Shown: piece by piece, positions 1-64,000 of the stretch
How positions within the stretch are numbered: position 1 is the stretch's first letter
Layout: every line of letters begins with the position of its first letter
The notes under the pieces: generated by a model
What the model saw: the letters and a program-made list of their open reading frames with translations, nothing else
Database searches by the model: none
Told to the model about the DNA's origin: nothing
Made by a program: the position numbers and the translations under genes
Assembly: GCF_013343215.1 (NCBI RefSeq)
Contig: NZ_CP039143.1
Span: forward strand, 1,364,001-1,428,000
DNA length: 64,000 nt
Source of the DNA: Acinetobacter sp. 10FS3-1
GTDB lineage: Bacteria; Pseudomonadota; Gammaproteobacteria; Pseudomonadales; Moraxellaceae
Reading direction: 5' to 3'

Positions 1-491
1 TTACGGTTCTTACCACCCAGATCCGGTCGGTAAATTACCTGGTCACCATTTTGATCTTCTGAAGCATGGGCAATGAAAACTACGTCTTTACCTGAAGCAA
101 TCAGCGTATTCACATACTGTTTAAAGATATTGTTGGCCAAGCCTTGGGCTTTGAGTTTCAAAGAGCCATCTTTCTGTTTATTGGTCGCATTCAGCATCAG
201 ATGAGTCTTGATGCTTTCAAGCATTGCGCCCACGGTATCAATCACAATGGTCTTGAATGGTTCTAGATCCTGCATAGTCAGGTTGGCCACATCGGCCCAT
301 TGATTGACCTGAACCACAGCACCGCGACGCAATTCACCAGTACGGTGAGAGCCTTTGTCGAAGTCGAATGAAATAGCTTTTTCACCAGTGAAACCAATAG
401 AAGTTTTACCCAAGCCTGGATCTGCATACAGATAAACAATGATGGCTTGGACAAGTAGCGGCTGATCCGCTGGAATAATATTAATCGCCAT
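1..491 (-). CDS. Phage ATP-binding protein (P-loop, AAA_24/Sak4-like), truncated by window edge
   Basis: The reading frame is open to the left edge, so only the first 163 codons are visible. It has a Walker A box (ADPGLGKT, residues 23-30) and a Walker B-like strand (TIVIDT, 81-86), with a polar His at 'IAHASED' further on. This pattern is typical of phage AAA_24 / Sak4-type RecA-like ATPases that work with single-strand annealing recombination or replication; that role is inferred from the family. The ATG at 491 has an AGGAG ribosome site inside the end of the upstream gene, with a 1-base gap, so the two are translationally coupled. It is the third visible gene of the leftward early operon. 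Confidence 0.75.
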   Translation of the reverse strand, partial: MAINIIPADQPLLVQAIIVYLYADPGLGKTSIGFTGEKAISFDFDKGSHRTGELRRGAVVQVNQWADVANLTMQDLEPFKTIVIDTVGAMLESIKTHLMLNATNKQKDGSLKLKAQGLANNIFKQYVNTLIASGKDVVFIAHASEDQNGDQVIYRPDLGGKNR

Positions 492-492
492 C

Positions 493-1029
493 TCAACGTA
501 CTCCTGCAGAACGGTTTTTACGCTTAAAGCTCTTATAGTCTTCCGATGCAAAGAAGCCGGTACTTTCTAAAACCTGATGACGTCTGTTTTTACGCATAGC
601 AACACGCGCATTTTCCAGCCCATCCAAAATCCATTGCGGAGTAACTGATTTATCCATTTTTTTCAGCGAGCCATCAGGCTGTATGCAGTAGATAATCGTG
701 TTACACAGATAGTCGGCAATAGTCCCGGAGCTTTTGACACGTAGGGCAAAATAGCTCGCACGAGTTTTGCCTACACGATAGATTTCAAGGCCCTCAAACG
801 TCTTGATGTATTCAGAGAAATAACGATGAGTTGAGCTAAACTTTATCGGCATTGGGATGACAGGTAACTCATCTGCTTTGAATTGCAAGAAACCGGTATA
901 AAGGTCTGCAAAATTAACTTGTGCTTGATCATTAAGAGGTGACCAGTCATCAGAGCCATATTCACACCAGTAAACTAACTGGCCATTCAACAGAGCTTCA
1001 AAAATTTGATCAGTGGACTTAAGAATCAT
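493..1029 (-). CDS. Hypothetical phage early protein (178 aa)
   Basis: I do not recognise a family. The protein is soluble, with a basic C-terminus (residues ~145-178 rich in Arg/Lys) and no signal peptide or membrane segment. The ATG at 1029 has a clear GGAGG seven bases upstream. It lies 2 bases from the upstream gene and 1 base from the P-loop gene downstream, so the three form one leftward operon. By position it belongs with recombination or early-takeover functions, but nothing in the sequence fixes a role. Confidence 0.7.
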   Translation of the reverse strand: MILKSTDQIFEALLNGQLVYWCEYGSDDWSPLNDQAQVNFADLYTGFLQFKADELPVIPMPIKFSSTHRYFSEYIKTFEGLEIYRVGKTRASYFALRVKSSGTIADYLCNTIIYCIQPDGSLKKMDKSVTPQWILDGLENARVAMRKNRRHQVLESTGFFASEDYKSFKRKNRSAGVR

Positions 1030-1031
1030 GA

Positions 1032-1454
1032 TTACGCCTCCACCAGGTTATTTTTTTCAATAAAAGTGGAGAGCAATAAGTTGATATTGCGATGGTCGTT
1101 TTGATCAGTGAAGTCAGGAAAAGTATTGCCGTATTTGTCGGTAATGTGGTCAATAGATAATTGGGTGATTTCAACAGCATAGAATTCACTACCTGGTACG
1201 CCGTAGCTGTCTTCAACTGTTTCAAAGTCAAAGCTCACGTCGAGTGTGAAGTCATCCAGGCGAATAACAGCAGTACCTGTGTTTTCACCAGATAGATCTA
1301 TAGCAGCTACTGCCGAGAACTCGGGAATAGAGTTATGTAGAGCAGGAGTGCTGGCCGCCTCAGGCTTATAAGCGAATGTTAAAGCACCGATTGTCACGGC
1401 ACCGGCAACAAGTGTTACCTTGAGGCTATTGAAAGGTGTTAAGGTTTTGTTCAT
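1032..1454 (-). CDS. Hypothetical phage early protein with N-terminal hydrophobic segment (140 aa)
   Basis: First gene of the leftward operon. I chose the ATG at 1454 (product begins MNKTLTPFNS) because it follows a GCGAGA-like ribosome site; a longer frame to 1484 would run into the leader hairpin. Residues ~11-29 are hydrophobic (LKVTLVAGAVTIGALTFAY) and could be an uncleaved anchor or signal. The remainder is acidic and beta-rich in appearance. I do not recognise a family. It sits about 65 bases downstream of the predicted operator-controlled promoter. Confidence 0.6.
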   Translation of the reverse strand: MNKTLTPFNSLKVTLVAGAVTIGALTFAYKPEAASTPALHNSIPEFSAVAAIDLSGENTGTAVIRLDDFTLDVSFDFETVEDSYGVPGSEFYAVEITQLSIDHITDKYGNTFPDFTDQNDHRNINLLLSTFIEKNNLVEA

Positions 1455-1473
1455 AATCAATCTCGCTGTAAGT

Positions 1474-1511
1474 AAAGCACTCAAGACTTCGAACCCTTTG
1501 AGTGCTTTTTT
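1474..1511. promoter_or_regulatory. Hairpin in the leader of the leftward operon
   Basis: Perfect 11-bp inverted repeat: AAAGCACTCAA (1474-1484) and TTGAGTGCTTT (1498-1508), followed by T residues when read on the + strand. On the + strand it has the shape of an intrinsic terminator. On the transcribed minus strand it lies between the promoter and the first start codon, where lambdoid phages often carry antiterminator-loading (nut/put-like) structures. Which role applies cannot be decided from sequence. Confidence 0.5.
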
Positions 1512-1527
1512 AATGTCTACGAGATGT

Positions 1528-1556
1528 AATTTAGTATTTACTAAATATTAAGTCAA
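1528..1556 (-). promoter_or_regulatory. Leftward early promoter (PL-like)
   Basis: On the minus strand, TTGACT (complement of 1551-1556) is followed after 17 bases by TAAATT (complement of 1528-1533). The spacer and -10 are covered by the first operator palindrome (1530-1545), so repressor binding should block it. The same TTGACT-17-hexamer design with an embedded operator is seen at the rightward promoter near 7158-7186. Confidence 0.6.
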
Positions 1557-1591
1557 TAGTATTTACTAATTTTTATTTAGTATTGGCTAAA
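1530..1591. promoter_or_regulatory. Three tandem operator-like palindromes (OL-like)
   Basis: Site 1 (1530-1545) is the perfect palindrome TTTAGTATTTACTAAA with 7-bp arms and a 2-bp centre. Site 2 (1555-1570) keeps the core TAGTATTTACTA. Site 3 (1576-1591) is TTTAGTATTGGCTAAA. Centres are about 25 and 21 bp apart. Site 1's core recurs next to the cro-like promoter at 7179-7194. A tripartite operator overlapping the promoter is the classic CI/Cro arrangement; binding is inferred. Confidence 0.65.
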
Positions 1592-1733
1592 TAATGTGTT
1601 GTGATAGACAAAAGAAGACTTAATTTTTGGGAGTGAATTAGCATAGTCTTTAGTATGAGATGTTTAACTTCACCCTAAAGTTATGATTTTGTTATGTTAT
1701 TATTTTTTATTTTATGAATATGTGTTTGATAAT

Positions 1734-2840
1734 ATGATGGAAAATAACGTACCAATATTTAAAGTTGGTCAAGTAAATGACATGCTAGGCAATACTTTTA
1801 GTGAGTTAGAAAGTCAAATTAATCAATACCTTGGTCAGAATATATCTATAAAAGGGAAGTTACTTAATGTTGAAGAGCAATTAAATAAATCTAGATATGC
1901 TTCAGTTTATCAGTTAAAGGTAGAAGATGAGACTGGCATCATTGAGGTTGAAATTTTTAAAAAATATATTGCTGATTTTAAGGATGGAGATTATGTCGAG
2001 TTAGTGGGGCAGCCAAAATTCAATCTATACAATGATATTCTTACAAAAAGATTCAGAGCCTTTTCAATAAGAGCAGCTGAAGCTGATAAGGATATTGAGC
2101 GACTACGGTCTGACTTAGATAGCTTTGATAAGTTAAAAAAATTTCCACCTAGATCTATTCCATTTCCGGATAAGCAGATCTTAAAAATATCCGTTATTTA
2201 TAGCTCCGCGACTAATGTAAAAATCGCAGAAGATTTTTATAAACATTTGAGTGGATATCAAAATCATTGTAATTTTAATGAAATTACAGTTAGTTTGAGT
2301 GATGACTTAGCACTATCACAAGCTATTGATAAAGCTCAAGGAAGTGACATTGTTGTTTTAATTAGAGGTGGTGGTAGCCCAGAGCATTTTAAAATTTTTA
2401 ACTCTGATCGTGTATTGGATTCATTTTCGAAGCTAGATGCCTATCGAGTAGTTGGGCTGGGACACAATACAGATGTTACATTACTTGACTATATTGCAGA
2501 TCATTCTGCTTATACGCCGTTGGACGCAGGTATCCACTTAAGAGATCAAATTGAAAGGGTTTTATCTCGTGATAAAGAAGCTATTGAAACAGTTTCAAAG
2601 TTACAGAGATATCAGAGTGAAAATCGATATAAAGATACGGAGATTCAAAAGCTAAAGTATGAGAATCAAAAGTTGCCGAGCTTACAAGAGGTAACAAAAC
2701 TTCGCGATGAAAAAGCACATCTAAGTGCGGAGTTAAATATGATTCGCAACAGACCTCCCGAAACTGATAATAAGATGATAGCTATCATTGCAGTAATAGC
2801 AGCAATTGTTGGCGTGGTTTTAGGTAAGTTTATGCTTTAG
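1734..2840 (+). CDS. Exonuclease VII large subunit-like protein with C-terminal membrane anchor
   Basis: 368 aa from the ATG at 1734; an alternative start at 1683 would add a hydrophobic 17-residue leader, and neither start has a strong ribosome site. Residues ~35-110 look like an OB-fold nucleic-acid-binding domain. Residues ~145-275 carry the XseA catalytic-core signatures RGGGS (211-215) and GHNTDVTLLDYIADHSAYTP (243-262). A coiled coil follows, then a single hydrophobic helix (~348-364) at the extreme C-terminus. Bacterial XseA has a longer coiled coil and no such anchor, and no xseB partner is adjacent. A membrane-bound nuclease in the prophage cargo region suggests defence or superinfection exclusion, which is inference. 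Confidence 0.75.
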   Translation: MMENNVPIFKVGQVNDMLGNTFSELESQINQYLGQNISIKGKLLNVEEQLNKSRYASVYQLKVEDETGIIEVEIFKKYIADFKDGDYVELVGQPKFNLYNDILTKRFRAFSIRAAEADKDIERLRSDLDSFDKLKKFPPRSIPFPDKQILKISVIYSSATNVKIAEDFYKHLSGYQNHCNFNEITVSLSDDLALSQAIDKAQGSDIVVLIRGGGSPEHFKIFNSDRVLDSFSKLDAYRVVGLGHNTDVTLLDYIADHSAYTPLDAGIHLRDQIERVLSRDKEAIETVSKLQRYQSENRYKDTEIQKLKYENQKLPSLQEVTKLRDEKAHLSAELNMIRNRPPETDNKMIAIIAVIAAIVGVVLGKFML

Positions 2841-2905
2841 ATATTTTTGAACAGGTATGAACTATAAGCAATGCCATAGTTCATACTTTTTAAATAGAAA
2901 TGAGA

Positions 2906-3232
2906 CTAGCAACTGACTTGGTCTTTTGCTTTATAGAAATCCAAAATTCTATCTAAATCACTTAAAAGTACTGCTTCAGTATATTTGGAACTAAGTTTAA
3001 GCATATTGGGGGCATAATTGGTTTTGTATTCATGAGGATAGTCTTTGCAGATGATCTGGGTCCGTATATCTTCAGGCGTGAATTCCGACTCTAATTTTTC
3101 AATATAACCACCAAGGGCACGGTCTGACTTCTCCAGTGCTATAGTTACTGTGTTGATATCAGTATCCTGCTGTTGCTGGCAGCCGGTGATAGCTAGAGAG
3201 AAGAGTAGGGTGGCGAAAGTTATTGTTTTCAT
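2906..3232 (-). CDS. Small phage-encoded lipoprotein (108 aa)
   Basis: N-terminal lipoprotein signal with lipobox LAITGC (Cys at about residue 18), then a Gln-rich linker and a soluble domain with two further Cys residues. No family recognised. It is transcribed against its neighbours and sits alone between the XseA-like gene and the methyltransferase, as lysogenic-conversion (moron) genes often do. Prophage lipoproteins of this size sometimes mediate superinfection exclusion; that is only a possibility here. Confidence 0.65.
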   Translation of the reverse strand: MKTITFATLLFSLAITGCQQQQDTDINTVTIALEKSDRALGGYIEKLESEFTPEDIRTQIICKDYPHEYKTNYAPNMLKLSSKYTEAVLLSDLDRILDFYKAKDQVSC

Positions 3233-3382
3233 GGTTTTGTTTTGTTGTTATTAATGGAGTCATTATAATAGAAGAAAAACCTATTGATAGGGAGGTAAAG
3301 GGAATTAAATATTTTTTGCAGCCCCTCGATGTCAGGCTTAAAAAGATATATCATATGCATTGAAATGAGGTTTATTTTAAAT

Positions 3383-4423
3383 ATGCAAATTGAAGCAGTA
3401 GATTTGTTCTGTGGTGCAGGTGGTTTAACTGCAGGACTGATTAAATCGGGAATTAGAGTAAAGGCTGGATATGACATTGCTAAGGAGTGTGAATTTGCCT
3501 ATGAGTATAATAATAAGGCAACTTTTGTCCATAAAGATGTTGCAGAAGTAACAGCTTCCGAAATTTCGTCATGGTATTCAGAGGGTAGCGTGCGTCTACT
3601 CGCAGGGTGTGCTCCATGCCAACCTTTTTCTACCTATAACAAAGGAAGAGACACCACAAAAGATGAAAAATGGCCTCTATTGTATCATTTCTCTCGTTTA
3701 ATTAAAGAAGTTAAGCCCGATCTGGTAACTATGGAAAATGTACCAGACGTGACTAAACATAAGGTTTATCATGATTTTATTGATGAGTTAAAAAAACTCG
3801 GGTATAAGATTACCGCACAAGAGGTTGCTTGTATTGATTACGGAGTGCCACAAACTAGACGCCGTCACGTGGTTTTGGCATCAAAACTTAACGACATCAA
3901 ATTAATAGAGCCTACTCACACTCAACCAATCACAGTAAAAGAAACAATTTTTGACCTCGAGCCTTTACAGGCAGGCCAAAAATCAAAAAATGACCCACTA
4001 CATGCATGCTCTAAACTTAGCGAGACTAATTTGAAGCGTATTAGAGCATCTAAGCCTGGTGGCACTTGGAGGGATTGGCCTGAGGTGTTACGTGCAGAAT
4101 GCCATAAAAAGGAATCTGGTAAATTCTATTCTGCTGTATATGGCCGCATGCATTGGGATCAACCAGCCCCAACAATTACAACCTTGTGCTTTGGCTTTGG
4201 AAATGGTCGCTTTGGGCATCCAGAGCAAGATCGCGCAATTAGCTTAAGGGAGGCTGCTTTATTTCAAACATTCCCTTTAAATTATCAATTTACACCTATC
4301 GATAAACCTGTAATTTTTAATATGATTGGGCGAATGATTGGCAATGCTGTGCCTGTGAGATTAGGGGAAGTAGTAGGGTTGAGTATTACATCATCTTTAA
4401 AAAATATTTATACTGCTGTTTGA
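3383..4423 (+). CDS. DNA (cytosine-5-)-methyltransferase
   Basis: 346 aa from the ATG at 3383, which places the first motif at the N-terminus as usual; earlier in-frame ATGs at 3329 and 3365 are possible. Motif I is DLFCGAGG (residues 7-14), motif IV is APCQPFS with the catalytic Cys79, motif VI is ENV (118-120), motif VIII is QTRRR (157-161), and motif X is around GNAVP (330-334). The target-recognition region lies between ~185 and 280. It would transfer a methyl group from SAM to cytosine C5. It is convergent with the HEPN/DUF262 pair and overlaps the HEPN gene by 16 bp, so the three probably form one modification-coupled defence locus. No conventional restriction gene is adjacent. Confidence 0.93.
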   Translation: MQIEAVDLFCGAGGLTAGLIKSGIRVKAGYDIAKECEFAYEYNNKATFVHKDVAEVTASEISSWYSEGSVRLLAGCAPCQPFSTYNKGRDTTKDEKWPLLYHFSRLIKEVKPDLVTMENVPDVTKHKVYHDFIDELKKLGYKITAQEVACIDYGVPQTRRRHVVLASKLNDIKLIEPTHTQPITVKETIFDLEPLQAGQKSKNDPLHACSKLSETNLKRIRASKPGGTWRDWPEVLRAECHKKESGKFYSAVYGRMHWDQPAPTITTLCFGFGNGRFGHPEQDRAISLREAALFQTFPLNYQFTPIDKPVIFNMIGRMIGNAVPVRLGEVVGLSITSSLKNIYTAV

Positions 4424-5145
4424 GCAGATGTCTTATAGCCTTGCTGACTAAGGTAAGCATCATACTGATCAATGATATATTTTAAATAATCTTTAACTAT
4501 ATCAATAAGCTTTCTGAAATCACTTGCTACGTGATTACTCCCGCACTCCGCAAATGAAATAGAGCCATGAGCTAACTTATTTCTTATCTCTTTAATTAAG
4601 CGAATCGGATTTTTATCATCTCTAAATGGGCGCATTACTTTTTGCTTTAATGGTGGAGATAAGCTGACATTAACACCAATGCTTTTACTTAATTTTTCTA
4701 TTTCTGTAACATCCCAGTTTCCGCCACCGCCTGGCGGAATCCTAATATTAATAGGTTTTAAGTTAAGAACTTGCTCAAATAATAAGAGGGCTTTTTCAAG
4801 CCTTTTTTCGTTGGTTAGTAGTTCGTAAGGTGCTGCCACTGAAGTAACATACAATTTGCGCATGTTTTCGGTTAATAAATCTAATTTACCATTAATACCT
4901 AATGTTGCGTGCCTCTCAACTGCATCAATTAAAGTCGAGATTGTGGATTCTATCAAATTGTATAAATGCAGGTAGATACTAGAGTACATGATTTTCTGTT
5001 GCTCAGGTTTTACAGTATAGCTATTGCCATTGAAGTGCAACACAGCCCCTCCCAAACTAATCGCTACTTCAATGTTATTTACTAACTCAAAGTAGCTTTC
5101 AATATCATCAACTCTGTCATCAAATACTGAGCGTACCAACTCCAA
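4408..5145 (-). CDS. HEPN-family RNase-like protein (MAE_28990/MAE_18760-type)
   Basis: About 245 aa, mostly alpha-helical. The diagnostic R-x4-H motif of HEPN ribonucleases is RNKLAHGS (residues ~188-195), placed late in the protein as in the MAE_28990/MAE_18760 group. No ATG is available near the N-terminus: TTG at 5145 lies seven bases from a GAGGAGG ribosome site formed by the last codons of the upstream DUF262 gene; TTG at 5151 is too close to it. Translation is therefore coupled to DUF262. Its 3' end overlaps the convergent methyltransferase. The likely role is RNA cleavage on infection, inferred from the family. Confidence 0.75.
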   Translation of the reverse strand: MELVRSVFDDRVDDIESYFELVNNIEVAISLGGAVLHFNGNSYTVKPEQQKIMYSSIYLHLYNLIESTISTLIDAVERHATLGINGKLDLLTENMRKLYVTSVAAPYELLTNEKRLEKALLLFEQVLNLKPINIRIPPGGGGNWDVTEIEKLSKSIGVNVSLSPPLKQKVMRPFRDDKNPIRLIKEIRNKLAHGSISFAECGSNHVASDFRKLIDIVKDYLKYIIDQYDAYLSQQGYKTSAQTAV

Positions 5146-5147
5146 GA

Positions 5148-6200
5148 TCAAGCCTCCTCTAATAATGCATCACGCATATAATCAATTCTTCCGGTCAGTT
5201 TACGTCGCGCATTTGCACCATCAGAACTAACCTCTTTCTTAAATTGGTCACGCCCTAATATTGAGTTTGTGGTTTGAATATCCACACTTAAGTCAGGTTT
5301 TTCTTCTAGAGCAAAATGGGAGCCTAAAGCAATTGATTCATACCTAGCTCTAGGTGTTGTTTTAGCACCAGAGGTTTTTCTAAATCCTAACTCAAAGGAC
5401 CTATCCACAAATTCAATCATTCTTTGGAAGCGTTTTTCATATTCCACTTCTAATTCAGGGTTTTCTTCAAATACATTGTTCATTTTTTTTATATATCTGA
5501 AGATAAATGGAGAAACATCATCTTTATAGCCATCTAATCCATCTGAATATGCGAAAAACCTGGCAACTAGCTCTTCAGCTTCTCTTTCCTTCTTCTGCTT
5601 AGAAGAAATAGGGGCTAATTTTACAAACAACTCATTCATTGCTAAGCGATTAACAAAGTCCATAAACTTACCACGAAGAGCACCACGTCTGACTTCCGCT
5701 GGGTTAGCCACCTTGCTACCTGTGTTAATCCTTTCGAATAAATCGACTCGAGCCTCCATGTCTGTATTTTCTGAAAGGATAATTCCCCTGATAGAAATAT
5801 TTAAGATCTTCCTGCGTCTTGATAAAGGCAGGTCATTAAAAGTAGTGCCATTTAATAAGTCTAAACGCTCAAGACTCTCTAAAGTTAATCGTCCCCCTAA
5901 ATACTCCTCAATAGTCCGTAGCCGTTGAGAACCATCTACGATTTCAAGCTTACCAGTCTCTCCATTCATCCAAAAAAATACAAATGGAATTGGCAAGCCA
6001 ATTAAAATAGATTCAATAAATTTACTTTTTCTTGGAGTATCCCATGTAAACTCACGTTGGTAATCAGGAACTGTATATTCATTTTCAGCAACTTTTTTGG
6101 CTAAAATTTCAATTGTATACTCAGAAGTATAAAAATCTATTTTTTTTGAATAACTTTGAAGCTGTAACTCAGCCTCTTTAAGCCTATCTTCATTATCCAT
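5148..6200 (-). CDS. DUF262 (GmrSD N-terminal-type) protein
   Basis: 350 aa from the ATG at 6200, which has GGAA eight bases upstream; an in-frame TTG at 6212 is less likely. The two DUF262 hallmark motifs are present: VPDYQREFTW (residues 44-53) and VDGSQRL (88-94). DUF262 is the N-terminal domain of the GmrSD type IV restriction enzymes and of phosphorothioate-sensing SspE, where it handles nucleotide-dependent sensing. There is no C-terminal DUF1524 HNH nuclease, so the adjacent HEPN protein may be the effector instead. The stop codon lies within the ribosome site/start region of the HEPN gene. Confidence 0.88.
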   Translation of the reverse strand: MDNEDRLKEAELQLQSYSKKIDFYTSEYTIEILAKKVAENEYTVPDYQREFTWDTPRKSKFIESILIGLPIPFVFFWMNGETGKLEIVDGSQRLRTIEEYLGGRLTLESLERLDLLNGTTFNDLPLSRRRKILNISIRGIILSENTDMEARVDLFERINTGSKVANPAEVRRGALRGKFMDFVNRLAMNELFVKLAPISSKQKKEREAEELVARFFAYSDGLDGYKDDVSPFIFRYIKKMNNVFEENPELEVEYEKRFQRMIEFVDRSFELGFRKTSGAKTTPRARYESIALGSHFALEEKPDLSVDIQTTNSILGRDQFKKEVSSDGANARRKLTGRIDYMRDALLEEA

Positions 6201-6379
6201 AATTTTTTCCAATTAGTTAAATAAAACAAACCTGCAAATTTTAGATATTTGCCAAAAAACACCTAGTGGGATTTAAATTTAATATCTAGTACCAATAAAT
6301 GTTGTCTCATTAATCATATAAATTTATCTAGAGCGCAGCACTTAAACTCAATTAAGCGTGCTTACACCCCCAAACCACC

Positions 6380-6400
6380 AAGCCGCATAAGCGGCTTTTT
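6380..6400 (+). terminator. Terminator-like hairpin facing right, 3' of cI
   Basis: AAGCCGC (6380-6386), loop ATAA, GCGGCTT (6391-6397), then T residues on the + strand. It lies just beyond the stop codon of the leftward repressor gene but has its U-tract on the opposite strand, so it would stop rightward rather than leftward transcripts. Confidence 0.45.
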
Positions 6401-6402
6401 AT

Positions 6403-7101
6403 TTAATTCTTTCTCACTCTTGGTCTAGCGCGATAAACATAACGAACGCAGTCAACCACCTGGCCTACAAAAAGGCATTGATCATCTAACTCAATAATAT
6501 TGGGCTTAAATTCAGGATTTAGAGCTTGAAGGTATCTTTTACCATTTGTTTCAATAACCAGTTTTTTGAAAGTAGCATCGTCACCGCGACGGACTACAAT
6601 TATGTCACCAGACTGCATATCCCCATAATAGGCATCTGGATCTACAACGATGTAGTCGCCTTCCATGAAATCAGGGAAATTACTTAATCCCTGAACTTTA
6701 AGAAAAAAGCAGTTTGAACATTCATCTTCTGGCAAGGGCAACCATTCAGTTACTTCACTCATATCAACTGCTGCGACATTAGTAAAGCTACCAGCTTGAA
6801 CCCAAGATAGAACAGGGGCCATACGTGCTTTAACTCTTGGGACGTTCGCCAAGCTTTCGCCCCCAAATAAATTTTTGGCAGGTTGTTGATCTAAGGTTCC
6901 AATTTCCCACCCAACCTTTCTCTCTAAGTTTCGAGCTGCGCGTTCACCAAAACTCCCATGACCTTTCACAAGTTGAGATATATGACTTGGATTAAGGTCG
7001 TAATGCTCACAAAACGCAGCATCCGAAGAAAATCCCTCAGATTTTAATTTGGCATCAATAGCCTGGCGCAGATTGGCGCGTCTTAAAGAAATTATGTCCA
7101 T
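6403..7101 (-). CDS. CI-like repressor with S24 (LexA) autoprotease domain
   Basis: 232 aa. The N-terminal helix-turn-helix covers residues ~10-65. The C-terminal S24 domain has an Ala-Gly cleavage site (A103-G104 in WVQAGSF), a catalytic Ser at 140 (VQGLSNF) and Lys at 179 (ATFKK). DNA damage should therefore trigger RecA-assisted self-cleavage and induction. The gene is divergent from the cro-like gene. The 116-bp intergenic region holds operator palindromes that also occur at the leftward promoter. It should maintain lysogeny by repressing both early promoters. Confidence 0.92.
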   Translation of the reverse strand: MDIISLRRANLRQAIDAKLKSEGFSSDAAFCEHYDLNPSHISQLVKGHGSFGERAARNLERKVGWEIGTLDQQPAKNLFGGESLANVPRVKARMAPVLSWVQAGSFTNVAAVDMSEVTEWLPLPEDECSNCFFLKVQGLSNFPDFMEGDYIVVDPDAYYGDMQSGDIIVVRRGDDATFKKLVIETNGKRYLQALNPEFKPNIIELDDQCLFVGQVVDCVRYVYRARPRVRKN

Positions 7102-7120
7102 AGTGATATTTCATATAGTT

Positions 7121-7194
7121 TTTAGTAAAAAGTAAATTCGCAAACACTAAATCTTGATTGACTTATTAAGTAATAAAAATTAGTATTTACTAAA
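7121..7194. promoter_or_regulatory. Operator region between cI and cro (OR-like)
   Basis: The best site is ATTAGTATTTACTAAA at 7179-7194, one base different from the perfect palindrome at 1530-1545. Weaker partial sites are a TTTAGTA half-site at 7121-7127 with an imperfect mate at 7130-7136, and CACTAAA at 7145-7151. The strong site covers the -10 of the rightward promoter and the weaker ones lie toward the cI start, so one repressor could control both directions. Confidence 0.6.
7158..7186 (+). promoter_or_regulatory. Rightward early promoter (PR-like)
   Basis: TTGACT at 7158-7163, a 17-bp spacer, and TAGTAT at 7181-7186. The -10 box lies inside the strong operator palindrome. Predicted transcription would begin near 7193 and read the cro-like gene, whose AGGAG ribosome site is at 7205-7209. 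Confidence 0.65.
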
Positions 7195-7217
7195 TATTAG
7201 TAATTAGGAGATTTAAG

Positions 7218-7472
7218 ATGTCTTCTGCTCATACAGCTGAACTAAAGAGCTTTCTTAATCGATTAGCCCCAACCGAAAGAAAAGCATTTGCAAAACGATG
7301 CCAAACCTCAATCGGGTACTTGCATCAAATCATGTACGGCAATAGCAAGTGCAGTGCTTTATTAGCAATAAGAATCGATAAGGAAAGTAATGGTGCTGTT
7401 AAGTGCGACTTACTGTGCCCAGAGGCGGATTTTAACTACATCAGGAATCAAGCCTTATCACTAACTGCTTAA
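7218..7472 (+). CDS. Cro-like / YdaS-type helix-turn-helix repressor
   Basis: 84 aa with a helix-turn-helix-like region around residues 12-50 (ERKAFAKRCQTSIGYLHQI) and a C-terminal LLCPEADF tail like the one common in YdaS/Cro-type proteins. The ATG at 7218 follows AGGAG at good spacing. It is the first gene of the rightward early operon and is divergent from cI, the standard position of Cro. Its likely role is to counter CI at the shared operators. Confidence 0.75.
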   Translation: MSSAHTAELKSFLNRLAPTERKAFAKRCQTSIGYLHQIMYGNSKCSALLAIRIDKESNGAVKCDLLCPEADFNYIRNQALSLTA

Positions 7473-7530
7473 ACCAATTATCAATCAGTAATTATTTTTA
7501 ATAAACGTGAATAAACAAAGGGATTCACAC

Positions 7531-8019
7531 ATGGAATTCAGTAAAGAAGCACAAAGCGCAATGTACAAGATGATCCACCAAACGCCGGGCATCGATCCTA
7601 AACAAATTGCTGATGTTTTGGGTGATTCACATAAGACTGTTTTGAACTATGCGAATCCAAATATGGATTATCTGCCAAGCCTGAAGAAATTCGAAATGAT
7701 GCTTTCCTTCACTGGTAATCCAGTTGTTTTGCGTGCATGGGCGCATCAGCTGGGATTGGCTCTAATTCCTACTGGTTGCGATGGCAGTAAACATCATGAG
7801 TTATCAGTGATTGAAGCGATGATGCAGGGAAATATTTGCAATGGGCAGGCGAATCAGAAGGTATATGAGGCTTATGAAGATGGCGTAATCACACCGCAAG
7901 AATATGAAGAAATTCACAGCATCTTCCAGCGGATTATTGAGTTTGCCACAGCTGCAGATCAGGCAGCATTCAAACAAATGAAGCGCTACACATCAAATGC
8001 ACAAAAAGAAAAAGCCTGA
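7531..8019 (+). CDS. CII-like phage regulatory protein (CP76 family-like)
   Basis: 162 aa from the ATG at 7531, chosen because AAAGGGA lies eight bases upstream; a GTG at 7507 would extend it by eight residues. The N-terminal ~75 residues resemble the Phage_CP76/CII family (an alpha-helical DNA-binding protein with a 'ALG-S---V-NY-NP' pattern). It follows cro in the rightward operon and ends inside a strong terminator hairpin, consistent with a lysis/lysogeny regulator. The family assignment is from pattern only. Confidence 0.65.
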   Translation: MEFSKEAQSAMYKMIHQTPGIDPKQIADVLGDSHKTVLNYANPNMDYLPSLKKFEMMLSFTGNPVVLRAWAHQLGLALIPTGCDGSKHHELSVIEAMMQGNICNGQANQKVYEAYEDGVITPQEYEEIHSIFQRIIEFATAADQAAFKQMKRYTSNAQKEKA

Positions 8020-8040
8020 TTTCGTGGATCAGGCTTTTGT
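8010..8040 (+). terminator. Intrinsic terminator after the CII-like gene
   Basis: Perfect 11-bp stem AAAAGCCTGAT (8010-8020) / ATCAGGCTTTT (8028-8038) with a 7-base loop. It overlaps the stop codon of the CII-like gene and separates it from the replication genes, so read-through or antitermination is needed to express them. Confidence 0.8.
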
Positions 8041-8069
8041 ATTCAAAATACTTAGAGAGAATTTTAAAT

Positions 8070-8846
8070 ATGAAATCAAATTTAGCACAAAAAACTGAAA
8101 AACCAAAGCGTAAAGCTATGGGCGACAAATTACGTTTTGAAGTTTTTAAGCGAGATCAATTTAAATGCCAATACTGCGGCAAGGCTGCTCCAGAAGTAGT
8201 TCTTCATGTTGATCACATTAATCCGGTAAGCAAAGGCGGCGATAACGATATTTTAAATTTAGTTACGTCATGTGTTGATTGTAATTCAGGTAAAAGCAAC
8301 CGCCTTCTAACTGATAACACGATTATTAAAAAGCAGAGAAAAATGCTTGAAGAGCTAGATGAGCGAAGAAAACAATTAAAGATGATGCTTGACTGGCGAG
8401 AAGAGCTAAAGGGCTTTGATGATGAGGTTGTTCAGTCGGTCGCTCAATATATTGAAGAGAAAATATATCCAGCAAAAGTTAATGAAATAGGCATGAAGGA
8501 AATTTCCACATGGTTTAAACGCTTTGAACTATCTGAATTGCTACAAGCAATTGATGATCTAAAGATTGTGACCACTAAAGATGGCGCTCAAGATGCAAGC
8601 GCGATGTTCAACAATATCCCCAAAGTAGCCAACTTTAACAGAAAAGATGAGGCTGAAAAATCAGCTTGTTATATCCGTGGAATTCTTAAAAACAGGATCA
8701 GCTATGTTGATTATCAGAAATCATTAGCTTGGCTGACTACAGCTATTGAGCAAGGATTTGACGTTGAGGAGCTGAAAGATTTAGCCAAGGAAGTTAAAAA
8801 CTGGACTCAATTCCGTGAAGCAATGGAGGAGATCCTAAATGGCTAG
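8070..8846 (+). CDS. HNH nuclease-domain protein of the replication module
   Basis: 258 aa from the ATG at 8070 (AGAGAG upstream). An HNH domain lies at residues ~20-80 with zinc-binding pairs CQYC (33/36) and CVDC (68/71) and the HVDHI core (46-50). The C-terminal ~170 residues are helical and lysine-rich and do not match a family I recognise. Its stop overlaps the start of the replication initiator by 8 bp, so it probably acts with DNA replication or processing. Confidence 0.8.
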   Translation: MKSNLAQKTEKPKRKAMGDKLRFEVFKRDQFKCQYCGKAAPEVVLHVDHINPVSKGGDNDILNLVTSCVDCNSGKSNRLLTDNTIIKKQRKMLEELDERRKQLKMMLDWREELKGFDDEVVQSVAQYIEEKIYPAKVNEIGMKEISTWFKRFELSELLQAIDDLKIVTTKDGAQDASAMFNNIPKVANFNRKDEAEKSACYIRGILKNRISYVDYQKSLAWLTTAIEQGFDVEELKDLAKEVKNWTQFREAMEEILNG

Positions 8847-9690
8847 AGCAAGAAACATCAAACCAGCATTCTTCACCAATGATGAGCTTTCTGAATTGCC
8901 ACCACTGGCACGCTTATTATTCATTGGTCTGTGGACTATTGCTGACTACAAAGGTTGTTTTGAGTACAAGCCTAAGCGCCTTAAGGTTCAACTCCTGCCT
9001 TATGACGATTGTGATATCGAGCAGCTCATGAGTGCTCTAGATAAATCGCGATTTATCTCGATATATTCGGTACAAGGTCAAACCTATGGAAAAGTGCTCA
9101 ATTTCAATAAGCACCAAAATCCACACAAGAATGAAAAAGAGAAAGGCTCCGATATTCCTGATATTGAATTACGCGATGATGTTGATGGTATTAATTCAAT
9201 TCAAAACAATGGTTTAGAAAATATCGAGAATAATCGCGATAAAAACGGAACTGCTCACGATCAAAACGAAACCGATCCTGCTGATTCCCTTAACCTGATT
9301 CCTGATTCCCTTAACTCTGATTCCTTAAACCTGAATACAGAAAACCGAGATCCTCGTTTCGATCTCTCTCTTTCTGATGTGAACACTCGTTTATCAATGG
9401 CAGGTTTAAAGAATATCTCTCAACACGATTTGAATGTTTTGCTGATTCAACTTCAGGATGCTTATTCACATAAACAACAAATGGTGAAAAACCAGATTCT
9501 TGGTAAAGCATTTGAGTGGATTAAGCGCCAACAAGAAACACCACTGAAACCACCAAGCCAATCTATCACCAAAACCACAGCCCAGATTCTCGCTGAACAA
9601 CGTATGCAGTTGGATCAACAGCAAGGACAGGTGATTGATGTTGGTGAACCAAAAAAGCCATTACTGATTGAGGAGATGGGTCGTGCATAA
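8839..9690 (+). CDS. Phage replication initiation (replisome-organiser-like) protein
   Basis: 283 aa. The N-terminus (ARARNIKPAFFTNDELSELP, then ARLLFIGLWTIADYKG) is the widespread phage replication-protein winged-helix domain. A low-complexity Asn/Asp/Ser linker (residues ~105-170) follows, then a C-terminal helical domain. The position after the HNH gene and before a P-like gene matches the lambda O place in the map. The linker contains repeated LNLIPDSLNSDSLNLN-type segments. Confidence 0.75.
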   Translation: MARARNIKPAFFTNDELSELPPLARLLFIGLWTIADYKGCFEYKPKRLKVQLLPYDDCDIEQLMSALDKSRFISIYSVQGQTYGKVLNFNKHQNPHKNEKEKGSDIPDIELRDDVDGINSIQNNGLENIENNRDKNGTAHDQNETDPADSLNLIPDSLNSDSLNLNTENRDPRFDLSLSDVNTRLSMAGLKNISQHDLNVLLIQLQDAYSHKQQMVKNQILGKAFEWIKRQQETPLKPPSQSITKTTAQILAEQRMQLDQQQGQVIDVGEPKKPLLIEEMGRA

Positions 9691-10390
9691 CGGGATCGCC
9701 TTAGACAAGGCACGCGAATACTACGACATCATGCAAGTGATGTATGGACACAAGTTCATTAGCCAATTTAACGGCATGACTGACCTGAATCGCATTCTGA
9801 ATATCATCAACGGTGCTTTAGCAATGTTGAGTGATGAACAATTTCAAAAGGGCATGGCGCAGCTGAATGCGAAAGCTGGATCAGGTGATTTCTGCCCAAC
9901 ACTTTCTGATTTCAAAACTTGGTGCATGTCTGGCAGCTGGTGGACAGCAACAGAGGCATGGCAGCGTGCTTGTGATTACTCAAACATGAGTTCTCATCGC
10001 GTTGCTGAACTATCTCGCATGAAGCTGGAAGAGTTTCTGATGCAGAAAGACAAGATTACTACTCTGACCAAAAAAGCATGGGATTCGGTTTATTGGTTGG
10101 TTGAGCAGGGAAGCATGAAAGAGGCTTTCAAGCAGTTTAAATCGATCTATGAAACCTATCTGGCTAAAGCACAGATGCAAGGTCGTCAGCAAGAGTGGTA
10201 TGTGCCGCCAAAAATGATTGCTACATCCAAGGCAGCACCTAAGCCTAAATCAATACTACCTGAGCAATCACCTGAGCAAAAAGCTTGGCTGGAGGGGAAA
10301 ATCAAAGAGCTTCAGTCAAGTGGGATGACGTTTCCAATGGCTATGTATAGCGCAATGAAAGAGATGCAAAGCGCAGGGGGTGGGGTGTGA
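9683..10390 (+). CDS. Probable helicase-loader-type replication protein (lambda P position)
   Basis: 235 aa from the GTG at 9683, which overlaps the stop of the upstream gene and follows GAGGAG. The protein is helical, with an N-terminal segment (EYYDIMQVMYGHKFISQF) and a Trp-rich middle (SGSWWTATEAWQRA) like those of proteins annotated as phage replication protein P. The role rests mainly on position. It ends in the motif SAGGGV, encoded by a repeated DNA junction also found at the end of the next gene. Confidence 0.6.
   Translation: MHNGIALDKAREYYDIMQVMYGHKFISQFNGMTDLNRILNIINGALAMLSDEQFQKGMAQLNAKAGSGDFCPTLSDFKTWCMSGSWWTATEAWQRACDYSNMSSHRVAELSRMKLEEFLMQKDKITTLTKKAWDSVYWLVEQGSMKEAFKQFKSIYETYLAKAQMQGRQQEWYVPPKMIATSKAAPKPKSILPEQSPEQKAWLEGKIKELQSSGMTFPMAMYSAMKEMQSAGGGV
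10367..10390 (+). repeat. 24-bp exact gene-junction repeat, copy 1
   Basis: The last 24 bases of the P-like gene are identical to 10699-10722. The unit ends with GGGGTGTGA and so provides the stop codon, a G-rich ribosome site and the overlapping GTG start of the next gene. Confidence 0.85.
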
Positions 10391-10722
10391 AGGAACGTCA
10401 GATTAAAAAGAATAATCGAACAGCAATGCGCCTTTTGATGCAGTTAGACCCAGGACATTATGAAGGGCGATTCTTTGGGTATGAAGATGGGGTTTGGGAA
10501 TTCTGGTGGCAATGTGGCGGTTTAGAACCTGAATGGGATTGCAAGCCAGCATTTGATGAATTGCATAGTTATATTTTTGATGTGTATGCAGATGGTGATG
10601 CTGAATTTGTAGATGGTAGTTACTCATGGGTGTGGAGAAACAAACCAGACTTAAGCACGGCAAAGAAAGTATTTGACCTTGCAAAACAGTTGATTGAACA
10701 AAGCGCAGGGGGTGGGGTGTGA
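10387..10722 (+). CDS. Hypothetical phage protein (111 aa)
   Basis: Starts at a GTG that overlaps the previous stop (GTGTGA). The product is acidic and rich in Trp/Phe (GVWEFWWQCGGLEPEWD), with no recognisable family. It ends with the same SAGGGV tail as the upstream protein. It belongs to the run of small accessory genes between replication and late genes. Confidence 0.65.
   Translation: MKERQIKKNNRTAMRLLMQLDPGHYEGRFFGYEDGVWEFWWQCGGLEPEWDCKPAFDELHSYIFDVYADGDAEFVDGSYSWVWRNKPDLSTAKKVFDLAKQLIEQSAGGGV
10699..10722 (+). repeat. 24-bp exact gene-junction repeat, copy 2
   Basis: Identical to 10367-10390. It again encodes the end of one gene, the ribosome site and the overlapping GTG start of the next. 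Confidence 0.85.
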
Positions 10723-11084
10723 GTAAGGGCGGTTTAACTAATATTGATTTTAAAGTTGGCCAACTTGTTTATCTAACCAAAGATATTTTTGATGGTGGTG
10801 GTGATTTTTCCCTACCTGGATATGTTGGGAGAAAGGGTGACTTGATGAAAGTTACTGGAATCCCGTCGTACAGCAAAAACACTCTTCATATCGCTCACTT
10901 CGATTACACGGGTGAAGGCGGGATATGCGCTTACCTTTATGAGATATCAACTAGGAGTCCATTAATAACAATCAATGAGCGCAGGGAATACGCTAAAAAG
11001 TACGGGGTGGAGCGCGGTGGGTTTAAACCAGAGGACTTGCGTGTCATTAAGCTTACTGGTGATATTTATGGGGGTGCAGCGTGA
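10719..11084 (+). CDS. Hypothetical phage protein (121 aa)
   Basis: GTG start at 10719 overlaps the upstream stop. The product has a beta-rich pattern with an SH3-like opening (FKVGQLVYLTKDIFDGG) but no family I can name. It overlaps the next gene by 4 bp (GTGA). Likely an accessory early protein. Confidence 0.65.
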   Translation: MSKGGLTNIDFKVGQLVYLTKDIFDGGGDFSLPGYVGRKGDLMKVTGIPSYSKNTLHIAHFDYTGEGGICAYLYEISTRSPLITINERREYAKKYGVERGGFKPEDLRVIKLTGDIYGGAA

Positions 11085-11356
11085 ACGAAAGAACGTATCA
11101 GCACAACAAAGCGGCCTCATTAAATCGTGGTATTGATGTTTTGCTTGTTATTAAAAACACACCAATCGCCACAACCAAGGAGATCCAAGATCAAGCGTTG
11201 CCATACATGACAATCAGATCGGTGCAGCGCTATTTAAAAACTTTGGTGCAAATTGGCCTTATTGGGTTTGTTGGTGGTGGTAATGATGAATATCGTTATT
11301 TTCTTACACCTAAGGCAAAACAGCTATTTGGAGTGCAGGGTATGGGGGATACATGA
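11081..11356 (+). CDS. Small winged-helix DNA-binding protein (91 aa)
   Basis: GTG start overlapping the upstream stop. Residues ~15-85 have winged-helix features: a helix-turn-helix (TTKEIQDQALPYMTIRSVQRYLKTLVQIGLI) followed by a beta wing (GFVGGGNDEYRYFLT). Probable regulator of the phage early or late programme; its target is unknown. It overlaps the following nuclease-like gene by 4 bp (ATGA). Confidence 0.65.
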   Translation: MNERTYQHNKAASLNRGIDVLLVIKNTPIATTKEIQDQALPYMTIRSVQRYLKTLVQIGLIGFVGGGNDEYRYFLTPKAKQLFGVQGMGDT

Positions 11357-11763
11357 CCAGCTACTCAATTTCTGAATACAAAAAAATGGTGAAAGCCACT
11401 AGGTCGAAAGGGCGCTCCACACGCCCTAAGGTGAAAGGGGCAAAAATACCAAATGAGTTTGAAGCGAAGCTGGCCAGAGAGTTAAAGACTTTAAAAATTG
11501 ATTTTGAGCAGGAATTCGAGTTTCACCCAAAGCGAAAGTGGAGAGCTGATTTTCACTTGGTGGGTAAAAAAATATTGGTTGAGGTTGAAGGTGGGATCTG
11601 GAGTGGTGGCAGGCATACAAGGGGTAAGGGCTACATTGGCGACATGGAAAAGTATAACGCAGCGACGATGATGGGTTTTCAGGTAATACGGTTTAGTACG
11701 GATCAAGTGAAGTCAGGTCACGCGATCCAGCAGATAGAGAAGATGGTAGGGGATTTAGGATGA
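11353..11763 (+). CDS. PD-(D/E)XK-type nuclease-like protein, copy 1 (DUF559/Vsr-like)
   Basis: 136 aa. The core WRADFHLVGKKILVEVEGG (Asp66, Glu77, Glu79) and the following HTRGKGYIGDMEKYNAATMMGFQVIRF match the DUF559/Vsr-type restriction-endonuclease fold. A second gene with the same architecture is at 14076-14513. In phages of this kind such proteins may process recombination or replication intermediates; this is inferred. It overlaps the next gene by 4 bp. Confidence 0.75.
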   Translation: MTSYSISEYKKMVKATRSKGRSTRPKVKGAKIPNEFEAKLARELKTLKIDFEQEFEFHPKRKWRADFHLVGKKILVEVEGGIWSGGRHTRGKGYIGDMEKYNAATMMGFQVIRFSTDQVKSGHAIQQIEKMVGDLG

Positions 11764-12314
11764 ATGTAGCGGCTGAAAAAGCGGAAAAATTATCTAATAT
11801 TGAATGGTTGGGGCAGCAGCTGCGCGCCAAGACTGCTAATTATGAAGCAGGGATTCCAGGAACAGGTGAAACGCCAGTAAATTGGGAAGATCGTTGTGGG
11901 GCTATTGCTGGACTTCCAAATAAAGAATCCAAGGCTTATGCATCAATTTTGGTATGGGGTGATCTTCGTGATAATACTCAGCAATACAAGGACTTAATAG
12001 ATTACATTGCTGGGTACTTATGGCGAATGGTTCAGGATGAAATAGAGAAACAACGTGAAACTTTTAATATGGCAGTATTCTGTCAGCATGTAGCTCGAAT
12101 GGAATTATTTTATGGTCTGCGTCCGATGTTGCGTGAATACCATACTTTGAAGGGCCGATTAGTGTTTTCAGGGATTGATTACATTGAGCCAAATACATAC
12201 TCAAAACGATATGCTTGGTTGGGTAACGCCGTAGAGCTTTTATTGAAAGAACTGCAAGATGAAATTGAAGTCCATGTGGGTGATTACCGATCAAAATTAA
12301 AGAAGGCTGGCTAA
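11760..12314 (+). CDS. Candidate late antiterminator (Q-position protein, 184 aa)
   Basis: The family is not recognised with certainty. The protein is helical, with a Trp-containing middle and a C-terminal helix-turn-helix-like stretch (TYSKRYAWLGNAVELLLKEL). Its stop codon is immediately followed by a strong promoter (12315-12344) and then by a terminator at 12391-12416, the same order as lambda Q, pR' and tR'. The late region beyond contains many terminators, which would need an antiterminator. The function is therefore inferred from layout rather than from sequence similarity. Confidence 0.5.
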   Translation: MNVAAEKAEKLSNIEWLGQQLRAKTANYEAGIPGTGETPVNWEDRCGAIAGLPNKESKAYASILVWGDLRDNTQQYKDLIDYIAGYLWRMVQDEIEKQRETFNMAVFCQHVARMELFYGLRPMLREYHTLKGRLVFSGIDYIEPNTYSKRYAWLGNAVELLLKELQDEIEVHVGDYRSKLKKAG

Positions 12315-12344
12315 TTGACATCCTAAATGGATGTAAGGTATAGT
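12315..12344 (+). promoter_or_regulatory. Strong sigma70 promoter, candidate late promoter (pR'-like)
   Basis: TTGACA at 12315-12320, 18-bp spacer, TATAGT at 12339-12344. It begins directly at the stop codon of the candidate antiterminator. Predicted start near 12351, giving a ~70-nt RNA ending at the terminator at 12391-12416 unless antiterminated. Confidence 0.7.
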
Positions 12345-12390
12345 TTTTCTATACTGGTCGTATTACGGTTCAACCGAGACCAAGTATTTA

Positions 12391-12418
12391 AAAGCTCATC
12401 TTTATTGGTGGGCTTTTC
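12391..12418 (+). terminator. Terminator 1 of the late leader (tR'-like)
   Basis: AAAGCTCATC (12391-12400) pairs with GGTGGGCTTT (12407-12416) including two G-U pairs; a T-run follows. First of seven terminator hairpins between 12.39 and 14.06 kb. Confidence 0.7.
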
Positions 12419-12542
12419 GTTATCCAGTTGGGGTGCTCTACCGGAAGTCAACTGGCTTTAAAAAACGAATCAGAGCACAGTCTGGGCTGCTATCTCCCAA
12501 CTCTACAAGAGCTGGATAGCAAGTTTATGGGAGAAGTAGCTT

Positions 12543-12686
12543 ATGGCGAACCTTACACAAACAAGTTCAGCGGGTTCTTTGAGGGATTTTGCCTGGTTAT
12601 TTGTTGCCTTAGCAGCATTTTTTAATCCAGTAACAGCCTTTATTTTAGCCATGGTTGTTCTTGTGGCTCTATGTATCCTTGGTTAG
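12543..12686 (+). CDS. Small hydrophobic membrane protein (47 aa)
   Basis: An ATG at 12543 follows GGGAGAAG at good spacing and opens a 47-codon frame ending TAG at 12686. The N-terminus is polar (MANLTQTSSAGSLRDF) and the remainder is one or two hydrophobic helices (WLFVALAAFF and FILAMVVLVALCILG). It lies between two terminators, so it would be expressed as its own short transcript or by read-through. Function unknown; small single-helix phage proteins can be morons or holin regulators. Confidence 0.55.
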   Translation: MANLTQTSSAGSLRDFAWLFVALAAFFNPVTAFILAMVVLVALCILG

Positions 12687-12702
12687 GACGAAGAATCGAC
12701 AG

Positions 12703-12729
12703 AGGCTCGCCAAATGGCGGGCTTTTTTT
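12703..12729 (+). terminator. Terminator 2 of the late leader
   Basis: AGGCTCGCC / GGCGGGCTT around a four-base loop (AAAT), followed by seven T residues. Lies 17 bp after the 47-aa gene. Confidence 0.8.
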
Positions 12730-12783
12730 GCTCTCGTATATTTGTTAACTTAATTATTTTAAAAATAATGAGATGATCTAGTT

Positions 12784-13008
12784 ATGAGCAAGGTGCGAGT
12801 TAAATATCAAGATGGGGTTGAAGAGGATCTGATTGAGGTGCATGAAGAGGGGGCAGGTGTCCTAAATATTTTTCATAAGAATCGAGATGGAGAGTTTTTA
12901 ACCCAACATCTACCGCCATACGCAAGAATGCAAGTCCACAACTTGCAATATGGTTCCTATCTGCTAGGTAGTAAATTAGTAGAAGTAATACGATATGATT
13001 ACCCATAA
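12784..13008 (+). CDS. Hypothetical small phage protein (74 aa)
   Basis: Acidic beta-rich product (KVRVKYQDGVEEDLIEVHEE) with no family recognised. The ribosome site is weak (GAGATG 12 bases upstream). It is bracketed by terminators at 12703-12729 and 13049-13073, so it forms its own short transcription unit within the late leader. Confidence 0.5.
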   Translation: MSKVRVKYQDGVEEDLIEVHEEGAGVLNIFHKNRDGEFLTQHLPPYARMQVHNLQYGSYLLGSKLVEVIRYDYP

Positions 13009-13048
13009 ATAGAGAAATGGGTTATTACTATATTTATAGGGTACTATT

Positions 13049-13073
13049 AGCTCATCTAAAGGTGGGCTTTTTT
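13049..13073 (+). terminator. Terminator 3 of the late leader
   Basis: AGCTCATC (13049-13056), loop TAAA, GGTGGGCT (13061-13068), T-run. Its stem arms are nearly identical to terminator 1, suggesting duplication. Confidence 0.75.
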
Positions 13074-13230
13074 AATGTTTAGGATTTATTGGTTGATAAT
13101 AAAAGCAACTTAATCTCAACATTTGAAAACAGTTTCTTAGTATTTTCCATACTTTTTTATCGAAACCCTGATGTTATATTTTCTTTGCAATAAGAAGAAG
13201 ACGTAATACAAAGAAAATGACTAAAACACT

Positions 13231-13264
13231 GGCCCACTTATTTTGACGAATAAGTGGGCTTTTT
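13231..13264 (+). terminator. Terminator 4 of the late leader
   Basis: 11-bp perfect stem GCCCACTTATT (13232-13242) / AATAAGTGGGC (13249-13259) and a T-run. Confidence 0.8.
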
Positions 13265-13454
13265 ATTAACAGGAGAAAAGTATGCTCTAATTCATATTCT
13301 GTTTATTTAGTCTGCATGGTGTAACTGAGATTTAGCATACAGTTGGTGATAAAAATTTGAAATGCATCAAGAATTGTTGAAAAGTAAAGTAATTCATAGT
13401 AAATTACTCAACATTAAGTAATTCTCCACATTTTTACTTAATTTGAGTTTATGG

Positions 13455-13486
13455 CCTGCATTTTCCCCAAAGTGCAGGTTTTTTTT
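13455..13486 (+). terminator. Terminator 5 of the late leader
   Basis: CCTGCA (13455-13460) / TGCAGG (13473-13478) with eight T residues following. Confidence 0.75.
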
Positions 13487-13524
13487 ATTTCTTAAATTCG
13501 CCGGACGTATTACGGCACATAGAG

Positions 13525-13558
13525 CCCCGCTAAATATGCATTATTGGCGGGGTTTCTC
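13525..13558 (+). terminator. Terminator 6 of the late leader
   Basis: CCCCGC (13525-13530) / GCGGGG (13547-13552) followed by TTTCTCTTTT, a slightly interrupted T-tract. Confidence 0.6.
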
Positions 13559-13631
13559 TTTTCTTATTGGTGGTGAATATGGGTTAATTGGCAATTTAAA
13601 AATTGTGAGCCTTTGATAAAATTGAAACTAA

Positions 13632-14027
13632 ATGGATTGCCAGAAAATTATTATGTTAAGTTTAATTTCAATGACTTTCGGTGGGCTGAGAAGGGATTAT
13701 TTTTTTAGAAACCTGTTTATTGGCTCGGTTTTTGGGGTTCTCACATGGTTGATCATTGATATGCTGGAGGCAAAAGCTAGTGTAGCAAAGCCACTTCACG
13801 AAATAGTGATAATGAAAGGTTATGTGATATTCAACTCGCTTTTATATCCGTACGCGAAATTTCTTTATGATTATTTTTGGGAGTTACTTTTGGGGGACAG
13901 GGTTTATGCCTACTCAATTAATATATTCACAGTATGGTTTATCTTGGTTGCTAGATTGATGTGCTGGTTTTTCGCCTGGGCTCTAACACCATTTGGCTTA
14001 ATTATTTTGTATTTTAAGAATAGATAA
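13632..14027 (+). CDS. Phage membrane protein (131 aa)
   Basis: Three to four hydrophobic segments: LFIGSVFGVLTWLIIDM (~28-44), a middle segment near 62-90, and FTVWFILVARLMCWFFAWALTPFGLIILYF at the end. No family is recognised. The ribosome site is poor, and ATGs at codons 1 and 8 are both possible. It is bounded by terminators on both sides and faces the late genes. A conversion or exclusion role is possible but unsupported. Confidence 0.55.
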   Translation: MDCQKIIMLSLISMTFGGLRRDYFFRNLFIGSVFGVLTWLIIDMLEAKASVAKPLHEIVIMKGYVIFNSLLYPYAKFLYDYFWELLLGDRVYAYSINIFTVWFILVARLMCWFFAWALTPFGLIILYFKNR

Positions 14028-14040
14028 TAATGATAGACAC

Positions 14041-14063
14041 AAACCTCCTTCGGGAGGTTTTTT
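14041..14063 (+). terminator. Terminator 7 of the late leader
   Basis: AAACCTCC, TTCG tetraloop, GGAGGTTT and a T-run (14041-14063), directly before the next gene. Confidence 0.85.
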
Positions 14064-14075
14064 AATGGGTGAAGT

Positions 14076-14513
14076 ATGGAACTTAAAGCCTACAAAGTTT
14101 TAACCAATAAGATCCCTCCCAAGAAAAAACCACGTACCAGGCCGCTCCCTAAGGCTGGTGAGAAATACTTAGAGGCATTTGATCGGCTCAAAGAAATCCT
14201 TGACCGGATGGAAATCAAGTACGAAGAATACTTTCATTTTAAAAGCACCAAGCATTGGCGGTTTGACTTTCATTTGATTGAGTATCGAATGCTGATTGAA
14301 ATCGCTGGTGGCCCTTGGTCAGGTGGAAGAAAAGGCAAACTTGCTACAAAAGCCTGGAGCATAGATCGTTATGACCATGCTGAAGAAATGGGATATCGCT
14401 ATCACCGGTTTGAAACTGCTGATATCAACATGGGCCGTGCTACTAAGTGGCTAAGAGATTTAAAGGCATCTTATGGAACAGTTCAGACCATTCCCACCGA
14501 CGGAGCTGATTGA
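14076..14513 (+). CDS. PD-(D/E)XK-type nuclease-like protein, copy 2
   Basis: 145 aa with the same layout as the protein at 11353-11763: WRFDFHLIEYRMLIEIAGGP (Asp64, Glu75, and Ala77 where copy 1 has Glu79), SGGRKGK and a YDHAEEMGYRYHRF tail. The third acidic position is replaced by Ala, so activity may be altered. It overlaps the start of the metallopeptidase gene by 41 bp. It sits just before the terminase genes, so a resolvase or packaging-linked nuclease role is plausible but not shown. Confidence 0.7.
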   Translation: MELKAYKVLTNKIPPKKKPRTRPLPKAGEKYLEAFDRLKEILDRMEIKYEEYFHFKSTKHWRFDFHLIEYRMLIEIAGGPWSGGRKGKLATKAWSIDRYDHAEEMGYRYHRFETADINMGRATKWLRDLKASYGTVQTIPTDGAD

Positions 14514-15114
14514 TCAGGCCGAGGAAGAAGAAGCCATTCGCTTGGCACCAGCTGTTGAGTTGAAAGAATGGGTCGTTAAAAATTGGCTCACTCTCGGCGG
14601 TGAATTACATAACCCAGATCATGATCATATTGCTGAACTACTCCATGACAATGAAGAGTTCCTTGCATTCGCCTGGGCTTCATCTGCCGCCGTAGCCAAG
14701 AAGCGCATGGTATTAGGTCAATGTGAAAAGGTCATGTTTAACCAGGGCGGCTGGAAGAAAGCACGCCAAGAACAACAGATGCGGGATTGGTTTGGCTTTG
14801 TGCCTGTATATCTCATTACAGTTGATGCCACGTTTTGCGAACAAGCTTCAGATCGTGACTTCTGCCGTTTGATTGAACATGAGCTATATCATATCGGTGT
14901 AGAACGAGATGAAGATGGTGAAATCATTTATAGCGATATGACTGGACTGCCTAAGCATTACCTGGCTGGCCACGATGTCGAAGTGTTCTTTGGTGAGACT
15001 AAACGATGGGGTGCAGACGAGTCTGTAAAACGGCTTATTGAAATTGCGAAGAATGCGCCGTTTGTATCTGAGGCAAGCATGGCAGCATGTTGTGGGAACT
15101 GTGTGATTAATTAA
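14473..15114 (+). CDS. Putative phage zinc metallopeptidase
   Basis: 213 aa with the zinc-protease motif H136-E137-L-Y-H140 in a 'LIEHELYHIGVERDEDG' setting, typical of the putative phage metallopeptidase family often found beside terminase genes. The C-terminus has a Cys-rich end (AACCGNC). No signal peptide is present, so it is cytoplasmic. Its substrate is unknown. It overlaps the upstream nuclease-like gene. Confidence 0.75.
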   Translation: MEQFRPFPPTELIDQAEEEEAIRLAPAVELKEWVVKNWLTLGGELHNPDHDHIAELLHDNEEFLAFAWASSAAVAKKRMVLGQCEKVMFNQGGWKKARQEQQMRDWFGFVPVYLITVDATFCEQASDRDFCRLIEHELYHIGVERDEDGEIIYSDMTGLPKHYLAGHDVEVFFGETKRWGADESVKRLIEIAKNAPFVSEASMAACCGNCVIN

Positions 15115-15181
15115 AATGGGATCAGATTTTAGCTTTACTTTATTTCATTTTTTTGTAGATTTGATCTAAAGGAGGGCACGT

Positions 15182-15391
15182 ATGGCTACATATAAACAAA
15201 TTCAAGAATTCCTTACTGAAAAACATGGGCGTACTTTTAAAAGTTGCTGGATAGCAGATATTAAAAATCAGCATGGTTTAATTAAAAGGCAAGCACCTAA
15301 TAGGTATGATCCAGATAACCGTGTTCATCCTTGTCCTGAAGAGCATAAGGGTAAGGTTGAAGAAGCATTGAGGCATTTTGAAATGATTTAA
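15182..15391 (+). CDS. Hypothetical small phage protein (69 aa)
   Basis: The ATG at 15182 has a strong GGAGG site. The basic N-terminal half (KQIQEFLTEKHGRTFKSCWIADIKNQHGL) looks like a small helix-turn-helix. It lies between the metallopeptidase and the small terminase and ends at a terminator. Proteins of this kind occur beside terminases in related phages; role unknown. Confidence 0.65.
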   Translation: MATYKQIQEFLTEKHGRTFKSCWIADIKNQHGLIKRQAPNRYDPDNRVHPCPEEHKGKVEEALRHFEMI

Positions 15392-15397
15392 AAAAGC

Positions 15398-15422
15398 TCC
15401 CCGATTAAAGGGGATTTTTTTT
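15398..15422 (+). terminator. Terminator before terminase genes
   Basis: TCCCC (15398-15402) / GGGGA (15410-15414) followed by eight T residues. Confidence 0.65.
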
Positions 15423-15461
15423 GCCTACTTTGCATGACGTAGCATGACAAAAGGGGAATTT

Positions 15462-15926
15462 ATGGCAGCACTTAAAGAGCCTGTAAAAATATTTATCGTT
15501 CAAGCTCTTGCATGCCGTGATACCCCTCAAGAAGTTGCGGAGTTGGTCAAGCAAGAGTTCAATATTGAAATTGATCGCCGTCAGTGTGAAAACTATGACC
15601 CGACTAAATATGCAGGTCGCAATCTCGGGAAAAAGCTTGTAGATCTATTCAACCAGACTCGTAAGAAATTTGATGAAGGTTTGATAGATATTCCAATTGC
15701 CAGTAAGTATTACCGGCTTAAGCAATATCAGAAGCAACTTGAAAAAACCAAGAATGCAAAATTAGCACTTAAGATTCTTGAGCAGGCTGCAAAAGATGTA
15801 GGCGGTCAATTCACTAACCGGCAAGAGATTACTGGTAAAGACGGTGAAGCATTACAGACAACAGTTGTTCATGCCACTCCAGAACAAGTTGAAGCTGCAG
15901 TGAAGAAGGCCCAAGAGGAATATTAA
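15462..15926 (+). CDS. Terminase small subunit (DUF2280-type)
   Basis: 154 aa from the ATG at 15462, which has AAGGGG upstream; an ATG at 15444 adds six residues. The N-terminal region (VKIFIVQALACRDTPQEVAELVKQEFNIEIDRRQ) is the DUF2280/small-terminase helix-turn-helix, followed by a coiled coil. It would recognise the packaging site and deliver DNA to the large subunit, whose ATG follows immediately (TAA-ATG). Confidence 0.8.
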   Translation: MAALKEPVKIFIVQALACRDTPQEVAELVKQEFNIEIDRRQCENYDPTKYAGRNLGKKLVDLFNQTRKKFDEGLIDIPIASKYYRLKQYQKQLEKTKNAKLALKILEQAAKDVGGQFTNRQEITGKDGEALQTTVVHATPEQVEAAVKKAQEEY

Positions 15927-17462
15927 ATGGATCTGCAAACACAGGTTGAAAAGAAGCTGTGTGAAGATGAGCATTTATATTTCACTCGGCGATTCTTTAA
16001 GCCAAGAATGGGCTTTAAATTCACGGTGAACTGGCACCATGTTTACATCTCATGGATTATTGATCAGGTGGTAGCTGGTCAGATTGCCAACGTGGTTATC
16101 AATGTCCCACCAGGTGCCGGTAAGACCGAACTTACAACTAATCTGATCCCACGCGGCTTAGCCCTAAATGCCCGGTCACGGTTTCTGTATTTGTCATTCT
16201 CCCAATCATTGGTTGAGGGAGTATCAGATACGGCGCGTGACATCGTGAAGTCCAAAGACTACCGCCTGATGTGGGACTTAACCGTATCAAATAGCACCGA
16301 CTCTAAGAAAGAGTGGAAGATTACGGTTGAAGACTATGACGTTGGCCATGTCTATGTGGCTTCCATGGGTGGGCAGGTAACAGGACGGCGAGCAGGGACG
16401 CTGGCAGATGATGGCTTTACTGGTTGTATCATTATTGATGACCCGTTAAAGCCCGAAGATGCTTTTAGTAAGATTAAGCGAGATGCTGCAAATCGTAAGT
16501 TACTCAATACGGTGAACTCACGTAAAGCCAAGTCTGATACGCCGATCATCATGATCATGCAGCGGCTTCACACGGAAGATCCGACTAACTTTGTCATGAC
16601 GGGAAATCTACCCGGTGAATGGACTCAGATATCTATTCCTGCACTGATTGATGATAAGTACATTGCAACCTTGCCAGACCACATACAAAAGTTGGTACCG
16701 CGAGATGCTGAGCGTGATGAGCAGGGTCGGCAAAGCTACTGGCCAAAGAAAGAATCACTTCAATCTCTATTGCAACTAGAGAAGGGTGGTAAGGATAAAG
16801 AAGGTGCCACGGTATCCCGTTATACATTCTCCAGTCAGTACATGCAGCAGCCTAAGAAATTAGGCGGTGACCTGATCAAGTCTGAATGGTTTGGATTCTA
16901 TAAAGAGCATCCAGAGCTACAGTGGCGCGCCGTCCTTGTTGATACGGCGCAGAAAACCAAAGAGCACAATGATTACTCTGTATTTCTGCTTGTTGGTATG
17001 GGTATAGACGGCAAGTTGTACTTACTGGATCTCTTACGTGGTAAGTGGGAAGCCCCTGAATTAAACCGTCAGGCGAAAGCCTTTCTGGATAAGCATAAAG
17101 AATACACCTGGCACACCAAGCCTATTCGCTACATGAAAGTAGAGGATAAAGCGTCAGGTACCCAGTTGATCCAGACACTAGGAACTTACTCCGGTGTCGC
17201 TGTCATTCCGGTCCAACGTAATACAGACAAGCTATCCCGTTTTATGGATGTGCAGGTCCATCTTGAAGCGAATTATAAGGATAAGCCTGAGGATCGTTTC
17301 GTAATGGTACCTAAGGATGCTCATTGGGTCGGTGAATTCTTTGAAGAATGTGAGGCATTCAATGCTGCATTTACCCATGATCATGATGACCAGGTGGATA
17401 CGCTCATTGATGCAATTGAAGACGCAGTGATTGCAATTAATTACAGCCCTCCGGCTGCATAA
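15927..17462 (+). CDS. Terminase large subunit
   Basis: 511 aa. The ATPase domain has Walker A PPGAGKTE (61-68) and Walker B IIIDD (168-172). The nuclease domain starts near LVDTAQKTKEHNDYSV (~335-350) and ends with HDHDDQVDTLIDAIEDA. It powers DNA packaging into the procapsid through the portal and cuts the concatemer. The start directly abuts the small-subunit stop. Confidence 0.93.
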   Translation: MDLQTQVEKKLCEDEHLYFTRRFFKPRMGFKFTVNWHHVYISWIIDQVVAGQIANVVINVPPGAGKTELTTNLIPRGLALNARSRFLYLSFSQSLVEGVSDTARDIVKSKDYRLMWDLTVSNSTDSKKEWKITVEDYDVGHVYVASMGGQVTGRRAGTLADDGFTGCIIIDDPLKPEDAFSKIKRDAANRKLLNTVNSRKAKSDTPIIMIMQRLHTEDPTNFVMTGNLPGEWTQISIPALIDDKYIATLPDHIQKLVPRDAERDEQGRQSYWPKKESLQSLLQLEKGGKDKEGATVSRYTFSSQYMQQPKKLGGDLIKSEWFGFYKEHPELQWRAVLVDTAQKTKEHNDYSVFLLVGMGIDGKLYLLDLLRGKWEAPELNRQAKAFLDKHKEYTWHTKPIRYMKVEDKASGTQLIQTLGTYSGVAVIPVQRNTDKLSRFMDVQVHLEANYKDKPEDRFVMVPKDAHWVGEFFEECEAFNAAFTHDHDDQVDTLIDAIEDAVIAINYSPPAA

Positions 17463-17471
17463 GGTTAAGTT

Positions 17472-18956
17472 ATGTCTAAGAAAAGGAAAAAACCTGAGAA
17501 TGCAAAACCTGAAGCTGGTGCACTGTATTCTCATGAAGCTGAACAGGCTTTAATCAGTTATCTGACCAAAATGCCAGACGGCGATGAAGTACTTCGAAAA
17601 GCCGGGGTCACACGTCCACGATTGAAAGTCATGATGTATGACGATGAGATTTATCAGGCCATTGAGAAACGCCAGGATAAACTTGAGAGTGCATCATGGC
17701 GTGTAGAGCCGATGGACCGACCGGAATCTAAAATCATTATGGAGCATTTACGTGAGTGGTGGTCTGAGATTCTCTTGGGTGCGCAGAATGCTCGCTGGTA
17801 CGGATATTCTGTATTAGAGGCAATCTATACCAAGCCTGAGGAACCGAGCCTACATATTGACGGCGATACTATTACACCGTTTATTGGTTTTAAGTGGATT
17901 GGTGAAAAGCCAATGCAATGGTATGAGCCTAAGAATGATGGTCGCCTTATTTTATTGGAAAACTACAATACGACTAGGAAAGATCAAGAGGTTGATCAGC
18001 GGTTTAAGCATTTCCTAACGCGCTGTAAACCTACTTTTGAAAATCCATTGGGTGAGGCTTTATTAAGTCGACTGTACTGGGTGTGGTTCTTTAAAACATC
18101 TGGCTTTAAGTTCTGGGCCAAGTTTGTAGAAAAGTTTGGTTTGCCAATGCTGGTAGGTAAAACTGCCGGCAAGACGACAGATATGCGGGATGCACTGCTT
18201 AGAGCACATGCCAGTTCGGTTATTGCATTGAGTGGTACAGATTCGGTTGAAATCCAGACTGCCAATACTAATGGTAATGCATCCCAGACATTTGAAGTCT
18301 TTGATAAGAACCTTGAACGCCGTATTCAGAAAGTCATCCTTGGCCAAACTCTTACATCTGGTACCGATGGCTCTGGATCTCGTGCTTTAGGTGATGTGCA
18401 TTTAGAAGTACAGAACTCGAAGTATAAAGCTGACGTACGAATGATCATGCCAACGATCCAAGCCGTTATTAATGCGTTATGCGATCTAAATGGCTGGGAA
18501 CGTCATCGAGTCATCATTGGTGAAGAGAAATCACTCGAAGAGCCTAAAGCAGATCGTGATGTGAAGTTAAAGAATGCAGGTGCAGTCTTAACGCCACAAT
18601 ACTTCAAGCGTGAGTATGGGCTTGAGGATGGCGATGTGATTGAGCAGGTTCAAACAGGTTTCAATCAATTCACAGCATTACCGCGTCAGGCATTCAATTT
18701 CAAGGCAACAGCAAACAAGCTCTCACCAGAGCAGCAAGAAGTTGAAGAGTTGACTGATGCACAGGATGAATTGCAGCTATTAAAGCCGGATCAGGTCAAG
18801 GAATTGGTATTCAAGTCTGATAGCCCTGAAAGTCTGGCTTATAACTTGATGCAATTGATACCTGATGCAACTCAGACGCAGTTCACGGCTAATCTGGATC
18901 AAGCTTTGTATGCTGCAGATGTGTTGGGGTATGTGACGGCGCAAGATGGGAAGTAA
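17472..18956 (+). CDS. Portal protein (DUF935, Mu gp29-like)
   Basis: 494 aa. The segment MYDDEIYQAIEKRQDKLESASWRVEP and the later QKVILGQTLTSGTDGSGSRALGDVHLEV are hallmarks of the DUF935/Mu gp29 portal family. It forms the dodecameric portal at one capsid vertex. Located between the large terminase and the gpF-like protein as in Mu- and B3-type head modules. Confidence 0.9.
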   Translation: MSKKRKKPENAKPEAGALYSHEAEQALISYLTKMPDGDEVLRKAGVTRPRLKVMMYDDEIYQAIEKRQDKLESASWRVEPMDRPESKIIMEHLREWWSEILLGAQNARWYGYSVLEAIYTKPEEPSLHIDGDTITPFIGFKWIGEKPMQWYEPKNDGRLILLENYNTTRKDQEVDQRFKHFLTRCKPTFENPLGEALLSRLYWVWFFKTSGFKFWAKFVEKFGLPMLVGKTAGKTTDMRDALLRAHASSVIALSGTDSVEIQTANTNGNASQTFEVFDKNLERRIQKVILGQTLTSGTDGSGSRALGDVHLEVQNSKYKADVRMIMPTIQAVINALCDLNGWERHRVIIGEEKSLEEPKADRDVKLKNAGAVLTPQYFKREYGLEDGDVIEQVQTGFNQFTALPRQAFNFKATANKLSPEQQEVEELTDAQDELQLLKPDQVKELVFKSDSPESLAYNLMQLIPDATQTQFTANLDQALYAADVLGYVTAQDGK

Positions 18957-18959
18957 GTT

Positions 18960-20165
18960 ATGCAACCAGTCACATTTCTTGAGGCGCTTCGGTACGCTCA
19001 CAGTAAAAAGATTGCATTACCTGATGAATTCTATTCAATGGATCTTAAAACTCGGCAGATGGCAACTACGGTTAGCTTTCTATCGAGCCTTGAGCAGGTT
19101 GAAACAGTCATTAAGGCCGTGAATAAATCGATTGCCGATGGCGGTACTTTCAAGGACTTTCAGAAGCTGATTGAAGAATCTGAAATCATCCTGCCTAAAC
19201 ACTATTTGGATAATGTATTTCGTACCAATATCCAAAGTGCTTATGGACATGGACGATGGCAACAGCAGCAACGGAATAAAGCTAAACGACAATACCTGAT
19301 GTACTCGGCGATCAATGATAGTCGCGTACGTCCTGCTCATTTAGCTTTGAATCGTATCGTACTGCCGATTGATCATCCATTCTGGCTAACACATTATCCA
19401 CCATTGGGATTTCGTTGCCGGTGCACCGTGATTGCCTTAACCGAGAAGCAGGCACTGAAATACGGCATTACACCTGATGATCAGTTGCCTGAAATTGCCG
19501 AGGCTTTGGATTGGAGTTCTCACCCATTGCAGTTTGGTGAACTTGAAACGCTGGTAGATAAAAAGATCAGTGCTTCATCCTTAGATAAAGAATATCTCCT
19601 CGAACAGAAAGAGGTCATCAAAGCAGAATGGACGGCGAGTAAAAAGCTCACCAGTCTATTTGCTCCAATGGATGATAACGCCCGGGACCTGTTCGACACA
19701 GTGGCCAATACGGTGATTCCACTTGATCCAAGTATTCGGCCAAGTGCAATTCGTACCTTCTTGGACTATGTGCAAGGAAATGATGCTGCACTGAGCGGCT
19801 ATTTAAACTCTGCTACAAGCTCACTGGCTGATGATGTGCTTAAGCGGTGGCTGAGTACCGATATGGCAGCTATTCAGGCTGTGGCAAGCAATGCCGCTTC
19901 AACCGTGGTGGGTGCTGCGACACTTCAACAAGTAGCAGCTTATCAGGTAGGGCAGACAGTTCAGTTAAATGCGCCGTTGCTGATGGTAGATACAGCTTCG
20001 GATATCGTCATCAAGATTGAGAATGCTAAAGGGCTCGGTATTGATCTGGATATGTTGAATGCTGGCAATGGTGTTTTATTTCCAATTGGACTGTCGTTTG
20101 AGGTTATTTCGATTGAAGCGGTTGAAGGGCAGATGATTTATACCCTAAAGGCTTTAATGAACTAA
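18960..20165 (+). CDS. Minor head protein (Mu gpF-like head morphogenesis)
   Basis: 401 aa. The central segment FRTNIQSAYGHGRW, MYSAINDSRVRPAHLALNR and HYPPLGFRCRCTVIAL is the conserved core of Mu F/SPP1 gp7-type head morphogenesis proteins. It starts three bases after the portal stop. The C-terminal ~150 residues diverge and may carry a separate module. Required for capsid assembly or DNA ejection in relatives. Confidence 0.88.
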   Translation: MQPVTFLEALRYAHSKKIALPDEFYSMDLKTRQMATTVSFLSSLEQVETVIKAVNKSIADGGTFKDFQKLIEESEIILPKHYLDNVFRTNIQSAYGHGRWQQQQRNKAKRQYLMYSAINDSRVRPAHLALNRIVLPIDHPFWLTHYPPLGFRCRCTVIALTEKQALKYGITPDDQLPEIAEALDWSSHPLQFGELETLVDKKISASSLDKEYLLEQKEVIKAEWTASKKLTSLFAPMDDNARDLFDTVANTVIPLDPSIRPSAIRTFLDYVQGNDAALSGYLNSATSSLADDVLKRWLSTDMAAIQAVASNAASTVVGAATLQQVAAYQVGQTVQLNAPLLMVDTASDIVIKIENAKGLGIDLDMLNAGNGVLFPIGLSFEVISIEAVEGQMIYTLKALMN

Positions 20166-20181
20166 TTTTAAAATGAATATG

Positions 20182-20204
20182 ACCGCCTCTTGGGCGGTTT
20201 TTTA
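20182..20204 (+). terminator. Terminator after the gpF-like gene
   Basis: ACCGCC (20182-20187) / GGCGGT (20193-20198), T-run. The ribosome site of the next gene follows. Confidence 0.75.
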
Positions 20205-20219
20205 TTGAGGAAAATAAAA

Positions 20220-20618
20220 ATGCGTGTATCTGGAATCGACAGTATGATGTCTATTGATGTTAAAGAAGGTGTGGAGCTACCCAAATTTATTCGGACTTTA
20301 ACCGTCGAAACAGCGGAAGAAGAACAGCAGTTACGTTTATTTCTAACAGGTGCCTTAAAGGTCGACGAGCATGGTTGTCATGCATTAGGACGCGATTTTA
20401 GGGCAAAAGCTTTAGCAGTACCATGCACGGCCAATGGGGATATGTCATTGGGTAATGGTGGATCTATGGATGCTGTATTAAAAGTCGATTACTCATTAGA
20501 AGAGAAGTTGCGAATCATTGATACCTTAACCGCTGCAATACAACACAATGAACCAATGATGTATTCCCATACCAAAGAAGCTGAAACAAAGCTTTTAGCG
20601 TTGGTTCAAAGTATTTAA
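20220..20618 (+). CDS. Hypothetical phage protein in head module (132 aa)
   Basis: ATG at 20220 with GAGGAAAA upstream. Not recognised as a family. It is soluble, acidic, with a helical C-terminus. It is flanked on both sides by terminators, suggesting an inserted accessory gene with its own expression, rather than a structural gene. Confidence 0.6.
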   Translation: MRVSGIDSMMSIDVKEGVELPKFIRTLTVETAEEEQQLRLFLTGALKVDEHGCHALGRDFRAKALAVPCTANGDMSLGNGGSMDAVLKVDYSLEEKLRIIDTLTAAIQHNEPMMYSHTKEAETKLLALVQSI

Positions 20619-20636
20619 ACAATCTCAAACATTTAA

Positions 20637-20661
20637 AACCGCCTTAATTGGCGGTTTTTTT
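20637..20661 (+). terminator. Terminator before the protease/scaffold gene
   Basis: AACCGCC (20637-20643) / GGCGGTT (20650-20656) followed by T residues and then the next gene's ribosome site. Confidence 0.8.
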
Positions 20662-20675
20662 ATGGAGCATGAAAA

Positions 20676-21641
20676 ATGCCAGATCCAAATGAAGAACGGC
20701 TGAAATATTTATTCAATGCCTCAGCAATCGAAGTGCCGAAAGCCGAAGAAGGGCAGAAGCGGAAATTTAAAGGCACTGCTTATGCTGGTGGTCGTGTAGA
20801 TGGTCACTGGTATTGGGGGCGCTCTGGTGTCGTTTTTGATCTTGATGGGATCGAGATTGATAAGCCAACAGCCTTGCTTGAAGAGCACTTTGGTTCAAGT
20901 CGAATTGGTGTTGTTCAAACAGTAGATACCAACGGAAAGATTGATGTATCTGGTGATTTCCTTACGAATACCAAGGCACAAGAGATTGTCCAGGACTCTG
21001 ATGATGGTTTCCCGTTCCAGATGTCGATGATGATTGATCCTGGATCGATTGAAGAAGTCTCACAAGGCAAAACTGTCATCGTGAATGGCCAGTCGTTTGA
21101 AGGTCCAATCACTATCTTCCGTCAAAACCGTATTCGTGAATTCACGATCTGCTCAACAGGTGCTGATCGCAATACATCAATTAAAGCCTTCTCGGGCAAA
21201 GCCAACCCAAACCCAACCAAAGAGGACACAGACGTGACCGAATTAGAAAAAGCACAACAAGCCAAAGAACAAGCAGAGCGCGAACGTGATGATGCCTTGG
21301 CTGAACTTAAGCAATTTAAAGCGCAAAAGCGTGCTGATGAAATTGCAGCTTTAGAAGCTGAGCTGAAAACACAATTTAGTGCTGAAGATAAAACGGCTTA
21401 TACCAATATGGATGATTCAGTTTTCACCTTCACGGCTAAGCAGCTTCGTCAATTCTCGGCAGGTAATACACAGCCACCTGCAGAACAAACACCACAACCT
21501 GCGCCAGCTGTAAATCCGGCATTTGCACACTTATTTACTCATCAAGCAAATCCGGGGCAAGGTGGTCAGCCAAATAATACCGACACTCACAAATTCACTT
21601 CTGGTGCACAAGCATTTGCACAACAAAACAAGGGGAAATAA
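20676..21641 (+). CDS. Head maturation protease fused to scaffold domain
   Basis: 321 aa. The N-terminal ~175 residues have the His/Ser/Glu layout of prohead proteases: LLEEHFGSSRIG (His71), FQMSMMI (Ser117) and RIREFTICSTGAD (Glu155). A coiled coil rich in Glu/Ala/Lys (~185-235) and a Pro/Gln-rich tail follow, typical of scaffolds such as Mu gpI/Z-type proteins. It would guide capsid assembly and then digest the scaffold. Followed by decoration and major capsid genes, as expected. Confidence 0.78.
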   Translation: MPDPNEERLKYLFNASAIEVPKAEEGQKRKFKGTAYAGGRVDGHWYWGRSGVVFDLDGIEIDKPTALLEEHFGSSRIGVVQTVDTNGKIDVSGDFLTNTKAQEIVQDSDDGFPFQMSMMIDPGSIEEVSQGKTVIVNGQSFEGPITIFRQNRIREFTICSTGADRNTSIKAFSGKANPNPTKEDTDVTELEKAQQAKEQAERERDDALAELKQFKAQKRADEIAALEAELKTQFSAEDKTAYTNMDDSVFTFTAKQLRQFSAGNTQPPAEQTPQPAPAVNPAFAHLFTHQANPGQGGQPNNTDTHKFTSGAQAFAQQNKGK

Positions 21642-21644
21642 TTC

Positions 21645-22019
21645 ATGGCCATTCACTATGTACCGCCTATCTCAGTCACTTCAAAACGACTGATCCTGGA
21701 CAATGAAAAACTACGTCGTGCCAATGCAAAGGTGACAACTGCAACCGCATATAAATACGGCGATCTATTAACGCTGTCAGCTGACAACGTGTTGTCTCAT
21801 GCTACTGATGAGTCCACTTGGGATGTAATCTGCGGTCAGAATGTCACTGCGGCTGAAGCAACAATCAAGGCAGCTGACGGGATTGAAATTCCAGTGTATT
21901 ACGGCGGGGTTTTTAGTATTGAAGCCGTATCACTTGATGGAACTTTGCTTGCTGCTGAAAAATATGATGCAGCACGTGCACAGGCAACTAAAAATAAAAT
22001 CGAACTTTCTAAGGTGTAA
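21645..22019 (+). CDS. Head decoration protein (lambda gpD-like)
   Basis: 124 aa, beta-rich, with the sequence KYGDLLTLSADNVLSHA typical of phage decoration proteins that cap capsid three-fold axes. It lies three bases after the protease/scaffold and five bases before the major capsid gene. The assignment rests on size, position and pattern. Confidence 0.72.
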   Translation: MAIHYVPPISVTSKRLILDNEKLRRANAKVTTATAYKYGDLLTLSADNVLSHATDESTWDVICGQNVTAAEATIKAADGIEIPVYYGGVFSIEAVSLDGTLLAAEKYDAARAQATKNKIELSKV

Positions 22020-22024
22020 TTAAC

Positions 22025-23104
22025 ATGCCACAGTCTTTTAATATTGAAGGTGCTCCACTTGAGTTGCTTGATGTGGGCGAACTCGCACTGATTCACTCGA
22101 ATTACCGTCCGATGGATACTTGGCTTTTAGATAAGCTTTTCCCAAATCGCCCGTTATTCACCCGTGATGATGTGCCACTGGCTGAATTGTCAGCTGAGCA
22201 TGATCTGGCACCATTAGTATCACCGCAACAGCCTGGTAAGCCATTTGATACCACGCAATCAGGTGAAGTGCGTCATGTAAAACCAGCTTACTACAAGCCA
22301 AAGAATCAGGTCACTCCGGCCGAAACTTTTGAAATCGCATTGCTGGAACGTTTACGTACTGCAGGCATCATCTCTACAGGCAACCAGCGACTGTCTGAGC
22401 AAGAGCAAATGATCATTGCTCAAATTTCAGTGATGAAGCGTAACCATGATGCAATTGATAACTCGGTCCTGATGATGGCAATTGATTTACTGAAAAATGG
22501 TAAATATGCGCTTCACTCGGATGATTATGAATACAACCTGGTGGATTACCGTCGTGATGCATCTTTAACATTTACGCCGCTGACCAAGTGGAATGAAGCG
22601 GGTGCCAAGCCGGTAACGGATATCCGTACCATGCTTGAACGTCAATTGGCTGCTGATGGTGGTGAAGCTAAGCTGTCTGTTATGTCTGGCTTGGTTTGGG
22701 CAGCTCTCTGGAACAATGAGGAATTCAAAAAAGAATTTATCACGCCGTATGCCGGTATTTCTGTTCCAGTGAATCCAAGCTTTGGTGTCAAAGAGTCAGC
22801 GACCTTCAAAGGTACTTTTGATGGAATCGAATTCTGGGTATATGACGCAACCTACCGCAACAAAGGTCAAGTGAAGCGCTTCATTCCTAAAGATTACTTC
22901 TCACTGATCTCTGATACCAATGGTTCGGTAGCTCACTGTAAGATCAAAAACATGTTGGCCAATGGCGTTGCTCAACAGTACTTTGATCGTCAATGGTACT
23001 GTGAAGACCCAAGCGGCATCATGCTGATGACCGAATCTGCTCCACTGGTTGTGCCTTCTAACAAGAATGGTGTCGTTGGTGGTACTGGCTTTATCACTCT
23101 ATAA
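22025..23104 (+). CDS. Major capsid protein (lambda gpE-like)
   Basis: 359 aa. The conserved pattern SNYRPMDTWLLDKLFP, VKPAYYKPKNQVTP and the C-terminal WYCEDPSGIMLMTESAPLVVPSN is that of the lambda E capsid family (HK97 fold). Position and size fit. It ends just before a small coiled-coil gene. Confidence 0.9.
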   Translation: MPQSFNIEGAPLELLDVGELALIHSNYRPMDTWLLDKLFPNRPLFTRDDVPLAELSAEHDLAPLVSPQQPGKPFDTTQSGEVRHVKPAYYKPKNQVTPAETFEIALLERLRTAGIISTGNQRLSEQEQMIIAQISVMKRNHDAIDNSVLMMAIDLLKNGKYALHSDDYEYNLVDYRRDASLTFTPLTKWNEAGAKPVTDIRTMLERQLAADGGEAKLSVMSGLVWAALWNNEEFKKEFITPYAGISVPVNPSFGVKESATFKGTFDGIEFWVYDATYRNKGQVKRFIPKDYFSLISDTNGSVAHCKIKNMLANGVAQQYFDRQWYCEDPSGIMLMTESAPLVVPSNKNGVVGGTGFITL

Positions 23105-23114
23105 GGAGGCTTAA

Positions 23115-23453
23115 ATGCCGAAGTACACAGCAAAACAATCCATCGGGCATTTTATGCCAGGTGATGAAATCAAAGGGCTTGAAGCTAAACAACTTCAGGC
23201 CCTTTTAGCATCTGGGGCTATTGAAGAGTATCAAGAGCCGGAAGAACCTAAGGCAGATGGTACCGCCGCACGTTTGGCTGAACTTGAAAAGACCAATGCT
23301 GAACTAACAGCAGCAAATAAAACCTTAGCAGATGACAAGGCTAAGGTTGATCAAGAGGTCGCTGATCTGAAGGCTAAGGTGGCTGAACTCGAAAAGGCTA
23401 AACCTGCTGCAAAACCTAAAGCAGACTCTAAAGCGGCTGACGAAACCAAGTAG
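23115..23453 (+). CDS. Coiled-coil phage protein with a repeated N-terminal domain (112 aa)
   Basis: The first ~38 residues (YTAKQSIGHFMPGDEIKGL, LQALLASGAIEEY) match the N-terminus of the 60-aa protein at 24810-24992 in spacing and key residues. The remainder is a long Lys/Glu/Ala coiled coil. AAGGAGG precedes the ATG. It may be a head-tail accessory protein; unknown function. Confidence 0.7.
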   Translation: MPKYTAKQSIGHFMPGDEIKGLEAKQLQALLASGAIEEYQEPEEPKADGTAARLAELEKTNAELTAANKTLADDKAKVDQEVADLKAKVAELEKAKPAAKPKADSKAADETK

Positions 23454-23460
23454 GTGATCT

Positions 23461-23901
23461 ATGTATGCGACTGAAGAAGATTTGGTCGCACGATTTGGTG
23501 ATGAGATCGAAAATCTGAAAACGATGCTTCCTTCTCAGTCTTCAGTAACTGATGCAATTCAGGACGCAACAGAGGAGATTAATGGTCATATCGGTGGTCG
23601 TTATCCTTTGCCGCTACCCAATGTGCCCAGTAATTTAAAGCGTATGGCGTGTGACATTGCACGTTATCGTCTTTACTTTCAGCAACCCATCGAAGAGGCT
23701 CGAAAGCGTTATGAGGATGCAATCGCATTTTTAAAACGTGTTGCTGATAACAAAGCACATTTGCAGATTCAGTTGCAGGAAACAAACCAGATCGTGGATG
23801 ATCAACCTAAAGGGCGGCCTTCGACAGCACCGGTCGGTACAAGTTACACCGGTGGTGTATTTGGTGATGCCACTTTAGACATGATGCCCAGCATGAAGTG
23901 A
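23461..23901 (+). CDS. Head-tail connector (DUF1320, Mu gp36-like)
   Basis: 146 aa. MYATEEDLVARFGDEIE at the N-terminus and INGHIGGRYPLPL, with a helical MACDIARYRLY, are typical of the DUF1320/gp36 family of Mu- and B3-like phages. It adapts the portal to the tail. Ends a few bases before the gpG-like gene. Confidence 0.88.
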   Translation: MYATEEDLVARFGDEIENLKTMLPSQSSVTDAIQDATEEINGHIGGRYPLPLPNVPSNLKRMACDIARYRLYFQQPIEEARKRYEDAIAFLKRVADNKAHLQIQLQETNQIVDDQPKGRPSTAPVGTSYTGGVFGDATLDMMPSMK

Positions 23902-23908
23902 GGTGTTT

Positions 23909-24403
23909 ATGGCTTTCGCAATAACCATCCGAGCTGATAGCTCACCTATTGAAGCAGTGCTTAAGCAATTAGGTAATTTCGATGCTTATAAAGGGGACTT
24001 ATTTACCGAGATTGGTGGGCATGGAGTTGCATCCACTCAAGCACGATTTATGAATGAGCGTGATCTTAATGGTAATCCATGGAAGATCTCGTGGCGTGCT
24101 CGTTTGCAGGGAGGCCAAACAGGTCGAGATACTGGCGACCTAATGAATGAACTTCATTACAACCTTCGCTCAAACGGTGTGGAGTGGGGGTCAAATAAAA
24201 CTTACGCCCACATCTTTCATTATGGTGCTCACATTACCCCTAAAAACGGTCAATACATTACGTTTGCGGTGGGTGGTCAATTTCGAAAGGTAAAAGAGGT
24301 CAATATTCCCTCAAGAACTTTTCTTGGTATTGATGCCGAGGATGAAGCTTCAATTCTTAATATCGTCGGGGGTTTTATAGATGACATTCTTCGCAGTACG
24401 TGA
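23909..24403 (+). CDS. Virion morphogenesis protein (Mu gpG-like)
   Basis: 164 aa from the ATG at 23909, which has GAGG upstream. The N-terminal helix region and TQARFMNERDLNGNPW, RDTGDLMNELHY and YAHIFHYGAHITPKNGQYITF are standard for Mu G-type virion morphogenesis proteins, thought to act at head-tail completion. Its 3' end overlaps the next gene by 23 bp. Confidence 0.85.
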   Translation: MAFAITIRADSSPIEAVLKQLGNFDAYKGDLFTEIGGHGVASTQARFMNERDLNGNPWKISWRARLQGGQTGRDTGDLMNELHYNLRSNGVEWGSNKTYAHIFHYGAHITPKNGQYITFAVGGQFRKVKEVNIPSRTFLGIDAEDEASILNIVGGFIDDILRST

Positions 24404-24800
24404 CGAGATTGCAGAAAAACTGAAAGAGATTCCAGAGTTTCTAAAGATCTATACGCCGTTGAACTCAGTCAGTGTGACCGAGATGTCGCAAGTCACGCCA
24501 TCGGCACATGTCAATTTTGTCCGTATAGATAAGAAAGCCAGTGCAGGTCGTGGAAGCATCAACCAGATCGGCCAGCAATGGGCGGTCACAGTCGCATGCC
24601 GGAATGCTCAATCCCAGATGACCGACGGTCGGGCAGTGAGTGATGAAGCGGGCCTTTTGACTGAGAAGGTTATTCAACTACTTTCCGGCTGGCAGCCTCA
24701 AGCATCACGTACTGCACTGGATTTCATATCGGTTCGGGATGGCTATAGTCCAGGCTTTGCATACATCACCATTATTTTTGAATCACAAAAATTCATTTAG
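24381..24800 (+). CDS. Tail completion/terminator protein (Mu gp37-like)
   Basis: 139 aa with the layout of the gp37/DUF1834 family: N-terminal helix, a beta sheet containing QQWAVTVACRNAQ, and a helix AGLLTEKVIQLLSGW. Located between the gpG-like gene and the tail tube gene, the position of tail terminators. Overlaps the upstream gene. Confidence 0.75.
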   Translation: MTFFAVRDEIAEKLKEIPEFLKIYTPLNSVSVTEMSQVTPSAHVNFVRIDKKASAGRGSINQIGQQWAVTVACRNAQSQMTDGRAVSDEAGLLTEKVIQLLSGWQPQASRTALDFISVRDGYSPGFAYITIIFESQKFI

Positions 24801-24809
24801 GAGCCAGTC

Positions 24810-24992
24810 ATGGCAAAACAATATAAAGCATTACAGCCTGTCGGCCGCTTTCAAAAGGGCGAAGTCGTTGGTGGGCTGGATGATGCTCAAATTCAGGATC
24901 TACTGCGGCGCGGTGTGATTGAATTGGATAAAAAACCTACCCAGGCCAAAGCAACTCAAGCCAAGAAAGAAGAGGTGAAAACCGATGGCTAA
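24810..24992 (+). CDS. Small phage protein related to the N-terminus of 23115-23453 (60 aa)
   Basis: The product YKALQPVGRFQKGEVVGGL then QIQDLLRRGVIEL parallels the first 38 residues of the protein at 23115-23453, followed by a Lys-rich tail. GGAG precedes the ATG, and the gene overlaps the tail tube gene by 8 bp. Function unknown. Confidence 0.7.
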   Translation: MAKQYKALQPVGRFQKGEVVGGLDDAQIQDLLRRGVIELDKKPTQAKATQAKKEEVKTDG

Positions 24993-25719
24993 AAACTATA
25001 TCTCACTGCAGGGCAAATTCTATTTATCAGAAATTGCTAATGGTGTTGCAGGCGCTATGCGCCATATTGGTAACGTGCCTGAATTTGAGCTTGAAATCAC
25101 AACGGATCAAGTTGAACATCAGGAAAGCACGTCTGGTCAGCGCACAACTGATTTCGTGCTGACAAAGACCACTGGTGTGAACTTCTCAGGGCAACTTGAA
25201 GAAGTGGACGAGGCTAATCTGCAATACATTCTCTCGGGTATGAAATCGGAGGTTGCTAGTGATACGGTGACGGATCAAGCCTTGGGTACCGTGAAAGTTG
25301 GTGAAGAAATCAAGCTGAATGGTTATAGCCTAACTGCTGTTGTATTTAAGTCGGGCATTGAAGAAATTGACGATTCTAAATATGACCTGGATACCGTGTT
25401 TGGTACTGTGATTTTTAGAGAAACCATTGCAGAGCCAGTCACCGCTACATACACCACTGGTGCCGTAACACATACCACGATCGCCAGTGATTTCAATAAA
25501 GAATATGAATTGTTCTTTAAGGGGATTAACACTGCCACTGGTGACAATATGGCTGTTCGCTTGTGGCGTACTAAAAAGTCACCAGAAACAACATTCCCAT
25601 TGATTCATGAAGACCTTGGCCAGTATGAAATTTCAGGTCAGGCCTTATCTGATGTGACCAAGGGAACGGATGCAACACTAGGTTTATATGGCCATGTTGT
25701 GACAATTCCTAAAGTGTAA
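24985..25719 (+). CDS. Major tail tube protein
   Basis: 244 aa, beta-rich, with EFELEITTDQVEHQESTSGQ and the C-terminal DLGQYEISGQALSDVTKG that characterise phage tail tube proteins with a DUF4054/gpV-type beta sandwich. It precedes the tail chaperone and tape-measure genes. It would polymerise around the tape measure. Confidence 0.8.
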   Translation: MAKNYISLQGKFYLSEIANGVAGAMRHIGNVPEFELEITTDQVEHQESTSGQRTTDFVLTKTTGVNFSGQLEEVDEANLQYILSGMKSEVASDTVTDQALGTVKVGEEIKLNGYSLTAVVFKSGIEEIDDSKYDLDTVFGTVIFRETIAEPVTATYTTGAVTHTTIASDFNKEYELFFKGINTATGDNMAVRLWRTKKSPETTFPLIHEDLGQYEISGQALSDVTKGTDATLGLYGHVVTIPKV

Positions 25720-25725
25720 AACCCC

Positions 25726-25774
25726 AGGCACAAAGAACTCCACGGCGCTATGCGTCTTTTTTTGTGCCTGTTTT
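25726..25774 (+). terminator. Terminator after the tail tube gene
   Basis: AGGCACAAA (25726-25734) / TTTGTGCCT (25761-25769) with a 26-base loop, followed by GTTTTT. Confidence 0.6.
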
Positions 25775-25869
25775 TAGATGGTTTCGAATTGTATTAACTA
25801 GTTTTTACAACTCAAAGTCATTTACCAAACTATTGACAGAAATCTATATTTTAAAAGCGAAGCCGGCCT

Positions 25870-25982
25870 TAACAAGTCGGCTTTTTTAATGCCCGCAATT
25901 TGGGCAAACCACTGGCTAGGGCGACGGTTCGAAAAGCACGTTTCCATGTTCAACGTGCCTGCCAGTTTCTTTTTTTGAACAT
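25870..25982 (+). promoter_or_regulatory. Structured leader upstream of the Rha-like gene
   Basis: Two mutually exclusive hairpins are possible: GCACGTT (25936-25942) / AACGTGC (25952-25958), and ATGTTCAA (25946-25953) / TTGAACAT (25975-25982). The second would form just before the AGAGGA ribosome site of the next gene. A GCCGGC..GTCGGC hairpin with T-run lies at ~25862-25887. This looks like regulated expression of the inserted gene pair. Confidence 0.4.
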
Positions 25983-26003
25983 GATCATATAAGAGGAAAT
26001 CTT

Positions 26004-26537
26004 ATGAACATGATGACAACATTAAATTTACGAGCCATGGTCTCAAATGAAAATGGCGAACCAAAGACAACCAGTTATGCAGTGGCGGAAGCATTTAAAA
26101 AACGACACTCCGATGTGCTTCGAGCAATTAAAAACATGAAGTGCTCGCAGAAATTCCGTGAGCGCAATTTTGCGTTTACCTTAGAAAACAAACAGATAGG
26201 TAACACGAAAAGAAATACGGGCTTTTATCAAATGACAGAACGTGGCTTCATGTTTCTTGTCATGGGGTTTAGTGGTGAAAAAGCCGATGCTATCAAAGAA
26301 TCATTTATTGATGCATTTGAGTGGATGTCAAACCAAATAACTCAAGCCTTCCAATCTAAATGGGCCAGATATAACCATATTGTTGGGTATCGCGAAAATC
26401 GCAAACAGCAAGTTAGTTGCTCAGCTAGAGACATGAATGTGTGGAAACATGAAAAGCATCCACTTGATCATGAAATAGCGCAATTAGAAAGAGAATTACA
26501 GCCATCGCTACCATTTGCGAGCGTGGTGCAATCATGA
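26004..26537 (+). CDS. Rha-family phage regulatory protein
   Basis: 177 aa. The N-terminal ~95 residues are the pRha domain: TTSYAVAEAFKKRHSDVLRAI and FYQMTERGFMFLVMGFSGEKA. Rha proteins were first linked to phage growth interference in hosts lacking IHF; other copies regulate phage genes. A second possible ATG is at codon 3. The gene is inserted in the tail module between the tail tube and the tail chaperone, separated by terminators. It overlaps the next small gene by 4 bp. Confidence 0.85.
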   Translation: MNMMTTLNLRAMVSNENGEPKTTSYAVAEAFKKRHSDVLRAIKNMKCSQKFRERNFAFTLENKQIGNTKRNTGFYQMTERGFMFLVMGFSGEKADAIKESFIDAFEWMSNQITQAFQSKWARYNHIVGYRENRKQQVSCSARDMNVWKHEKHPLDHEIAQLERELQPSLPFASVVQS

Positions 26538-26797
26538 ATATTGCCTATGTAGTTGCAGAATGTCGACCAAGCACAGACGAAGAAAATTATGCGGACATTA
26601 ATATTGGTGATGATAGCTATGTGTTTTGCTCAATAGAGCCAGTACCAGACACAGGTGATTGGCAGAAAAATATTGAAGCAGCCATATTGATTGGAATTGA
26701 TATTGAGCGAACCAGGCCAAACCATCGACATATCACGCTGCATGCCCAAAGCATCCTGAAACTATGCAAAGGCATTCAAGGCATAGCGCAGGACTGA
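26534..26797 (+). CDS. Hypothetical protein paired with Rha (87 aa)
   Basis: ATG overlaps the Rha stop (ATGA). The product is acidic with no family recognised (INIGDDSYVFCSIEPVPDTGDW). It ends just before a terminator. The tight coupling suggests it acts with the Rha-like protein. Confidence 0.6.
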   Translation: MNIAYVVAECRPSTDEENYADINIGDDSYVFCSIEPVPDTGDWQKNIEAAILIGIDIERTRPNHRHITLHAQSILKLCKGIQGIAQD

Positions 26798-26806
26798 CAA
26801 CCTTCG

Positions 26807-26826
26807 CCACCTTCGGGTGGTTTTTT
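26807..26826 (+). terminator. Terminator after the Rha pair
   Basis: CCACC, TTCG loop, GGTGG then six T residues (26807-26826). Confidence 0.75.
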
Positions 26827-26837
26827 GAGACCCCATC

Positions 26838-27410
26838 ATGAATGATTTTTTCCTAGCAACGAATCGAAGCATCAAGGTGCCAGTACTTAAAACAGATATC
26901 GAAGTTCGCCAGATCCAGATGAAAGACTTCGATACCTGGGCAATGCATGCTGAAGTATTAAAAAACTTCATCAAAGACCAGAATCATTCAGATGAGATTT
27001 TGACGGCGCTATTCACAGCTCATACTGTGCAAGTCATTTCGACTATGGCATGCGTCACCAATCTGGACCATGAATCACTGTTAGAACTTGCTGCTGAAGA
27101 ACAGGGATTTAAGGATCTGCTTAAGGCAGTACTCTTGATCAATCAAGTTTACTTCAAATACGAAAAGCCAAAACGTGGCATCAAAAAGAAAGATGACTCC
27201 ACCTGGTTTGATTCATTCCAGTTTCTGGTATCAATGGGCCACCAGCATAGCGAAATCATGGAAATGACCTACGGCACATTCCAGGGCTATGTTAAGGCTG
27301 CAAACAAGCTGTATAAGCAAGGAATCCTCAATAACGCCGTTGCCGGACGTGTAGCTCAATCTGATAAAAAAGGTTTTGAGTCATTTAAAAAAGAAATGAT
27401 CTCTGATTGA
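26838..27410 (+). CDS. Tail assembly chaperone-like protein
   Basis: 190 aa, helical. Located between the tail tube and tape-measure genes, where tail assembly chaperones (lambda gpG-type) lie. The opening FLATNRSIKVPVLKTDIEVRQIQMKDFDTWAMHAE is typical of chaperones in Mu/B3-like siphophages. I see no obvious slippery sequence for a programmed frameshift, and the two genes that follow are not a gpT-like extension. Confidence 0.6.
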   Translation: MNDFFLATNRSIKVPVLKTDIEVRQIQMKDFDTWAMHAEVLKNFIKDQNHSDEILTALFTAHTVQVISTMACVTNLDHESLLELAAEEQGFKDLLKAVLLINQVYFKYEKPKRGIKKKDDSTWFDSFQFLVSMGHQHSEIMEMTYGTFQGYVKAANKLYKQGILNNAVAGRVAQSDKKGFESFKKEMISD

Positions 27411-27462
27411 TCAGGCGATAACCTAAAGATATGATGTGCAAATAACTATTTAGGGGGTTATT

Positions 27463-27744
27463 GTGAAAAAATTATTATTAATTACGATTCTTATGCTTAG
27501 TACCACAGCTTTTGCTGTAGAAGTAAACTCTGTGCGTGGCAGCACTAGCTACGTGAAACTCGGCTTTTCATTGGGGCAAATGTTTGATGTCTTGGGTGAT
27601 CCTGAATCTTCTTATAATCATGTAATTCATGACCGAAATGGCTGGCCGCATAAAGCTACTTCTTATCGCTACACGGTGAATGGTCAGAAATACACAATTA
27701 CTGTGGTGGATGGTCGGGTTTATAAGATTGATTGGGAGCGTTGA
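27463..27744 (+). CDS. Small secreted protein (93 aa)
   Basis: GTG start at 27463. A clear signal peptide (KKLLLITILMLSTTAFA) is predicted to be cut after residue 18. The mature part has a SmpA/BamE-like pattern (KLGFSLGQMFDVLGDPESS, then beta strands YRYTVNGQKYTITVVDGRVYKID). It is out of place in a tail module and is probably a moron altering the envelope. Confidence 0.65.
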   Translation: MKKLLLITILMLSTTAFAVEVNSVRGSTSYVKLGFSLGQMFDVLGDPESSYNHVIHDRNGWPHKATSYRYTVNGQKYTITVVDGRVYKIDWER

Positions 27745-27746
27745 GG

Positions 27747-28172
27747 ATGGCTACAGTTGAGTGTTTAGTGTGTGGTCATGTTGGGGCCCCAAAGACAAAG
27801 GGTAGTTTTGCTATAACCATCATTTTGCTATTTATAGGTCTTCTCCCCGGAATAATATATGAAATTTGGCGAAGATCTGGAGGCAAGGTGTGTGGTGCTT
27901 GTGGTAGCCACAGTGTAAAGCTTTATATGCCTGTGCAAAGAGTCATACAGCAGCCTGTTAATCATGCACCACATGTTGAGCCAATCAAAACCTATAATAA
28001 AACCAAATTGGTGGCAGAAGATGCTTACTCATACAATGCTGGAGTAAGACTTAATCAAGAGGGAAAAAATGAAAATCCTGATTTTAAAGAATGCCCATTT
28101 TGCGCTGAAGAAATAAAGATAGCTGCAATTAAGTGTAAGCACTGCGGCTCAGCATTAGAAGGCACTTCCTGA
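27747..28172 (+). CDS. Membrane protein with zinc ribbons (141 aa)
   Basis: ATG at 27747 follows GGGAG and the upstream stop. Two Cys pairs near the N-terminus (CLVCG, CGACGS) flank one or two hydrophobic helices (FAITIILLFIGLLPGIIYEIW), and a second zinc ribbon (CPFCAEEIK, CKHCGSALEG) is at the C-terminus. The family resembles host zinc-ribbon membrane proteins. With the preceding secreted protein it forms a small operon ended by a terminator, likely cargo. Confidence 0.65.
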   Translation: MATVECLVCGHVGAPKTKGSFAITIILLFIGLLPGIIYEIWRRSGGKVCGACGSHSVKLYMPVQRVIQQPVNHAPHVEPIKTYNKTKLVAEDAYSYNAGVRLNQEGKNENPDFKECPFCAEEIKIAAIKCKHCGSALEGTS

Positions 28173-28195
28173 AAAACTTATTAAAACCGAAACTA

Positions 28196-28218
28196 AGCCC
28201 GCTTTAAGCGGGTTTTTT
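28196..28218 (+). terminator. Terminator before the tape measure gene
   Basis: AGCCCGC (28196-28202) / GCGGGTT (28208-28214) and a T-run. Confidence 0.8.
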
Positions 28219-28247
28219 ATTGCCTGCAATTTAGATTAGAGGTCAGC

Positions 28248-31200
28248 ATGTCTGGTAAAAACTTAACATTCAAATTGATCATGGATGCCGACACTAAAGG
28301 TTTTGTTGGTAACATCAAGCAATCAGAGGATGCAGCTAAGTCAGTATTTAATGCAATAAAACAAGAATCAGAACGGTTGAAACAAGCAACTGCCGATGCT
28401 TCGAAAGAAATTGGAAATATTATCCCTAAAGGCACCAGTGAGTTAGCAGATAAGCTCTCCCAATCTTTAAATGCTGCCACAGGCATTATTAAGGATGCGG
28501 GTGATAATGCAAAATCTACAGCTAGTAATTTTACTGATTTCGGCAACAAAGCTGAAAAAGCATTAGGCCAACTTAAGGGTGATTTAGCAGAAGCTAAGCG
28601 AAACCTTGAGGCATTCTCCAAAACTAGTGCTTCGCCAGCAGACATTGAAACTGCAAAACTTCAAGTAGATCAGTTAGAAAAAGAAGTTCAACAGGCAGAC
28701 CAGGCATTTAATAATTTTCAGGCAGAAGTAGGCAAAGCAAACACAAACTTAAGAGAAGCAGATACAGCAGCTCAGTCAGCACAAAAAGGAATAGATGGCG
28801 CAAAATTTGCGGTAAATGCTCTAGTTGGTGCTATGGCTGCAATCGGTGTTGGCTTGGGTATTCGTGAGCTTGCTGAAGCAGCAGATTCTTATACTAACCT
28901 TTCAGCCCGGATCAACATTGCAACCAGTGAAGGCGGGAACTTTACCCATGCCATGGCTGGGGTGCACCAAGTTGCGCTGATGACCAATTCAAGTCTGGAT
29001 GCTACTGCAGGCCTATTCACAAAAGTGAATGATACTGGTAAGCAGATGGGGATGACCCAACAGCAAAGTCTTGATCTGGTCAAAACCATTAACATGGCCA
29101 TTCAGACTGGTGGTGGATCAGCAGCTGCAGCTGATGCAGCAATAACCCAATTCACGCAAGCATTACAATCTGGCGTACTCCGTGGTGATGAATTCAACTC
29201 CATCATGGAGCAAGCTCCGGGCATCTCAAAAGCATTGGCTCAGTCACTTGGTGTAACTACCGGTGAGCTGCGTAAGATGGCCGAGAATGGTGAGCTGTCA
29301 GCCGAGAAGGTTATTAAGGCCCTACAAGGTCAATCAGCCGCGATTGAAGCTGATTACAACAAGTTCCCTACTACTATTGGCAATGCCTTACAGCGTATCC
29401 AGACACAGTGGCAAATATTGATTGGCACCATGGACCAATCAACAGGGGCATCTGCAACTGTAGCTCAGTGGTTGGTTACCTTAGCTGATAATATGAGCAC
29501 TGTAGAGACATTGCTTAAGGATATCGGCAGTGGCTTTGTTTGGATTGGAGATCAATTAACATTTATTGATATCTCTATTTTTGAAAGTCTTAAATCTGCT
29601 TTATCCAGTGCTTATGATGCCATTAAGGATGTTGTTTCAACTCTATTTGATCTAGGAAAAACAATTGCAGATATCTTGGGCACCTCGCTAACCAATGCCT
29701 TATCTGTACTTTCATCATTCACTGGTGAAGCAACAGCAGCTGGTGAACAAGTCAGTTTCTTAGAGCGTGTGCTACAAGGCTTATCTATTGCATTTGGTTT
29801 TATTGCGGATGGCGCAACAGCTATTAAAATTAGTATTAATCTTTTAGCAGGTGCGATGTTTGATTTAGCCAGTGCGGCAAATAGTGTACTGGCTGCTGTA
29901 ACGTGGGGTGATGTAAGCAAGCAGTTCGCCGCAAATGCAGACACCATGAAAGCCAAAGCAAAGCAGTATTACGCTGAGGCGGATAAGGATGCAATGGATT
30001 TCGAATCCAAGGGTATGCAGCGCATGGAGGAGGCTGCGCAAACTCAGGATGAAAAAAATGCCAAAACTATAGCTAAAAATAAAGAGACTTTTGCAGAGCT
30101 TGCCAAACAAGCTATTGACTACACAGAAAAATCCAAAGGCTTGGCAGACGAACGTGCTGCCATCGATGCGCAATTAAATCAAGCGCGTAAGGATGGCAAC
30201 CAGTCGACCATTGATGCAATTATCCAGAAATCTAATGAGCTAGAAGGCCGTGAGAAGGAGCATGCAGCCAATAAAGCCGCATTAGATAAGGATATGCTAG
30301 CTTCTGCTCAGGACTATGCTGAGGCCGCTATCAAGGCCAATGGCGGTGTCATGGATGGCGTGATGCAGGCCGATCTATTAACTAAGGGCTATATCGTTAC
30401 CATCGATGAGGCTGGCAAGGTTAGTGTTCAGGCAGGTCAGAGTGCAGAGCAGGCTGCTGAAAGCGCTGCCAAAAAAGAAGAAGCTCTAAGGCTGGCCAAG
30501 GAAAATGTTAAGAAAGCCGATGAGGAATATCTGGCTTATCAGAAACAGGCAGCAGCTGAACGTGCACTCTTGGAGCAGCAGATTGAACAGGCCAAAAAGA
30601 CTGGTGACTTAAATGCATTAGCATCTGCCCAATCCTCAATTAATGCCATCAACGCTAAAGAAGCAGAGTTGGCCAATAACCGTGATTTACGTATAGCTGA
30701 ATTAAATAAAGCTAATACTGGATCTGGCCAAGTGGCTGAAACAGCATATTCAAGAGCATCTGCAGCGGCGAAACTATTTGGTGTAGATCTGGATGTCTCG
30801 CTAAACAAGGTTTCTAAATCATTCAATAGCTCTGGGAATGACTTGAATGATCTAAAGACCAGATTAGAGGAGGCCGGTATTACCGGCAAGCAGGCTGGTG
30901 ATGTAACCTATCAGGCTTGGCTTAACTGGCTGGAAACCGCCAAAAGCCAAGCTGAAATTGATATGGCCAAAGCCAAGCTTGAGCAGTTTGGTGAACAGGG
31001 TAAGCTATCAACTTCGCAAGTTGAGCAAGGTCTGATTGCAATTAAGCATCAAGCACAAGGTTTGCCAGATGATATTGATCCTGTAACGGCTGCTTTTAAG
31101 CGATTAGGGATTGAGACTAAAGAGAATCTTAAGCTTTCTGCGCAACAGGCGTTAATGGATTACATCACTATCCGTGATAGTGGTCAGGCTACGGCTGAAG

Positions 31201-32015
31201 GCATCCAAAAGGCTTATGAGAAAGCAGCACAAGCAGCCGCCTTGTCTGGTGATCAAGCAGTAATTGCATCGGCTAATGCAGCAGGTGCAGGTCGAGATCT
31301 GAGAGTTGAAATCGACGAAACAGGCAAAGCCTCTGTTAAAGCGATGGATGATTTAACCGAAGCCAACCACCGCGTACGTGAATCAGCACGCCGTATTGGT
31401 GACGGTTATCGTCATGCTGGGCAGATTGCACGTGAAGAAGCCAAATCTTCTACCGAGGCCTGGGCTGATGCGGTCAATAAGGCCAGAGGTGATTTCAATA
31501 AGGAAATGAAACGCCAAGGCGAAGCGCTGAGCAAGGGAATTTATGGATATGACTCCTATACCAAGGACGATGTCTTATCTCAACTCAAGAGCAAAGGCTA
31601 CAGCGATAAGGAAGCGCAAAAGCTTGCCGGCACCATCTGGTCTAAGGCTATGGCAGCGGATCGCAGCGCCAAAGAGCAGGGTTTAGGTAAAGAGAGCAGT
31701 GTCGCAATGAAAGCATTAATCAATGCTGAATTTGATCGGGCAGCAGCGAATGGTCTGACCACTCAACACGGAACCAACAAGATCAATGAGCTGCTTCGTT
31801 CTATCAATGTAGCTTCAACTGGTTCCAGTCTGAGTGACTACGCACCATCTATTCCTTCGGTGCCATCTGTCAGAGATACTAGTCAGCCTACCAAAGAAGT
31901 TACTTATAACTTTGATTTCAATGGTAAGCAGATGAAATTTAGCGGGCCTGCTGGACAGGAATCCTTAATGAATGAACTTGTGAATCAATTAAAAATACAG
32001 GCGAAATCAACATGA
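28248..32015 (+). CDS. Tail tape measure protein
   Basis: 1255 aa. The N-terminus is helical, followed by hydrophobic segments at ~182-205 and ~505-560 and long Ala/Gln/Glu coiled-coil stretches (~590-860). A conserved phage TMP block (SLDLVKTINMAIQTGGG, FNSIMEQAPGISKALAQSLGV) is at ~277-345. By the usual ~1.5 Angstrom per residue rule the tail would be ~190 nm. The C-terminus overlaps the next gene by 4 bp. Confidence 0.93.
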   Translation: MSGKNLTFKLIMDADTKGFVGNIKQSEDAAKSVFNAIKQESERLKQATADASKEIGNIIPKGTSELADKLSQSLNAATGIIKDAGDNAKSTASNFTDFGNKAEKALGQLKGDLAEAKRNLEAFSKTSASPADIETAKLQVDQLEKEVQQADQAFNNFQAEVGKANTNLREADTAAQSAQKGIDGAKFAVNALVGAMAAIGVGLGIRELAEAADSYTNLSARINIATSEGGNFTHAMAGVHQVALMTNSSLDATAGLFTKVNDTGKQMGMTQQQSLDLVKTINMAIQTGGGSAAAADAAITQFTQALQSGVLRGDEFNSIMEQAPGISKALAQSLGVTTGELRKMAENGELSAEKVIKALQGQSAAIEADYNKFPTTIGNALQRIQTQWQILIGTMDQSTGASATVAQWLVTLADNMSTVETLLKDIGSGFVWIGDQLTFIDISIFESLKSALSSAYDAIKDVVSTLFDLGKTIADILGTSLTNALSVLSSFTGEATAAGEQVSFLERVLQGLSIAFGFIADGATAIKISINLLAGAMFDLASAANSVLAAVTWGDVSKQFAANADTMKAKAKQYYAEADKDAMDFESKGMQRMEEAAQTQDEKNAKTIAKNKETFAELAKQAIDYTEKSKGLADERAAIDAQLNQARKDGNQSTIDAIIQKSNELEGREKEHAANKAALDKDMLASAQDYAEAAIKANGGVMDGVMQADLLTKGYIVTIDEAGKVSVQAGQSAEQAAESAAKKEEALRLAKENVKKADEEYLAYQKQAAAERALLEQQIEQAKKTGDLNALASAQSSINAINAKEAELANNRDLRIAELNKANTGSGQVAETAYSRASAAAKLFGVDLDVSLNKVSKSFNSSGNDLNDLKTRLEEAGITGKQAGDVTYQAWLNWLETAKSQAEIDMAKAKLEQFGEQGKLSTSQVEQGLIAIKHQAQGLPDDIDPVTAAFKRLGIETKENLKLSAQQALMDYITIRDSGQATAEGIQKAYEKAAQAAALSGDQAVIASANAAGAGRDLRVEIDETGKASVKAMDDLTEANHRVRESARRIGDGYRHAGQIAREEAKSSTEAWADAVNKARGDFNKEMKRQGEALSKGIYGYDSYTKDDVLSQLKSKGYSDKEAQKLAGTIWSKAMAADRSAKEQGLGKESSVAMKALINAEFDRAAANGLTTQHGTNKINELLRSINVASTGSSLSDYAPSIPSVPSVRDTSQPTKEVTYNFDFNGKQMKFSGPAGQESLMNELVNQLKIQAKST

Positions 32016-32431
32016 AACTCATTCGCTTAGCAACATCCGAAACCGTCCCATTAGAGGACGGTTTTTTATGGCCTGATGAATTCTCATGGAAGGCCATTGA
32101 GCAGAATCAGGCCTATGCCATGGATGGCACTCTGCATATTCAGGAAGGCAAAAAGAAATCTGGCCGGCCAATCACTTTACAGCCGGCGGATCCGCAAATG
32201 GGCTGGATCAAGCTACGTGAACTACGGACTGTTTTGGAATGGTCCAAGCTGCAAGGTGAAAATTTCAGACTGCAGTTTGAACAACCACATGACAGCCGAC
32301 AATTCACAGTCAAATTTAATCACCAGGATGGGGCCTTAGAGGCCACACCAGTAAGAGGGATTCCAGCGGTATCACTGGATGATTATTTTAATGTGACTTT
32401 GCGCTTTACGGAGTTAGATGATGGCGATTGA
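32012..32431 (+). CDS. Tail protein, distal-tail-like position (139 aa)
   Basis: Beta-rich product opening MKLIRLATSETVPLEDGFLW. It directly follows the tape measure, as lambda gpM-type or distal tail proteins do. Its first codons carry a perfect terminator-shaped hairpin (AACCGTCC 32041-32048 / GGACGGTT 32056-32063 then six T residues). Overlaps the next gene by 14 bp. Specific role unassigned. Confidence 0.6.
   Translation: MKLIRLATSETVPLEDGFLWPDEFSWKAIEQNQAYAMDGTLHIQEGKKKSGRPITLQPADPQMGWIKLRELRTVLEWSKLQGENFRLQFEQPHDSRQFTVKFNHQDGALEATPVRGIPAVSLDDYFNVTLRFTELDDGD
32041..32067 (+). terminator. Terminator-shaped hairpin inside a tail gene
   Basis: 8-bp perfect stem with a 7-base loop and six T residues, within codons ~11-19 of the gene at 32012. 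Confidence 0.5.
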
Positions 32432-34388
32432 AACCAAAGATTTAGTGATCTACAAGTCTGAGCGTTTAACTGATAACTCCGACGGTGGTGGTAAATACTC
32501 CGGCGTGGTTGTTCAGGACGGCATCAGCAACAACCTGTTCAATGATGTGTCAGAAATGGATCGAACCATGGGTGATGTCTCCATGCGTAAAGTCTTTCCG
32601 GCAGTTACTACTGAAGACACTGATTTATTGATGGGTGCAACGGTTTTTGTATCTGAGCCACCAGAAGATCCAAACGTCTCAGCACTGTTATTCAGCACCA
32701 AGAACTGGACTGATGAGCGCCAGTCCGCCCAAAACCGGGTAGAAAACTACTTGGCCAAAGGTGGTCAGATTGCCGGTACGCCGTTGGATACTCACTGGCA
32801 GGGTATGTCATCGCTTCAAGTCGCTATGTTTCCGCAAGAAGTTGAATCATCTGTTGGGGATACGATTGTTCTGATTAGTGATGAAGGTAAGGCCTTAGAG
32901 CGCGAGCAGTATGTGCGTATCACTAAAGTTGAAACCCGTACCGCAGTCATGGTCATCGATGGTAAAAACATTGAATACAAGGTTGCTACGTATTCCTTGA
33001 ATGATGCTCTTGAAGTTGACTTTGTCGGATTATCAGCACGCCAGTGGTACAACGGTGAAAAATCAAAAACCATCATCCGCGATACCATTGTGGCGGATAC
33101 TGGCTTGTATTACTCATCGACTGCACTGGCATCTGATGCGAATGTGGGTGAGTTTACAGTCGATGCTAAAAGCATCTTTGCCCAACTGATTCCATCGGCT
33201 CAGACTGAAACACCGATTATTGATGTCAATGCGGCTGGTGAAAGTGTGGTACTGGTGGCGGGTAATGAAGACGCGATTACTGTTAATTATCCAAATATGG
33301 TAATTGGTGTTAGTCAGAATCTCTATATTGGCTCTGCAGTGATTCCATCCAGTGTGACTTTCACCTTGCAAGGCCAGCAGATCACCGATCAGGGTGGCCT
33401 GCTTAAAAATACTCAAGGCACTCAAGTCGGCACAATTGATTATCAGCGTGGTTTGATTCAATGGACTGCGGCAGCACCAGCCGGCACCATGAGCCTGAAT
33501 ATCACGTTCAAGCCTGCCGCTGCACCAAATCAGTATTATCAAAGCGATGCATTTCCGGTGACTCAGAATAACCAAGGCACCAACTGGACCGGAGTGTTAA
33601 TTCCGATTCCTGCACCGGGTGCTTTGTCGATCTCATATATGAGTCAAGGCAAGTTTTACGAGCTTAAAGATGATGGTTCAGGACAATTAAAAGCCTCGAG
33701 CCCATCCTTTGGTTCGGGCATGATTAATTATGAAACTGGATCTTGGCTACTCACCACAGGTGCTTTGCCGGATGTGGATACACCAATCTTGCTGAACTGG
33801 GGTACACCGATTGTTACCTTTGTTCGATCAAACTTAAGTGTTGAAAAGGCTGCATTTGAGTTTGATTTAGGGCGATTAGGCGTATTGCCAGGTGTCACGA
33901 TTAACTGGACGCTTGAAGGCAAAGCCAAAACAGCGACTTCCAATGCTCGGGGTAAATTTACTGGTGATGCTAAAGGTGAAATTAACTATTCCGCGGGTAC
34001 TGGAAAAATCATTCCATATGAGTTGCCACAAAAAGGTACGATTTTTTCGGTGATCTATAACTATGGATCATCACTTGAACAGACCAAAATGGATGTTGTG
34101 CCAGATCCAAGGCAAAAGCTCACCTTCACCATTGGTACAGGGTCAGCGATCCAGCCTAACAGTGTATATCTGGAAATTCCCGTACAGAGTGCTGACCGGA
34201 AAATAGCAGGAACAGTGCGGCTATCTGACGTGCCAGTTGATGCAACTATGGGGGAACTTGTCAATAGTCGCGGACAAGTACAAGGCAAGATTATCTATGT
34301 TACGGGCGCGGTTGAAGTTACACCACAAAGCACAGCGAATAGATTTGTGTCGATCTATACACCTACAAATGTCTACGGCGCTGCATAG
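32418..34388 (+). CDS. Large beta-rich tail structural protein with repeats (656 aa)
   Basis: No family recognised. The motif G-x-I-x-Y-x-x-G recurs at residues 338, 434, 520 and 623 (GTIDYQRG, GMINYETG, GEINYSAG, GKIIYVTG), i.e. about every 95 residues, suggesting four Ig-like or carbohydrate-binding-like beta domains after a distinct N-terminal half. It lies between the tape measure and the tail hub. Possible side-tail or baseplate component. Confidence 0.6.
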   Translation: MMAIETKDLVIYKSERLTDNSDGGGKYSGVVVQDGISNNLFNDVSEMDRTMGDVSMRKVFPAVTTEDTDLLMGATVFVSEPPEDPNVSALLFSTKNWTDERQSAQNRVENYLAKGGQIAGTPLDTHWQGMSSLQVAMFPQEVESSVGDTIVLISDEGKALEREQYVRITKVETRTAVMVIDGKNIEYKVATYSLNDALEVDFVGLSARQWYNGEKSKTIIRDTIVADTGLYYSSTALASDANVGEFTVDAKSIFAQLIPSAQTETPIIDVNAAGESVVLVAGNEDAITVNYPNMVIGVSQNLYIGSAVIPSSVTFTLQGQQITDQGGLLKNTQGTQVGTIDYQRGLIQWTAAAPAGTMSLNITFKPAAAPNQYYQSDAFPVTQNNQGTNWTGVLIPIPAPGALSISYMSQGKFYELKDDGSGQLKASSPSFGSGMINYETGSWLLTTGALPDVDTPILLNWGTPIVTFVRSNLSVEKAAFEFDLGRLGVLPGVTINWTLEGKAKTATSNARGKFTGDAKGEINYSAGTGKIIPYELPQKGTIFSVIYNYGSSLEQTKMDVVPDPRQKLTFTIGTGSAIQPNSVYLEIPVQSADRKIAGTVRLSDVPVDATMGELVNSRGQVQGKIIYVTGAVEVTPQSTANRFVSIYTPTNVYGAA

Positions 34389-34396
34389 GAGGAAAT

Positions 34397-36013
34397 ATGT
34401 CTTTTTATTCTCCACAAACATCCGGTATTCGAGGCGATCAGGTTGAGCTGAAAGCTTTTGATGCTGTCGATATACGAGTGAAATACCGCGATACATCCGG
34501 CTCTAACTCAGCAACACACACCGTGACTGCAAACAAGCTTAAGCTGGATTTATCTTCCGGCTTTGATGAACAGATTCTAACAGGTTCTGCGCGTTTTAAG
34601 GTTGGCGCTGATACCTTCTTGGACCGTACTGGCTTGCTGTATCGCAATGTGAATCCAACCAATAATAGTGGGATTCAGTCTGGTGTCATTCAATATGGCA
34701 CTGGTATTGTTGAAATTGATTCCTGGACGCCTAATGCAGATAACACCATTACTCTGGAATCCCTGACTACAACAACTGATATGTTGCCAGTTAATAAGAT
34801 CAGTTTCAGAACGCCAATCATGCCGATCCGGCCACAATCCCTAACTGTGGTTGTGGGTACTATTGAGCATGGTCAATTAACACTAACTGCAGATGAAAAC
34901 GGGGTGATTGAAACCAGCCGGGCGCATGGTCAAGTGAACTGGGATAATGGTTTTGTCACGATTTACTTCTACACCAAAACTAAGATCACCGAAGAAAATC
35001 GGGCAGAGATTGAAGCGAATGACTGGTACGATCCGCTGCTTGAATATGATGAGTTGGATGGCCGTTATATCAATATTCCAGTTTGGGTCGATGCTTCATC
35101 AGTACGTTATAACGCAGTCGCTTATACCTATATTCCGCTTGATTCTGAAATTCTCGGCTTATCAGCTACCCGTTTACCGATCGATGGCCGGGTGCCAATT
35201 TTCCGGGTCGGTGGCATTGGAATCGTCAGTTCAAGCAAAGTGCAAGAGCTACCCAGTGCAATTGCAGGTACCACCTATGATTTGAATGATCAGCGCATTT
35301 CATGGGCAGAGCTTGAAGACAGCAACGGTACGAAAGTAGGTTTTGATTTATACACAGTTGATTATGACTATGGTCGAGTAACTCTGGGCGGTGACTTTGT
35401 ACTGAGTAATCTATTTGCCCCGCTGACAGTGAAATACCGCTATCAGGACATGGGCCTGATCCGTGATGTACAGATCAATGGCCAGCTAACCTTTACCAAG
35501 CCTTTAACCCATAACTATGATGCGGTGGATACCATTGTTGGATCTGCTTTAGTCATCGGTGACATGCAAGCGCGCTACACACGTAAATTTGTGCAGCAGT
35601 CATGGAACAATGCCTGGGCAGATGAGGCGACTGGCGGCGGTATCTCGGCAAACTACAATGATGCTCTGTATCCAATTGTTGTAACGAACAAAGGCGCAAT
35701 TCAGGAGCGCTGGGCGCTGATATTTACTGATGCAACAAACTTCCGTTGTGTTGGTGAATATTCAGGGCAAATCGGTACTGGCAGCGTGAATGCAGATTTT
35801 GCACCGATTAACCCTGTGACTGGTTTGCCTTATTTCACAGTAAAAAAGGAAGGCTGGGGCGCAGGTTGGGCAAATGGTAACGTTTTGCGCTTTAACACTG
35901 TAGCTGCAAACTTCCCAGTTTGGGTGATTCGTACAGTGAAGCAATCTGAGCCAGCTGTGCTGTCTGACCAGTTTCAGATCATGCTGCGTGGTGACATTGA
36001 CCGCGTGGTTTAA
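34397..36013 (+). CDS. Large beta-rich tail structural protein, related to the preceding one (538 aa)
   Basis: Carries the same G-x-[IV]-x-[YW]-x-x-G element (GVIQYGTG at 96, GQVNWDNG at 178, and a DYDYGRVTL element near 330). AGGAGG precedes the ATG, eight bases after the upstream stop. The C-terminal ~150 residues differ (TNFRCVGEYSGQIG). Probably a second copy of the same tail fold with a different tip. Confidence 0.6.
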   Translation: MSFYSPQTSGIRGDQVELKAFDAVDIRVKYRDTSGSNSATHTVTANKLKLDLSSGFDEQILTGSARFKVGADTFLDRTGLLYRNVNPTNNSGIQSGVIQYGTGIVEIDSWTPNADNTITLESLTTTTDMLPVNKISFRTPIMPIRPQSLTVVVGTIEHGQLTLTADENGVIETSRAHGQVNWDNGFVTIYFYTKTKITEENRAEIEANDWYDPLLEYDELDGRYINIPVWVDASSVRYNAVAYTYIPLDSEILGLSATRLPIDGRVPIFRVGGIGIVSSSKVQELPSAIAGTTYDLNDQRISWAELEDSNGTKVGFDLYTVDYDYGRVTLGGDFVLSNLFAPLTVKYRYQDMGLIRDVQINGQLTFTKPLTHNYDAVDTIVGSALVIGDMQARYTRKFVQQSWNNAWADEATGGGISANYNDALYPIVVTNKGAIQERWALIFTDATNFRCVGEYSGQIGTGSVNADFAPINPVTGLPYFTVKKEGWGAGWANGNVLRFNTVAANFPVWVIRTVKQSEPAVLSDQFQIMLRGDIDRVV

Positions 36014-36029
36014 AGGTTAAATCAAATAT

Positions 36030-36053
36030 GACCGCTTTATGCGGTCTTTTTTT
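36030..36053 (+). terminator. Terminator in the tail module
   Basis: GACCGC (36030-36035) / GCGGTC (36041-36046) and seven T residues. Confidence 0.85.
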
Positions 36054-36067
36054 ATGAGCAAAAGAAT

Positions 36068-37294
36068 ATGACGATGAAGCAAACACAAACAAAAGTATTT
36101 AGATTCTCTGATGTAGACTTGGACCTAACTCCAGCAAGTAAAATTAAGCTTCCTATAGCATTTAAGAAAATTCTATCAAGTGGCTACAATACTCAAATTG
36201 TTTCAAGCGTTAGTGTGAGTGGGGGTAGCGTTACTTTAAGTTATGGTGTATCACACGGCTATGTGGCTGGCCGTGTCTTAAAAGTCAATGCACCTGAACT
36301 TTTAAGCATTAATGGTGGTGAGTTTGTCATTGATAGCGTAACGGATAATACTGTTAGTTTAACAATTGACGACGCACCATCTCTAATTACAGGTGGGTTT
36401 ACAACATTGGTTGCCCCGCTAGGGTGGCAGCTATGTTATGAGTCTGAAAGCACATTTGTTCATCTCTACAAGTTAAAGAATCTTAATGGGTCCGAATTGT
36501 ACTGTCGAATGGTTTTTAGTATGGCAAACGGTGCCACAGCTAGAAGTATGATACAAGCGACTTTAGGTCACACTGCAGATGAATCTACAGGAGTCATCAC
36601 AGATCAACAATCAAGCGCACAAGGCTTAACAAATACTATAATAGACAATAATTCAGGCTCAATCTGGAAGTTGGCTAAATATGCGAACTCAACACACAAT
36701 AATTTCACTCACGCACAAGGATTATCTTTATTCCAAGACACTGTAATTATTGGCAGTCAGTTCCACTTGCTCGGTTTGATAACATACATTAGTGAGAACA
36801 AAGGGTTCTTTGGTTTTGCGCCAGCAGCCACTCTTTCTTATGAAAAACTTAACTATCCAGTTAATTTTGCAAGTACATTATCAGCCATTTACTCTGAAGA
36901 TGCAGGTTGGTATTTAAGTAATAATAACTGGAATATCAATGGCATAAAAGTAATAGCTCGACCATATATCTCGACTGGTGCAGCACCAACTCACACCTAT
37001 CCCACAGCAAATGCATCATATTTGCCAAACAATATAGATGGATTTGAAACAAGTATTGCTTACCCCATTGAGCTTTTTGAAGCATCAACAACGCAGTTTT
37101 TAGGTTTTGTCTCGGGCGGCTTGTATAGATGGGCTCACTCATCCTCCAATCTACCAGGACCAACAGAGCTACCAAAACTAACAACAGATGTGGATTTTAA
37201 CAATCCAATTTACATTCACAACGGTGGATTTAATGGGCCTTCTTCTAGTTTTTGGTTTGTGGCACCAGTTGAGGAGATAAGAATTGAAGGTTAA
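36068..37294 (+). CDS. Putative tail fibre or tip protein (408 aa)
   Basis: Beta-rich, Ser/Thr/Asn-rich product with no family I can name. Residues 50-120 look like a beta-sandwich (SGGSVTLSYGVSHGYVAG). Its base composition is more AT-rich than the preceding tail genes, as is common for exchanged receptor-recognition genes. Placed after a terminator and before the tail hub, it is a candidate host-range determinant. Confidence 0.5.
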   Translation: MTMKQTQTKVFRFSDVDLDLTPASKIKLPIAFKKILSSGYNTQIVSSVSVSGGSVTLSYGVSHGYVAGRVLKVNAPELLSINGGEFVIDSVTDNTVSLTIDDAPSLITGGFTTLVAPLGWQLCYESESTFVHLYKLKNLNGSELYCRMVFSMANGATARSMIQATLGHTADESTGVITDQQSSAQGLTNTIIDNNSGSIWKLAKYANSTHNNFTHAQGLSLFQDTVIIGSQFHLLGLITYISENKGFFGFAPAATLSYEKLNYPVNFASTLSAIYSEDAGWYLSNNNWNINGIKVIARPYISTGAAPTHTYPTANASYLPNNIDGFETSIAYPIELFEASTTQFLGFVSGGLYRWAHSSSNLPGPTELPKLTTDVDFNNPIYIHNGGFNGPSSSFWFVAPVEEIRIEG

Positions 37295-37640
37295 ATTATT
37301 TCGAGCGCATTTTTCTAATTATGATGTATCAAATATCATCCTTGCACAAAAGAAATATAGATTGATTCCTTTGCCGATACGCATGTTTTGCCCCAGAACA
37401 CCTAATCAGGGATTTGGTCGAATTAAAGGGAATATAAAAAAGATGGGGCAGCAGTATCAGTACGCTAAAATCTGTTGTTTTGATAAAGCATCAAGATTGC
37501 TTTTATGGGAGGTGAGTCCAACAAAAAATGGCGCATATCACTTCAGAAACATAAAAGAGGGAGTTGAGTATTTCATCATAGCATTTGATTTAAATAATCA
37601 ATACAACGCGGTTATTCAAGATAATGTGGTGGCAAAATGA
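37284..37640 (+). CDS. Hypothetical tail-module protein (118 aa)
   Basis: TTG start at 37284 with GAGGAG seven bases upstream inside the previous gene; 11-bp overlap with that gene. Beta-rich C-terminus (GAYHFRNIKEGVEYFIIAFDLNN) resembling a CarboxypepD-like sandwich. Overlaps the next gene by 4 bp (ATGA). Confidence 0.6.
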   Translation: MKVKLFRAHFSNYDVSNIILAQKKYRLIPLPIRMFCPRTPNQGFGRIKGNIKKMGQQYQYAKICCFDKASRLLLWEVSPTKNGAYHFRNIKEGVEYFIIAFDLNNQYNAVIQDNVVAK

Positions 37641-38023
37641 GTAAAACATCTATCAATGCTCGGCTTGCCATGATTCAAGCCTTTGCAAATTTTATGGATA
37701 ACGGTAGCCAAAGTGCTACCGTTATTTTTTATGAAGGTGTTCAGCCTGCAAATACATCAGTTGCAGCAGATTCAAATAATGCTTTGGTCACTTTGGTTTT
37801 TCCTGAGCCATGCATTAAAGAAACCACACCAACTTATGTTGAATTACACCCAACTGACACAGGCTCGGTTATTAAGACTGGTACAGCCACATGGGCGCGT
37901 ATTTTTAACGGTGCGGGCGAGGTGGCAGCAGATCTAACTGTGGGTACTGATATATCACTGGCAAATAGCAATTTAGTCGTGGGCGGCACGCTGTTTATCC
38001 AGTCCATCAAACTTAGACCGTAA
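37637..38023 (+). CDS. Hypothetical tail-module protein (128 aa)
   Basis: ATG overlapping the upstream stop. A long helix at the N-terminus (SINARLAMIQAFANFMDNG) then beta strands. Codons ~21-31 form a perfect 11-bp hairpin with a T-run (37698-37730). Function unknown. Confidence 0.6.
   Translation: MSKTSINARLAMIQAFANFMDNGSQSATVIFYEGVQPANTSVAADSNNALVTLVFPEPCIKETTPTYVELHPTDTGSVIKTGTATWARIFNGAGEVAADLTVGTDISLANSNLVVGGTLFIQSIKLRP
37698..37730 (+). terminator. Terminator-shaped hairpin inside a tail gene
   Basis: ATAACGGTAGC (37698-37708) / GCTACCGTTAT (37715-37725), six-base loop, T-run to 37730. Lies inside codons of the gene at 37637. Confidence 0.5.
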
Positions 38024-38040
38024 CTGAAAAGGGTGCTCAT

Positions 38041-40128
38041 GTGGATTTTAAAAATAAGCTCGGCACCGTTGATGCTCACAACCTAAACTTAAACTTTAAG
38101 CCTGATAATACTGACAGCCATAACATCATTCTGAATTTTGAGCATCTGGCCGATGGCTCAACCAATCTCAATTTTGGCGATGATGTTACAGCTGTAATCG
38201 ATACGGTACTCGATGCTGAATTCTCATTTGAAATTAACGCAGTGTATGCGGAGAGTGGTGCGAATACTGCGGTCATAGATACGGTACTCGACACTGGATT
38301 TAGCTTTGATGCAGTTGCTGTATTTAGTGAAAACACTGATGTTATTGGCCAGATCGATACGATTTTAGATACCAATTTTAGCTTTGAAATCGAAGCAGTA
38401 TTTAATGAAAATCTGTGCACCATTGATACGGTTTTAGATACTGATTTTAAATTTGAAGTTAAAGCATTATTCGACATCAACCATCTGGTCGGGGTGTCTT
38501 ATGGTTTTGACATGCGATATCAGAAAGCGATTGCATGCCTGAGCACCTCAGAAATACCGTGGGCCAAACCAGTATTAAGAGTCTCAAATGAGGCTCTTTT
38601 TTATGACCAGGGTTTGGTGATTTCCAATCAGGCAGATATCCAGTATGAGCAGGCAGGGTCATTAACCCGGGCGATTAGATCCATACATGAGCAAGCAACC
38701 GGTTTAAGTTCTGATGCATATGTGGTTTGGGAAGAAGGTGATAAACGCTTTATTCATCAGCGCTACCTGCATGAAGAAACGATCAAACTGCGGCATAACC
38801 GGCAAACGGTCTGGCAGGAAATGATCCGTCGGCGTAAGACTTTTACTTACTCACATGAAGTGGCTCAAGTATTTGAGCACCGTTTTTCATTTGAGTGGGA
38901 TAATGGCCTGGAGATTGTTACCAAGTCAGATTTGCCTTGGGATAAAGCCAAAGCAATTCACTACAGAAAGCATCCTGTTCAACCATGGCCAAAGCCTGAA
39001 TTACCCAAATATGAAGGTAGTACGGATCTCAATTTTATCTGTCTCTGTCATGACGTTGATTCACATGATGTTGTTTTAAATTTTGGCGCAGATGACTGTA
39101 TCCCAGCACTGCCAAAACGAAACTGGTGGTATATCGTGAATACATTAACAGCCGAGCGATTGGATACCGGCGAGAAGATTCAAGTGATTGATGGCAGCTA
39201 CACTACCAGCAGGTCACAGTGGTGCTGGACTTACTCGATTACCGTGGCTCACACGGAAAAAGACAAGCTGCAGCCGATTAACAGTCAGCCAGTGATTCTC
39301 AAAGTCACAATCAATGGGTTCGAACATCATATTCTACTGGAAGATCCAGAGGAAACCCGTCGCTTTGCCAGTGTTTTATACACTTATCCGGGTCGAAGCG
39401 TGACCGCTTTGAACTCAGATAAGTACGGGCCAACACGCTCATTCATTCAGGATAACGAACGCACCTCTGTTCAACTGGTTCAGACTGAGATTGATCGGGC
39501 GAATAGCGGTACCAACCTGGACTGGAAGCTAATTGATGAGCTAGGCTGGATCGTACCGGTTGAAAGCTTGAGCTATGCCGAACTTGCACCAATTGATGCA
39601 ATAAAGCAGGTGGTTGATGCAGGTGGTGGTTTTATCTATAGCCAGAAAGCGGGTAATACGCTGACTATCTTACCCCGGTACCAGAAAGGCTACTGGGATT
39701 CGATGACGGTAGAGGATTACGACATTCTGCTATCTGAAAGCCTGGTCATGCAGCAGACCATTAAACAGAACGATGAATATATTGCTGACTTTAACGCCAT
39801 CACAGTGGTGAATAGTCGTAGTGGTGAAAGCCTGAAAGTACAGCAGCGTGGCACCTCGGGTGATGTACCGCTTGAGACGGTCACAGGTCCATTGTTTAAT
39901 GTGGTATCGGGTGCCAGCTATGGCAAAAATGAACTGGTCAAAGCTAATATTCAAGAGCTGCATACTTTCTCGGATATTCCGGTCAGTCAAGAAATTGGCG
40001 AGATGCTACCCGGTAAATCGATTGCATTTAATGGCCAGTGGTGGGGCGTGATTGATGGGGTGAGTGGCAGTTTCTCGCATGAAAAGGTGAATGAAACCAT
40101 TATCGTGGAGCGCATTAGCCGTGAGTAA
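38041..40128 (+). CDS. Tail hub-like protein with N-terminal repeats (695 aa)
   Basis: GTG start at 38041. Residues 52-144 hold four copies of I-D-T-[VI]-L-D-x-x-F-x-F-[ED]-x-x-A at 23-26-residue spacing. The C-terminal half (~365-695), with DAGGGFIYSQKAGNTLTILPRYQKGYW and PVSQEIGEMLPGKSIAFNGQWWGVIDG, resembles phage tail hub/baseplate proteins. It contains a third terminator-shaped hairpin at 38577-38603. It probably links the tail tip to receptor-binding parts. Confidence 0.7.
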   Translation: MDFKNKLGTVDAHNLNLNFKPDNTDSHNIILNFEHLADGSTNLNFGDDVTAVIDTVLDAEFSFEINAVYAESGANTAVIDTVLDTGFSFDAVAVFSENTDVIGQIDTILDTNFSFEIEAVFNENLCTIDTVLDTDFKFEVKALFDINHLVGVSYGFDMRYQKAIACLSTSEIPWAKPVLRVSNEALFYDQGLVISNQADIQYEQAGSLTRAIRSIHEQATGLSSDAYVVWEEGDKRFIHQRYLHEETIKLRHNRQTVWQEMIRRRKTFTYSHEVAQVFEHRFSFEWDNGLEIVTKSDLPWDKAKAIHYRKHPVQPWPKPELPKYEGSTDLNFICLCHDVDSHDVVLNFGADDCIPALPKRNWWYIVNTLTAERLDTGEKIQVIDGSYTTSRSQWCWTYSITVAHTEKDKLQPINSQPVILKVTINGFEHHILLEDPEETRRFASVLYTYPGRSVTALNSDKYGPTRSFIQDNERTSVQLVQTEIDRANSGTNLDWKLIDELGWIVPVESLSYAELAPIDAIKQVVDAGGGFIYSQKAGNTLTILPRYQKGYWDSMTVEDYDILLSESLVMQQTIKQNDEYIADFNAITVVNSRSGESLKVQQRGTSGDVPLETVTGPLFNVVSGASYGKNELVKANIQELHTFSDIPVSQEIGEMLPGKSIAFNGQWWGVIDGVSGSFSHEKVNETIIVERISRE
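38577..38603 (+). terminator. Terminator-shaped hairpin inside the tail hub gene
   Basis: AAGAGTCTC / GAGGCTCTT around AAAT, with one T-G pair, followed by T residues; within the coding sequence of the gene at 38041. Confidence 0.4.
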
Positions 40129-40354
40129 TCCTTTATTTGAACTGCGTAAGCTGCTTAATCCGACCCATGCGGAATACATCGGTACCATCACTTCAGTGAA
40201 GCACCCAGAATACCGGGTGCAGATCGATGGAGGCTCTGGTCCTGTACTTTGTACTTCTGGTACAGCCTACAATTTAGGTGCCCGGGTATTTATTGCAAAC
40301 CAAATCATTTTGCGGCCAGCACCAACAGGGCAGCATTCACAAGTAGAAGTTTAA
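40121..40354 (+). CDS. Small tail protein (77 aa)
   Basis: GTG start at 40121 inside the end of the hub gene, GGAG upstream. The product has an OB-like beta pattern (YIGTITSVKHPEYRVQIDGGSG). Located at the end of the tail module, ended by a terminator. Probably a tail-tip or baseplate component. Confidence 0.65.
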   Translation: MSNPLFELRKLLNPTHAEYIGTITSVKHPEYRVQIDGGSGPVLCTSGTAYNLGARVFIANQIILRPAPTGQHSQVEV

Positions 40355-40370
40355 CGATCAACAAAATAAC

Positions 40371-40391
40371 AGCACCTTCGGGTGCTTTTTT
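40371..40391 (+). terminator. Terminator between tail and lysis genes
   Basis: AGCACC, TTCG, GGTGCT (40371-40386) and a T-run. Confidence 0.85.
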
Positions 40392-40434
40392 AATGTCAAT
40401 AATTTAGGGGGATGTATGGCTAAAGGGGATGTAT

Positions 40435-40761
40435 ATGGACTTTCTTAGTCAAGTATTGGAAAGCATAAAGAACCATTCACACATCCTTTTTACGGGTGTG
40501 CTGGGTGCGACTTTTGGCTTTCTATTAAGCAAGGAGCCGACTCGGGATCGCTGGATAGGATTCTTTGCTGGCTTTATTTTATGTGTGGTCTTTGCTAAAC
40601 CGGCAAGTTTATTTCTTGCTAGCGGTAACTACCCAGAACTATTTGGTTTCATTCTGGGTGCTGCTGGTAAAAGTACAGCTGAAGCATTGCTGAGTTTGGC
40701 TCGATCAAGAGTTCTTGGTTTGGTCAAAAAGGAGAATGAAGATGCTGCTAATCATAAGTAA
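40435..40761 (+). CDS. Holin-like membrane protein 1 (108 aa)
   Basis: ATG at 40435 follows AAAGGGG. About two to three hydrophobic segments: ILFTGVLGATFGFLL, WIGFFAGFILCVVFA and PELFGFILGAAG, with a charged C-terminus. It is the first gene after the terminator and directly precedes a second small membrane protein and the endolysin, the standard holin place. Confidence 0.65.
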   Translation: MDFLSQVLESIKNHSHILFTGVLGATFGFLLSKEPTRDRWIGFFAGFILCVVFAKPASLFLASGNYPELFGFILGAAGKSTAEALLSLARSRVLGLVKKENEDAANHK

Positions 40762-41044
40762 GACGGCTTTGGTGTTATTTATAGTTTCGTTTGCCATCAT
40801 GGCATTTCATCCAAAAATTCAACTTCCAAAACATATCGATTTTCTATTGGTGTTGTCGATCCTTTTTGGGGCAGCACTTTTTGTTAAAGATGAGTATTCG
40901 CCCAGTCCAGCTGGAACACTTTTTTACACCACTGTAAGCATTTTATTCGCACTCTTTACCCGACAACTCTATATTTGGGGTAAGGGTGGTGCACGTCCTA
41001 AATTTTTCACTACGGATAAAGATGATGAACACCACTCAAATTAA
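40742..41044 (+). CDS. Holin- or antiholin-like membrane protein 2 (100 aa)
   Basis: ATG at 40742, preceded by AAGGAG, overlapping the end of the previous gene. Three hydrophobic segments (LLIISKTALVLFIVSFAIMAF, IDFLLVLSILFGAALFV, LFYTTVSILFALFT). The C-terminus overlaps the endolysin start. Likely a partner of the preceding holin-like protein. Confidence 0.6.
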   Translation: MLLIISKTALVLFIVSFAIMAFHPKIQLPKHIDFLLVLSILFGAALFVKDEYSPSPAGTLFYTTVSILFALFTRQLYIWGKGGARPKFFTTDKDDEHHSN

Positions 41045-41612
41045 AAAACTCCAGCGAGCAGTAGATGTGCATGATGACGGCATTATTGGTCGTGGCACCC
41101 TGACTGCGGTATTTAAAAAACTAGGTGCCAGCCAATCACGCGCTGAAGAATTGGGTCTTGCTGCTAATGTTCACTTGAAAAACTATGGCATTCTCGATAA
41201 TCCACTTCGCTTCACCCATTTCCTTTCACAACTTGCACATGAGTCGGGCAACTTCCGATACATGGAGGAAATTGCATCCGGTGCAGCATATGAAGGCCGA
41301 AAGGATTTAGGTAATACACAGCCAGGGGATGGGAAACGATTCAAGGGCCGCGGACCAATCCAATTAACTGGCCGCGCAAACTATCGCAAGTATGGCCAGC
41401 AGCTCGGCATTGACTTTGAAAACAATCCAGAGATTGTAGCTATACCAAGTATCGGCCTGATGGTTGCTTGTAAGTTCTGGTCTGATAATGGTTTGAACTC
41501 CTTGGCTGATCAAGACGGCGTGCAGATGATTACACGCCGGATCAATGGCGGTACCAATGGCCTTGCAGACCGTAAAGCTCATCTGGCGAAATTAAGAGGA
41601 TGGATAGTCTAA
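41022..41612 (+). CDS. Endolysin, GH19 chitinase-like with N-terminal peptidoglycan-binding helix region
   Basis: 196 aa; ATG at 41022 or 41025. The N-terminus (IKKLQRAVDVHDDGIIGRGTLTAV) is a peptidoglycan-binding-1 domain. The catalytic domain is GH19-type: FLSQLAHESGNFRYMEE (catalytic Glu in HES), RFKGRGPIQLTGRANYRKYG and ITRRINGGTNGLADR. It would cleave peptidoglycan at lysis. No signal peptide, so holin-dependent. Confidence 0.9.
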   Translation: MMNTTQIKKLQRAVDVHDDGIIGRGTLTAVFKKLGASQSRAEELGLAANVHLKNYGILDNPLRFTHFLSQLAHESGNFRYMEEIASGAAYEGRKDLGNTQPGDGKRFKGRGPIQLTGRANYRKYGQQLGIDFENNPEIVAIPSIGLMVACKFWSDNGLNSLADQDGVQMITRRINGGTNGLADRKAHLAKLRGWIV

Positions 41613-41987
41613 TGCCAATACTCACAGTCTTATGGAAATACAAACACTGGATCGCAATTGCGATCTTTTTTGCTTTATGGGTGGGGCAAATTGCTTACAC
41701 CAATCATTTGAGTGGAAAGTTGCGTAAAGCCAGTGAGCAATGCACAGCCAAAATTCAGGACATTGAGCAAAAGCACCTCAAGGCTTTGACTGAAAAACAA
41801 AATCAAATTAACCAGATGAGTTTCGATTATGAAAACAAAGTCAGAACAGCGTGTACAAGTCGAAACAGTTACACGTGAAGTGCAAAAGATCATTGATCGT
41901 CCTGTTTATCTCAATCACTGCTTTGATGATGACGGCCTGCAGCAACTCAACTCACTTATCGCCAGTGGTACCAGCGAACCTCCTTGA
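41612..41987 (+). pseudogene. Inner-membrane spanin (Rz-like) with a one-base frameshift
   Basis: The ATG at 41612 overlaps the endolysin stop (TAATG). The frame encodes a membrane anchor (HWIAIAIFFALWVGQIAY) and a coiled coil, then stops early at 41878 (88 aa) after an unconvincing tail (TACTSRNSYT). In the +1 frame, sequence from ~41830 continues as a typical Rz C-terminus (EQRVQVETVTREVQKIIDRP, then DDDGLQQLNSLIA) and stops at 41987. Removing one A from the GAAAAC run near 41832 would join the two. Either a real mutation, a sequencing error or a frameshifting site. Confidence 0.7.
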
Positions 41988-42117
41988 GCCATGCGCTGAT
42001 TTACAGCAGTTGGAGTCCGGGCGGGGTAAGGTTGCTTTAGCCTGGTCCGTGAATACGGTTGCTAAATATAATGACTGTAAGGCGCGACATGGTGCAATTG
42101 TAAAAGCCCTCAAGTGA
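41875..42117 (+). CDS. Outer-membrane spanin lipoprotein (Rz1-like)
   Basis: 80 aa from the GTG at 41875 (a GTG at 41851 is possible). Lipoprotein signal with hydrophobic core LIVLFISITALMMTAC (lipobox Cys ~22), then a short Pro-containing mature part. It is nested in an alternate frame of the Rz C-terminal coding region, the classic embedded Rz/Rz1 organisation. It would connect to the inner-membrane spanin and fuse the membranes at lysis. Confidence 0.75.
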   Translation: MKCKRSLIVLFISITALMMTACSNSTHLSPVVPANLLEPCADLQQLESGRGKVALAWSVNTVAKYNDCKARHGAIVKALK

Positions 42118-42184
42118 GGGCTACACAGCCCGCTCGATTACGACGAATGTGAATGTGGGGGTGTGTGTTGGTGTGGTTTAAGAG

Positions 42185-42841
42185 TTAAGCTTTATAGTAC
42201 CGGCGCAACTCTTCAATTACAGATCTGTATTTCATCCTGCTATTTTCACACAACATATTATACTTTTGAATAAACTCACTAGGCATAGGAGTGTTGAGTC
42301 CCCTAAACGTGGTATCTATGGTCTTGTGGTATTCCTCCAAATCATCAATAACTCCTTGCAGGCTGGGTAAAAAATTTCGATTATAATCATTTTTTGGTAT
42401 TATATGACCCAATATGCATAAGGATGAAGCCATAATATTTATAATATCCCTTAACTGATTCAGATTAACATTCAGTTCTCTTTGATAAGAAATCTTATTA
42501 GGTTCTGATAAATAATCCACCAAGAAGGAGTTAATTCTCAAGAGGTTTAAATCGCAATCGTAAACCGAATCCATAACCTTCATGCAAAGCTGAGCATCTA
42601 TGTTTTTATTATGACTTATTCTCCAATCATTAAATAAATAAGCCGCAATAATTGCCGCACCAAATGTTGCTAACCCACCAAAAATACCACCAGCGAAGCT
42701 CAAAGCATCCTTGAATGAGTCTTTTGGATTTTCAGCAGGAAAGCCAATCCAAACAATAAAAAATGAAACTATTGCTATAATCCCTATACCTACGGCTGTA
42801 CTTATTAAGACGATAGTTATTTCTCTTTTTATCAACTCCAT
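42185..42841 (-). CDS. Membrane protein next to the integrase (218 aa)
   Basis: Two N-terminal transmembrane helices (ITIVLISTAVGIGIIAIVSF and FGGLATFGAAIIAAYLF) and a long cytosolic helical domain. No family recognised. It is convergent with the lysis genes, lies outside the late operon on the lysogenic strand, and is AT-rich. Such genes between lysis and int often encode superinfection exclusion or host-fitness functions. Confidence 0.65.
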   Translation of the reverse strand: MELIKREITIVLISTAVGIGIIAIVSFFIVWIGFPAENPKDSFKDALSFAGGIFGGLATFGAAIIAAYLFNDWRISHNKNIDAQLCMKVMDSVYDCDLNLLRINSFLVDYLSEPNKISYQRELNVNLNQLRDIINIMASSLCILGHIIPKNDYNRNFLPSLQGVIDDLEEYHKTIDTTFRGLNTPMPSEFIQKYNMLCENSRMKYRSVIEELRRYYKA

Positions 42842-42956
42842 ACCCCACTCAAAATCACATAATTACTTTGCAAATTTAAAGCCCACCCCGGCTCCTTCCT
42901 GAAAATTTTCCCATTCTTTATCGTGTGCTCTATATGAAAGTAGTCCCATGTTTTCA

Positions 42957-44579
42957 TTATTTATCCTTTTTAATAAGTACCGACTGATCAACATTGTAGT
43001 ACTTACTAATATCAAACCAGATTTTGATTTGACTTTCCCATTTATAAATACGGTCATTTTCAATTTTTAGCACATCTAGCCCGCTAAAATTAAAGTGTGT
43101 AGCATCTGCAGGTAACTGTTCCCATGCAATTACGGCATGGTCTTTAAACCAGCTTTCCCAAGCATTCTGAATGTAAGGCACCACGAAACTTTGCTGGATA
43201 TCATTCCAGGCAAAAATGTTTTGAATGCTAGATTTTTGCTTGTATGTATCAACAATACTTTTTGTTGGTCTAAAAGACTTTATAAATTGATCTAATAATT
43301 CCCCCACAAACGTATATTCTGTATTAATGACATCAGGCGCTTCAATCTGCGTATACAATTCTTCTGCATCAACAATATCAACTGCAGATACATAGCGTTG
43401 TTTTAGAGCAAACTGTGAATAGTTATCGTCAAACTGCATTTTTGCAGACTGAATTGCTTCTGAGTAATCCAGACGTTTGCCTCGTTTTTTAAGATTCACG
43501 TAACGCTTAAGACTATTCCAAGATGAATGCAATGTAATTGTCTGCAGCTGGGGAATAGTAAAACCATCTTCGGCGTAACGTGTGGCAGCTTCATGGCGTA
43601 AATCATGGAACCTCAGGTCTTCAATTTCATTTAAGCGACATGCTCTACGAAAATAATCACTGACTGTTTGCACATTAACTGGGAGTAGAAGGGCATCACT
43701 ATATCCAAGTTCAAGCATTCTTTTTCGTGTAGACGGCTCAAGTAGTTCATCAATGATCTGCAGGGCTTTCGGCTCTAAATGAGCATATTTATGATTCCCC
43801 TTGGATCCATCTGGGTTTTTAACATCACGAATTTTCCACTGGCTATTTTTTCTATCAAAGTCTTCAAGGCGCATTTCACAGAGTTCACCCTCACGACGAC
43901 CTGTATATATAGCCAGCCACATGACCAGGTGCATTGGAACAGCGTTGCGGATTCGCTTCCAACCTTTATAAAAGTGATTGGTAAGGATCTGCAACTCTTC
44001 TGATGTAATTAAACGATCACGTTCTTTGGATTTTGTGACAATCCGGGCCTTCTTTAAACCAATTAATGCATGTGATAGCTCATTTTTAGAATGTGCAACA
44101 TCTTCACCCCATACCAATTCAGCATGATTCAGAACTGAAGAAATATGAGATAAGTCTTTTAAAACTGTTGAGGGTGCTACGCCGCCAAGTAAGTCTGTAG
44201 GATTGCCTCTGCGTCGCTCAATAGCAAAGGATGAAAAATCCTGCCGAGAAAGAGTGTATACATCCTTAAGGGCAATATCGTATGTACATAAATTTTTTAA
44301 TGCCCAAGATTTAGTTTCTGCAAACTCATCTCCGATTTCGGTCAGATACCGGGTAATGAATTGTTCTAAAGTTTTTGACAAAACTTTGGCTTCAGGATTT
44401 AGAATAGTGGGGTTAACAAGGATCTCCGCTTCTAGTCGCTTTATCCACTCTTTTGCTTGTGACTCTTTAGCAAAGGTTCTTGTTTTAATAAATGGTGGTA
44501 AGCCTTTGCGAGTTATTCGTATTTGAGCTCTATACCGCAATTTACCATCAGCTGTTTTCCGTTCTGCAATTGTTCCCAT
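42957..44579 (-). CDS. Tyrosine integrase with an unusual C-terminal extension (540 aa)
   Basis: Arm-binding N-terminus (~1-60), core-binding domain (~75-175), then the catalytic domain with TGRREGE (Arg ~229), HDLRHEA (~327-333) and a Tyr in SLKRYVNL (~363). The typical enzyme would end near residue ~390. Here ~150 more residues follow, with a pattern resembling the NTF2/SnoaL-like fold (FKDHAVIAWEQLPADATHFN then SGLDVLKIENDRIYKWESQI). It lies beside dusB with arm-like repeats between. It catalyses integration and excision at the dusB site. Confidence 0.88.
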   Translation of the reverse strand: MGTIAERKTADGKLRYRAQIRITRKGLPPFIKTRTFAKESQAKEWIKRLEAEILVNPTILNPEAKVLSKTLEQFITRYLTEIGDEFAETKSWALKNLCTYDIALKDVYTLSRQDFSSFAIERRRGNPTDLLGGVAPSTVLKDLSHISSVLNHAELVWGEDVAHSKNELSHALIGLKKARIVTKSKERDRLITSEELQILTNHFYKGWKRIRNAVPMHLVMWLAIYTGRREGELCEMRLEDFDRKNSQWKIRDVKNPDGSKGNHKYAHLEPKALQIIDELLEPSTRKRMLELGYSDALLLPVNVQTVSDYFRRACRLNEIEDLRFHDLRHEAATRYAEDGFTIPQLQTITLHSSWNSLKRYVNLKKRGKRLDYSEAIQSAKMQFDDNYSQFALKQRYVSAVDIVDAEELYTQIEAPDVINTEYTFVGELLDQFIKSFRPTKSIVDTYKQKSSIQNIFAWNDIQQSFVVPYIQNAWESWFKDHAVIAWEQLPADATHFNFSGLDVLKIENDRIYKWESQIKIWFDISKYYNVDQSVLIKKDK

Positions 44580-44581
44580 TT

Positions 44582-44640
44582 TTTACGCCACAAATTAGTT
44601 TTACGCCATAAGCGGGATTATGGCGCAAATTAGGCGCAAA
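44582..44640. repeat. Integrase arm-type repeat cluster (attP/attR region)
   Basis: TTTACGCCA at 44582-44590 and 44600-44608, then the inverted form TGGCGCAAA at 44621-44629 and AGGCGCAAA at 44632-44640. The inner pair forms an 8-bp inverted repeat (CGCCATAA / TTATGGCG). Such repeats between int and the crossover site are typical integrase arm-binding sites. Confidence 0.5.
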
Positions 44641-44699
44641 GAATAGCTAGGAATGATGGAGAATCATGTAAAATCATTGAGAATGTGGGAAAGTAAAAA

Positions 44700-45746
44700 T
44701 TGAGTAAAAACAAAGTAATTGAAGAATTGTTTGATAAATCAAAGCATTCCCCTATTTTTGTTGCCCCGATGGCGGGCGTAACTGACCGTCCCTTCAGGAC
44801 TTTATGCAAGTACTTTGGTGCAGGCCATGCCGTCAGTGAAATGATGACCTCGGATAAAACCCTGCGCATGAGTAAAAAGAGTTTGTATCGTGCAAATTTT
44901 GATGGTGAGCTGGCACCCATTTCAGCACAGATTGCAGGTTCGGACCCGCAGGATCTGGCAGAAGCTGCCCGTTATCAGGTTGCCAATGGGGCGCAAATAG
45001 TTGATATTAATATGGGTTGTCCAGCCAAAAAAGTCTGCAATAAACTGGCAGGCTCTGCCTTGCTGCAAGATGAAGATCTGGTGGCCCGAATTATGGACAC
45101 TGTGGTCGCAGCCGTAGATGTGCCTGTGACGCTCAAAACCCGTCTGGGTTTTCTGAATGGCCAGGAAAATATTCTACGTGTCGCCAAGCGTGCTGAAGAA
45201 GCAGGTATTGCAGCATTGGCCTTGCATGGCCGTACCCGGGAAGATATGTACCTGAATACGGCACGGTATTCGCTTATTAAAAATGTGAAAGAAATATTGA
45301 CTATTCCTGTGATTGCCAATGGTGATATCGACAGTCCTGAAAAAGCCAAATATGTGCTCGACTATACGGGTGCCGATGCCATTATGATCGGCCGGGCTGC
45401 TCAAGGCAGACCCTGGATTTTTCGTGAAATTGGTCATTATCTGAAAACCGGAGAATATCTGGCTGCGCCAAGCATTCATGAAGTTAAACAGGTTTTGCTT
45501 GGGCACCTGTCTGAACTTTATGAATTTTATGGTGAATACTCCGGTTGCCGTATTTCGCGTAAACATATTGCCTGGTACACCAAGGGGCTGCATTCGAGCA
45601 ATGAATTCCGGCAAAGTATGTATCAGGTGGAGAACACTGCTGATCAATATAAAGTAGTGGAAGATTATTTTAATCATTTACTTGAATATGGTCAGATCAT
45701 GAGTGATGTGCAGGTCGATCAAGTCAACCTGCTGGAAACCAAATAA
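44700..45746 (+). CDS. dusB: tRNA-dihydrouridine synthase B
   Basis: 348 aa. FMN TIM-barrel enzyme reducing uridine to dihydrouridine in tRNA. APMAGVTDRPFRTLC (22-36), VDINMGCPAKKV with catalytic Cys107, LKTRLG and ALHGRTR, then ADAIMIGRAAQGRPWIFREI identify DusB rather than DusA. The start is a TTG at 44700 with an in-frame stop two codons upstream. The first ~20 residues differ in character from the usual short DusB N-terminus, so they are probably encoded by prophage DNA after integration in the 5' end of dusB. Confidence 0.92.
   Translation: MSKNKVIEELFDKSKHSPIFVAPMAGVTDRPFRTLCKYFGAGHAVSEMMTSDKTLRMSKKSLYRANFDGELAPISAQIAGSDPQDLAEAARYQVANGAQIVDINMGCPAKKVCNKLAGSALLQDEDLVARIMDTVVAAVDVPVTLKTRLGFLNGQENILRVAKRAEEAGIAALALHGRTREDMYLNTARYSLIKNVKEILTIPVIANGDIDSPEKAKYVLDYTGADAIMIGRAAQGRPWIFREIGHYLKTGEYLAAPSIHEVKQVLLGHLSELYEFYGEYSGCRISRKHIAWYTKGLHSSNEFRQSMYQVENTADQYKVVEDYFNHLLEYGQIMSDVQVDQVNLLETK
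44740..44815. other. Probable prophage right attachment site (attR) in the 5' end of dusB
   Basis: The conserved dusB coding sequence begins near 44760 (codons for VAPMAG). The integrase gene and arm-like repeats lie immediately upstream and the phage genes end here. The crossover core should lie in this interval, with the matching copy outside the left edge of the window. Confidence 0.45.
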
Positions 45747-45773
45747 ATCAGCTCCATCGCTAATGAATTAAGG

Positions 45774-45806
45774 AAAGGTGCTGTAGTGAAAACAGTACCT
45801 TTTTTA
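45774..45806 (+). terminator. Terminator after dusB
   Basis: AAAGGTGCTGT (45774-45784) pairs with ACAGTACCTTT (45792-45802), one mismatch, then T residues. Confidence 0.65.
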
Positions 45807-45993
45807 TCTTGAGTCGAAGCTTTTAAGTGTTCCCGTTACATTCTATTCTGACTTAAACATAGCTGCATATTATATTCACCTAAACTGGACAGGACTTGGA
45901 CACTGTTTACGTGAACCTTCTCTAAGATGGGTCTCTAGCATGGCAAGATGTAGTTTCAGTCTTGTTCATTCTCATGATCAAGGGAGATTCATA

Positions 45994-46671
45994 ATGACTA
46001 ATACTAATCGTCCAGTGACAGAATTCAGCCATAAAACTTCAACAGAATTACCAGAAGAACGCAGTGAAGCCTTAGATATTGATGCTACAGATGCAAGCGC
46101 ACGTCCAGATTTAAATACACCTCCTAAAGAGAGTCATCGTGTTCCAGACATGAATGAAGGTGAAGATCATCTGGTGGCTACTGGTGCCGGTACTTTAGGC
46201 GGAGCTGCTGTAGGTGCCGCATTTGGTGCTGTGGGTGGTCCTCCTGGTGCAGTCGTTGGCGGTATAGTAGGGGGTATAGTGGGCGGTATTGCAGGTAATG
46301 ATATCGCAACACCCGATCATCCAAATCAGGCAGATAATTACCAGCATCCCGAAAATTTGCGAGAGGCTGATAACTATCGGCAGCCAAGTGATCTAATTCA
46401 GGAAGATAACTACTGGAGAGATGAGTACCATAATCGCCCCTATTATAGTGAAACCCGTAATATGTATAGCGACTTGGACTATGACCGTGATTATCGGGGT
46501 GCCTATCAGGTCGGATATGAGAACCGTTCACGCTATGATCGCCAGACTGAATTCTCTCATGCTGAACCGGAACTGCGTACGAAGTGGGAACAGGTCAAAG
46601 GCAATACCCGTTTAAACTGGGAAGAAGCCAAGTTCGCAGTTAAGGATGCCTGGGATCGTATGACGCGTTAA
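45994..46671 (+). CDS. Glycine-zipper protein (225 aa)
   Basis: ATG at 45994 with AAGGGAG upstream. A glycine-zipper stretch at ~65-105 (GTLGGAAVGAAFGAVGG, GGIVGGIVGGIAGND) lies between an acidic, disordered N-terminus and a Tyr/Asp/Arg-rich region; the C-terminus (KWEQVKGNTRLNWEEAKFAVKDAW) is amphipathic and CsbD-like. No signal peptide. Such proteins in Acinetobacter are often stress-linked; function unknown. Confidence 0.7.
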   Translation: MTNTNRPVTEFSHKTSTELPEERSEALDIDATDASARPDLNTPPKESHRVPDMNEGEDHLVATGAGTLGGAAVGAAFGAVGGPPGAVVGGIVGGIVGGIAGNDIATPDHPNQADNYQHPENLREADNYRQPSDLIQEDNYWRDEYHNRPYYSETRNMYSDLDYDRDYRGAYQVGYENRSRYDRQTEFSHAEPELRTKWEQVKGNTRLNWEEAKFAVKDAWDRMTR

Positions 46672-46695
46672 ATAGCAGGTGAACATTTTGCAAAT

Positions 46696-46726
46696 AAAAA
46701 AGCCTCTTTTTATAAGAGGCTTTTTT
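46696..46726. terminator. Bidirectional terminator between convergent genes
   Basis: AAAAAGCCTCTT (46696-46707) / AAGAGGCTTTTT (46714-46725), A-run and T-run on either side. Confidence 0.85.
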
Positions 46727-46740
46727 AAACTCTGACTGTG

Positions 46741-47787
46741 TTATGAGCTATGTTTCATTTCCAGAACTAGCTGATTCACCAGATCTGAGGCTTCTATTTC
46801 ACGGATCTGTGCCACATTTGAACCTGCCCAGAAAGCCCCATAACCGTGATCGCCATGTTGGGCAGCTGCTGCGTATAGCTGCTTGGCCAGATCATAGGTA
46901 TAAGGATAGGCCGGTACATCCAGGCGCTCAGGAGTATCTACTTCAATATGCCAGTGGTTGATAATCCCGCGAGCAGGACGACCAGAAATGCTGGCACTTA
47001 CCTGAGTAAGCGGCTTAGACAATAAAGCTCTGCGATAAGCATCACTGGCATTCGAGGACTTGCATTGTACAAAGGCAGTGCCAAGCTGAACGGCTTCTGC
47101 ACCCAGCTCCATCATTTGGTGTGCCTGCTGGCCATCCATAATACCGCCCGCTGCAACAACAGGCAGAGAAAAGTGCTGTTTGATCAGTTTGACTAAATTA
47201 GAGGTTTTGACAGAGGCATCAAATTTTGTGCAAAAAATTCCACGATGTCCTCCCGCTTCAATGCCTTGAGCAATAATAATATCAATTCCTGCAGCTTCAA
47301 TTGCTTTGGCTTCGGCAAAGTTGGTGGCCGATACCATAGTTACAATCCCAGCTTCTTTTAAGGCCTGAATCTGGTGTGGATGCGGAATTCCGAAATGAAA
47401 ACTTACCGCACTGGGCTTAGTGTCCAGAACCAAATTCAGAAAATCATCATTGTCTTTAAAGCTGGGATAGATACATTTGAGCTGGGTAGGAGCATTGGCG
47501 CCGTATTCTGCAAATTTATCTTTAAACTGCGCAATCCATGCTTGGGCGATGCTGTCATCAAGTTCTTCACTGTCATGGCAGAAAAAATTGACCTGAAAAG
47601 GGCAATCTGTCAGCTCTTGAGTCTTTAAAATCTGTGCACGAGCAGACTCAACACTGCTAGCTCCGAGACCCAGTGAACCCAAGCCTCCCTGGTTAGACAC
47701 TTCAGCAGCAAGTTCAGGTGTTGAAACCCCAGCCATAGGTGCTAAAAAAATAGGATGTCGTATTCCCAATTTCTCTAATAAAGACAT
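46741..47787 (-). CDS. Nitronate monooxygenase-like FMN enzyme
   Basis: 348 aa from the ATG at 47787 (AAGGAGC upstream). TIM-barrel 2-nitropropane dioxygenase/nitronate monooxygenase family: HPIFLAPMAGVSTPELAAEVSNQGGLGSLG (12-41), then EAGGHRG, VAAGGIMDG and GAEAVQLGTAFV, the FMN phosphate-binding loops. It oxidises nitronates with oxygen in family members; the true substrate here is unknown. Single gene. Confidence 0.85.
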   Translation of the reverse strand: MSLLEKLGIRHPIFLAPMAGVSTPELAAEVSNQGGLGSLGLGASSVESARAQILKTQELTDCPFQVNFFCHDSEELDDSIAQAWIAQFKDKFAEYGANAPTQLKCIYPSFKDNDDFLNLVLDTKPSAVSFHFGIPHPHQIQALKEAGIVTMVSATNFAEAKAIEAAGIDIIIAQGIEAGGHRGIFCTKFDASVKTSNLVKLIKQHFSLPVVAAGGIMDGQQAHQMMELGAEAVQLGTAFVQCKSSNASDAYRRALLSKPLTQVSASISGRPARGIINHWHIEVDTPERLDVPAYPYTYDLAKQLYAAAAQHGDHGYGAFWAGSNVAQIREIEASDLVNQLVLEMKHSS

Positions 47788-48188
47788 AGATTTGCTCCTT
47801 GTTATTTTTATTACTTTGCCTCTGGCAACAGAATTAAGCAAATAATATTGGTTATTTTATTATGAAATATAAGCTCTTTAGTAACAGGCTGATTACATTC
47901 TGCTCAGCATGAAGGCTTATGAAAAAGAGAGTCTATTTCCAAGTGCAATAAACAAAGTAGTTATCATCAACTTTTACCCAAGTGTGGCCTAAATTCATGT
48001 CTGATGATGTCCATAAAAAACTGCAAACTTGAGCTGAAATGGTCAAATCTTGAGGCATCTAAGAATATGAAGCTGTATGGTTAATCTGTCCAAACCCTAT
48101 TGGTGGCGAGATGAGTGAGAAAAATACTTTAAACCTAATAGGGGTCTGCCATAATAGGCTTATCTAGCATGAAACTGAGAAGGTTATT
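47788..48188. other. Intergenic region without a gene
   Basis: 400 bases between divergent genes. I see no coding frame, RNA gene or clear repeat. It should hold the promoters of both flanking genes. Confidence 0.5.
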
Positions 48189-48707
48189 ATGAAGGCAAGG
48201 CTAATGTCATTGGCCCTTGTGGTGGGATTAACCGCTTGTACGGCAGAGCAGCAACCTAAAGATAGGGTTAATCCGGTGCAATATCAGGTGAAAACTGCTG
48301 CAGAGCTGCAACAACGCTTTAATACGCTCAATGTCCAGCTGGCGCAGGATTTCCAGCAGTTTAAAAAAGTAGAAAGCATAGCTTTTTCTCACCAGCTTCC
48401 ACTGGATGTCAATAATCTGCAAACCTTGAATCAGCATCCGGTGAGCCGGACAGCATTGAAATCCAGCAAGCTTGCTTATTGCGATATGATGAATGCTTAC
48501 TTTGCCGAAATGTATCGTTTGGGCCACTATAATCTGGATCTGGTCCATGCTATTCAATTGCCGAATGCCAAAGAGGAAGATCTGAAAAAGAACTTCTCTG
48601 ATTCTGATCAGTTCTACAGTTTTATTCTGGATCGTTATACCACCTATCGTCAGGTTCAGCAGACCATGAATTATGGTTGTAATTTAAAAGCAGCTTTATC
48701 AGTTTAG
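48189..48707 (+). CDS. Lipoprotein (172 aa)
   Basis: Signal peptide with lipobox VGLTAC (Cys 17). The mature domain is helical with two Cys (CDMMNAYF and YGCNLKAAL). No family recognised. It starts at an ATG preceded by AGAAGG and ends at a terminator shared with the convergent gene. Confidence 0.75.
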   Translation: MKARLMSLALVVGLTACTAEQQPKDRVNPVQYQVKTAAELQQRFNTLNVQLAQDFQQFKKVESIAFSHQLPLDVNNLQTLNQHPVSRTALKSSKLAYCDMMNAYFAEMYRLGHYNLDLVHAIQLPNAKEEDLKKNFSDSDQFYSFILDRYTTYRQVQQTMNYGCNLKAALSV

Positions 48708-48717
48708 GCGCTGAATA

Positions 48718-48746
48718 CAAAAGCCCATCTTTAGTAGATGGGCTTT
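48718..48746. terminator. Bidirectional terminator between convergent genes
   Basis: AAAGCCCATC / GATGGGCTTT around 48720-48745, between the lipoprotein gene and the YeeE-type gene. Confidence 0.8.
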
Positions 48747-48751
48747 ATGGT

Positions 48752-50038
48752 TTAGCAGCCTGTTAATTTTTCAGTTTTCGGCTTTTCACCGGGGAAGAAA
48801 AACGGGCGGAATTTAACACCAAGGATATTGCCCAGAAAGGCAAAGACCAGCCATAACCAGCCATGGATACTGCCAGAGGCGATCCCGCTAAAATAAGCAC
48901 CAATATTGCAGCCATAAGCCAAACGCGCACCATAACCCAGAAGTAATCCACCGAGCACAGCAGCCAGCAGGGAGCGGCGTGGGATCTTAAAATTCGGCGC
49001 AAATTTACCTGCCAGACTAGCTGCCAGCAAGGCACCCAGCATAATGCCAAAGTTCATCATCGAGGTAATATCAAACCAGAGCGATTGAGCCAAAGCTTTG
49101 GCATTGCCCGGTTGCTGCCAGTAATCCCAGGCACTAACCTCTATTCCTGCAAGACTGGCGACTTTTGCTGCCCAAACAGCAAGAGCAGAGGTGACTCCCC
49201 ATGGACGACCTGCCAAAGCAAGCGTGGCAAAGTTGAGCAGGGTTAAAATAATACCCCCCCATATTAAAGGCCAAGGCCCGCGCAGAAAACGTTTCCAGCC
49301 TTGATATTCGCTGACAGGTTCCGCTTCCAGACTGCCATGGCGTTTCTTTTCAAAATACACTGTTGCAGCAGCAATCAGGCCGAAAATGATAAAGCTTAAA
49401 ACAAGTGCCGGGATCACCCCAAAACTTTCTACCACGGAAATCGGTGCCAAATGAGGCAGGTTAAACCACCAGTCCAGATGTGAAGTGGCAATCAATGAGC
49501 CTGTACAGAAGAAAAATAGCGTAACCAGCATACGGGCACTGCCACTACCGACAGTATAGAGTGTACCTGAAGCACAACCACCGCCGAGCTGCATGCCAAT
49601 ACCGAAAATAAATGCACCAATCATCACGGACATCGAGATTGGATTAATATTACCTTTAACCGGATTACCAAACAGTTCACCAGCTCCCAATGCAGGGAAA
49701 AACAAGAGAACTGCCAAGCCCAGCATAATCATTTGTGCACGCAGGCCGCGACCACGGCGCTCTTTAATAAAGACGCGCCAGCTTGAAGTAAAACCAAAGG
49801 AGGCATGATACAGGGTCATTCCCAGTGCGCCGCCGATGAGAAAAAGCAAAGCCTGGTTAAGACCGACGACTTGATAGGCACCAATCGTACCGACAATAAG
49901 CAAGATAAAAGCCACCCAGACCGAAAGATTCGATCGCTGGGAGGATGCAGCAATAACTGACATGGGAGATAAAGCTTTAGAGATTAAACCGCTATATTCT
50001 ACGCGACTTCTCCCCTCAACTGAGATCAGTTCAGTCAT
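48752..50038 (-). CDS. YeeE/YedE-family sulfur-compound transporter
   Basis: 428 aa, about 10 hydrophobic helices. Two pseudo-symmetric halves each carry the conserved Gly/Cys element (GGGCASGTLYTVGSG and RLAYGCNIGAYFSG) of the YeeE/YedE family, whose members import thiosulfate. The substrate is inferred from the family. Located in the inner membrane; single gene. Confidence 0.85.
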   Translation of the reverse strand: MTELISVEGRSRVEYSGLISKALSPMSVIAASSQRSNLSVWVAFILLIVGTIGAYQVVGLNQALLFLIGGALGMTLYHASFGFTSSWRVFIKERRGRGLRAQMIMLGLAVLLFFPALGAGELFGNPVKGNINPISMSVMIGAFIFGIGMQLGGGCASGTLYTVGSGSARMLVTLFFFCTGSLIATSHLDWWFNLPHLAPISVVESFGVIPALVLSFIIFGLIAAATVYFEKKRHGSLEAEPVSEYQGWKRFLRGPWPLIWGGIILTLLNFATLALAGRPWGVTSALAVWAAKVASLAGIEVSAWDYWQQPGNAKALAQSLWFDITSMMNFGIMLGALLAASLAGKFAPNFKIPRRSLLAAVLGGLLLGYGARLAYGCNIGAYFSGIASGSIHGWLWLVFAFLGNILGVKFRPFFFPGEKPKTEKLTGC

Positions 50039-50092
50039 TTAAAGAGCAATTGCTCAGTCTTATAATTGATATGATTTATTGGGTTAGCTGAT

Positions 50093-50794
50093 TTATATCG
50101 TGTTGAGATTAAACAGCGAACCGATCCAGCTGGAAAATAACATCGCTGCTACTCCCCAAAGGAGTACCCTTAAGCTGCCTTTCAACATGGATGTGCCAGA
50201 AAAGTAACTGGCGAGTGCGCCTAATAAAGCTAGAGAAAACAAGCCTACAAACCCCACCACAGACTCAACCCACTGTGCCGGGCTGAGCAAAATCGAGAAG
50301 GTGGGGAGTAAGGCACCCAGAGAGAAAGCCAGTGCCGATGATGCGGCTGCCTGTATAGGTCTGGCTGTCGTATGTTCCATAATCCCGATTTCATCACGTG
50401 CATGAGCTTGCAAGGCATTATGTTGAGTCAGCTGCAATGCAACCTCCCGGGCAAGTTCGGGTGTTAAGCCACGTTGAATATAAATCTGACTAAGTTCTCC
50501 AAGCTCTGCTGCCGGATTTTTAAGTAATTCACGATGTTCCATATGCAGGTCGGCTGTTTCAATATCTTGCTGGGATTTAACAGAAATATACTCTCCGGCC
50601 GCCATGGAGGAAGCACCTGAAATCAGTCCCGCAATACAGGTAATCAGAAGTGTCTGCGTAGACGCACCGCTAGCTGCCATTCCCATAATCAGACTGGTGA
50701 CTGAAATAATCCCGTCATTTGCACCTAATACGCTCGCTCTTAACCAGCCCGTGCGGCTAATATAATGTTTTTCATGATGCTGGGAATGAATCAT
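50093..50794 (-). CDS. VIT1/CCC1-family iron/manganese transporter
   Basis: 233 aa from the ATG at 50794; a TTG at 50830 would extend it. WLRASVLGANDGIISVTSLIMGMAASGAS and SMAAGEYISVKSQQD are the hallmark first two helices, and ALGALLPTFSILL plus a two-helix C-terminus complete five helices. A helical metal-binding domain with His/Glu residues lies between. It probably removes Fe2+ or Mn2+ from the cytoplasm. Confidence 0.85.
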   Translation of the reverse strand: MIHSQHHEKHYISRTGWLRASVLGANDGIISVTSLIMGMAASGASTQTLLITCIAGLISGASSMAAGEYISVKSQQDIETADLHMEHRELLKNPAAELGELSQIYIQRGLTPELAREVALQLTQHNALQAHARDEIGIMEHTTARPIQAAASSALAFSLGALLPTFSILLSPAQWVESVVGFVGLFSLALLGALASYFSGTSMLKGSLRVLLWGVAAMLFSSWIGSLFNLNTI

Positions 50795-50871
50795 AGGTAT
50801 AAGCTCTAACAAGTCGGAACTTGGATACAATGCATTGTTTTTTAAAAAAATTCAATAAAAAATCACGATAA

Positions 50872-50898
50872 AAAAAGCCTGCATTTTGCAGGCTTTTT
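50872..50898. terminator. Bidirectional terminator
   Basis: AAAAAGCCTGCA (50872-50883) / TGCAGGCTTTTT (50887-50898), serving the leftward lipoprotein gene. Confidence 0.85.
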
Positions 50899-50914
50899 AA
50901 CATAATAACTGATC

Positions 50915-51259
50915 TTAGTTTTCAGCTTTTTCACGCACATTACCTGCGCCTTCTTCAACTGCAGCAGCAGTCGCAGCAGTCGCATTTTTAGCTGCTTCAG
51001 CCGTAGCATCTGCGGCACGAGATGCAGCGGCGGCTGCCTCATCAGCTGCCTGTGCTGTATTTTCGGCAGCATTATCCATGGCTCTTTCAGTTTTTACAGC
51101 AGCTTCATGACTTGCATCTTCCATATCATGACCAGCTTGGGTCGCTGCATTTTCCAGATGTTCACCTGTGGTCGCACCTGTTTCAGGGGCGTCTTCTTTC
51201 GCACAGCCTACAAGAGATACAGTTGCCACCAGACCTAAAGCAATAAGTAACTTATTCAT
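50915..51259 (-). CDS. Ala-rich helical lipoprotein (114 aa)
   Basis: ATG at 51259. Lipobox SLVGC (Cys ~19), then an acidic linker and an Ala-rich heptad-like region of repeated A-x-x-A-x-x-A units (AADEAAAAASRAADATAEAA), giving one long amphipathic helix. The low-complexity repeat is typical of Acinetobacter envelope lipoproteins; function unknown. Confidence 0.75.
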   Translation of the reverse strand: MNKLLIALGLVATVSLVGCAKEDAPETGATTGEHLENAATQAGHDMEDASHEAAVKTERAMDNAAENTAQAADEAAAAASRAADATAEAAKNATAATAAAVEEGAGNVREKAEN

Positions 51260-51546
51260 CAAATAATATCCTTTGTTGTTGTATGAATGGCATTCAGTTT
51301 AACGACTGTTGGTAGGGTTTTGTGCTACAGAAAAGATCATAATTTGTTGAGCAAATGTAACTTTTATAAAGGCTTATAACGTTTTTTACTGCATATGTAG
51401 TGAGTCAAGGATTTTGAGCGGCCTGTTTTTAAATATTCAGTGGAGTGAAAATAAAGCAGAAGAAAAATAGGCACAATAGGTTGAATGATGACGTATAGGA
51501 GGGTGCTACATCTACCCACTCTGTATGAAATATAAAATCTGCAATA

Positions 51547-51574
51547 AAAAAGCCCGTAATTATACGGGCTTTTC
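51547..51574. terminator. Terminator after metK
   Basis: AGCCCGTA (51551-51558) / TACGGGCT (51563-51570), A and T runs on the two sides; downstream of the leftward metK. Confidence 0.8.
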
Positions 51575-51586
51575 GGGTCTGGAGAA

Positions 51587-52753
51587 TTAAAGACCGGCAG
51601 AGGCTTTCAATGCTTCGACCTTGTCGGTTTTTTCCCAGGTAAATGCAGTATCAGAACCTTCACGGCCAAAGTGACCATAAGCAGCGGTCTGTTTATACAT
51701 CGGCTGAATCAGGTTTAACATATGAGTAATGCCATATGGGCGTAAGTCAAAGTGCTCACGTACCAGCGCAATGATCAATTCTTCTGACACTTTAGCAGTG
51801 TTAAAGGTATTGATAGAAATCGAAGTTGGCTCCGCAACACCAATTGCATAAGACACCTGAATTTCACATTTATCTGCAAGACCGGCAGCTACAATATTTT
51901 TAGCAACATAACGGCCGGCATAAGCTGCAGAACGGTCAACTTTGGATGGATCTTTACCCGAGAAAGCACCACCACCATGACGCGCCATACCACCATAAGT
52001 ATCTACAATGATTTTACGGCCAGTTAAACCGCAGTCACCCACCGGACCACCGATTACAAACATGCCGGTCGGGTTGATATGGAACTTGGTATCCGCATGG
52101 AACATATCGGCTGGAATGATTTTTTTTACGATTTCTTCAATTACAGCTTCTTTTAAGTTTGATTGTGTAATTTCTGGATCGTGCTGGGTAGACAGTACCA
52201 CTGCATCCAGACGCACAGGTACGCCATTTTCATAGGCAAAAGTCACCTGGCTTTTAGCATCCGGGCGTAACCATGGCAGCGCACCACTACGACGCAATTC
52301 TGCCTGTTTTTCCATTAGACGATGTGCGTAAGAAATTGGCGCTGGCATTAACACATCAGTTTCACGGCTGGCATAACCAAACATGAGACCCTGGTCGCCG
52401 GCACCTTGATCTTCCGGTTTCTGGCGGTCTACACCCTGAGCAATTTCAGGAGACTGTTTACCAATCATGTTAATGACTGCACACGTTGAGCCATCAAAAC
52501 CCAGATCAGAGTGGTGATAACCAATACCGTTTACGGTATGGCGTACAACTGCTTCAAAATCGATATTGGCAGTTGTTGTGATTTCACCAGCAAGTATCAC
52601 CGCACCCGTTTTTACAAGCGTTTCACAAGCAACCCGTGCATATGGGTCTTCTTTTAAGATTGCATCCAAAATAGCATCACTGATTTGGTCAGCCATTTTA
52701 TCTGGATGGCCTTCGCTTACAGATTCCGAAGTAAATACAGCGTACTCGCGCAT
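51587..52753 (-). CDS. metK: S-adenosylmethionine synthase
   Basis: 388 aa from the ATG at 52753 ([19 protein letters not shown]), the usual N-terminus; frames further upstream are non-native. Motifs [29 protein letters not shown] and the Gly-rich loop [19 protein letters not shown] are all intact. It makes SAM from methionine and ATP, and so also supplies the prophage methyltransferase. No SAM riboswitch is visible upstream. Confidence 0.97.
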
Positions 52754-53215
52754 AGTCCTATCACAGTTAATTTTAAAGACCCGGTATGTTACATCGACTT
52801 GCGTTTTAGAACTAGCATAAGACGACAAAATTGTCTAAAAATGTTTCAAATTATTGTGTTTTTATTTGATTATTGGAATTAAAAAAACTGATATGGCTGT
52901 TTGATTTGCTCTCCTTCAGCAATCCAGTATAGAAAATACTGACTCTATTCAGCAGAATAATAAAATTAACTGGTGATATTTTTGAATAAATTTTAGAAAC
53001 AGGCAGTCCAGAAAAATAATCACCTTCATACCGGATAAATACTAAGAAAGTGATTGTTATATTAATAAAAAATCAGCGCCTTCATCATGTTCGATAAGCT
53101 GTCTTGTGGCAGGGTTAGTTTATTCTGCATATTAGCTCCAATTCTTCACTAGTCGCCAGTCGGGGTAACCAACTTTTTATATGACTTGTTTAGGACGCTA
53201 TGGGGAGAGCAAGAG
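52754..53215. other. Intergenic region without a gene
   Basis: Between the divergent metK and prepilin-like genes. No coding frame or structured RNA found. Promoters of both genes must lie here; none stands out. Confidence 0.5.
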
Positions 53216-53599
53216 ATGTACCAAAAGGCTTTTAGTTTGATTGAAATGATGATGGTGCTCACGATGGTTGCTATTCTGACCACTGTAGCCGTGATGAGCT
53301 ATCAGGGCTATATTGTTCGGGCCCAGTTGGCCGAAGTATTTCAGTTGTCAGGTGCTTATCGAACCCAGTTTATTGCCTCAAATGAGCATTGTGATGCGGG
53401 GCGCCAGATTGGAAATGGAAGCCGGTATATTGAAAAAGTTGTGATTAATGCTGCTTGCCGGATTGAATTTCAATTACGTCAGGATGGAATCAATGCCGCC
53501 ATTCGCGGAAAGTCGATTGCTTTTGAGGTCTATAGTGGCAACTGCTTTTCCAGCAATATCAGTCAACGCTATTTACCTAAAGATTGTATTGGGCAATAA
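53216..53599 (+). CDS. Type IV prepilin-like protein (127 aa)
   Basis: ATG at 53216 with GGAGAG upstream. N-terminal prepilin motif KAFSLIEMMMVLTMVAIL: Phe+1 and Glu+5 are present, but the -1 residue is Ala instead of the usual Gly. A hydrophobic helix of ~20 residues follows, then a small globular part with several Cys. Minor pilin or pseudopilin is likely. The IS30 element lies 60 bases downstream. Confidence 0.75.
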   Translation: MYQKAFSLIEMMMVLTMVAILTTVAVMSYQGYIVRAQLAEVFQLSGAYRTQFIASNEHCDAGRQIGNGSRYIEKVVINAACRIEFQLRQDGINAAIRGKSIAFEVYSGNCFSSNISQRYLPKDCIGQ

Positions 53600-53658
53600 A
53601 TATCTGGCTTGGGCCAAAGTTCACTTTAGCGATATTTACGTCAAGACTTGGCAGCCTA

Positions 53659-54730
53659 AAACTTGAAGTGCGACATAAACTACCTAATTAATTTTAAAGG
53701 GTTTATGGAGTATATAAAATTGTCATACCATCATCTTAACTTTGAAGATCGTACTGCATTAATGCTTGAGTCAAGAAAAGAAGGCTTTTCACCCAGAAAA
53801 TTTGCTGAACTCATTAAAAGACATCCTAGTACGATCTATCGTGAGCTTAAAAGAAATAGCATCAATGACGTTTATCAAGCTCAATGTGCTTCTAATAATT
53901 CATTCACTAGACGTAGGCGTGGTCACAGAAAACTCAAAATCGATTCAATCCTCTGGAAATTTATTGTTGAAGCGATCCGTTGTTTATGGTCTCCTCAGCA
54001 AATATCAAAGCGTTTAAAGAAATTTTCTGATTTGGATCAAACAATGAATGTTAGCTATACAACGATTTATTCAACTATTCGAGCATTACCAAAGGGTGAG
54101 TTGAAAAAAGACTTATTATCCTGCCTTCGTCATGAAAATAAAAAGCGAAAAGCTAACGGTGAACCTAAAAAAGATTCTATATTACAGGATATTAAAACTA
54201 TTCATGAGCGCCCAGCCGAAGTTCAAGAAAGAAAAATACCGGGTCATTGGGAAGCCGATTTAATTAAAGGTAAAGACAATAAAAGTGCGATAGCAACACT
54301 TATTGAACGAAATACACGGCTCTGTGTCTTGGCAACATTACCTGATGCAAAGGCGGAATCAGTCCGCAAGGCTTTAACTGAAGCTCTCAAATATTTACCT
54401 GCAGAACTGCGTAAAACGTTGACCTATGACCGTGGACGTGAGATGTCAGAACATAAAATACTCGAAGAGGATTTAGGCATAGATGTATATTTCTGTGACC
54501 CGCATTCACCATGGCAAAAAGGCACATGCGAAAATATGAATGGTTTAATTAGGCAATATTTACCTAAAGGGATTGATTTGAATCAGGCAGATCAGCATTA
54601 TTTAAATCAAGTTGCCATGTCACTGAATACTCGTCCTAGAAAAGCATTAGATTGGCTTACACCATTAGAGAAATTTGCTCAGCTTGTTGATTATCATAAG
54701 GCTTTTGAAACTGTCGCACCTCATGTTTGA
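53659..54730 (+). mobile_element. IS30-family insertion sequence
   Basis: Imperfect terminal inverted repeats: left AAACTTGAAGTGCGACA from 53659, right end the reverse complement of AAACATGAGGTGCGACA ending at 54728; the transposase stop runs over the right end. About 1.07 kb with one gene. I could not find a clear 2-3 bp target duplication. Element size resembles ISAba125, without a claim of identity. Confidence 0.8.
53705..54730 (+). CDS. IS30-family transposase
   Basis: 341 aa from the ATG at 53705 (AAAGGG upstream). N-terminal HTH (SPRKFAELIKRHPSTIYRELKRN) typical of IS30. The DDE catalytic domain has HWEADLIKG (Asp), TYDRGREMSEH (Asp) and HSPWQKGTCENMNGLIRQYL (Glu). Apparently intact. 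It moves the element by copy-out/paste-in. Confidence 0.93.
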   Translation: MEYIKLSYHHLNFEDRTALMLESRKEGFSPRKFAELIKRHPSTIYRELKRNSINDVYQAQCASNNSFTRRRRGHRKLKIDSILWKFIVEAIRCLWSPQQISKRLKKFSDLDQTMNVSYTTIYSTIRALPKGELKKDLLSCLRHENKKRKANGEPKKDSILQDIKTIHERPAEVQERKIPGHWEADLIKGKDNKSAIATLIERNTRLCVLATLPDAKAESVRKALTEALKYLPAELRKTLTYDRGREMSEHKILEEDLGIDVYFCDPHSPWQKGTCENMNGLIRQYLPKGIDLNQADQHYLNQVAMSLNTRPRKALDWLTPLEKFAQLVDYHKAFETVAPHV

Positions 54731-55164
54731 ATTCGCCCTTATATATGGAGGTACTGAATTATAAAAACTAGATAAGGGGTGTTTAAAATCTACCTTAGAT
54801 TGACATTTTAAATCTAAAAAATAGCACAAAAACAGCACATGCCTTACTCTGGTTAAAATCAGATATTTTGCTGAACAAAAAGATCATTTTTTCTTAAAAG
54901 CTCTTTCTAGGCGACAGATTTAAAATATATGGAAGTGATTTGAAAACTTTATTTTTGAACGGTTGTCAGGATTTGATGGTCTGGAATGAAAGGCTTTTCT
55001 CTAAAAAGTGCAGAATATTCACCCGATAAAAAAATACAAGATCAATAAATTGATAAATATTGTAGGGGAGTCTTTACCCCTCGCTGTTTTTTTAAGACAA
55101 TAGAACACAGTTTTGAAAGTCTTTTCATCATTTCCTATTTCTGAATTATTTTGGACTCTGATTT
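54731..55164. other. Intergenic region between IS30 and tkt
   Basis: No gene found. AT-rich; should carry the tkt promoter, with no obvious riboswitch or attenuator. Confidence 0.5.
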
Positions 55165-57153
55165 ATGACAACCCCGCTTAATGAACGTCGTATTGCAAAC
55201 GCAATTCGTGTATTGGCAATGGATGCTGTGCAAAAAGCAAACTCAGGACATCCAGGTGCTCCAATGGGGATGGCAGACATCGCTGATGTGGTCTGGCGCG
55301 AATTCCTGAACCATAACCCAGCTAACCCGAATTGGGCTAACCGTGACCGTTTTGTATTGTCGAATGGTCATGGTTCTATGCTTCAATACGCACTTCTTCA
55401 TTTAACGGGCTATGATCTTTCAATTGAAGATCTGAAAGCATTCCGTCAGCTTCATTCGAAAACTCCGGGTCACCCTGAGCTGGGCTATGCGCCCGGGATT
55501 GAAACGACCACCGGTCCATTGGGTCAAGGTATTGCCAATGCTGTTGGTTTTGCGCTGGCAGAAAAAACCTTAGCAGCACAATTCAACAAAGACGACATCA
55601 AGGTTGTCGATCACTACACTTACTGCTTCCTGGGCGATGGCTGCTTAATGGAAGGCGTTTCACATGAAGTCTGTTCATTGGCAGGTACTTTGGGTCTGGG
55701 TAAGCTAATTGCTTACTACGATGACAATGGCATCTCGATTGATGGCGAAGTAGAAGGCTGGTTCTCTGACGATACAGAACAGCGCTTCCTGGCTTATGGC
55801 TGGCAAGTACTAAAAGTTGATGGTCACGATGCAGATGCGATCCGTCAGGCAACTGTTGAAGCAAAAGCAGAAGCGAACAAACCAACCATTATTATCTGTA
55901 AAACCGTGATTGGTTTGGGTTCACCAAACAAACAGGGTAAAGAAGACAGTCATGGTGCACCACTCGGTCATGACGAAATCGTGTTGACTCGTGAAGCGCT
56001 AGGCTGGACTGACGAAGCATTTGTGATTCCTGAAGATGTGTATGCAGCTTGGGATGCGAAAGCCAAAGGTGCTGAATCAGAAGCAGCCTGGAATGAAACT
56101 TTTGCCGCTTATGCAGCAAAATACCCAACTGAAGCCGCTGAACTTAAACGTCGTTTATCTGGTGAACTACCAGCCGACTTCGTCGCTAAAGCAGATGCAT
56201 ATATTGCAGAAGTGAATGCCAAAGCTGAAACCATTGCAACACGTAAAGCCAGTCAAAATACCCTGCAAGCGCTGGTCCCTTCTTTACCGGAGGTTCTGGG
56301 TGGTTCTGCTGACCTTGCAGGCTCTAACCTGACTTTATGGAAGGGCGCACAAGGCGTACAGGACAATCCGGCAGGTAACTACGTACACTATGGCGTACGT
56401 GAGTTCGGTATGACTGCAATTGCCAATGGTGTAGCACTACACGGTGGTTTCATTCCGTATGTAGCAACATTCCTGATGTTTATGGAATATGCACGTAATG
56501 CGGTGCGTATGTCTGCTCTGATGAAACAGCGTGTGATCCATGTCTATACGCATGACTCAATCGGTCTGGGTGAGGATGGTCCTACGCATCAGCCAATCGA
56601 GCAAATTGCATCTTTACGTGGTACACCAAACCTGAATACATGGCGTCCATGTGACACAGTTGAAGCAGCGATTTCCTGGAAATCTGCTTTGATGCGTGCT
56701 GAAGGTCCGACGGCGTTGATCTTCTCTCGTCAAAACCTGCCATTCCAGAACCGTACAGATGCTCAAATTGCTGACGTGGCAAAAGGCGGTTATGTACTGG
56801 CTGAAGAAAAAGGCGAGTTAAAAGCGATCATCATTGCAACAGGTTCTGAAGTAAGCCTGGCGATGGAAGCTTATGCTCAGCTAGAAGGTGTGCGTGTCGT
56901 CTCTATGCCATGTGCAGAAGAATTCATGAAGCAGGAAGCGGCTTATCGCGAAGCAGTCTTGCCGACCCATATCCGTGCACGTATTGCAGTTGAAGCGGCG
57001 CATGTAGATTACTGGTGGAAATTTGTAGGTCTTGATGGTCGCGTAATTGGCATGACCACATATGGTGAATCTGCACCTGCAAAAGATTTATTCCAGTACT
57101 TTGGTATCACCACTGAAGCTGTGGTTGCGGCGGTAAAAGAAATCACTGCTTAA
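55165..57153 (+). CDS. tkt: Transketolase
   Basis: 662 aa. Thiamine-diphosphate enzyme of the pentose phosphate pathway. [18 protein letters not shown] (26-44), [20 protein letters not shown] with the GDG-type cofactor motif, [18 protein letters not shown] and the C-terminal [18 protein letters not shown] and [18 protein letters not shown] blocks are all intact. Single-gene unit followed by a strong terminator. Confidence 0.97.
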
Positions 57154-57171
57154 TCTTTAAATAGGCTGTAG

Positions 57172-57200
57172 AAAAACGCTCCGGATTCGGGGCGTTTTTT
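57172..57200 (+). terminator. Terminator after tkt
   Basis: AAAACGCTCCG / CGGGGCGTTTT around GATT with one T-G pair, then T residues. Confidence 0.8.
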
Positions 57201-57373
57201 GTTGATAAACAAAAATATAGTTCAAGTTGTTTTATAGAGGTGTTGATTCAAATCCTCAGAGATCGTCATCAATATTATTTTAAAAGAACGGTGTTTATTA
57301 TGGTATAAACTTAAACACTAAGAATATTCCATTATTTTTTAATAATATAGAAACCTACAGGGCTGTTTTAAGC

Positions 57374-57820
57374 GTGGCAGAAATTACTATTAAAGACATG
57401 ATGAAAATTCCACAACAAGAATGGCTTGTATTGTGGAAAGGCTATCAAAAGTTTTATCAAACCGAAATATCAGAAGAGGTGAGTTCTAATACTTGGTCAA
57501 AACTGACCAGCCCTGAACAGGACAATATGTACGGTTTTGCTGCACTCATTGATCAAAAGGTCGTAGGGGTGGTGCATGTGGTTGAGCATGAAAGTAGCTG
57601 GACCATGCGGCCTTATGCTTATGTGCAGGATCTATTTACTCATCCGGATTATCGGGGACAGGGTGTGGCGCGCAAACTGATTGAGCATGTATATCAGGTG
57701 GCACAGCAGCGTAATTGTGATCGGGTCTATTGGCTAACGCAGGAAAGTAATCGTCAGGCACAAGTCCTGTATGACAAAGTGGCCAAAAAAACCGGATTTA
57801 TCCAATATCGTATGGCCTAA
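57374..57820 (+). CDS. GNAT-family N-acetyltransferase
   Basis: 148 aa from a GTG at 57374. The acetyl-CoA-binding motif A is LFTHPDYRGQGVARKLIEHVY (~92-112) and motif B-like WLTQESNRQAQVLYDKV follows. It acetylates an unknown amine. No operon partner; the downstream gene has its own start. Confidence 0.85.
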   Translation: MAEITIKDMMKIPQQEWLVLWKGYQKFYQTEISEEVSSNTWSKLTSPEQDNMYGFAALIDQKVVGVVHVVEHESSWTMRPYAYVQDLFTHPDYRGQGVARKLIEHVYQVAQQRNCDRVYWLTQESNRQAQVLYDKVAKKTGFIQYRMA

Positions 57821-57947
57821 ATGCCTAGCTTTACATGAGAATTTACAATTTCATTGTTTCATGGTTGCAACAAAACGTTTTATCTTTAGGGATGTAATCA
57901 TTTTAATAGTCTATAAACTGAAGCTTATTCAGATGAGAGATAACCAC

Positions 57948-58541
57948 ATGAATTTGAAAACATTAACTTTAGGGTTAGCTGTTGCATCCGTTGCAACTTT
58001 TAGTTTTGCAAAACCATTGACTTATACGATTGACCCGACACATACAGCGACAGTATTTAGCTGGAGCCATTTTGGTTTCTCTACACCATCAGCCAATTTC
58101 TCTGATATTCAGGGTAAGATCGTGGTTGATAATGCGAAGCCAGAAAAGTCATCGGTCAATGTTACCATTCCAGTGTCGAGTATTAATACCAACGTAAAAG
58201 CACTGGATGAGCATATACTGAAGGCTGATTTCTTTGATGCGGCTAAATACCCAAACATTACATTTAAAAGTACCAAAGTAGAAACGAAGGATAAAAAGAA
58301 CTTCAAGATTACCGGTGATTTAACCATTAAGGGAATTACCAAGCCAGTGGTACTGGATGCAGTATTGAATAAACAGGCTGAACACCCAATGGCTAAAGTG
58401 CCTGCAATTGGTTTTAATGCGACGACTTCTTTTGATCGTTCAGCATTTGGTGTAGGGGCTTATACACCTAATGTAGGTGATAAAGTGACGGTGCAGATTA
58501 CTACCGAAGCAAGCATTCCTGCTCAGCCAGCCAAAAAATAA
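57948..58541 (+). CDS. YceI-family periplasmic protein
   Basis: 197 aa from the ATG at 57948 (GAGAGA upstream). Signal peptide NLKTLTLGLAVASVATFSFA, cut before KPLTY. The mature domain is the YceI beta barrel: YTIDPTHTATVFSWSHFGFS, LKADFFDAAKYPNITFKST and GDLTIKGITKPVVLDA. Family members bind polyprenoid-type lipids; physiological role unclear. Ends at a strong terminator. Confidence 0.9.
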   Translation: MNLKTLTLGLAVASVATFSFAKPLTYTIDPTHTATVFSWSHFGFSTPSANFSDIQGKIVVDNAKPEKSSVNVTIPVSSINTNVKALDEHILKADFFDAAKYPNITFKSTKVETKDKKNFKITGDLTIKGITKPVVLDAVLNKQAEHPMAKVPAIGFNATTSFDRSAFGVGAYTPNVGDKVTVQITTEASIPAQPAKK

Positions 58542-58562
58542 GTTTGTAGCCATAAACTTATC

Positions 58563-58590
58563 AAAAAGCACTCTTCTGGAGTGCTTTTTT
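58563..58590 (+). terminator. Terminator after the YceI gene
   Basis: AAAAAGCACTC / GAGTGCTTTTTT around TTCTG (58563-58590). Confidence 0.85.
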
Positions 58591-58744
58591 TGTTGCTGAA
58601 TCAGGCAGCTGTAGTTAATAAAAACTCTTCCTTTCTATCAATCTATTGAACAGATTTTTGATCATAAAGATTCATTTTTAGTATCGAAAAAATAATGGCT
58701 ACAGTTATAAACCAGAATAAGCTCTCTACAAAGACCTGAACCAA

Positions 58745-59175
58745 AAGAGAAGATTGTTCGGCTAAGCTGCTGGAGGGCGAATTACCCAAGAAAAATACTG
58801 TTGAAGTCAATCAGGGCTTTGGGGGTGCCATATTGGTGTAAAAGCCTTGAAGTCACAGTTTGAAGTATGAAAGTTGATGGTTGGAGATTGCCCCCTTGCT
58901 TTCTGGTCTGATACAGGAAGAGAAGCTTTAAACTTGACCTCAACATCAGACTGCCCAGATAAAACAGATAGAATCCGCCAAAGATTATTAAAACCTGTTG
59001 TAACCAGATAATTTTATGAAATAGAAAATGGGCCACTGAGCGCACAGACTGACACCCAGAATACCAGTAAAATACCTAAGGCTGCACATAAAGCCTGTTG
59101 GCTGGACTACCGGATGGCACTTGATGTCACAGAGAAAACTTTGGCCCGGGACTGATCAGGGCGAAAAATGAATCA
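58745..59175 (-). pseudogene. Decayed LysE/RhtB-type amino-acid exporter
   Basis: The minus strand holds pieces of one LysE-family protein in more than one frame: LISPGPKFSL near 59120-59150 (the SPGP signature), CAALGILLVFWVSVCAL just downstream in another frame, then a frame at 59045-58782 with LIIFGGFYLFYLGSLML and PKALIDFNSIF, which match the later helices. Stops and frameshifts separate the parts, so the gene is inactive. Confidence 0.65.
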
Positions 59176-59232
59176 TAGCAATCCCAAATCATGCGCCCAT
59201 AAAATTTCTACAGGTAAGAGTCAAGTTTAGGT

Positions 59233-59967
59233 CTAAAATGCCGCTGGCTTGGAGGTCATATTTAATTGCGCCAAAAATTTGCTTAATACAGTCTGTGAAG
59301 TTGCCTCAAGTGTAGGAGCAAACTGTAGACTGGCAGTTCGTAATTCAGGAATATTAATCTTTGCCTGACGCAATTCAGAGCTATGGCCAATCAGCCATTT
59401 TTCCAGACTGTCACTGGCCACTTCAGCATGAAATTGTAGCGCCAGGATATTTGAACCCACACGAAAGGCTTGATTTGGGTAATGTTTGGAGCTAGCCAGC
59501 AATATTGCCTGTTCAGGTAAATCAAAGCTGTCACCATACCAGTGCAGTACATTAATATTTTTTAAATCTTCTAAGGGATTGTTTTCAATACAGGAAAGAC
59601 TCAGTTGAGACCAGCCGATTTCTTTATACGGTCCTGCATAGACTCGAGCACCGAGTGCATGAGCAATCAATTGAGCACCTAGACAGATACCTAAAGTAGG
59701 GAGATTCTTTTTCAAACGAACTTTAAGTAAGTCTATTTCCTGATGTAAGAAAGGATAGTCTTCTGTGTCATAAACCCCAATCGGGCCACCTAAAATAACA
59801 GTCAGACCTGAGTGCTCATACGCTTGACGCAAGTCATCTACACCGGCTTCAAAATAGCGTACCCGTAGTCCCAATTGATAAAAGACATCCTCCCAGGCAC
59901 CTAAATCCTCAAAAGCCAGATGTTGAATTGCATATACAGTATCGGGTAAATGGTCCAAGTTCAGCAT
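59233..59967 (-). CDS. Class I glutamine amidotransferase-like protein
   Basis: 244 aa. The catalytic triad is intact: Cys95 in GICLGAQLIA, His180 and Glu182 in LQFHAEV. GGPIGVYD and ALGARVYAGPYKEIGW are typical of stand-alone GMP-synthase-like amidotransferases. It lacks a synthetase partner here; may hydrolyse gamma-glutamyl compounds. The ATG at 59967 opens the frame; a second ATG lies nearby. Confidence 0.85.
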   Translation of the reverse strand: MLNLDHLPDTVYAIQHLAFEDLGAWEDVFYQLGLRVRYFEAGVDDLRQAYEHSGLTVILGGPIGVYDTEDYPFLHQEIDLLKVRLKKNLPTLGICLGAQLIAHALGARVYAGPYKEIGWSQLSLSCIENNPLEDLKNINVLHWYGDSFDLPEQAILLASSKHYPNQAFRVGSNILALQFHAEVASDSLEKWLIGHSSELRQAKINIPELRTASLQFAPTLEATSQTVLSKFLAQLNMTSKPAAF

Positions 59968-60190
59968 AATGGTGAGATTAAAAAAGGAAATATTGATTTA
60001 ACGTCATTTTGCGTAAAAATAGAAGTCTTTTTAACTCAAAGGCTGGGTGTGCTAGAAAGAGCTTCTGTGCTCAAGCTAGCCTGATATTAAACATGAAAAC
60101 AGCTTAGTATCATGGTGCCGCCGTATTTTCCTTTTTAGCCGGAAAAGCGGTAGAGTAACGATAATAGAGAAAAAGAGTTCCAGAAGAAAA

Positions 60191-60829
60191 ATGCCAAACA
60201 TCTGCCTTTATATTGATAAAAAACGTATCAGCCCTTATGCCATGTCAGTGTATGTGGCTTTGACAGAAAAAGGACTTCATTTTCAGGAAAAAGTGATTGA
60301 TCTGGATCAGCAGGAACAACACTCTCTGGCTTATCGCAGAATTTGTCCAACTGGCAAAATTCCCTGTTTGGTGGTTAACGATTTCCATTTATTTGAATCC
60401 TGGGCCATTACGGAGTATGTGGAAAATAACTTTCCATTCCCGGAGTATCCCGCACTTTATCCTGATGAAACTAAAGCCAGAGCAAAGTGCCGCGCAGTTC
60501 AGGCCTTGGTAAAAACTGACTTTATCTCAATCCGGCAGGCAATGCCTTCAGATTCAATTTTTGTGCCACCTCAAGTACCTGCCATTTTTTCAGCCGAGGC
60601 CATGCAGGATATTCAGCGTTTATTGGCAGTCACAGACACTGTATTAGGAGAGGAGCTTTGGTTAACTGAACACTGGTCCATTGCCGACTTTGATCTGGCC
60701 TTTATGCTACACCGCTTACTTAGTCATCAGATTGAACTGCCTGAAAAAATTCAGGCGTATATCCAACGTAATTTCCAGCGTAGTTCGGTTCAGTCCTGGA
60801 TTCAGGAAAATGCAAAGTTAGGTGCCTAA
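60191..60829 (+). CDS. Glutathione S-transferase-like protein
   Basis: 212 aa. N-terminal thioredoxin-fold domain with ISPYAMSVYVALTEKGLHF and CPTGKIPCLVVNDFHLFESWAITEYVE (glutathione-binding cis-Pro and Glu-Ser), then a helical C-terminal domain with IADFDLAFMLHRL. Resembles YfcF-type GSTs. Substrate unknown. Confidence 0.85.
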   Translation: MPNICLYIDKKRISPYAMSVYVALTEKGLHFQEKVIDLDQQEQHSLAYRRICPTGKIPCLVVNDFHLFESWAITEYVENNFPFPEYPALYPDETKARAKCRAVQALVKTDFISIRQAMPSDSIFVPPQVPAIFSAEAMQDIQRLLAVTDTVLGEELWLTEHWSIADFDLAFMLHRLLSHQIELPEKIQAYIQRNFQRSSVQSWIQENAKLGA

Positions 60830-61091
60830 GCTATTTTTTATTGAGGCTGGGTTATGCAGATAGCTATGGCTGTTATAGGCAGACTATAAAAATTGGGTGG
60901 AGATTTAAGTGACCGAGGATAGACATTCCTGATAGGAGTTTTATCCCAATTATGTGATCTGTGTATTTTTAGATGAACCAGACTATACAAAAAAGAGTTT
61001 AAATATCAGTAGTTCCAACGTAGTATTGAAAATAAGCAGCGAAAAAACAGCTTAAAATCAAAGGTAATATTAAAAATAGAAGGAGCATTGT

Positions 61092-62027
61092 ATGGGAGGC
61101 TCACATCAACATGATCACAGTCATGTAGAAGTCAGTGCTAAAAATGCTAAAAAACTGTCCTTGGCATTGCTTCTGACCACGACCTTTTTAATTGTAGAGG
61201 TCATAGCAGGTTTCATGACCCAAAGTCTGGCATTGCTCTCTGATGCTGCCCATATGTTTACTGATGCAGCCGCACTGGCCATTGCACTGGCGGCGATTAA
61301 AATTGGCCAAAAACCGGCAGATGATAAACGTACATTTGGTTATCAGCGATTTGAAATTCTGGCTGCTCTGTTTAATGCGCTCATGCTTTTTGTGGTGGCG
61401 CTTTATATCCTGTTTGAAGCCTATCAGCGTTTTAGTCATCCTCCTGAAATTCAAAGTGTGTGCATGTTGGCCGTTGCGGTACTTGGTCTGATCATCAATC
61501 TGATTTCAATGAGGATTCTGGTTTCTAGTAGTCAGGAAAGCTTAAATGTTAAAGGGGCTTATCTGGAAGTGCTAAGTGATGCGATAGGCTCAGTCGGCGT
61601 CATTATCGGGGCCATCATGATCTATTTTAGCGGATGGATGTGGATTGATACGCTGATTGCCGTCCTGATTGGTTTTTGGGTGATGCCACGCACCTGGGTT
61701 TTGCTGAAACAAAGTATCAATATCCTGCTGGAAGGTGTGCCAGATGAAATTGATATTGAAAAGCTGCGTAATGACCTGTTGTCACTGGAGGGCGTGAAAG
61801 AGATTCACCAGTTAAAAGTCTGGGCTATTACTTCTAAGAAAGTCATGTTAACGGTTCATCTGGTTGCGCCAGAGGTTGATTATAAAAAACTGCATCAGCA
61901 AGCATTTGAGATGTTGAAGCATGCGCATCATATTACCGAAATGACCCTACAAATTGAAGATGAGCATTGTCTACTAGAACAGCATCAACATGAGTCATAT
62001 GAAGGGCAGGAAAACCATTCACATTGA
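61092..62027 (+). CDS. czcD: CDF-family metal cation exporter (CzcD-like)
   Basis: 311 aa with six transmembrane helices, a His-rich N-terminus (GGSHQHDHSH) and a His-rich C-terminus. Metal-binding DAAHMFTDA in helix 2 (Asp51, His54, Asp58) and YLEVLSDAIGS in helix 5, where Glu159 replaces the His often seen there. Exports Zn2+ (perhaps Cd2+ or Co2+) by proton exchange. AGAAGGAG precedes the ATG. Confidence 0.9.
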   Translation: MGGSHQHDHSHVEVSAKNAKKLSLALLLTTTFLIVEVIAGFMTQSLALLSDAAHMFTDAAALAIALAAIKIGQKPADDKRTFGYQRFEILAALFNALMLFVVALYILFEAYQRFSHPPEIQSVCMLAVAVLGLIINLISMRILVSSSQESLNVKGAYLEVLSDAIGSVGVIIGAIMIYFSGWMWIDTLIAVLIGFWVMPRTWVLLKQSINILLEGVPDEIDIEKLRNDLLSLEGVKEIHQLKVWAITSKKVMLTVHLVAPEVDYKKLHQQAFEMLKHAHHITEMTLQIEDEHCLLEQHQHESYEGQENHSH

Positions 62028-62217
62028 TCAGTGGATGGTTATTGCAAAGCCATTATTTTATTCATTTTCATTTGGCAACTAGAAAGACGGGGTTGAGGCT
62101 CTAATTTCGTGTAGAAATTGTTTTCAATGAAGCTATAAAAATGATTCTTAAAACTTTATGAAAAATAATGCTTAGGTTAAGATGAGTGATCATTTGTAAA
62201 CGTACTTTAGAAGACCT

Positions 62218-63639
62218 ATGCAACCATTTGTTCTATATAACTCAGAGCAACGTAAAAAAGTTGAATTTGTTCCACGCAAAGCAGGGCATATCGACATGTA
62301 TGTGTGTGGTATGACAGTTTATGATTACTGTCATATTGGACATGCTCGGGTCATGGTTGCATTCGACTATATTATTCGTTTCCTGCGTAGTCAGGGCTGG
62401 AACGTAAAATATGTACGTAACATCACCGATATTGATGACAAGATTATTAAGCGTGCTAATGAAAATGGCGAAAGCATCACGGCACTGACAGATCGCTTTA
62501 TTCAAGCCATGAATGAAGATGCAGCCAACTTGGGGTGCTTGGAGCCAGATGAGGCGCCTCGTGCTACGGAATACATCGACCAGATGCAAAGCATGATTGG
62601 CAATCTGGTTGAAAAGGGAACCGCCTATCCGGCAGCAAATGGTGATGTATATTTTCAGGTAGAAAAGTTTGAAAAATATGGCCGTCTTTCGGGGCGTAAA
62701 CTGGACGACATGCAGGCAGGTGCTTCGGAACGTGTAGATGTCGAAGTTGAAAAAAAACATCCTTTTGACTTTGTGCTCTGGAAACATGCCAAGGAGAATG
62801 AGCCGGCTTGGGCTTCTCCATGGGGCAATGGCCGTCCGGGCTGGCATATTGAATGCTCTGCCATGTCGACCTGCTGCCTGGGTAACCACTTTGATATTCA
62901 TGGCGGTGGTTCGGACCTGATGTTTCCGCATCATGAAAATGAAATTGCGCAATCAGAAGCCTCTACAGGTGAACAGTATGTGAATTACTGGATGCATGTG
63001 GGCTTTATCAATGTCGATGGCGAAAAAATGTCGAAGTCGCTGGGTAACTTCTTTACCATTCGTGATGTCATGGAAAAGTTTCATCCGGAAGTGATTCGCT
63101 ATTTCATTGTGTCTTCACACTACCGCAGTCCGGTGAACTTCTCTGATGTGGCACTGAAGGAAGCTAAAACTGCGTTGTCACGTTTCTATCATTCATTTAA
63201 GGCGTATCAGGCTGTTTATGGTGACAAGCGAGTAGACAACTTGGATGAAACCCTAGTGGAGCGCTTCAATGCCGCTATGCGTGATGACTTTAATACGGCA
63301 GAGGCAATTGCAGTCCTGTTTGAAATCAATAAAGAGCTGAATCGCGCGGTTAAAGAGGACAAGGCTGAACAGGCTGCTATTCTGTATGCTACTTTAAGCC
63401 ACCTAACCAATATTCTGGGTCTGGTACAGCACAATGTCGATGAGTTTTTAAAATCTGATATTGGGCAGGATGCTTTGGGTCTAACTGAAGAACAGATCGA
63501 AGATCTGATTCAGCAGCGCCAAGACGCCAAAAAAGACAAAAACTTTGCCCGTGCTGATGAAATTCGTCAGTCCTTACTGGACCAAGGAGTGGTTTTGGAA
63601 GATACCCGTCAAGGAACAGTATGGCGTCGTGCTGATTAA
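62218..63639 (+). CDS. cysS: Cysteinyl-tRNA synthetase
   Basis: 473 aa class I aminoacyl-tRNA synthetase. Zinc ligand Cys30 in [18 protein letters not shown], which also holds the HIGH motif (39-42); IECSAMS and HHENEIAQ supply further zinc ligands; KMSKSLGN is the KMSKS loop. Complete to the C-terminal anticodon domain. Followed by a tRNA-Gly gene. Confidence 0.97.
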
Positions 63640-63663
63640 TTCGACACTTGATCGCATGGAGAG

Positions 63664-63691
63664 TTGACAGTTGTAAGAAACTCTCTATAAT
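63664..63691 (+). promoter_or_regulatory. Promoter of the tRNA-Gly gene
   Basis: TTGACA (63664-63669), 16-bp spacer, TATAAT (63686-63691), 13 bases before the tRNA. Near-consensus. Confidence 0.85.
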
Positions 63692-63704
63692 TCATTTCCA
63701 TATT

Positions 63705-63780
<76 letters not shown>

Positions 63781-63786
63781 AAATTT

Positions 63787-63818
63787 TAAAAACCCTGATC
63801 GAAAAATTGGGGTTTTTT
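63787..63818 (+). terminator. Terminator after tRNA-Gly
   Basis: AAAACCC and GGGGTTTT arms around a short AT-rich loop, followed by T residues. Confidence 0.65.
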
Positions 63819-64000
63819 ATTGCTTGCTAAAAAACTATAAAAAACCGATCAGGAAAAGAGAACTGTATAGCTCTAGATTCGGGGCGAATGAAGAATTTAA
63901 AGGCATTCTGTTTAAGTTTTATTAAAAGCACACTATTTTCAAAACTGCGATTCGCATAGATATGATAAAATTGCGAAAATTATTCGTATCTCACGAAAGT

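Follow-up and report, generated by a model that had tools for sequence, protein, structure and literature searches.

The genes for a C5 cytosine DNA methyltransferase, a DUF262 protein and a HEPN protein form one module. In the window, by which we mean the whole 64,000-nucleotide stretch of Acinetobacter sp. 10FS3-1 DNA that was analysed, this trio is cargo of a 47.7-kb prophage integrated at dusA. Its products, a methyltransferase that probably marks self DNA, a sensor-like protein and a probable RNA-cutting toxin, together resemble an antiviral system. We put at roughly 55% the probability that it is a mobile antiphage module built like restriction-modification, with a toxin replacing the DNA-cutting enzyme.

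Organisation and linkage of the three genes

Gene layout was confirmed from the open reading frames of the window sequence (Table 1). The methyltransferase gene is convergent with a coupled DUF262-HEPN pair (6212-4408, reverse strand). Its start was taken as the ATG at 3383, and an earlier start in the open frame lies at 3329; the DUF262 protein has 354 aa from TTG 6212 or 350 aa from ATG 6200. The preliminary description had named the three genes, the motifs YQREFTW, DGSQR and RNKLAH, and a 16 bp overlap of the methyltransferase and HEPN 3' ends. All of these were present, and the products matched PF00145, PF18737 HEPN_MAE_28990 (54.5 bits, cut-off 26.8) and PF03235 GmrSD_N (83.7 bits, cut-off 33.2).

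Table 1. Positions of the trio genes and their motifs in the window.
Feature	Positions	Strand	Basis
C5 cytosine DNA methyltransferase, 346 aa	3383..4423	+	PF00145, 187 bits; PCQ, ENV, QxRxR motifs
Methyltransferase target-recognition region, PGGTWRDWP...CHKK...YGRMHW...PTITT...GNGRFGHP	3872..4234	+	one type; signature in 105/109 linked relatives and 1/29 controls
HEPN protein, MAE_28990 family, 247 aa, predicted RNase effector	4408..5151	-	PF18737; TTG start
Overlap of convergent methyltransferase and HEPN 3' ends, 16 bp	4408..4423	.	ORF coordinates
HEPN R-x4-H motif RNKLAH, residues 190-195	4567..4584	-	R and H in 115/115 systems; N in 114/115
TTGA overlap, 4 bp, HEPN start on DUF262 stop	5148..5151	-	ORF coordinates
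DUF262 / GmrSD_N protein, predicted NTP-dependent sensor without DUF1524	5148..6212	-	
DUF262 D331-N334, SDGAN motif	5211..5222	-	N334 in 108/109 linked systems; H in 6/6 methyltransferase-less systems
DUF262 R290, TPRxRFEA motif	5343..5345	-	R in 108/109 linked systems; 0/6 methyltransferase-less systems
DUF262 DGSQR motif, residues 93-97, predicted nucleotide pocket	5922..5936	-	D93, G94, Q96, R97 in 115/115 systems

Among genome loci found through HEPN, a DUF262 gene adjoined in 72/72 and a C5 methyltransferase in 69/72. The methyltransferase was present in 12/13 viral loci, and DUF262 lay no more than 100 bp from HEPN in all 85 HEPN-found loci (72 genome, 13 viral). When a viral scan was made from DUF262 (80 of 151 relatives kept), HEPN adjoined in 80/80 loci, one of which (L191) has a split DUF262 frame, and the methyltransferase in 74/80. 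In one set of 30 loci, 28 were examined. As a background rate, a second C5 methyltransferase away from the trio was seen in only 4 of 72 genome windows. The trio is assigned to one module because the three genes co-occur at these frequencies, and the proposal of a single system in the preliminary description, to be checked by co-occurrence, was borne out.

The 92 HEPN loci were reduced to 79 by length (DUF262 >280 aa, methyltransferase >300 aa) and to 71 by removal of identical copies. Among 115 distinct systems, 109 had a methyltransferase, across nine named phyla. This set was compiled without L095 (the same as L154), the contig-edge loci L209, L247 and L249, short DUF262 frames, and near-copies more than 90% similar in HEPN; two row pairs with identical DUF262 stayed in the DUF262 tree. 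Identities of HEPN and DUF262 were correlated at 0.91, and those of the methyltransferase with either at 0.63-0.66, with no correction for ancestry. Three gene arrangements were found, and on the DUF262 tree they take 6 changes, compared with a shuffled mean of 49.2.

Two loci would suit an orphan methyltransferase that merely neighbours an unrelated DUF262-HEPN pair. At G013 a 76% identical methyltransferase stands beside a very different pair (HEPN 18% and DUF262 34% identical), which indicates that pair and methyltransferase can be exchanged. At L104 a methyltransferase of the trio type adjoins Vsr and the pair is absent, so this type is not exclusive to the trio. However, the linkage counts, which hold over three gene arrangements, already disfavour chance association, and we regard it as very unlikely indeed.

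Conserved features of the three proteins

HEPN residues N65, E68, R190, H195 and G196 were kept in 115/115 systems. Because the scans used conserved-motif patterns, independent evidence of motif conservation comes only from looking across the HEPN-found and DUF262-found sets: HEPN R190 and H195 were present in all DUF262-found systems (36/36), a set not searched by the R-x4-H motif, and DUF262 D93, G94, Q96 and R97 in 71/71 systems found through HEPN, where that motif was not in the search pattern. The HEPN structure model had a pLDDT of 90.8, and Foldseek returned no significant match to it (best E 0.43). PDB sequence matches of HEPN (stretches of cyclohexadienyl dehydratase, a Cas6; E 0.0043 to 0.78) were judged to be chance. 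No PADLOC model matched the HEPN protein, and NCBIfam gave no match for HEPN or DUF262.

The DUF262 protein is predicted to share a ParB/Srx fold with its relatives GmrS, BrxU and SspE and to lack a DUF1524 nuclease. The nearest folds to the model were BrxU, ParB CTPases and SspE, the likeness to the last two covering the nucleotide-binding part. PF03235 was its sole Pfam match, with none to HNH, and DUF1524 was missing from the Pfam matches of all three trio proteins at E values as high as 0.1. The best PADLOC model was NsnA (PDLC03877, 190 bits), which we take to be the Menshen DUF262 subunit; PD-T4-2_A scored 104 bits, and the REase_II model PDLC03418 matched weakly (6.8e-10). A DUF262-HEPN fusion was sought among the best 120 of 4781 DUF262 relatives, all of which were listed with PF03235 only. 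The earlier suggestion that HEPN takes the place of the DUF1524 nuclease fits a BrxU-like DUF262 protein that lacks this domain and is coupled to a HEPN gene.

Restriction-modification with a suicide back-up would assign the roles differently, with DUF262 cutting unmethylated DNA and the HEPN RNase released only if restriction fails, as in PrrC/PrrI. Anantharaman 2013 (PMC3710099) calls the partner a ParB nuclease and, in the same source, proposes the PrrC analogy for restriction-modification-linked HEPNs; the weak PDLC03418 match points in the same direction. The Pfam result, with neither HNH nor DUF1524, and the nearest folds, two of them over the nucleotide-binding part, speak against cutting by DUF262, and we consider this account unlikely.

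The PCQ, ENV and QxRxR patterns were all found in 109/109 linked methyltransferases. The recognition-region signature, counted with a simpler pattern after a stricter, badly written regular expression had matched 11/109, was present in 105/109 linked methyltransferases and in 1/29 controls. Mean identity across 71 trio methyltransferases was 0.577 in the recognition region, computed over 3872-4159, and 0.571 in the core. At core identities of 0.45-0.55, the recognition regions of 1250 trio pairs had a mean identity of 0.535 and a lowest value of 0.41, compared with a mean of 0.415 (0.12 to 0.63) in a thin control of 11 pairs. Since the few control pairs with core identity >0.55 were as alike in this region as trio pairs, the case for a single recognition type is carried mainly by the signature and the lowest trio value. 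By these measures the methyltransferases of the family share a single type of recognition region. Methyltransferase-guarded systems do not usually have so constant a target-recognition region. The DISARM DrmMII model scored 287 bits against the methyltransferase, and CCWGG, the word of DrmMII, was for that reason considered as a lead for the methylated word.

In the aligned systems, R290 and N334 of the DUF262 protein track methyltransferase linkage. L190 and L257, which carry another C5 enzyme type, nevertheless keep both residues. Both DUF262 motifs are also kept at L261, where no near methyltransferase relative was found in the genome and the contig ends 184 bp upstream of the match. These three loci weaken the idea that R290 and N334 read one word.

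Location and systems without an intact methyltransferase

The trio lies in the stretch from attL, which is 2.97 kb beyond the left edge of the window, to a CI-like repressor; the direct neighbours of the DUF262 gene are HEPN and this repressor. In some same-genus prophages the repressor-side slot holds other defence-type genes. Matches were found in 7/5426 E. coli genomes, and in all three of the seven that were inspected the trio occupies the P2 gpA-gpQ hotspot, a defence hotspot (Rousset 2022) whose other reported contents include tested defence systems. In strains 1002W03 and VG12A2 the E. coli trio is annotated as complete. The trio also occurs in prophages, a P2-like phage, plasmids (three of four records inspected) and bacterial contigs of many phyla.

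Methyltransferase-less pairs (6/115) form one clade, starred on the DUF262 tree, where the absence is a single change. A simple motif search found no other methyltransferase near five of the six; a pattern match near the unlinked pair L152 is probably chance. At three loci DUF262 and HEPN are full-length while the methyltransferase frame next to them is short or split: L057, L086 (on the same contig as L186) and L097 (the P2_4B2 phage record). These broken frames, which are possibly sequence errors, speak against strict dependence of the pair on the methyltransferase, and they would not be expected if lack of the methyltransferase were lethal. At L017 and L074 a split DUF262 stands beside a full-length methyltransferase.

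The mobile settings (prophages, the P2-like phage, plasmids) and the confinement of methyltransferase-less systems to one clade would accord with selfish addiction, in which the methyltransferase is an antidote, loss of the prophage or plasmid exposes a cell to killing by the pair, and phage defence is secondary. Against this stand the bacterial contigs of many phyla, which may themselves include mobile elements, the tested defence systems among the contents of the P2 slot, and the intact pairs beside broken methyltransferases; we find it quite improbable. The same clade bears on an SspE-like logic, in which host methylation is a licence that arms DUF262 and not a mark whose absence triggers it. 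Its R290/N334 changes fit either logic, but the existence of methyltransferase-less systems counts against a required licence, and this version is unlikely.

Proposed mechanism and relation to known systems

For the favoured reading, an antiphage module with a toxin effector, we propose three steps. The methyltransferase, from its PF00145 match and intact motifs, would set 5mC on one fixed word in host and prophage DNA. DUF262 would then scan DNA for copies of that word whose methylation state is wrong, with its C-terminal domain (the R290, N334 region) as a candidate reader. Where the wrong state is found, DUF262 may change state with NTP and license the coupled HEPN, which would cleave RNA through R190/H195 and stop the cell or phage. 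More tentatively, it is possible that about a hundred systems in nine phyla methylate and inspect the same word, with the C-terminal part of DUF262 (TPRxRFEA, SDxxN) tuned to it, and that a failed check leads to destruction of RNA and not of DNA.

To call the combination itself new would be too strong. Anantharaman 2013 (PMC3710099, Table 1) describes the MAE_28990 HEPN as "In operon with a ParB nuclease and DNA methylase genes". That neighbourhood resembles the trio in its HEPN family (PF18737), its DNA methylase and its ParB-type partner, the trio having PF03235 and PF00145 in adjacent genes; the "ParB nuclease" presumably corresponds to the DUF262 protein. The entry is one table row, where the trio is neither named nor tested and neither its phylogeny nor its specificity is analysed. 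DUF262 is also listed together with HEPN (PF18735) in PD-T4-2 (review PMC10952713), which confers protection from T4 on both its native strain and K-12 (Vassallo et al. 2022). PD-T4-2 thus pairs the same kinds of protein, but the trio HEPN falls below the PF18735 cut-off (17.9 vs 28.4 bits) and the trio DUF262 scores higher with NsnA than with PD-T4-2_A.

Other systems share parts of the trio. GmrSD and BrxU have a DUF262 domain with DGxQR and the ParB/Srx-type fold in common with it but carry a DUF1524 nuclease, whereas the trio has a HEPN gene and a methyltransferase; type IV restriction enzymes cut modified DNA (PMC10952713). According to that review, SspE combines DUF1524 with phosphorothioation sensing, in place of which the trio has HEPN and predicted 5mC. 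Menshen has an NsnA-like DUF262 protein in common with the trio, joined there to a predicted OLD nuclease (PMC10952713); no OLD/AAA match was found in the genes scanned between 0.5 and 7.1 kb of the window. PrrC/PrrI, like the trio, joins restriction-modification genes to a HEPN RNase effector (PMC3710099), but in PrrC an ABC ATPase is fused to the HEPN, and a type I system restrains it. Type II restriction-modification is similar in its linked C5 methyltransferase, which in the trio is presumably cognate to the pair. PD-lambda-5 (Vassallo et al. 2022) resembles the trio in idea only. The main text of PMC9122126 contains 0 occurrences of DUF262 and 0 of methyltransferase, and no functional test of the trio was found among the papers listed, a scope that leaves aside supplements and most subscription papers. 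As far as we have seen, what is new is that the recognition type is fixed, that systems without a methyltransferase make up a single clade, and that certain DUF262 residues track linkage.

If the mechanism is true, the trio would be a widespread restriction-like immunity in which wrongly methylated DNA is punished through an attack on RNA. Its presence in E. coli prophages makes it testable in laboratory strains. If the fixed word is also true, the family would parallel restriction-modification but target RNA, with undiversified specificity, and its sister clade would have lost, or never had, the methyltransferase while the reader changed (R290 lost, N334 to H). The constant recognition region raises the question of why loss of a single word has not let every phage escape. 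Linked and methyltransferase-less systems offer a natural comparison for how DUF262 reads DNA and drives an effector, which bears on the DUF262 proteins of GmrSD, BrxU, SspE, Menshen and PD-T4-2 with their differing effectors.

Gene anatomy and linkage

The motifs named in the preliminary description for the C5 methyltransferase (MTase), HEPN and DUF262 proteins were all found in the window proteins, and each protein scored over the cut-off for its family. The MTase and HEPN genes converge and overlap by 16 bp at their 3' ends; the DUF262 and HEPN genes share 4 bp (TTGA), as coupled translation would predict. In PADLOC 2.0.0 the window DUF262 protein scored NsnA-like, and no model matched the HEPN protein of the window or those of four relatives.

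Features of the window, its flank and the slot downstream of the repressor in related prophages
Feature	Location	Strand	Remark
Exonuclease VII large-subunit match	1683-2840	+	PF02601, 69 bits
C5 DNA methyltransferase	3383-4423	+	PF00145, 187 bits
HEPN protein	4408-5151	-	PF18737, 54.5 bits
DUF262 protein	5148-6212	-	PF03235, 83.7 bits
CI-like repressor	6403-7101		adjoins trio
Integrase	42957-44579		adjoins dusA
19-bp repeat, attR	44758		start of dusA
19-bp repeat, attL	G000:C1:1361030		source contig, 2.97 kb left of window
xseA-like host gene	L156 1437-2735; G000:C1 ~1357436-1358734		just outside attL
DUF2326 protein	slot, L161
AAA ATPase + D12 methyltransferase	slot, L163
AAA protein + D12 methyltransferase	slot, L166		by Pfam and by eye, respectively
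IrrE-type protein + DUF4411	slot, L171

A HEPN profile built from an alignment of 46 relatives was scanned against GTDB species genomes and viral contigs, yielding 72 and 13 loci. DUF262 lay no more than 100 bp upstream of HEPN in 85/85, in a few as split or contig-cut frames (e.g. L017, L037, L070, L074). A C5 MTase was present in 69 of the 72 genome loci (absent from L064, where the contig ends, L068 and L076) and in 12 of the 13 viral loci, the exception, L087, stopping at the contig edge. As background, a second C5 MTase away from the trio was seen in 4/72 genome windows (L007, L012, L048, L061).

The reverse viral search, from DUF262, kept 80 of 151 loci. HEPN adjoined DUF262 in all 80 (L191 with a split DUF262 frame) and an MTase was present in 74. 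Distinct loci numbered 49, 43 with MTase; four of the others had less than 1.1 kb of contig left (L191, L209, L247, L249) and two were not so cut (L220, L248). When 369 genomes of the class were searched with DUF262, the eight strongest matches (L258-L265) were followed by HEPN, and the next 20 examined (L266-L285) showed no HEPN-profile match. Several of these 20 preceded ATPase-like or short RNxxxH-match proteins (by eye and simple pattern); the distant DUF262 genes followed by RNxxxH-match proteins (L272-L275, L281) are perhaps further DUF262-HEPN types.

Starting from the MTase, we found five enzymes at least 57% identical to the window's in 194 related genomes: four adjoin the DUF262-HEPN pair and one, at L104, does not. 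The pair was not found within ~1.5 kb at the other 25 loci examined (L106-L130). Within any one group the system is rare, with HEPN profile matches in 6/194 related genomes.

Conservation, co-evolution and exchange

We assembled 115 distinct systems. In 52 of them the MTase gene lies downstream and runs on the same strand; in 46 it is convergent and in 11 upstream, and 6 systems lack it. On the DUF262 tree, built by a quick method and with several long branches, gene arrangement required 6 changes against a shuffled mean of 49.2, with none as low in 200 shuffles. The six MTase-less systems form one clade (starred on the tree) with Bacillota, Bacteroidota and same-genus members. Named MTase-linked records cover nine phyla, 47 of the 109 being without a phylum name. 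HEPN N65, E68, R190, H195 and G196 and DUF262 D93, G94, Q96 and R97 were invariant in 115/115; in sets free of search bias, HEPN R190 and H195 were kept in 36/36 and DUF262 DG-QR in 71/71.

Pairwise identities over 75 rows correlated at 0.91 for HEPN-DUF262, 0.63 for HEPN-MTase and 0.66 for DUF262-MTase; these values include shared ancestry and count one locus twice (L095 and L154). All three exceeded all 199 shuffles. By these comparisons, HEPN and DUF262 are more tightly linked to each other than the pair is to the MTase. In genome G013, at a similar prophage position, the MTase is 76% identical to the window's but HEPN only 18% and DUF262 34%: either the pair was swapped beside a conserved MTase or the reverse took place.

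Residues in the C-terminal part of DUF262 tracked MTase linkage: R290 (TPRxRFEA motif) was found in 108 of the 109 linked systems and in none of the six unlinked ones, P287 in 104/109 and 0/6, and D331 (SDGAN motif) in 104/109 and 1/6, while N334 was present in 108/109 linked and replaced by H in 6/6 unlinked systems. Since all unlinked systems fall in one clade, this shift counts as a single event in evolution. Some systems speak against a simple interpretation: R290 and N334 are kept in L190 and L257 despite another MTase type, and L261, whose contig ends 184 bp upstream of its match, has both motifs in a genome with weak MTase matches only (best E 7.8e-14). The HEPN-paired DUF262s of L263-L265, with no MTase in the 1.5 kb fetched, lack R290 and have N at the second place; a whole-genome MTase search gave no match in two of their genomes (G215, G343) and weak matches in the third.

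The region between MTase motifs VIII and IX was as conserved as the core among 71 trio enzymes (identity 0.577 vs 0.571) and less so among 29 other C5 MTases (0.212 vs 0.367). A simple signature of this recognition region occurred in 105/109 linked systems, the exceptions being two systems in which the frame is broken (L097, L186) and two whose C5 enzyme is of a different type (L190, L257), and in 1/29 controls, L104. We infer that the trio MTases may share one target word. The L104 enzyme (1026-2631, genome G193; 57% identical) lies beside Vsr endonuclease and helicase-like (by eye) genes; neither DUF262 nor HEPN accompanies it, which places this enzyme type in different gene company.

Prophage setting and mobile carriers

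Beyond the CI-like repressor lie genes for a CII-like activator, an HNH protein, terminase, portal and tape-measure protein. The two copies of the 19-bp direct repeat delimit a prophage of ~47.7 kb that carries the trio as cargo; G+C is 36-40% in the trio vs 43% in prophage and host. The prophage-borne protein with the exonuclease VII match also matches an OB fold weakly, and its C-terminal end is hydrophobic. Read by eye, the xseA-like host gene seems to be divided into two separate frames, which may reflect an assembly error or a pseudogene. Elsewhere in the source genome there are four further DUF262/GmrSD_N matches (C2:95406, C2:172150, C3:38916, C5:28965; L002-L005), of which two fall within long frames (552 and 560 aa).

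The repressor region was matched in 39/115 related genomes; 18 regions were fetched, 14 with a recognisable repressor. Besides the slot contents tabulated, host-type genes were seen in 4/14 (L164, L165, L169, L170), the remainder holding chiefly small or unknown genes. Two more same-genus prophages (L153, L154) carry the trio downstream of a repressor-like gene, identified by eye. The slot therefore accepts cargo, part of it defence-type, and is a possible hotspot for mining.

The trio was also present in the P2-like phage record P2_4B2 (L097), its MTase split in two frames. Four plasmids matched, and the three that were inspected (one from Azospirillum, two from Rhodococcus) carry the trio. 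Matches occurred in 7/5426 complete E. coli genomes; in the three inspected, the trio was complete by annotation and lay in a P2-like prophage, in the interval from the portal gene to the replication endonuclease gene, a site described as an anti-phage system hotspot (Rousset et al. 2022, PMC9122126).

Known systems and a possible mechanism

Anantharaman et al. (2013, PMC3710099) list MAE_28990 HEPNs as 'In operon with a ParB nuclease and DNA methylase genes' and propose PrrC-like action for restriction-modification-linked HEPNs. According to a 2023 review (PMC10952713), DUF262 occurs in PD-T4-2, Menshen and Dazbog, and a HEPN of family PF18735 in the first of these. PD-T4-2 protects against T4, and PD-lambda-5 is described as a compact RM+Abi system (both systems from Vassallo et al. 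2022). Our literature search found no experimental test of the trio.

The direct observations concern anatomy and evolution only; a methylation-guarded toxin is the most economical reading. The MTase would mark self DNA; DUF262, by analogy with its named family, would check the mark and license HEPN, which, again by family, may cut RNA in defence, so that the cell is killed or stalled. Loci with broken MTases beside intact pairs (L057, L086/L186, L097) are the clearest results against strict MTase dependence. The trio is real and conserved, and belongs to an already known type of system.
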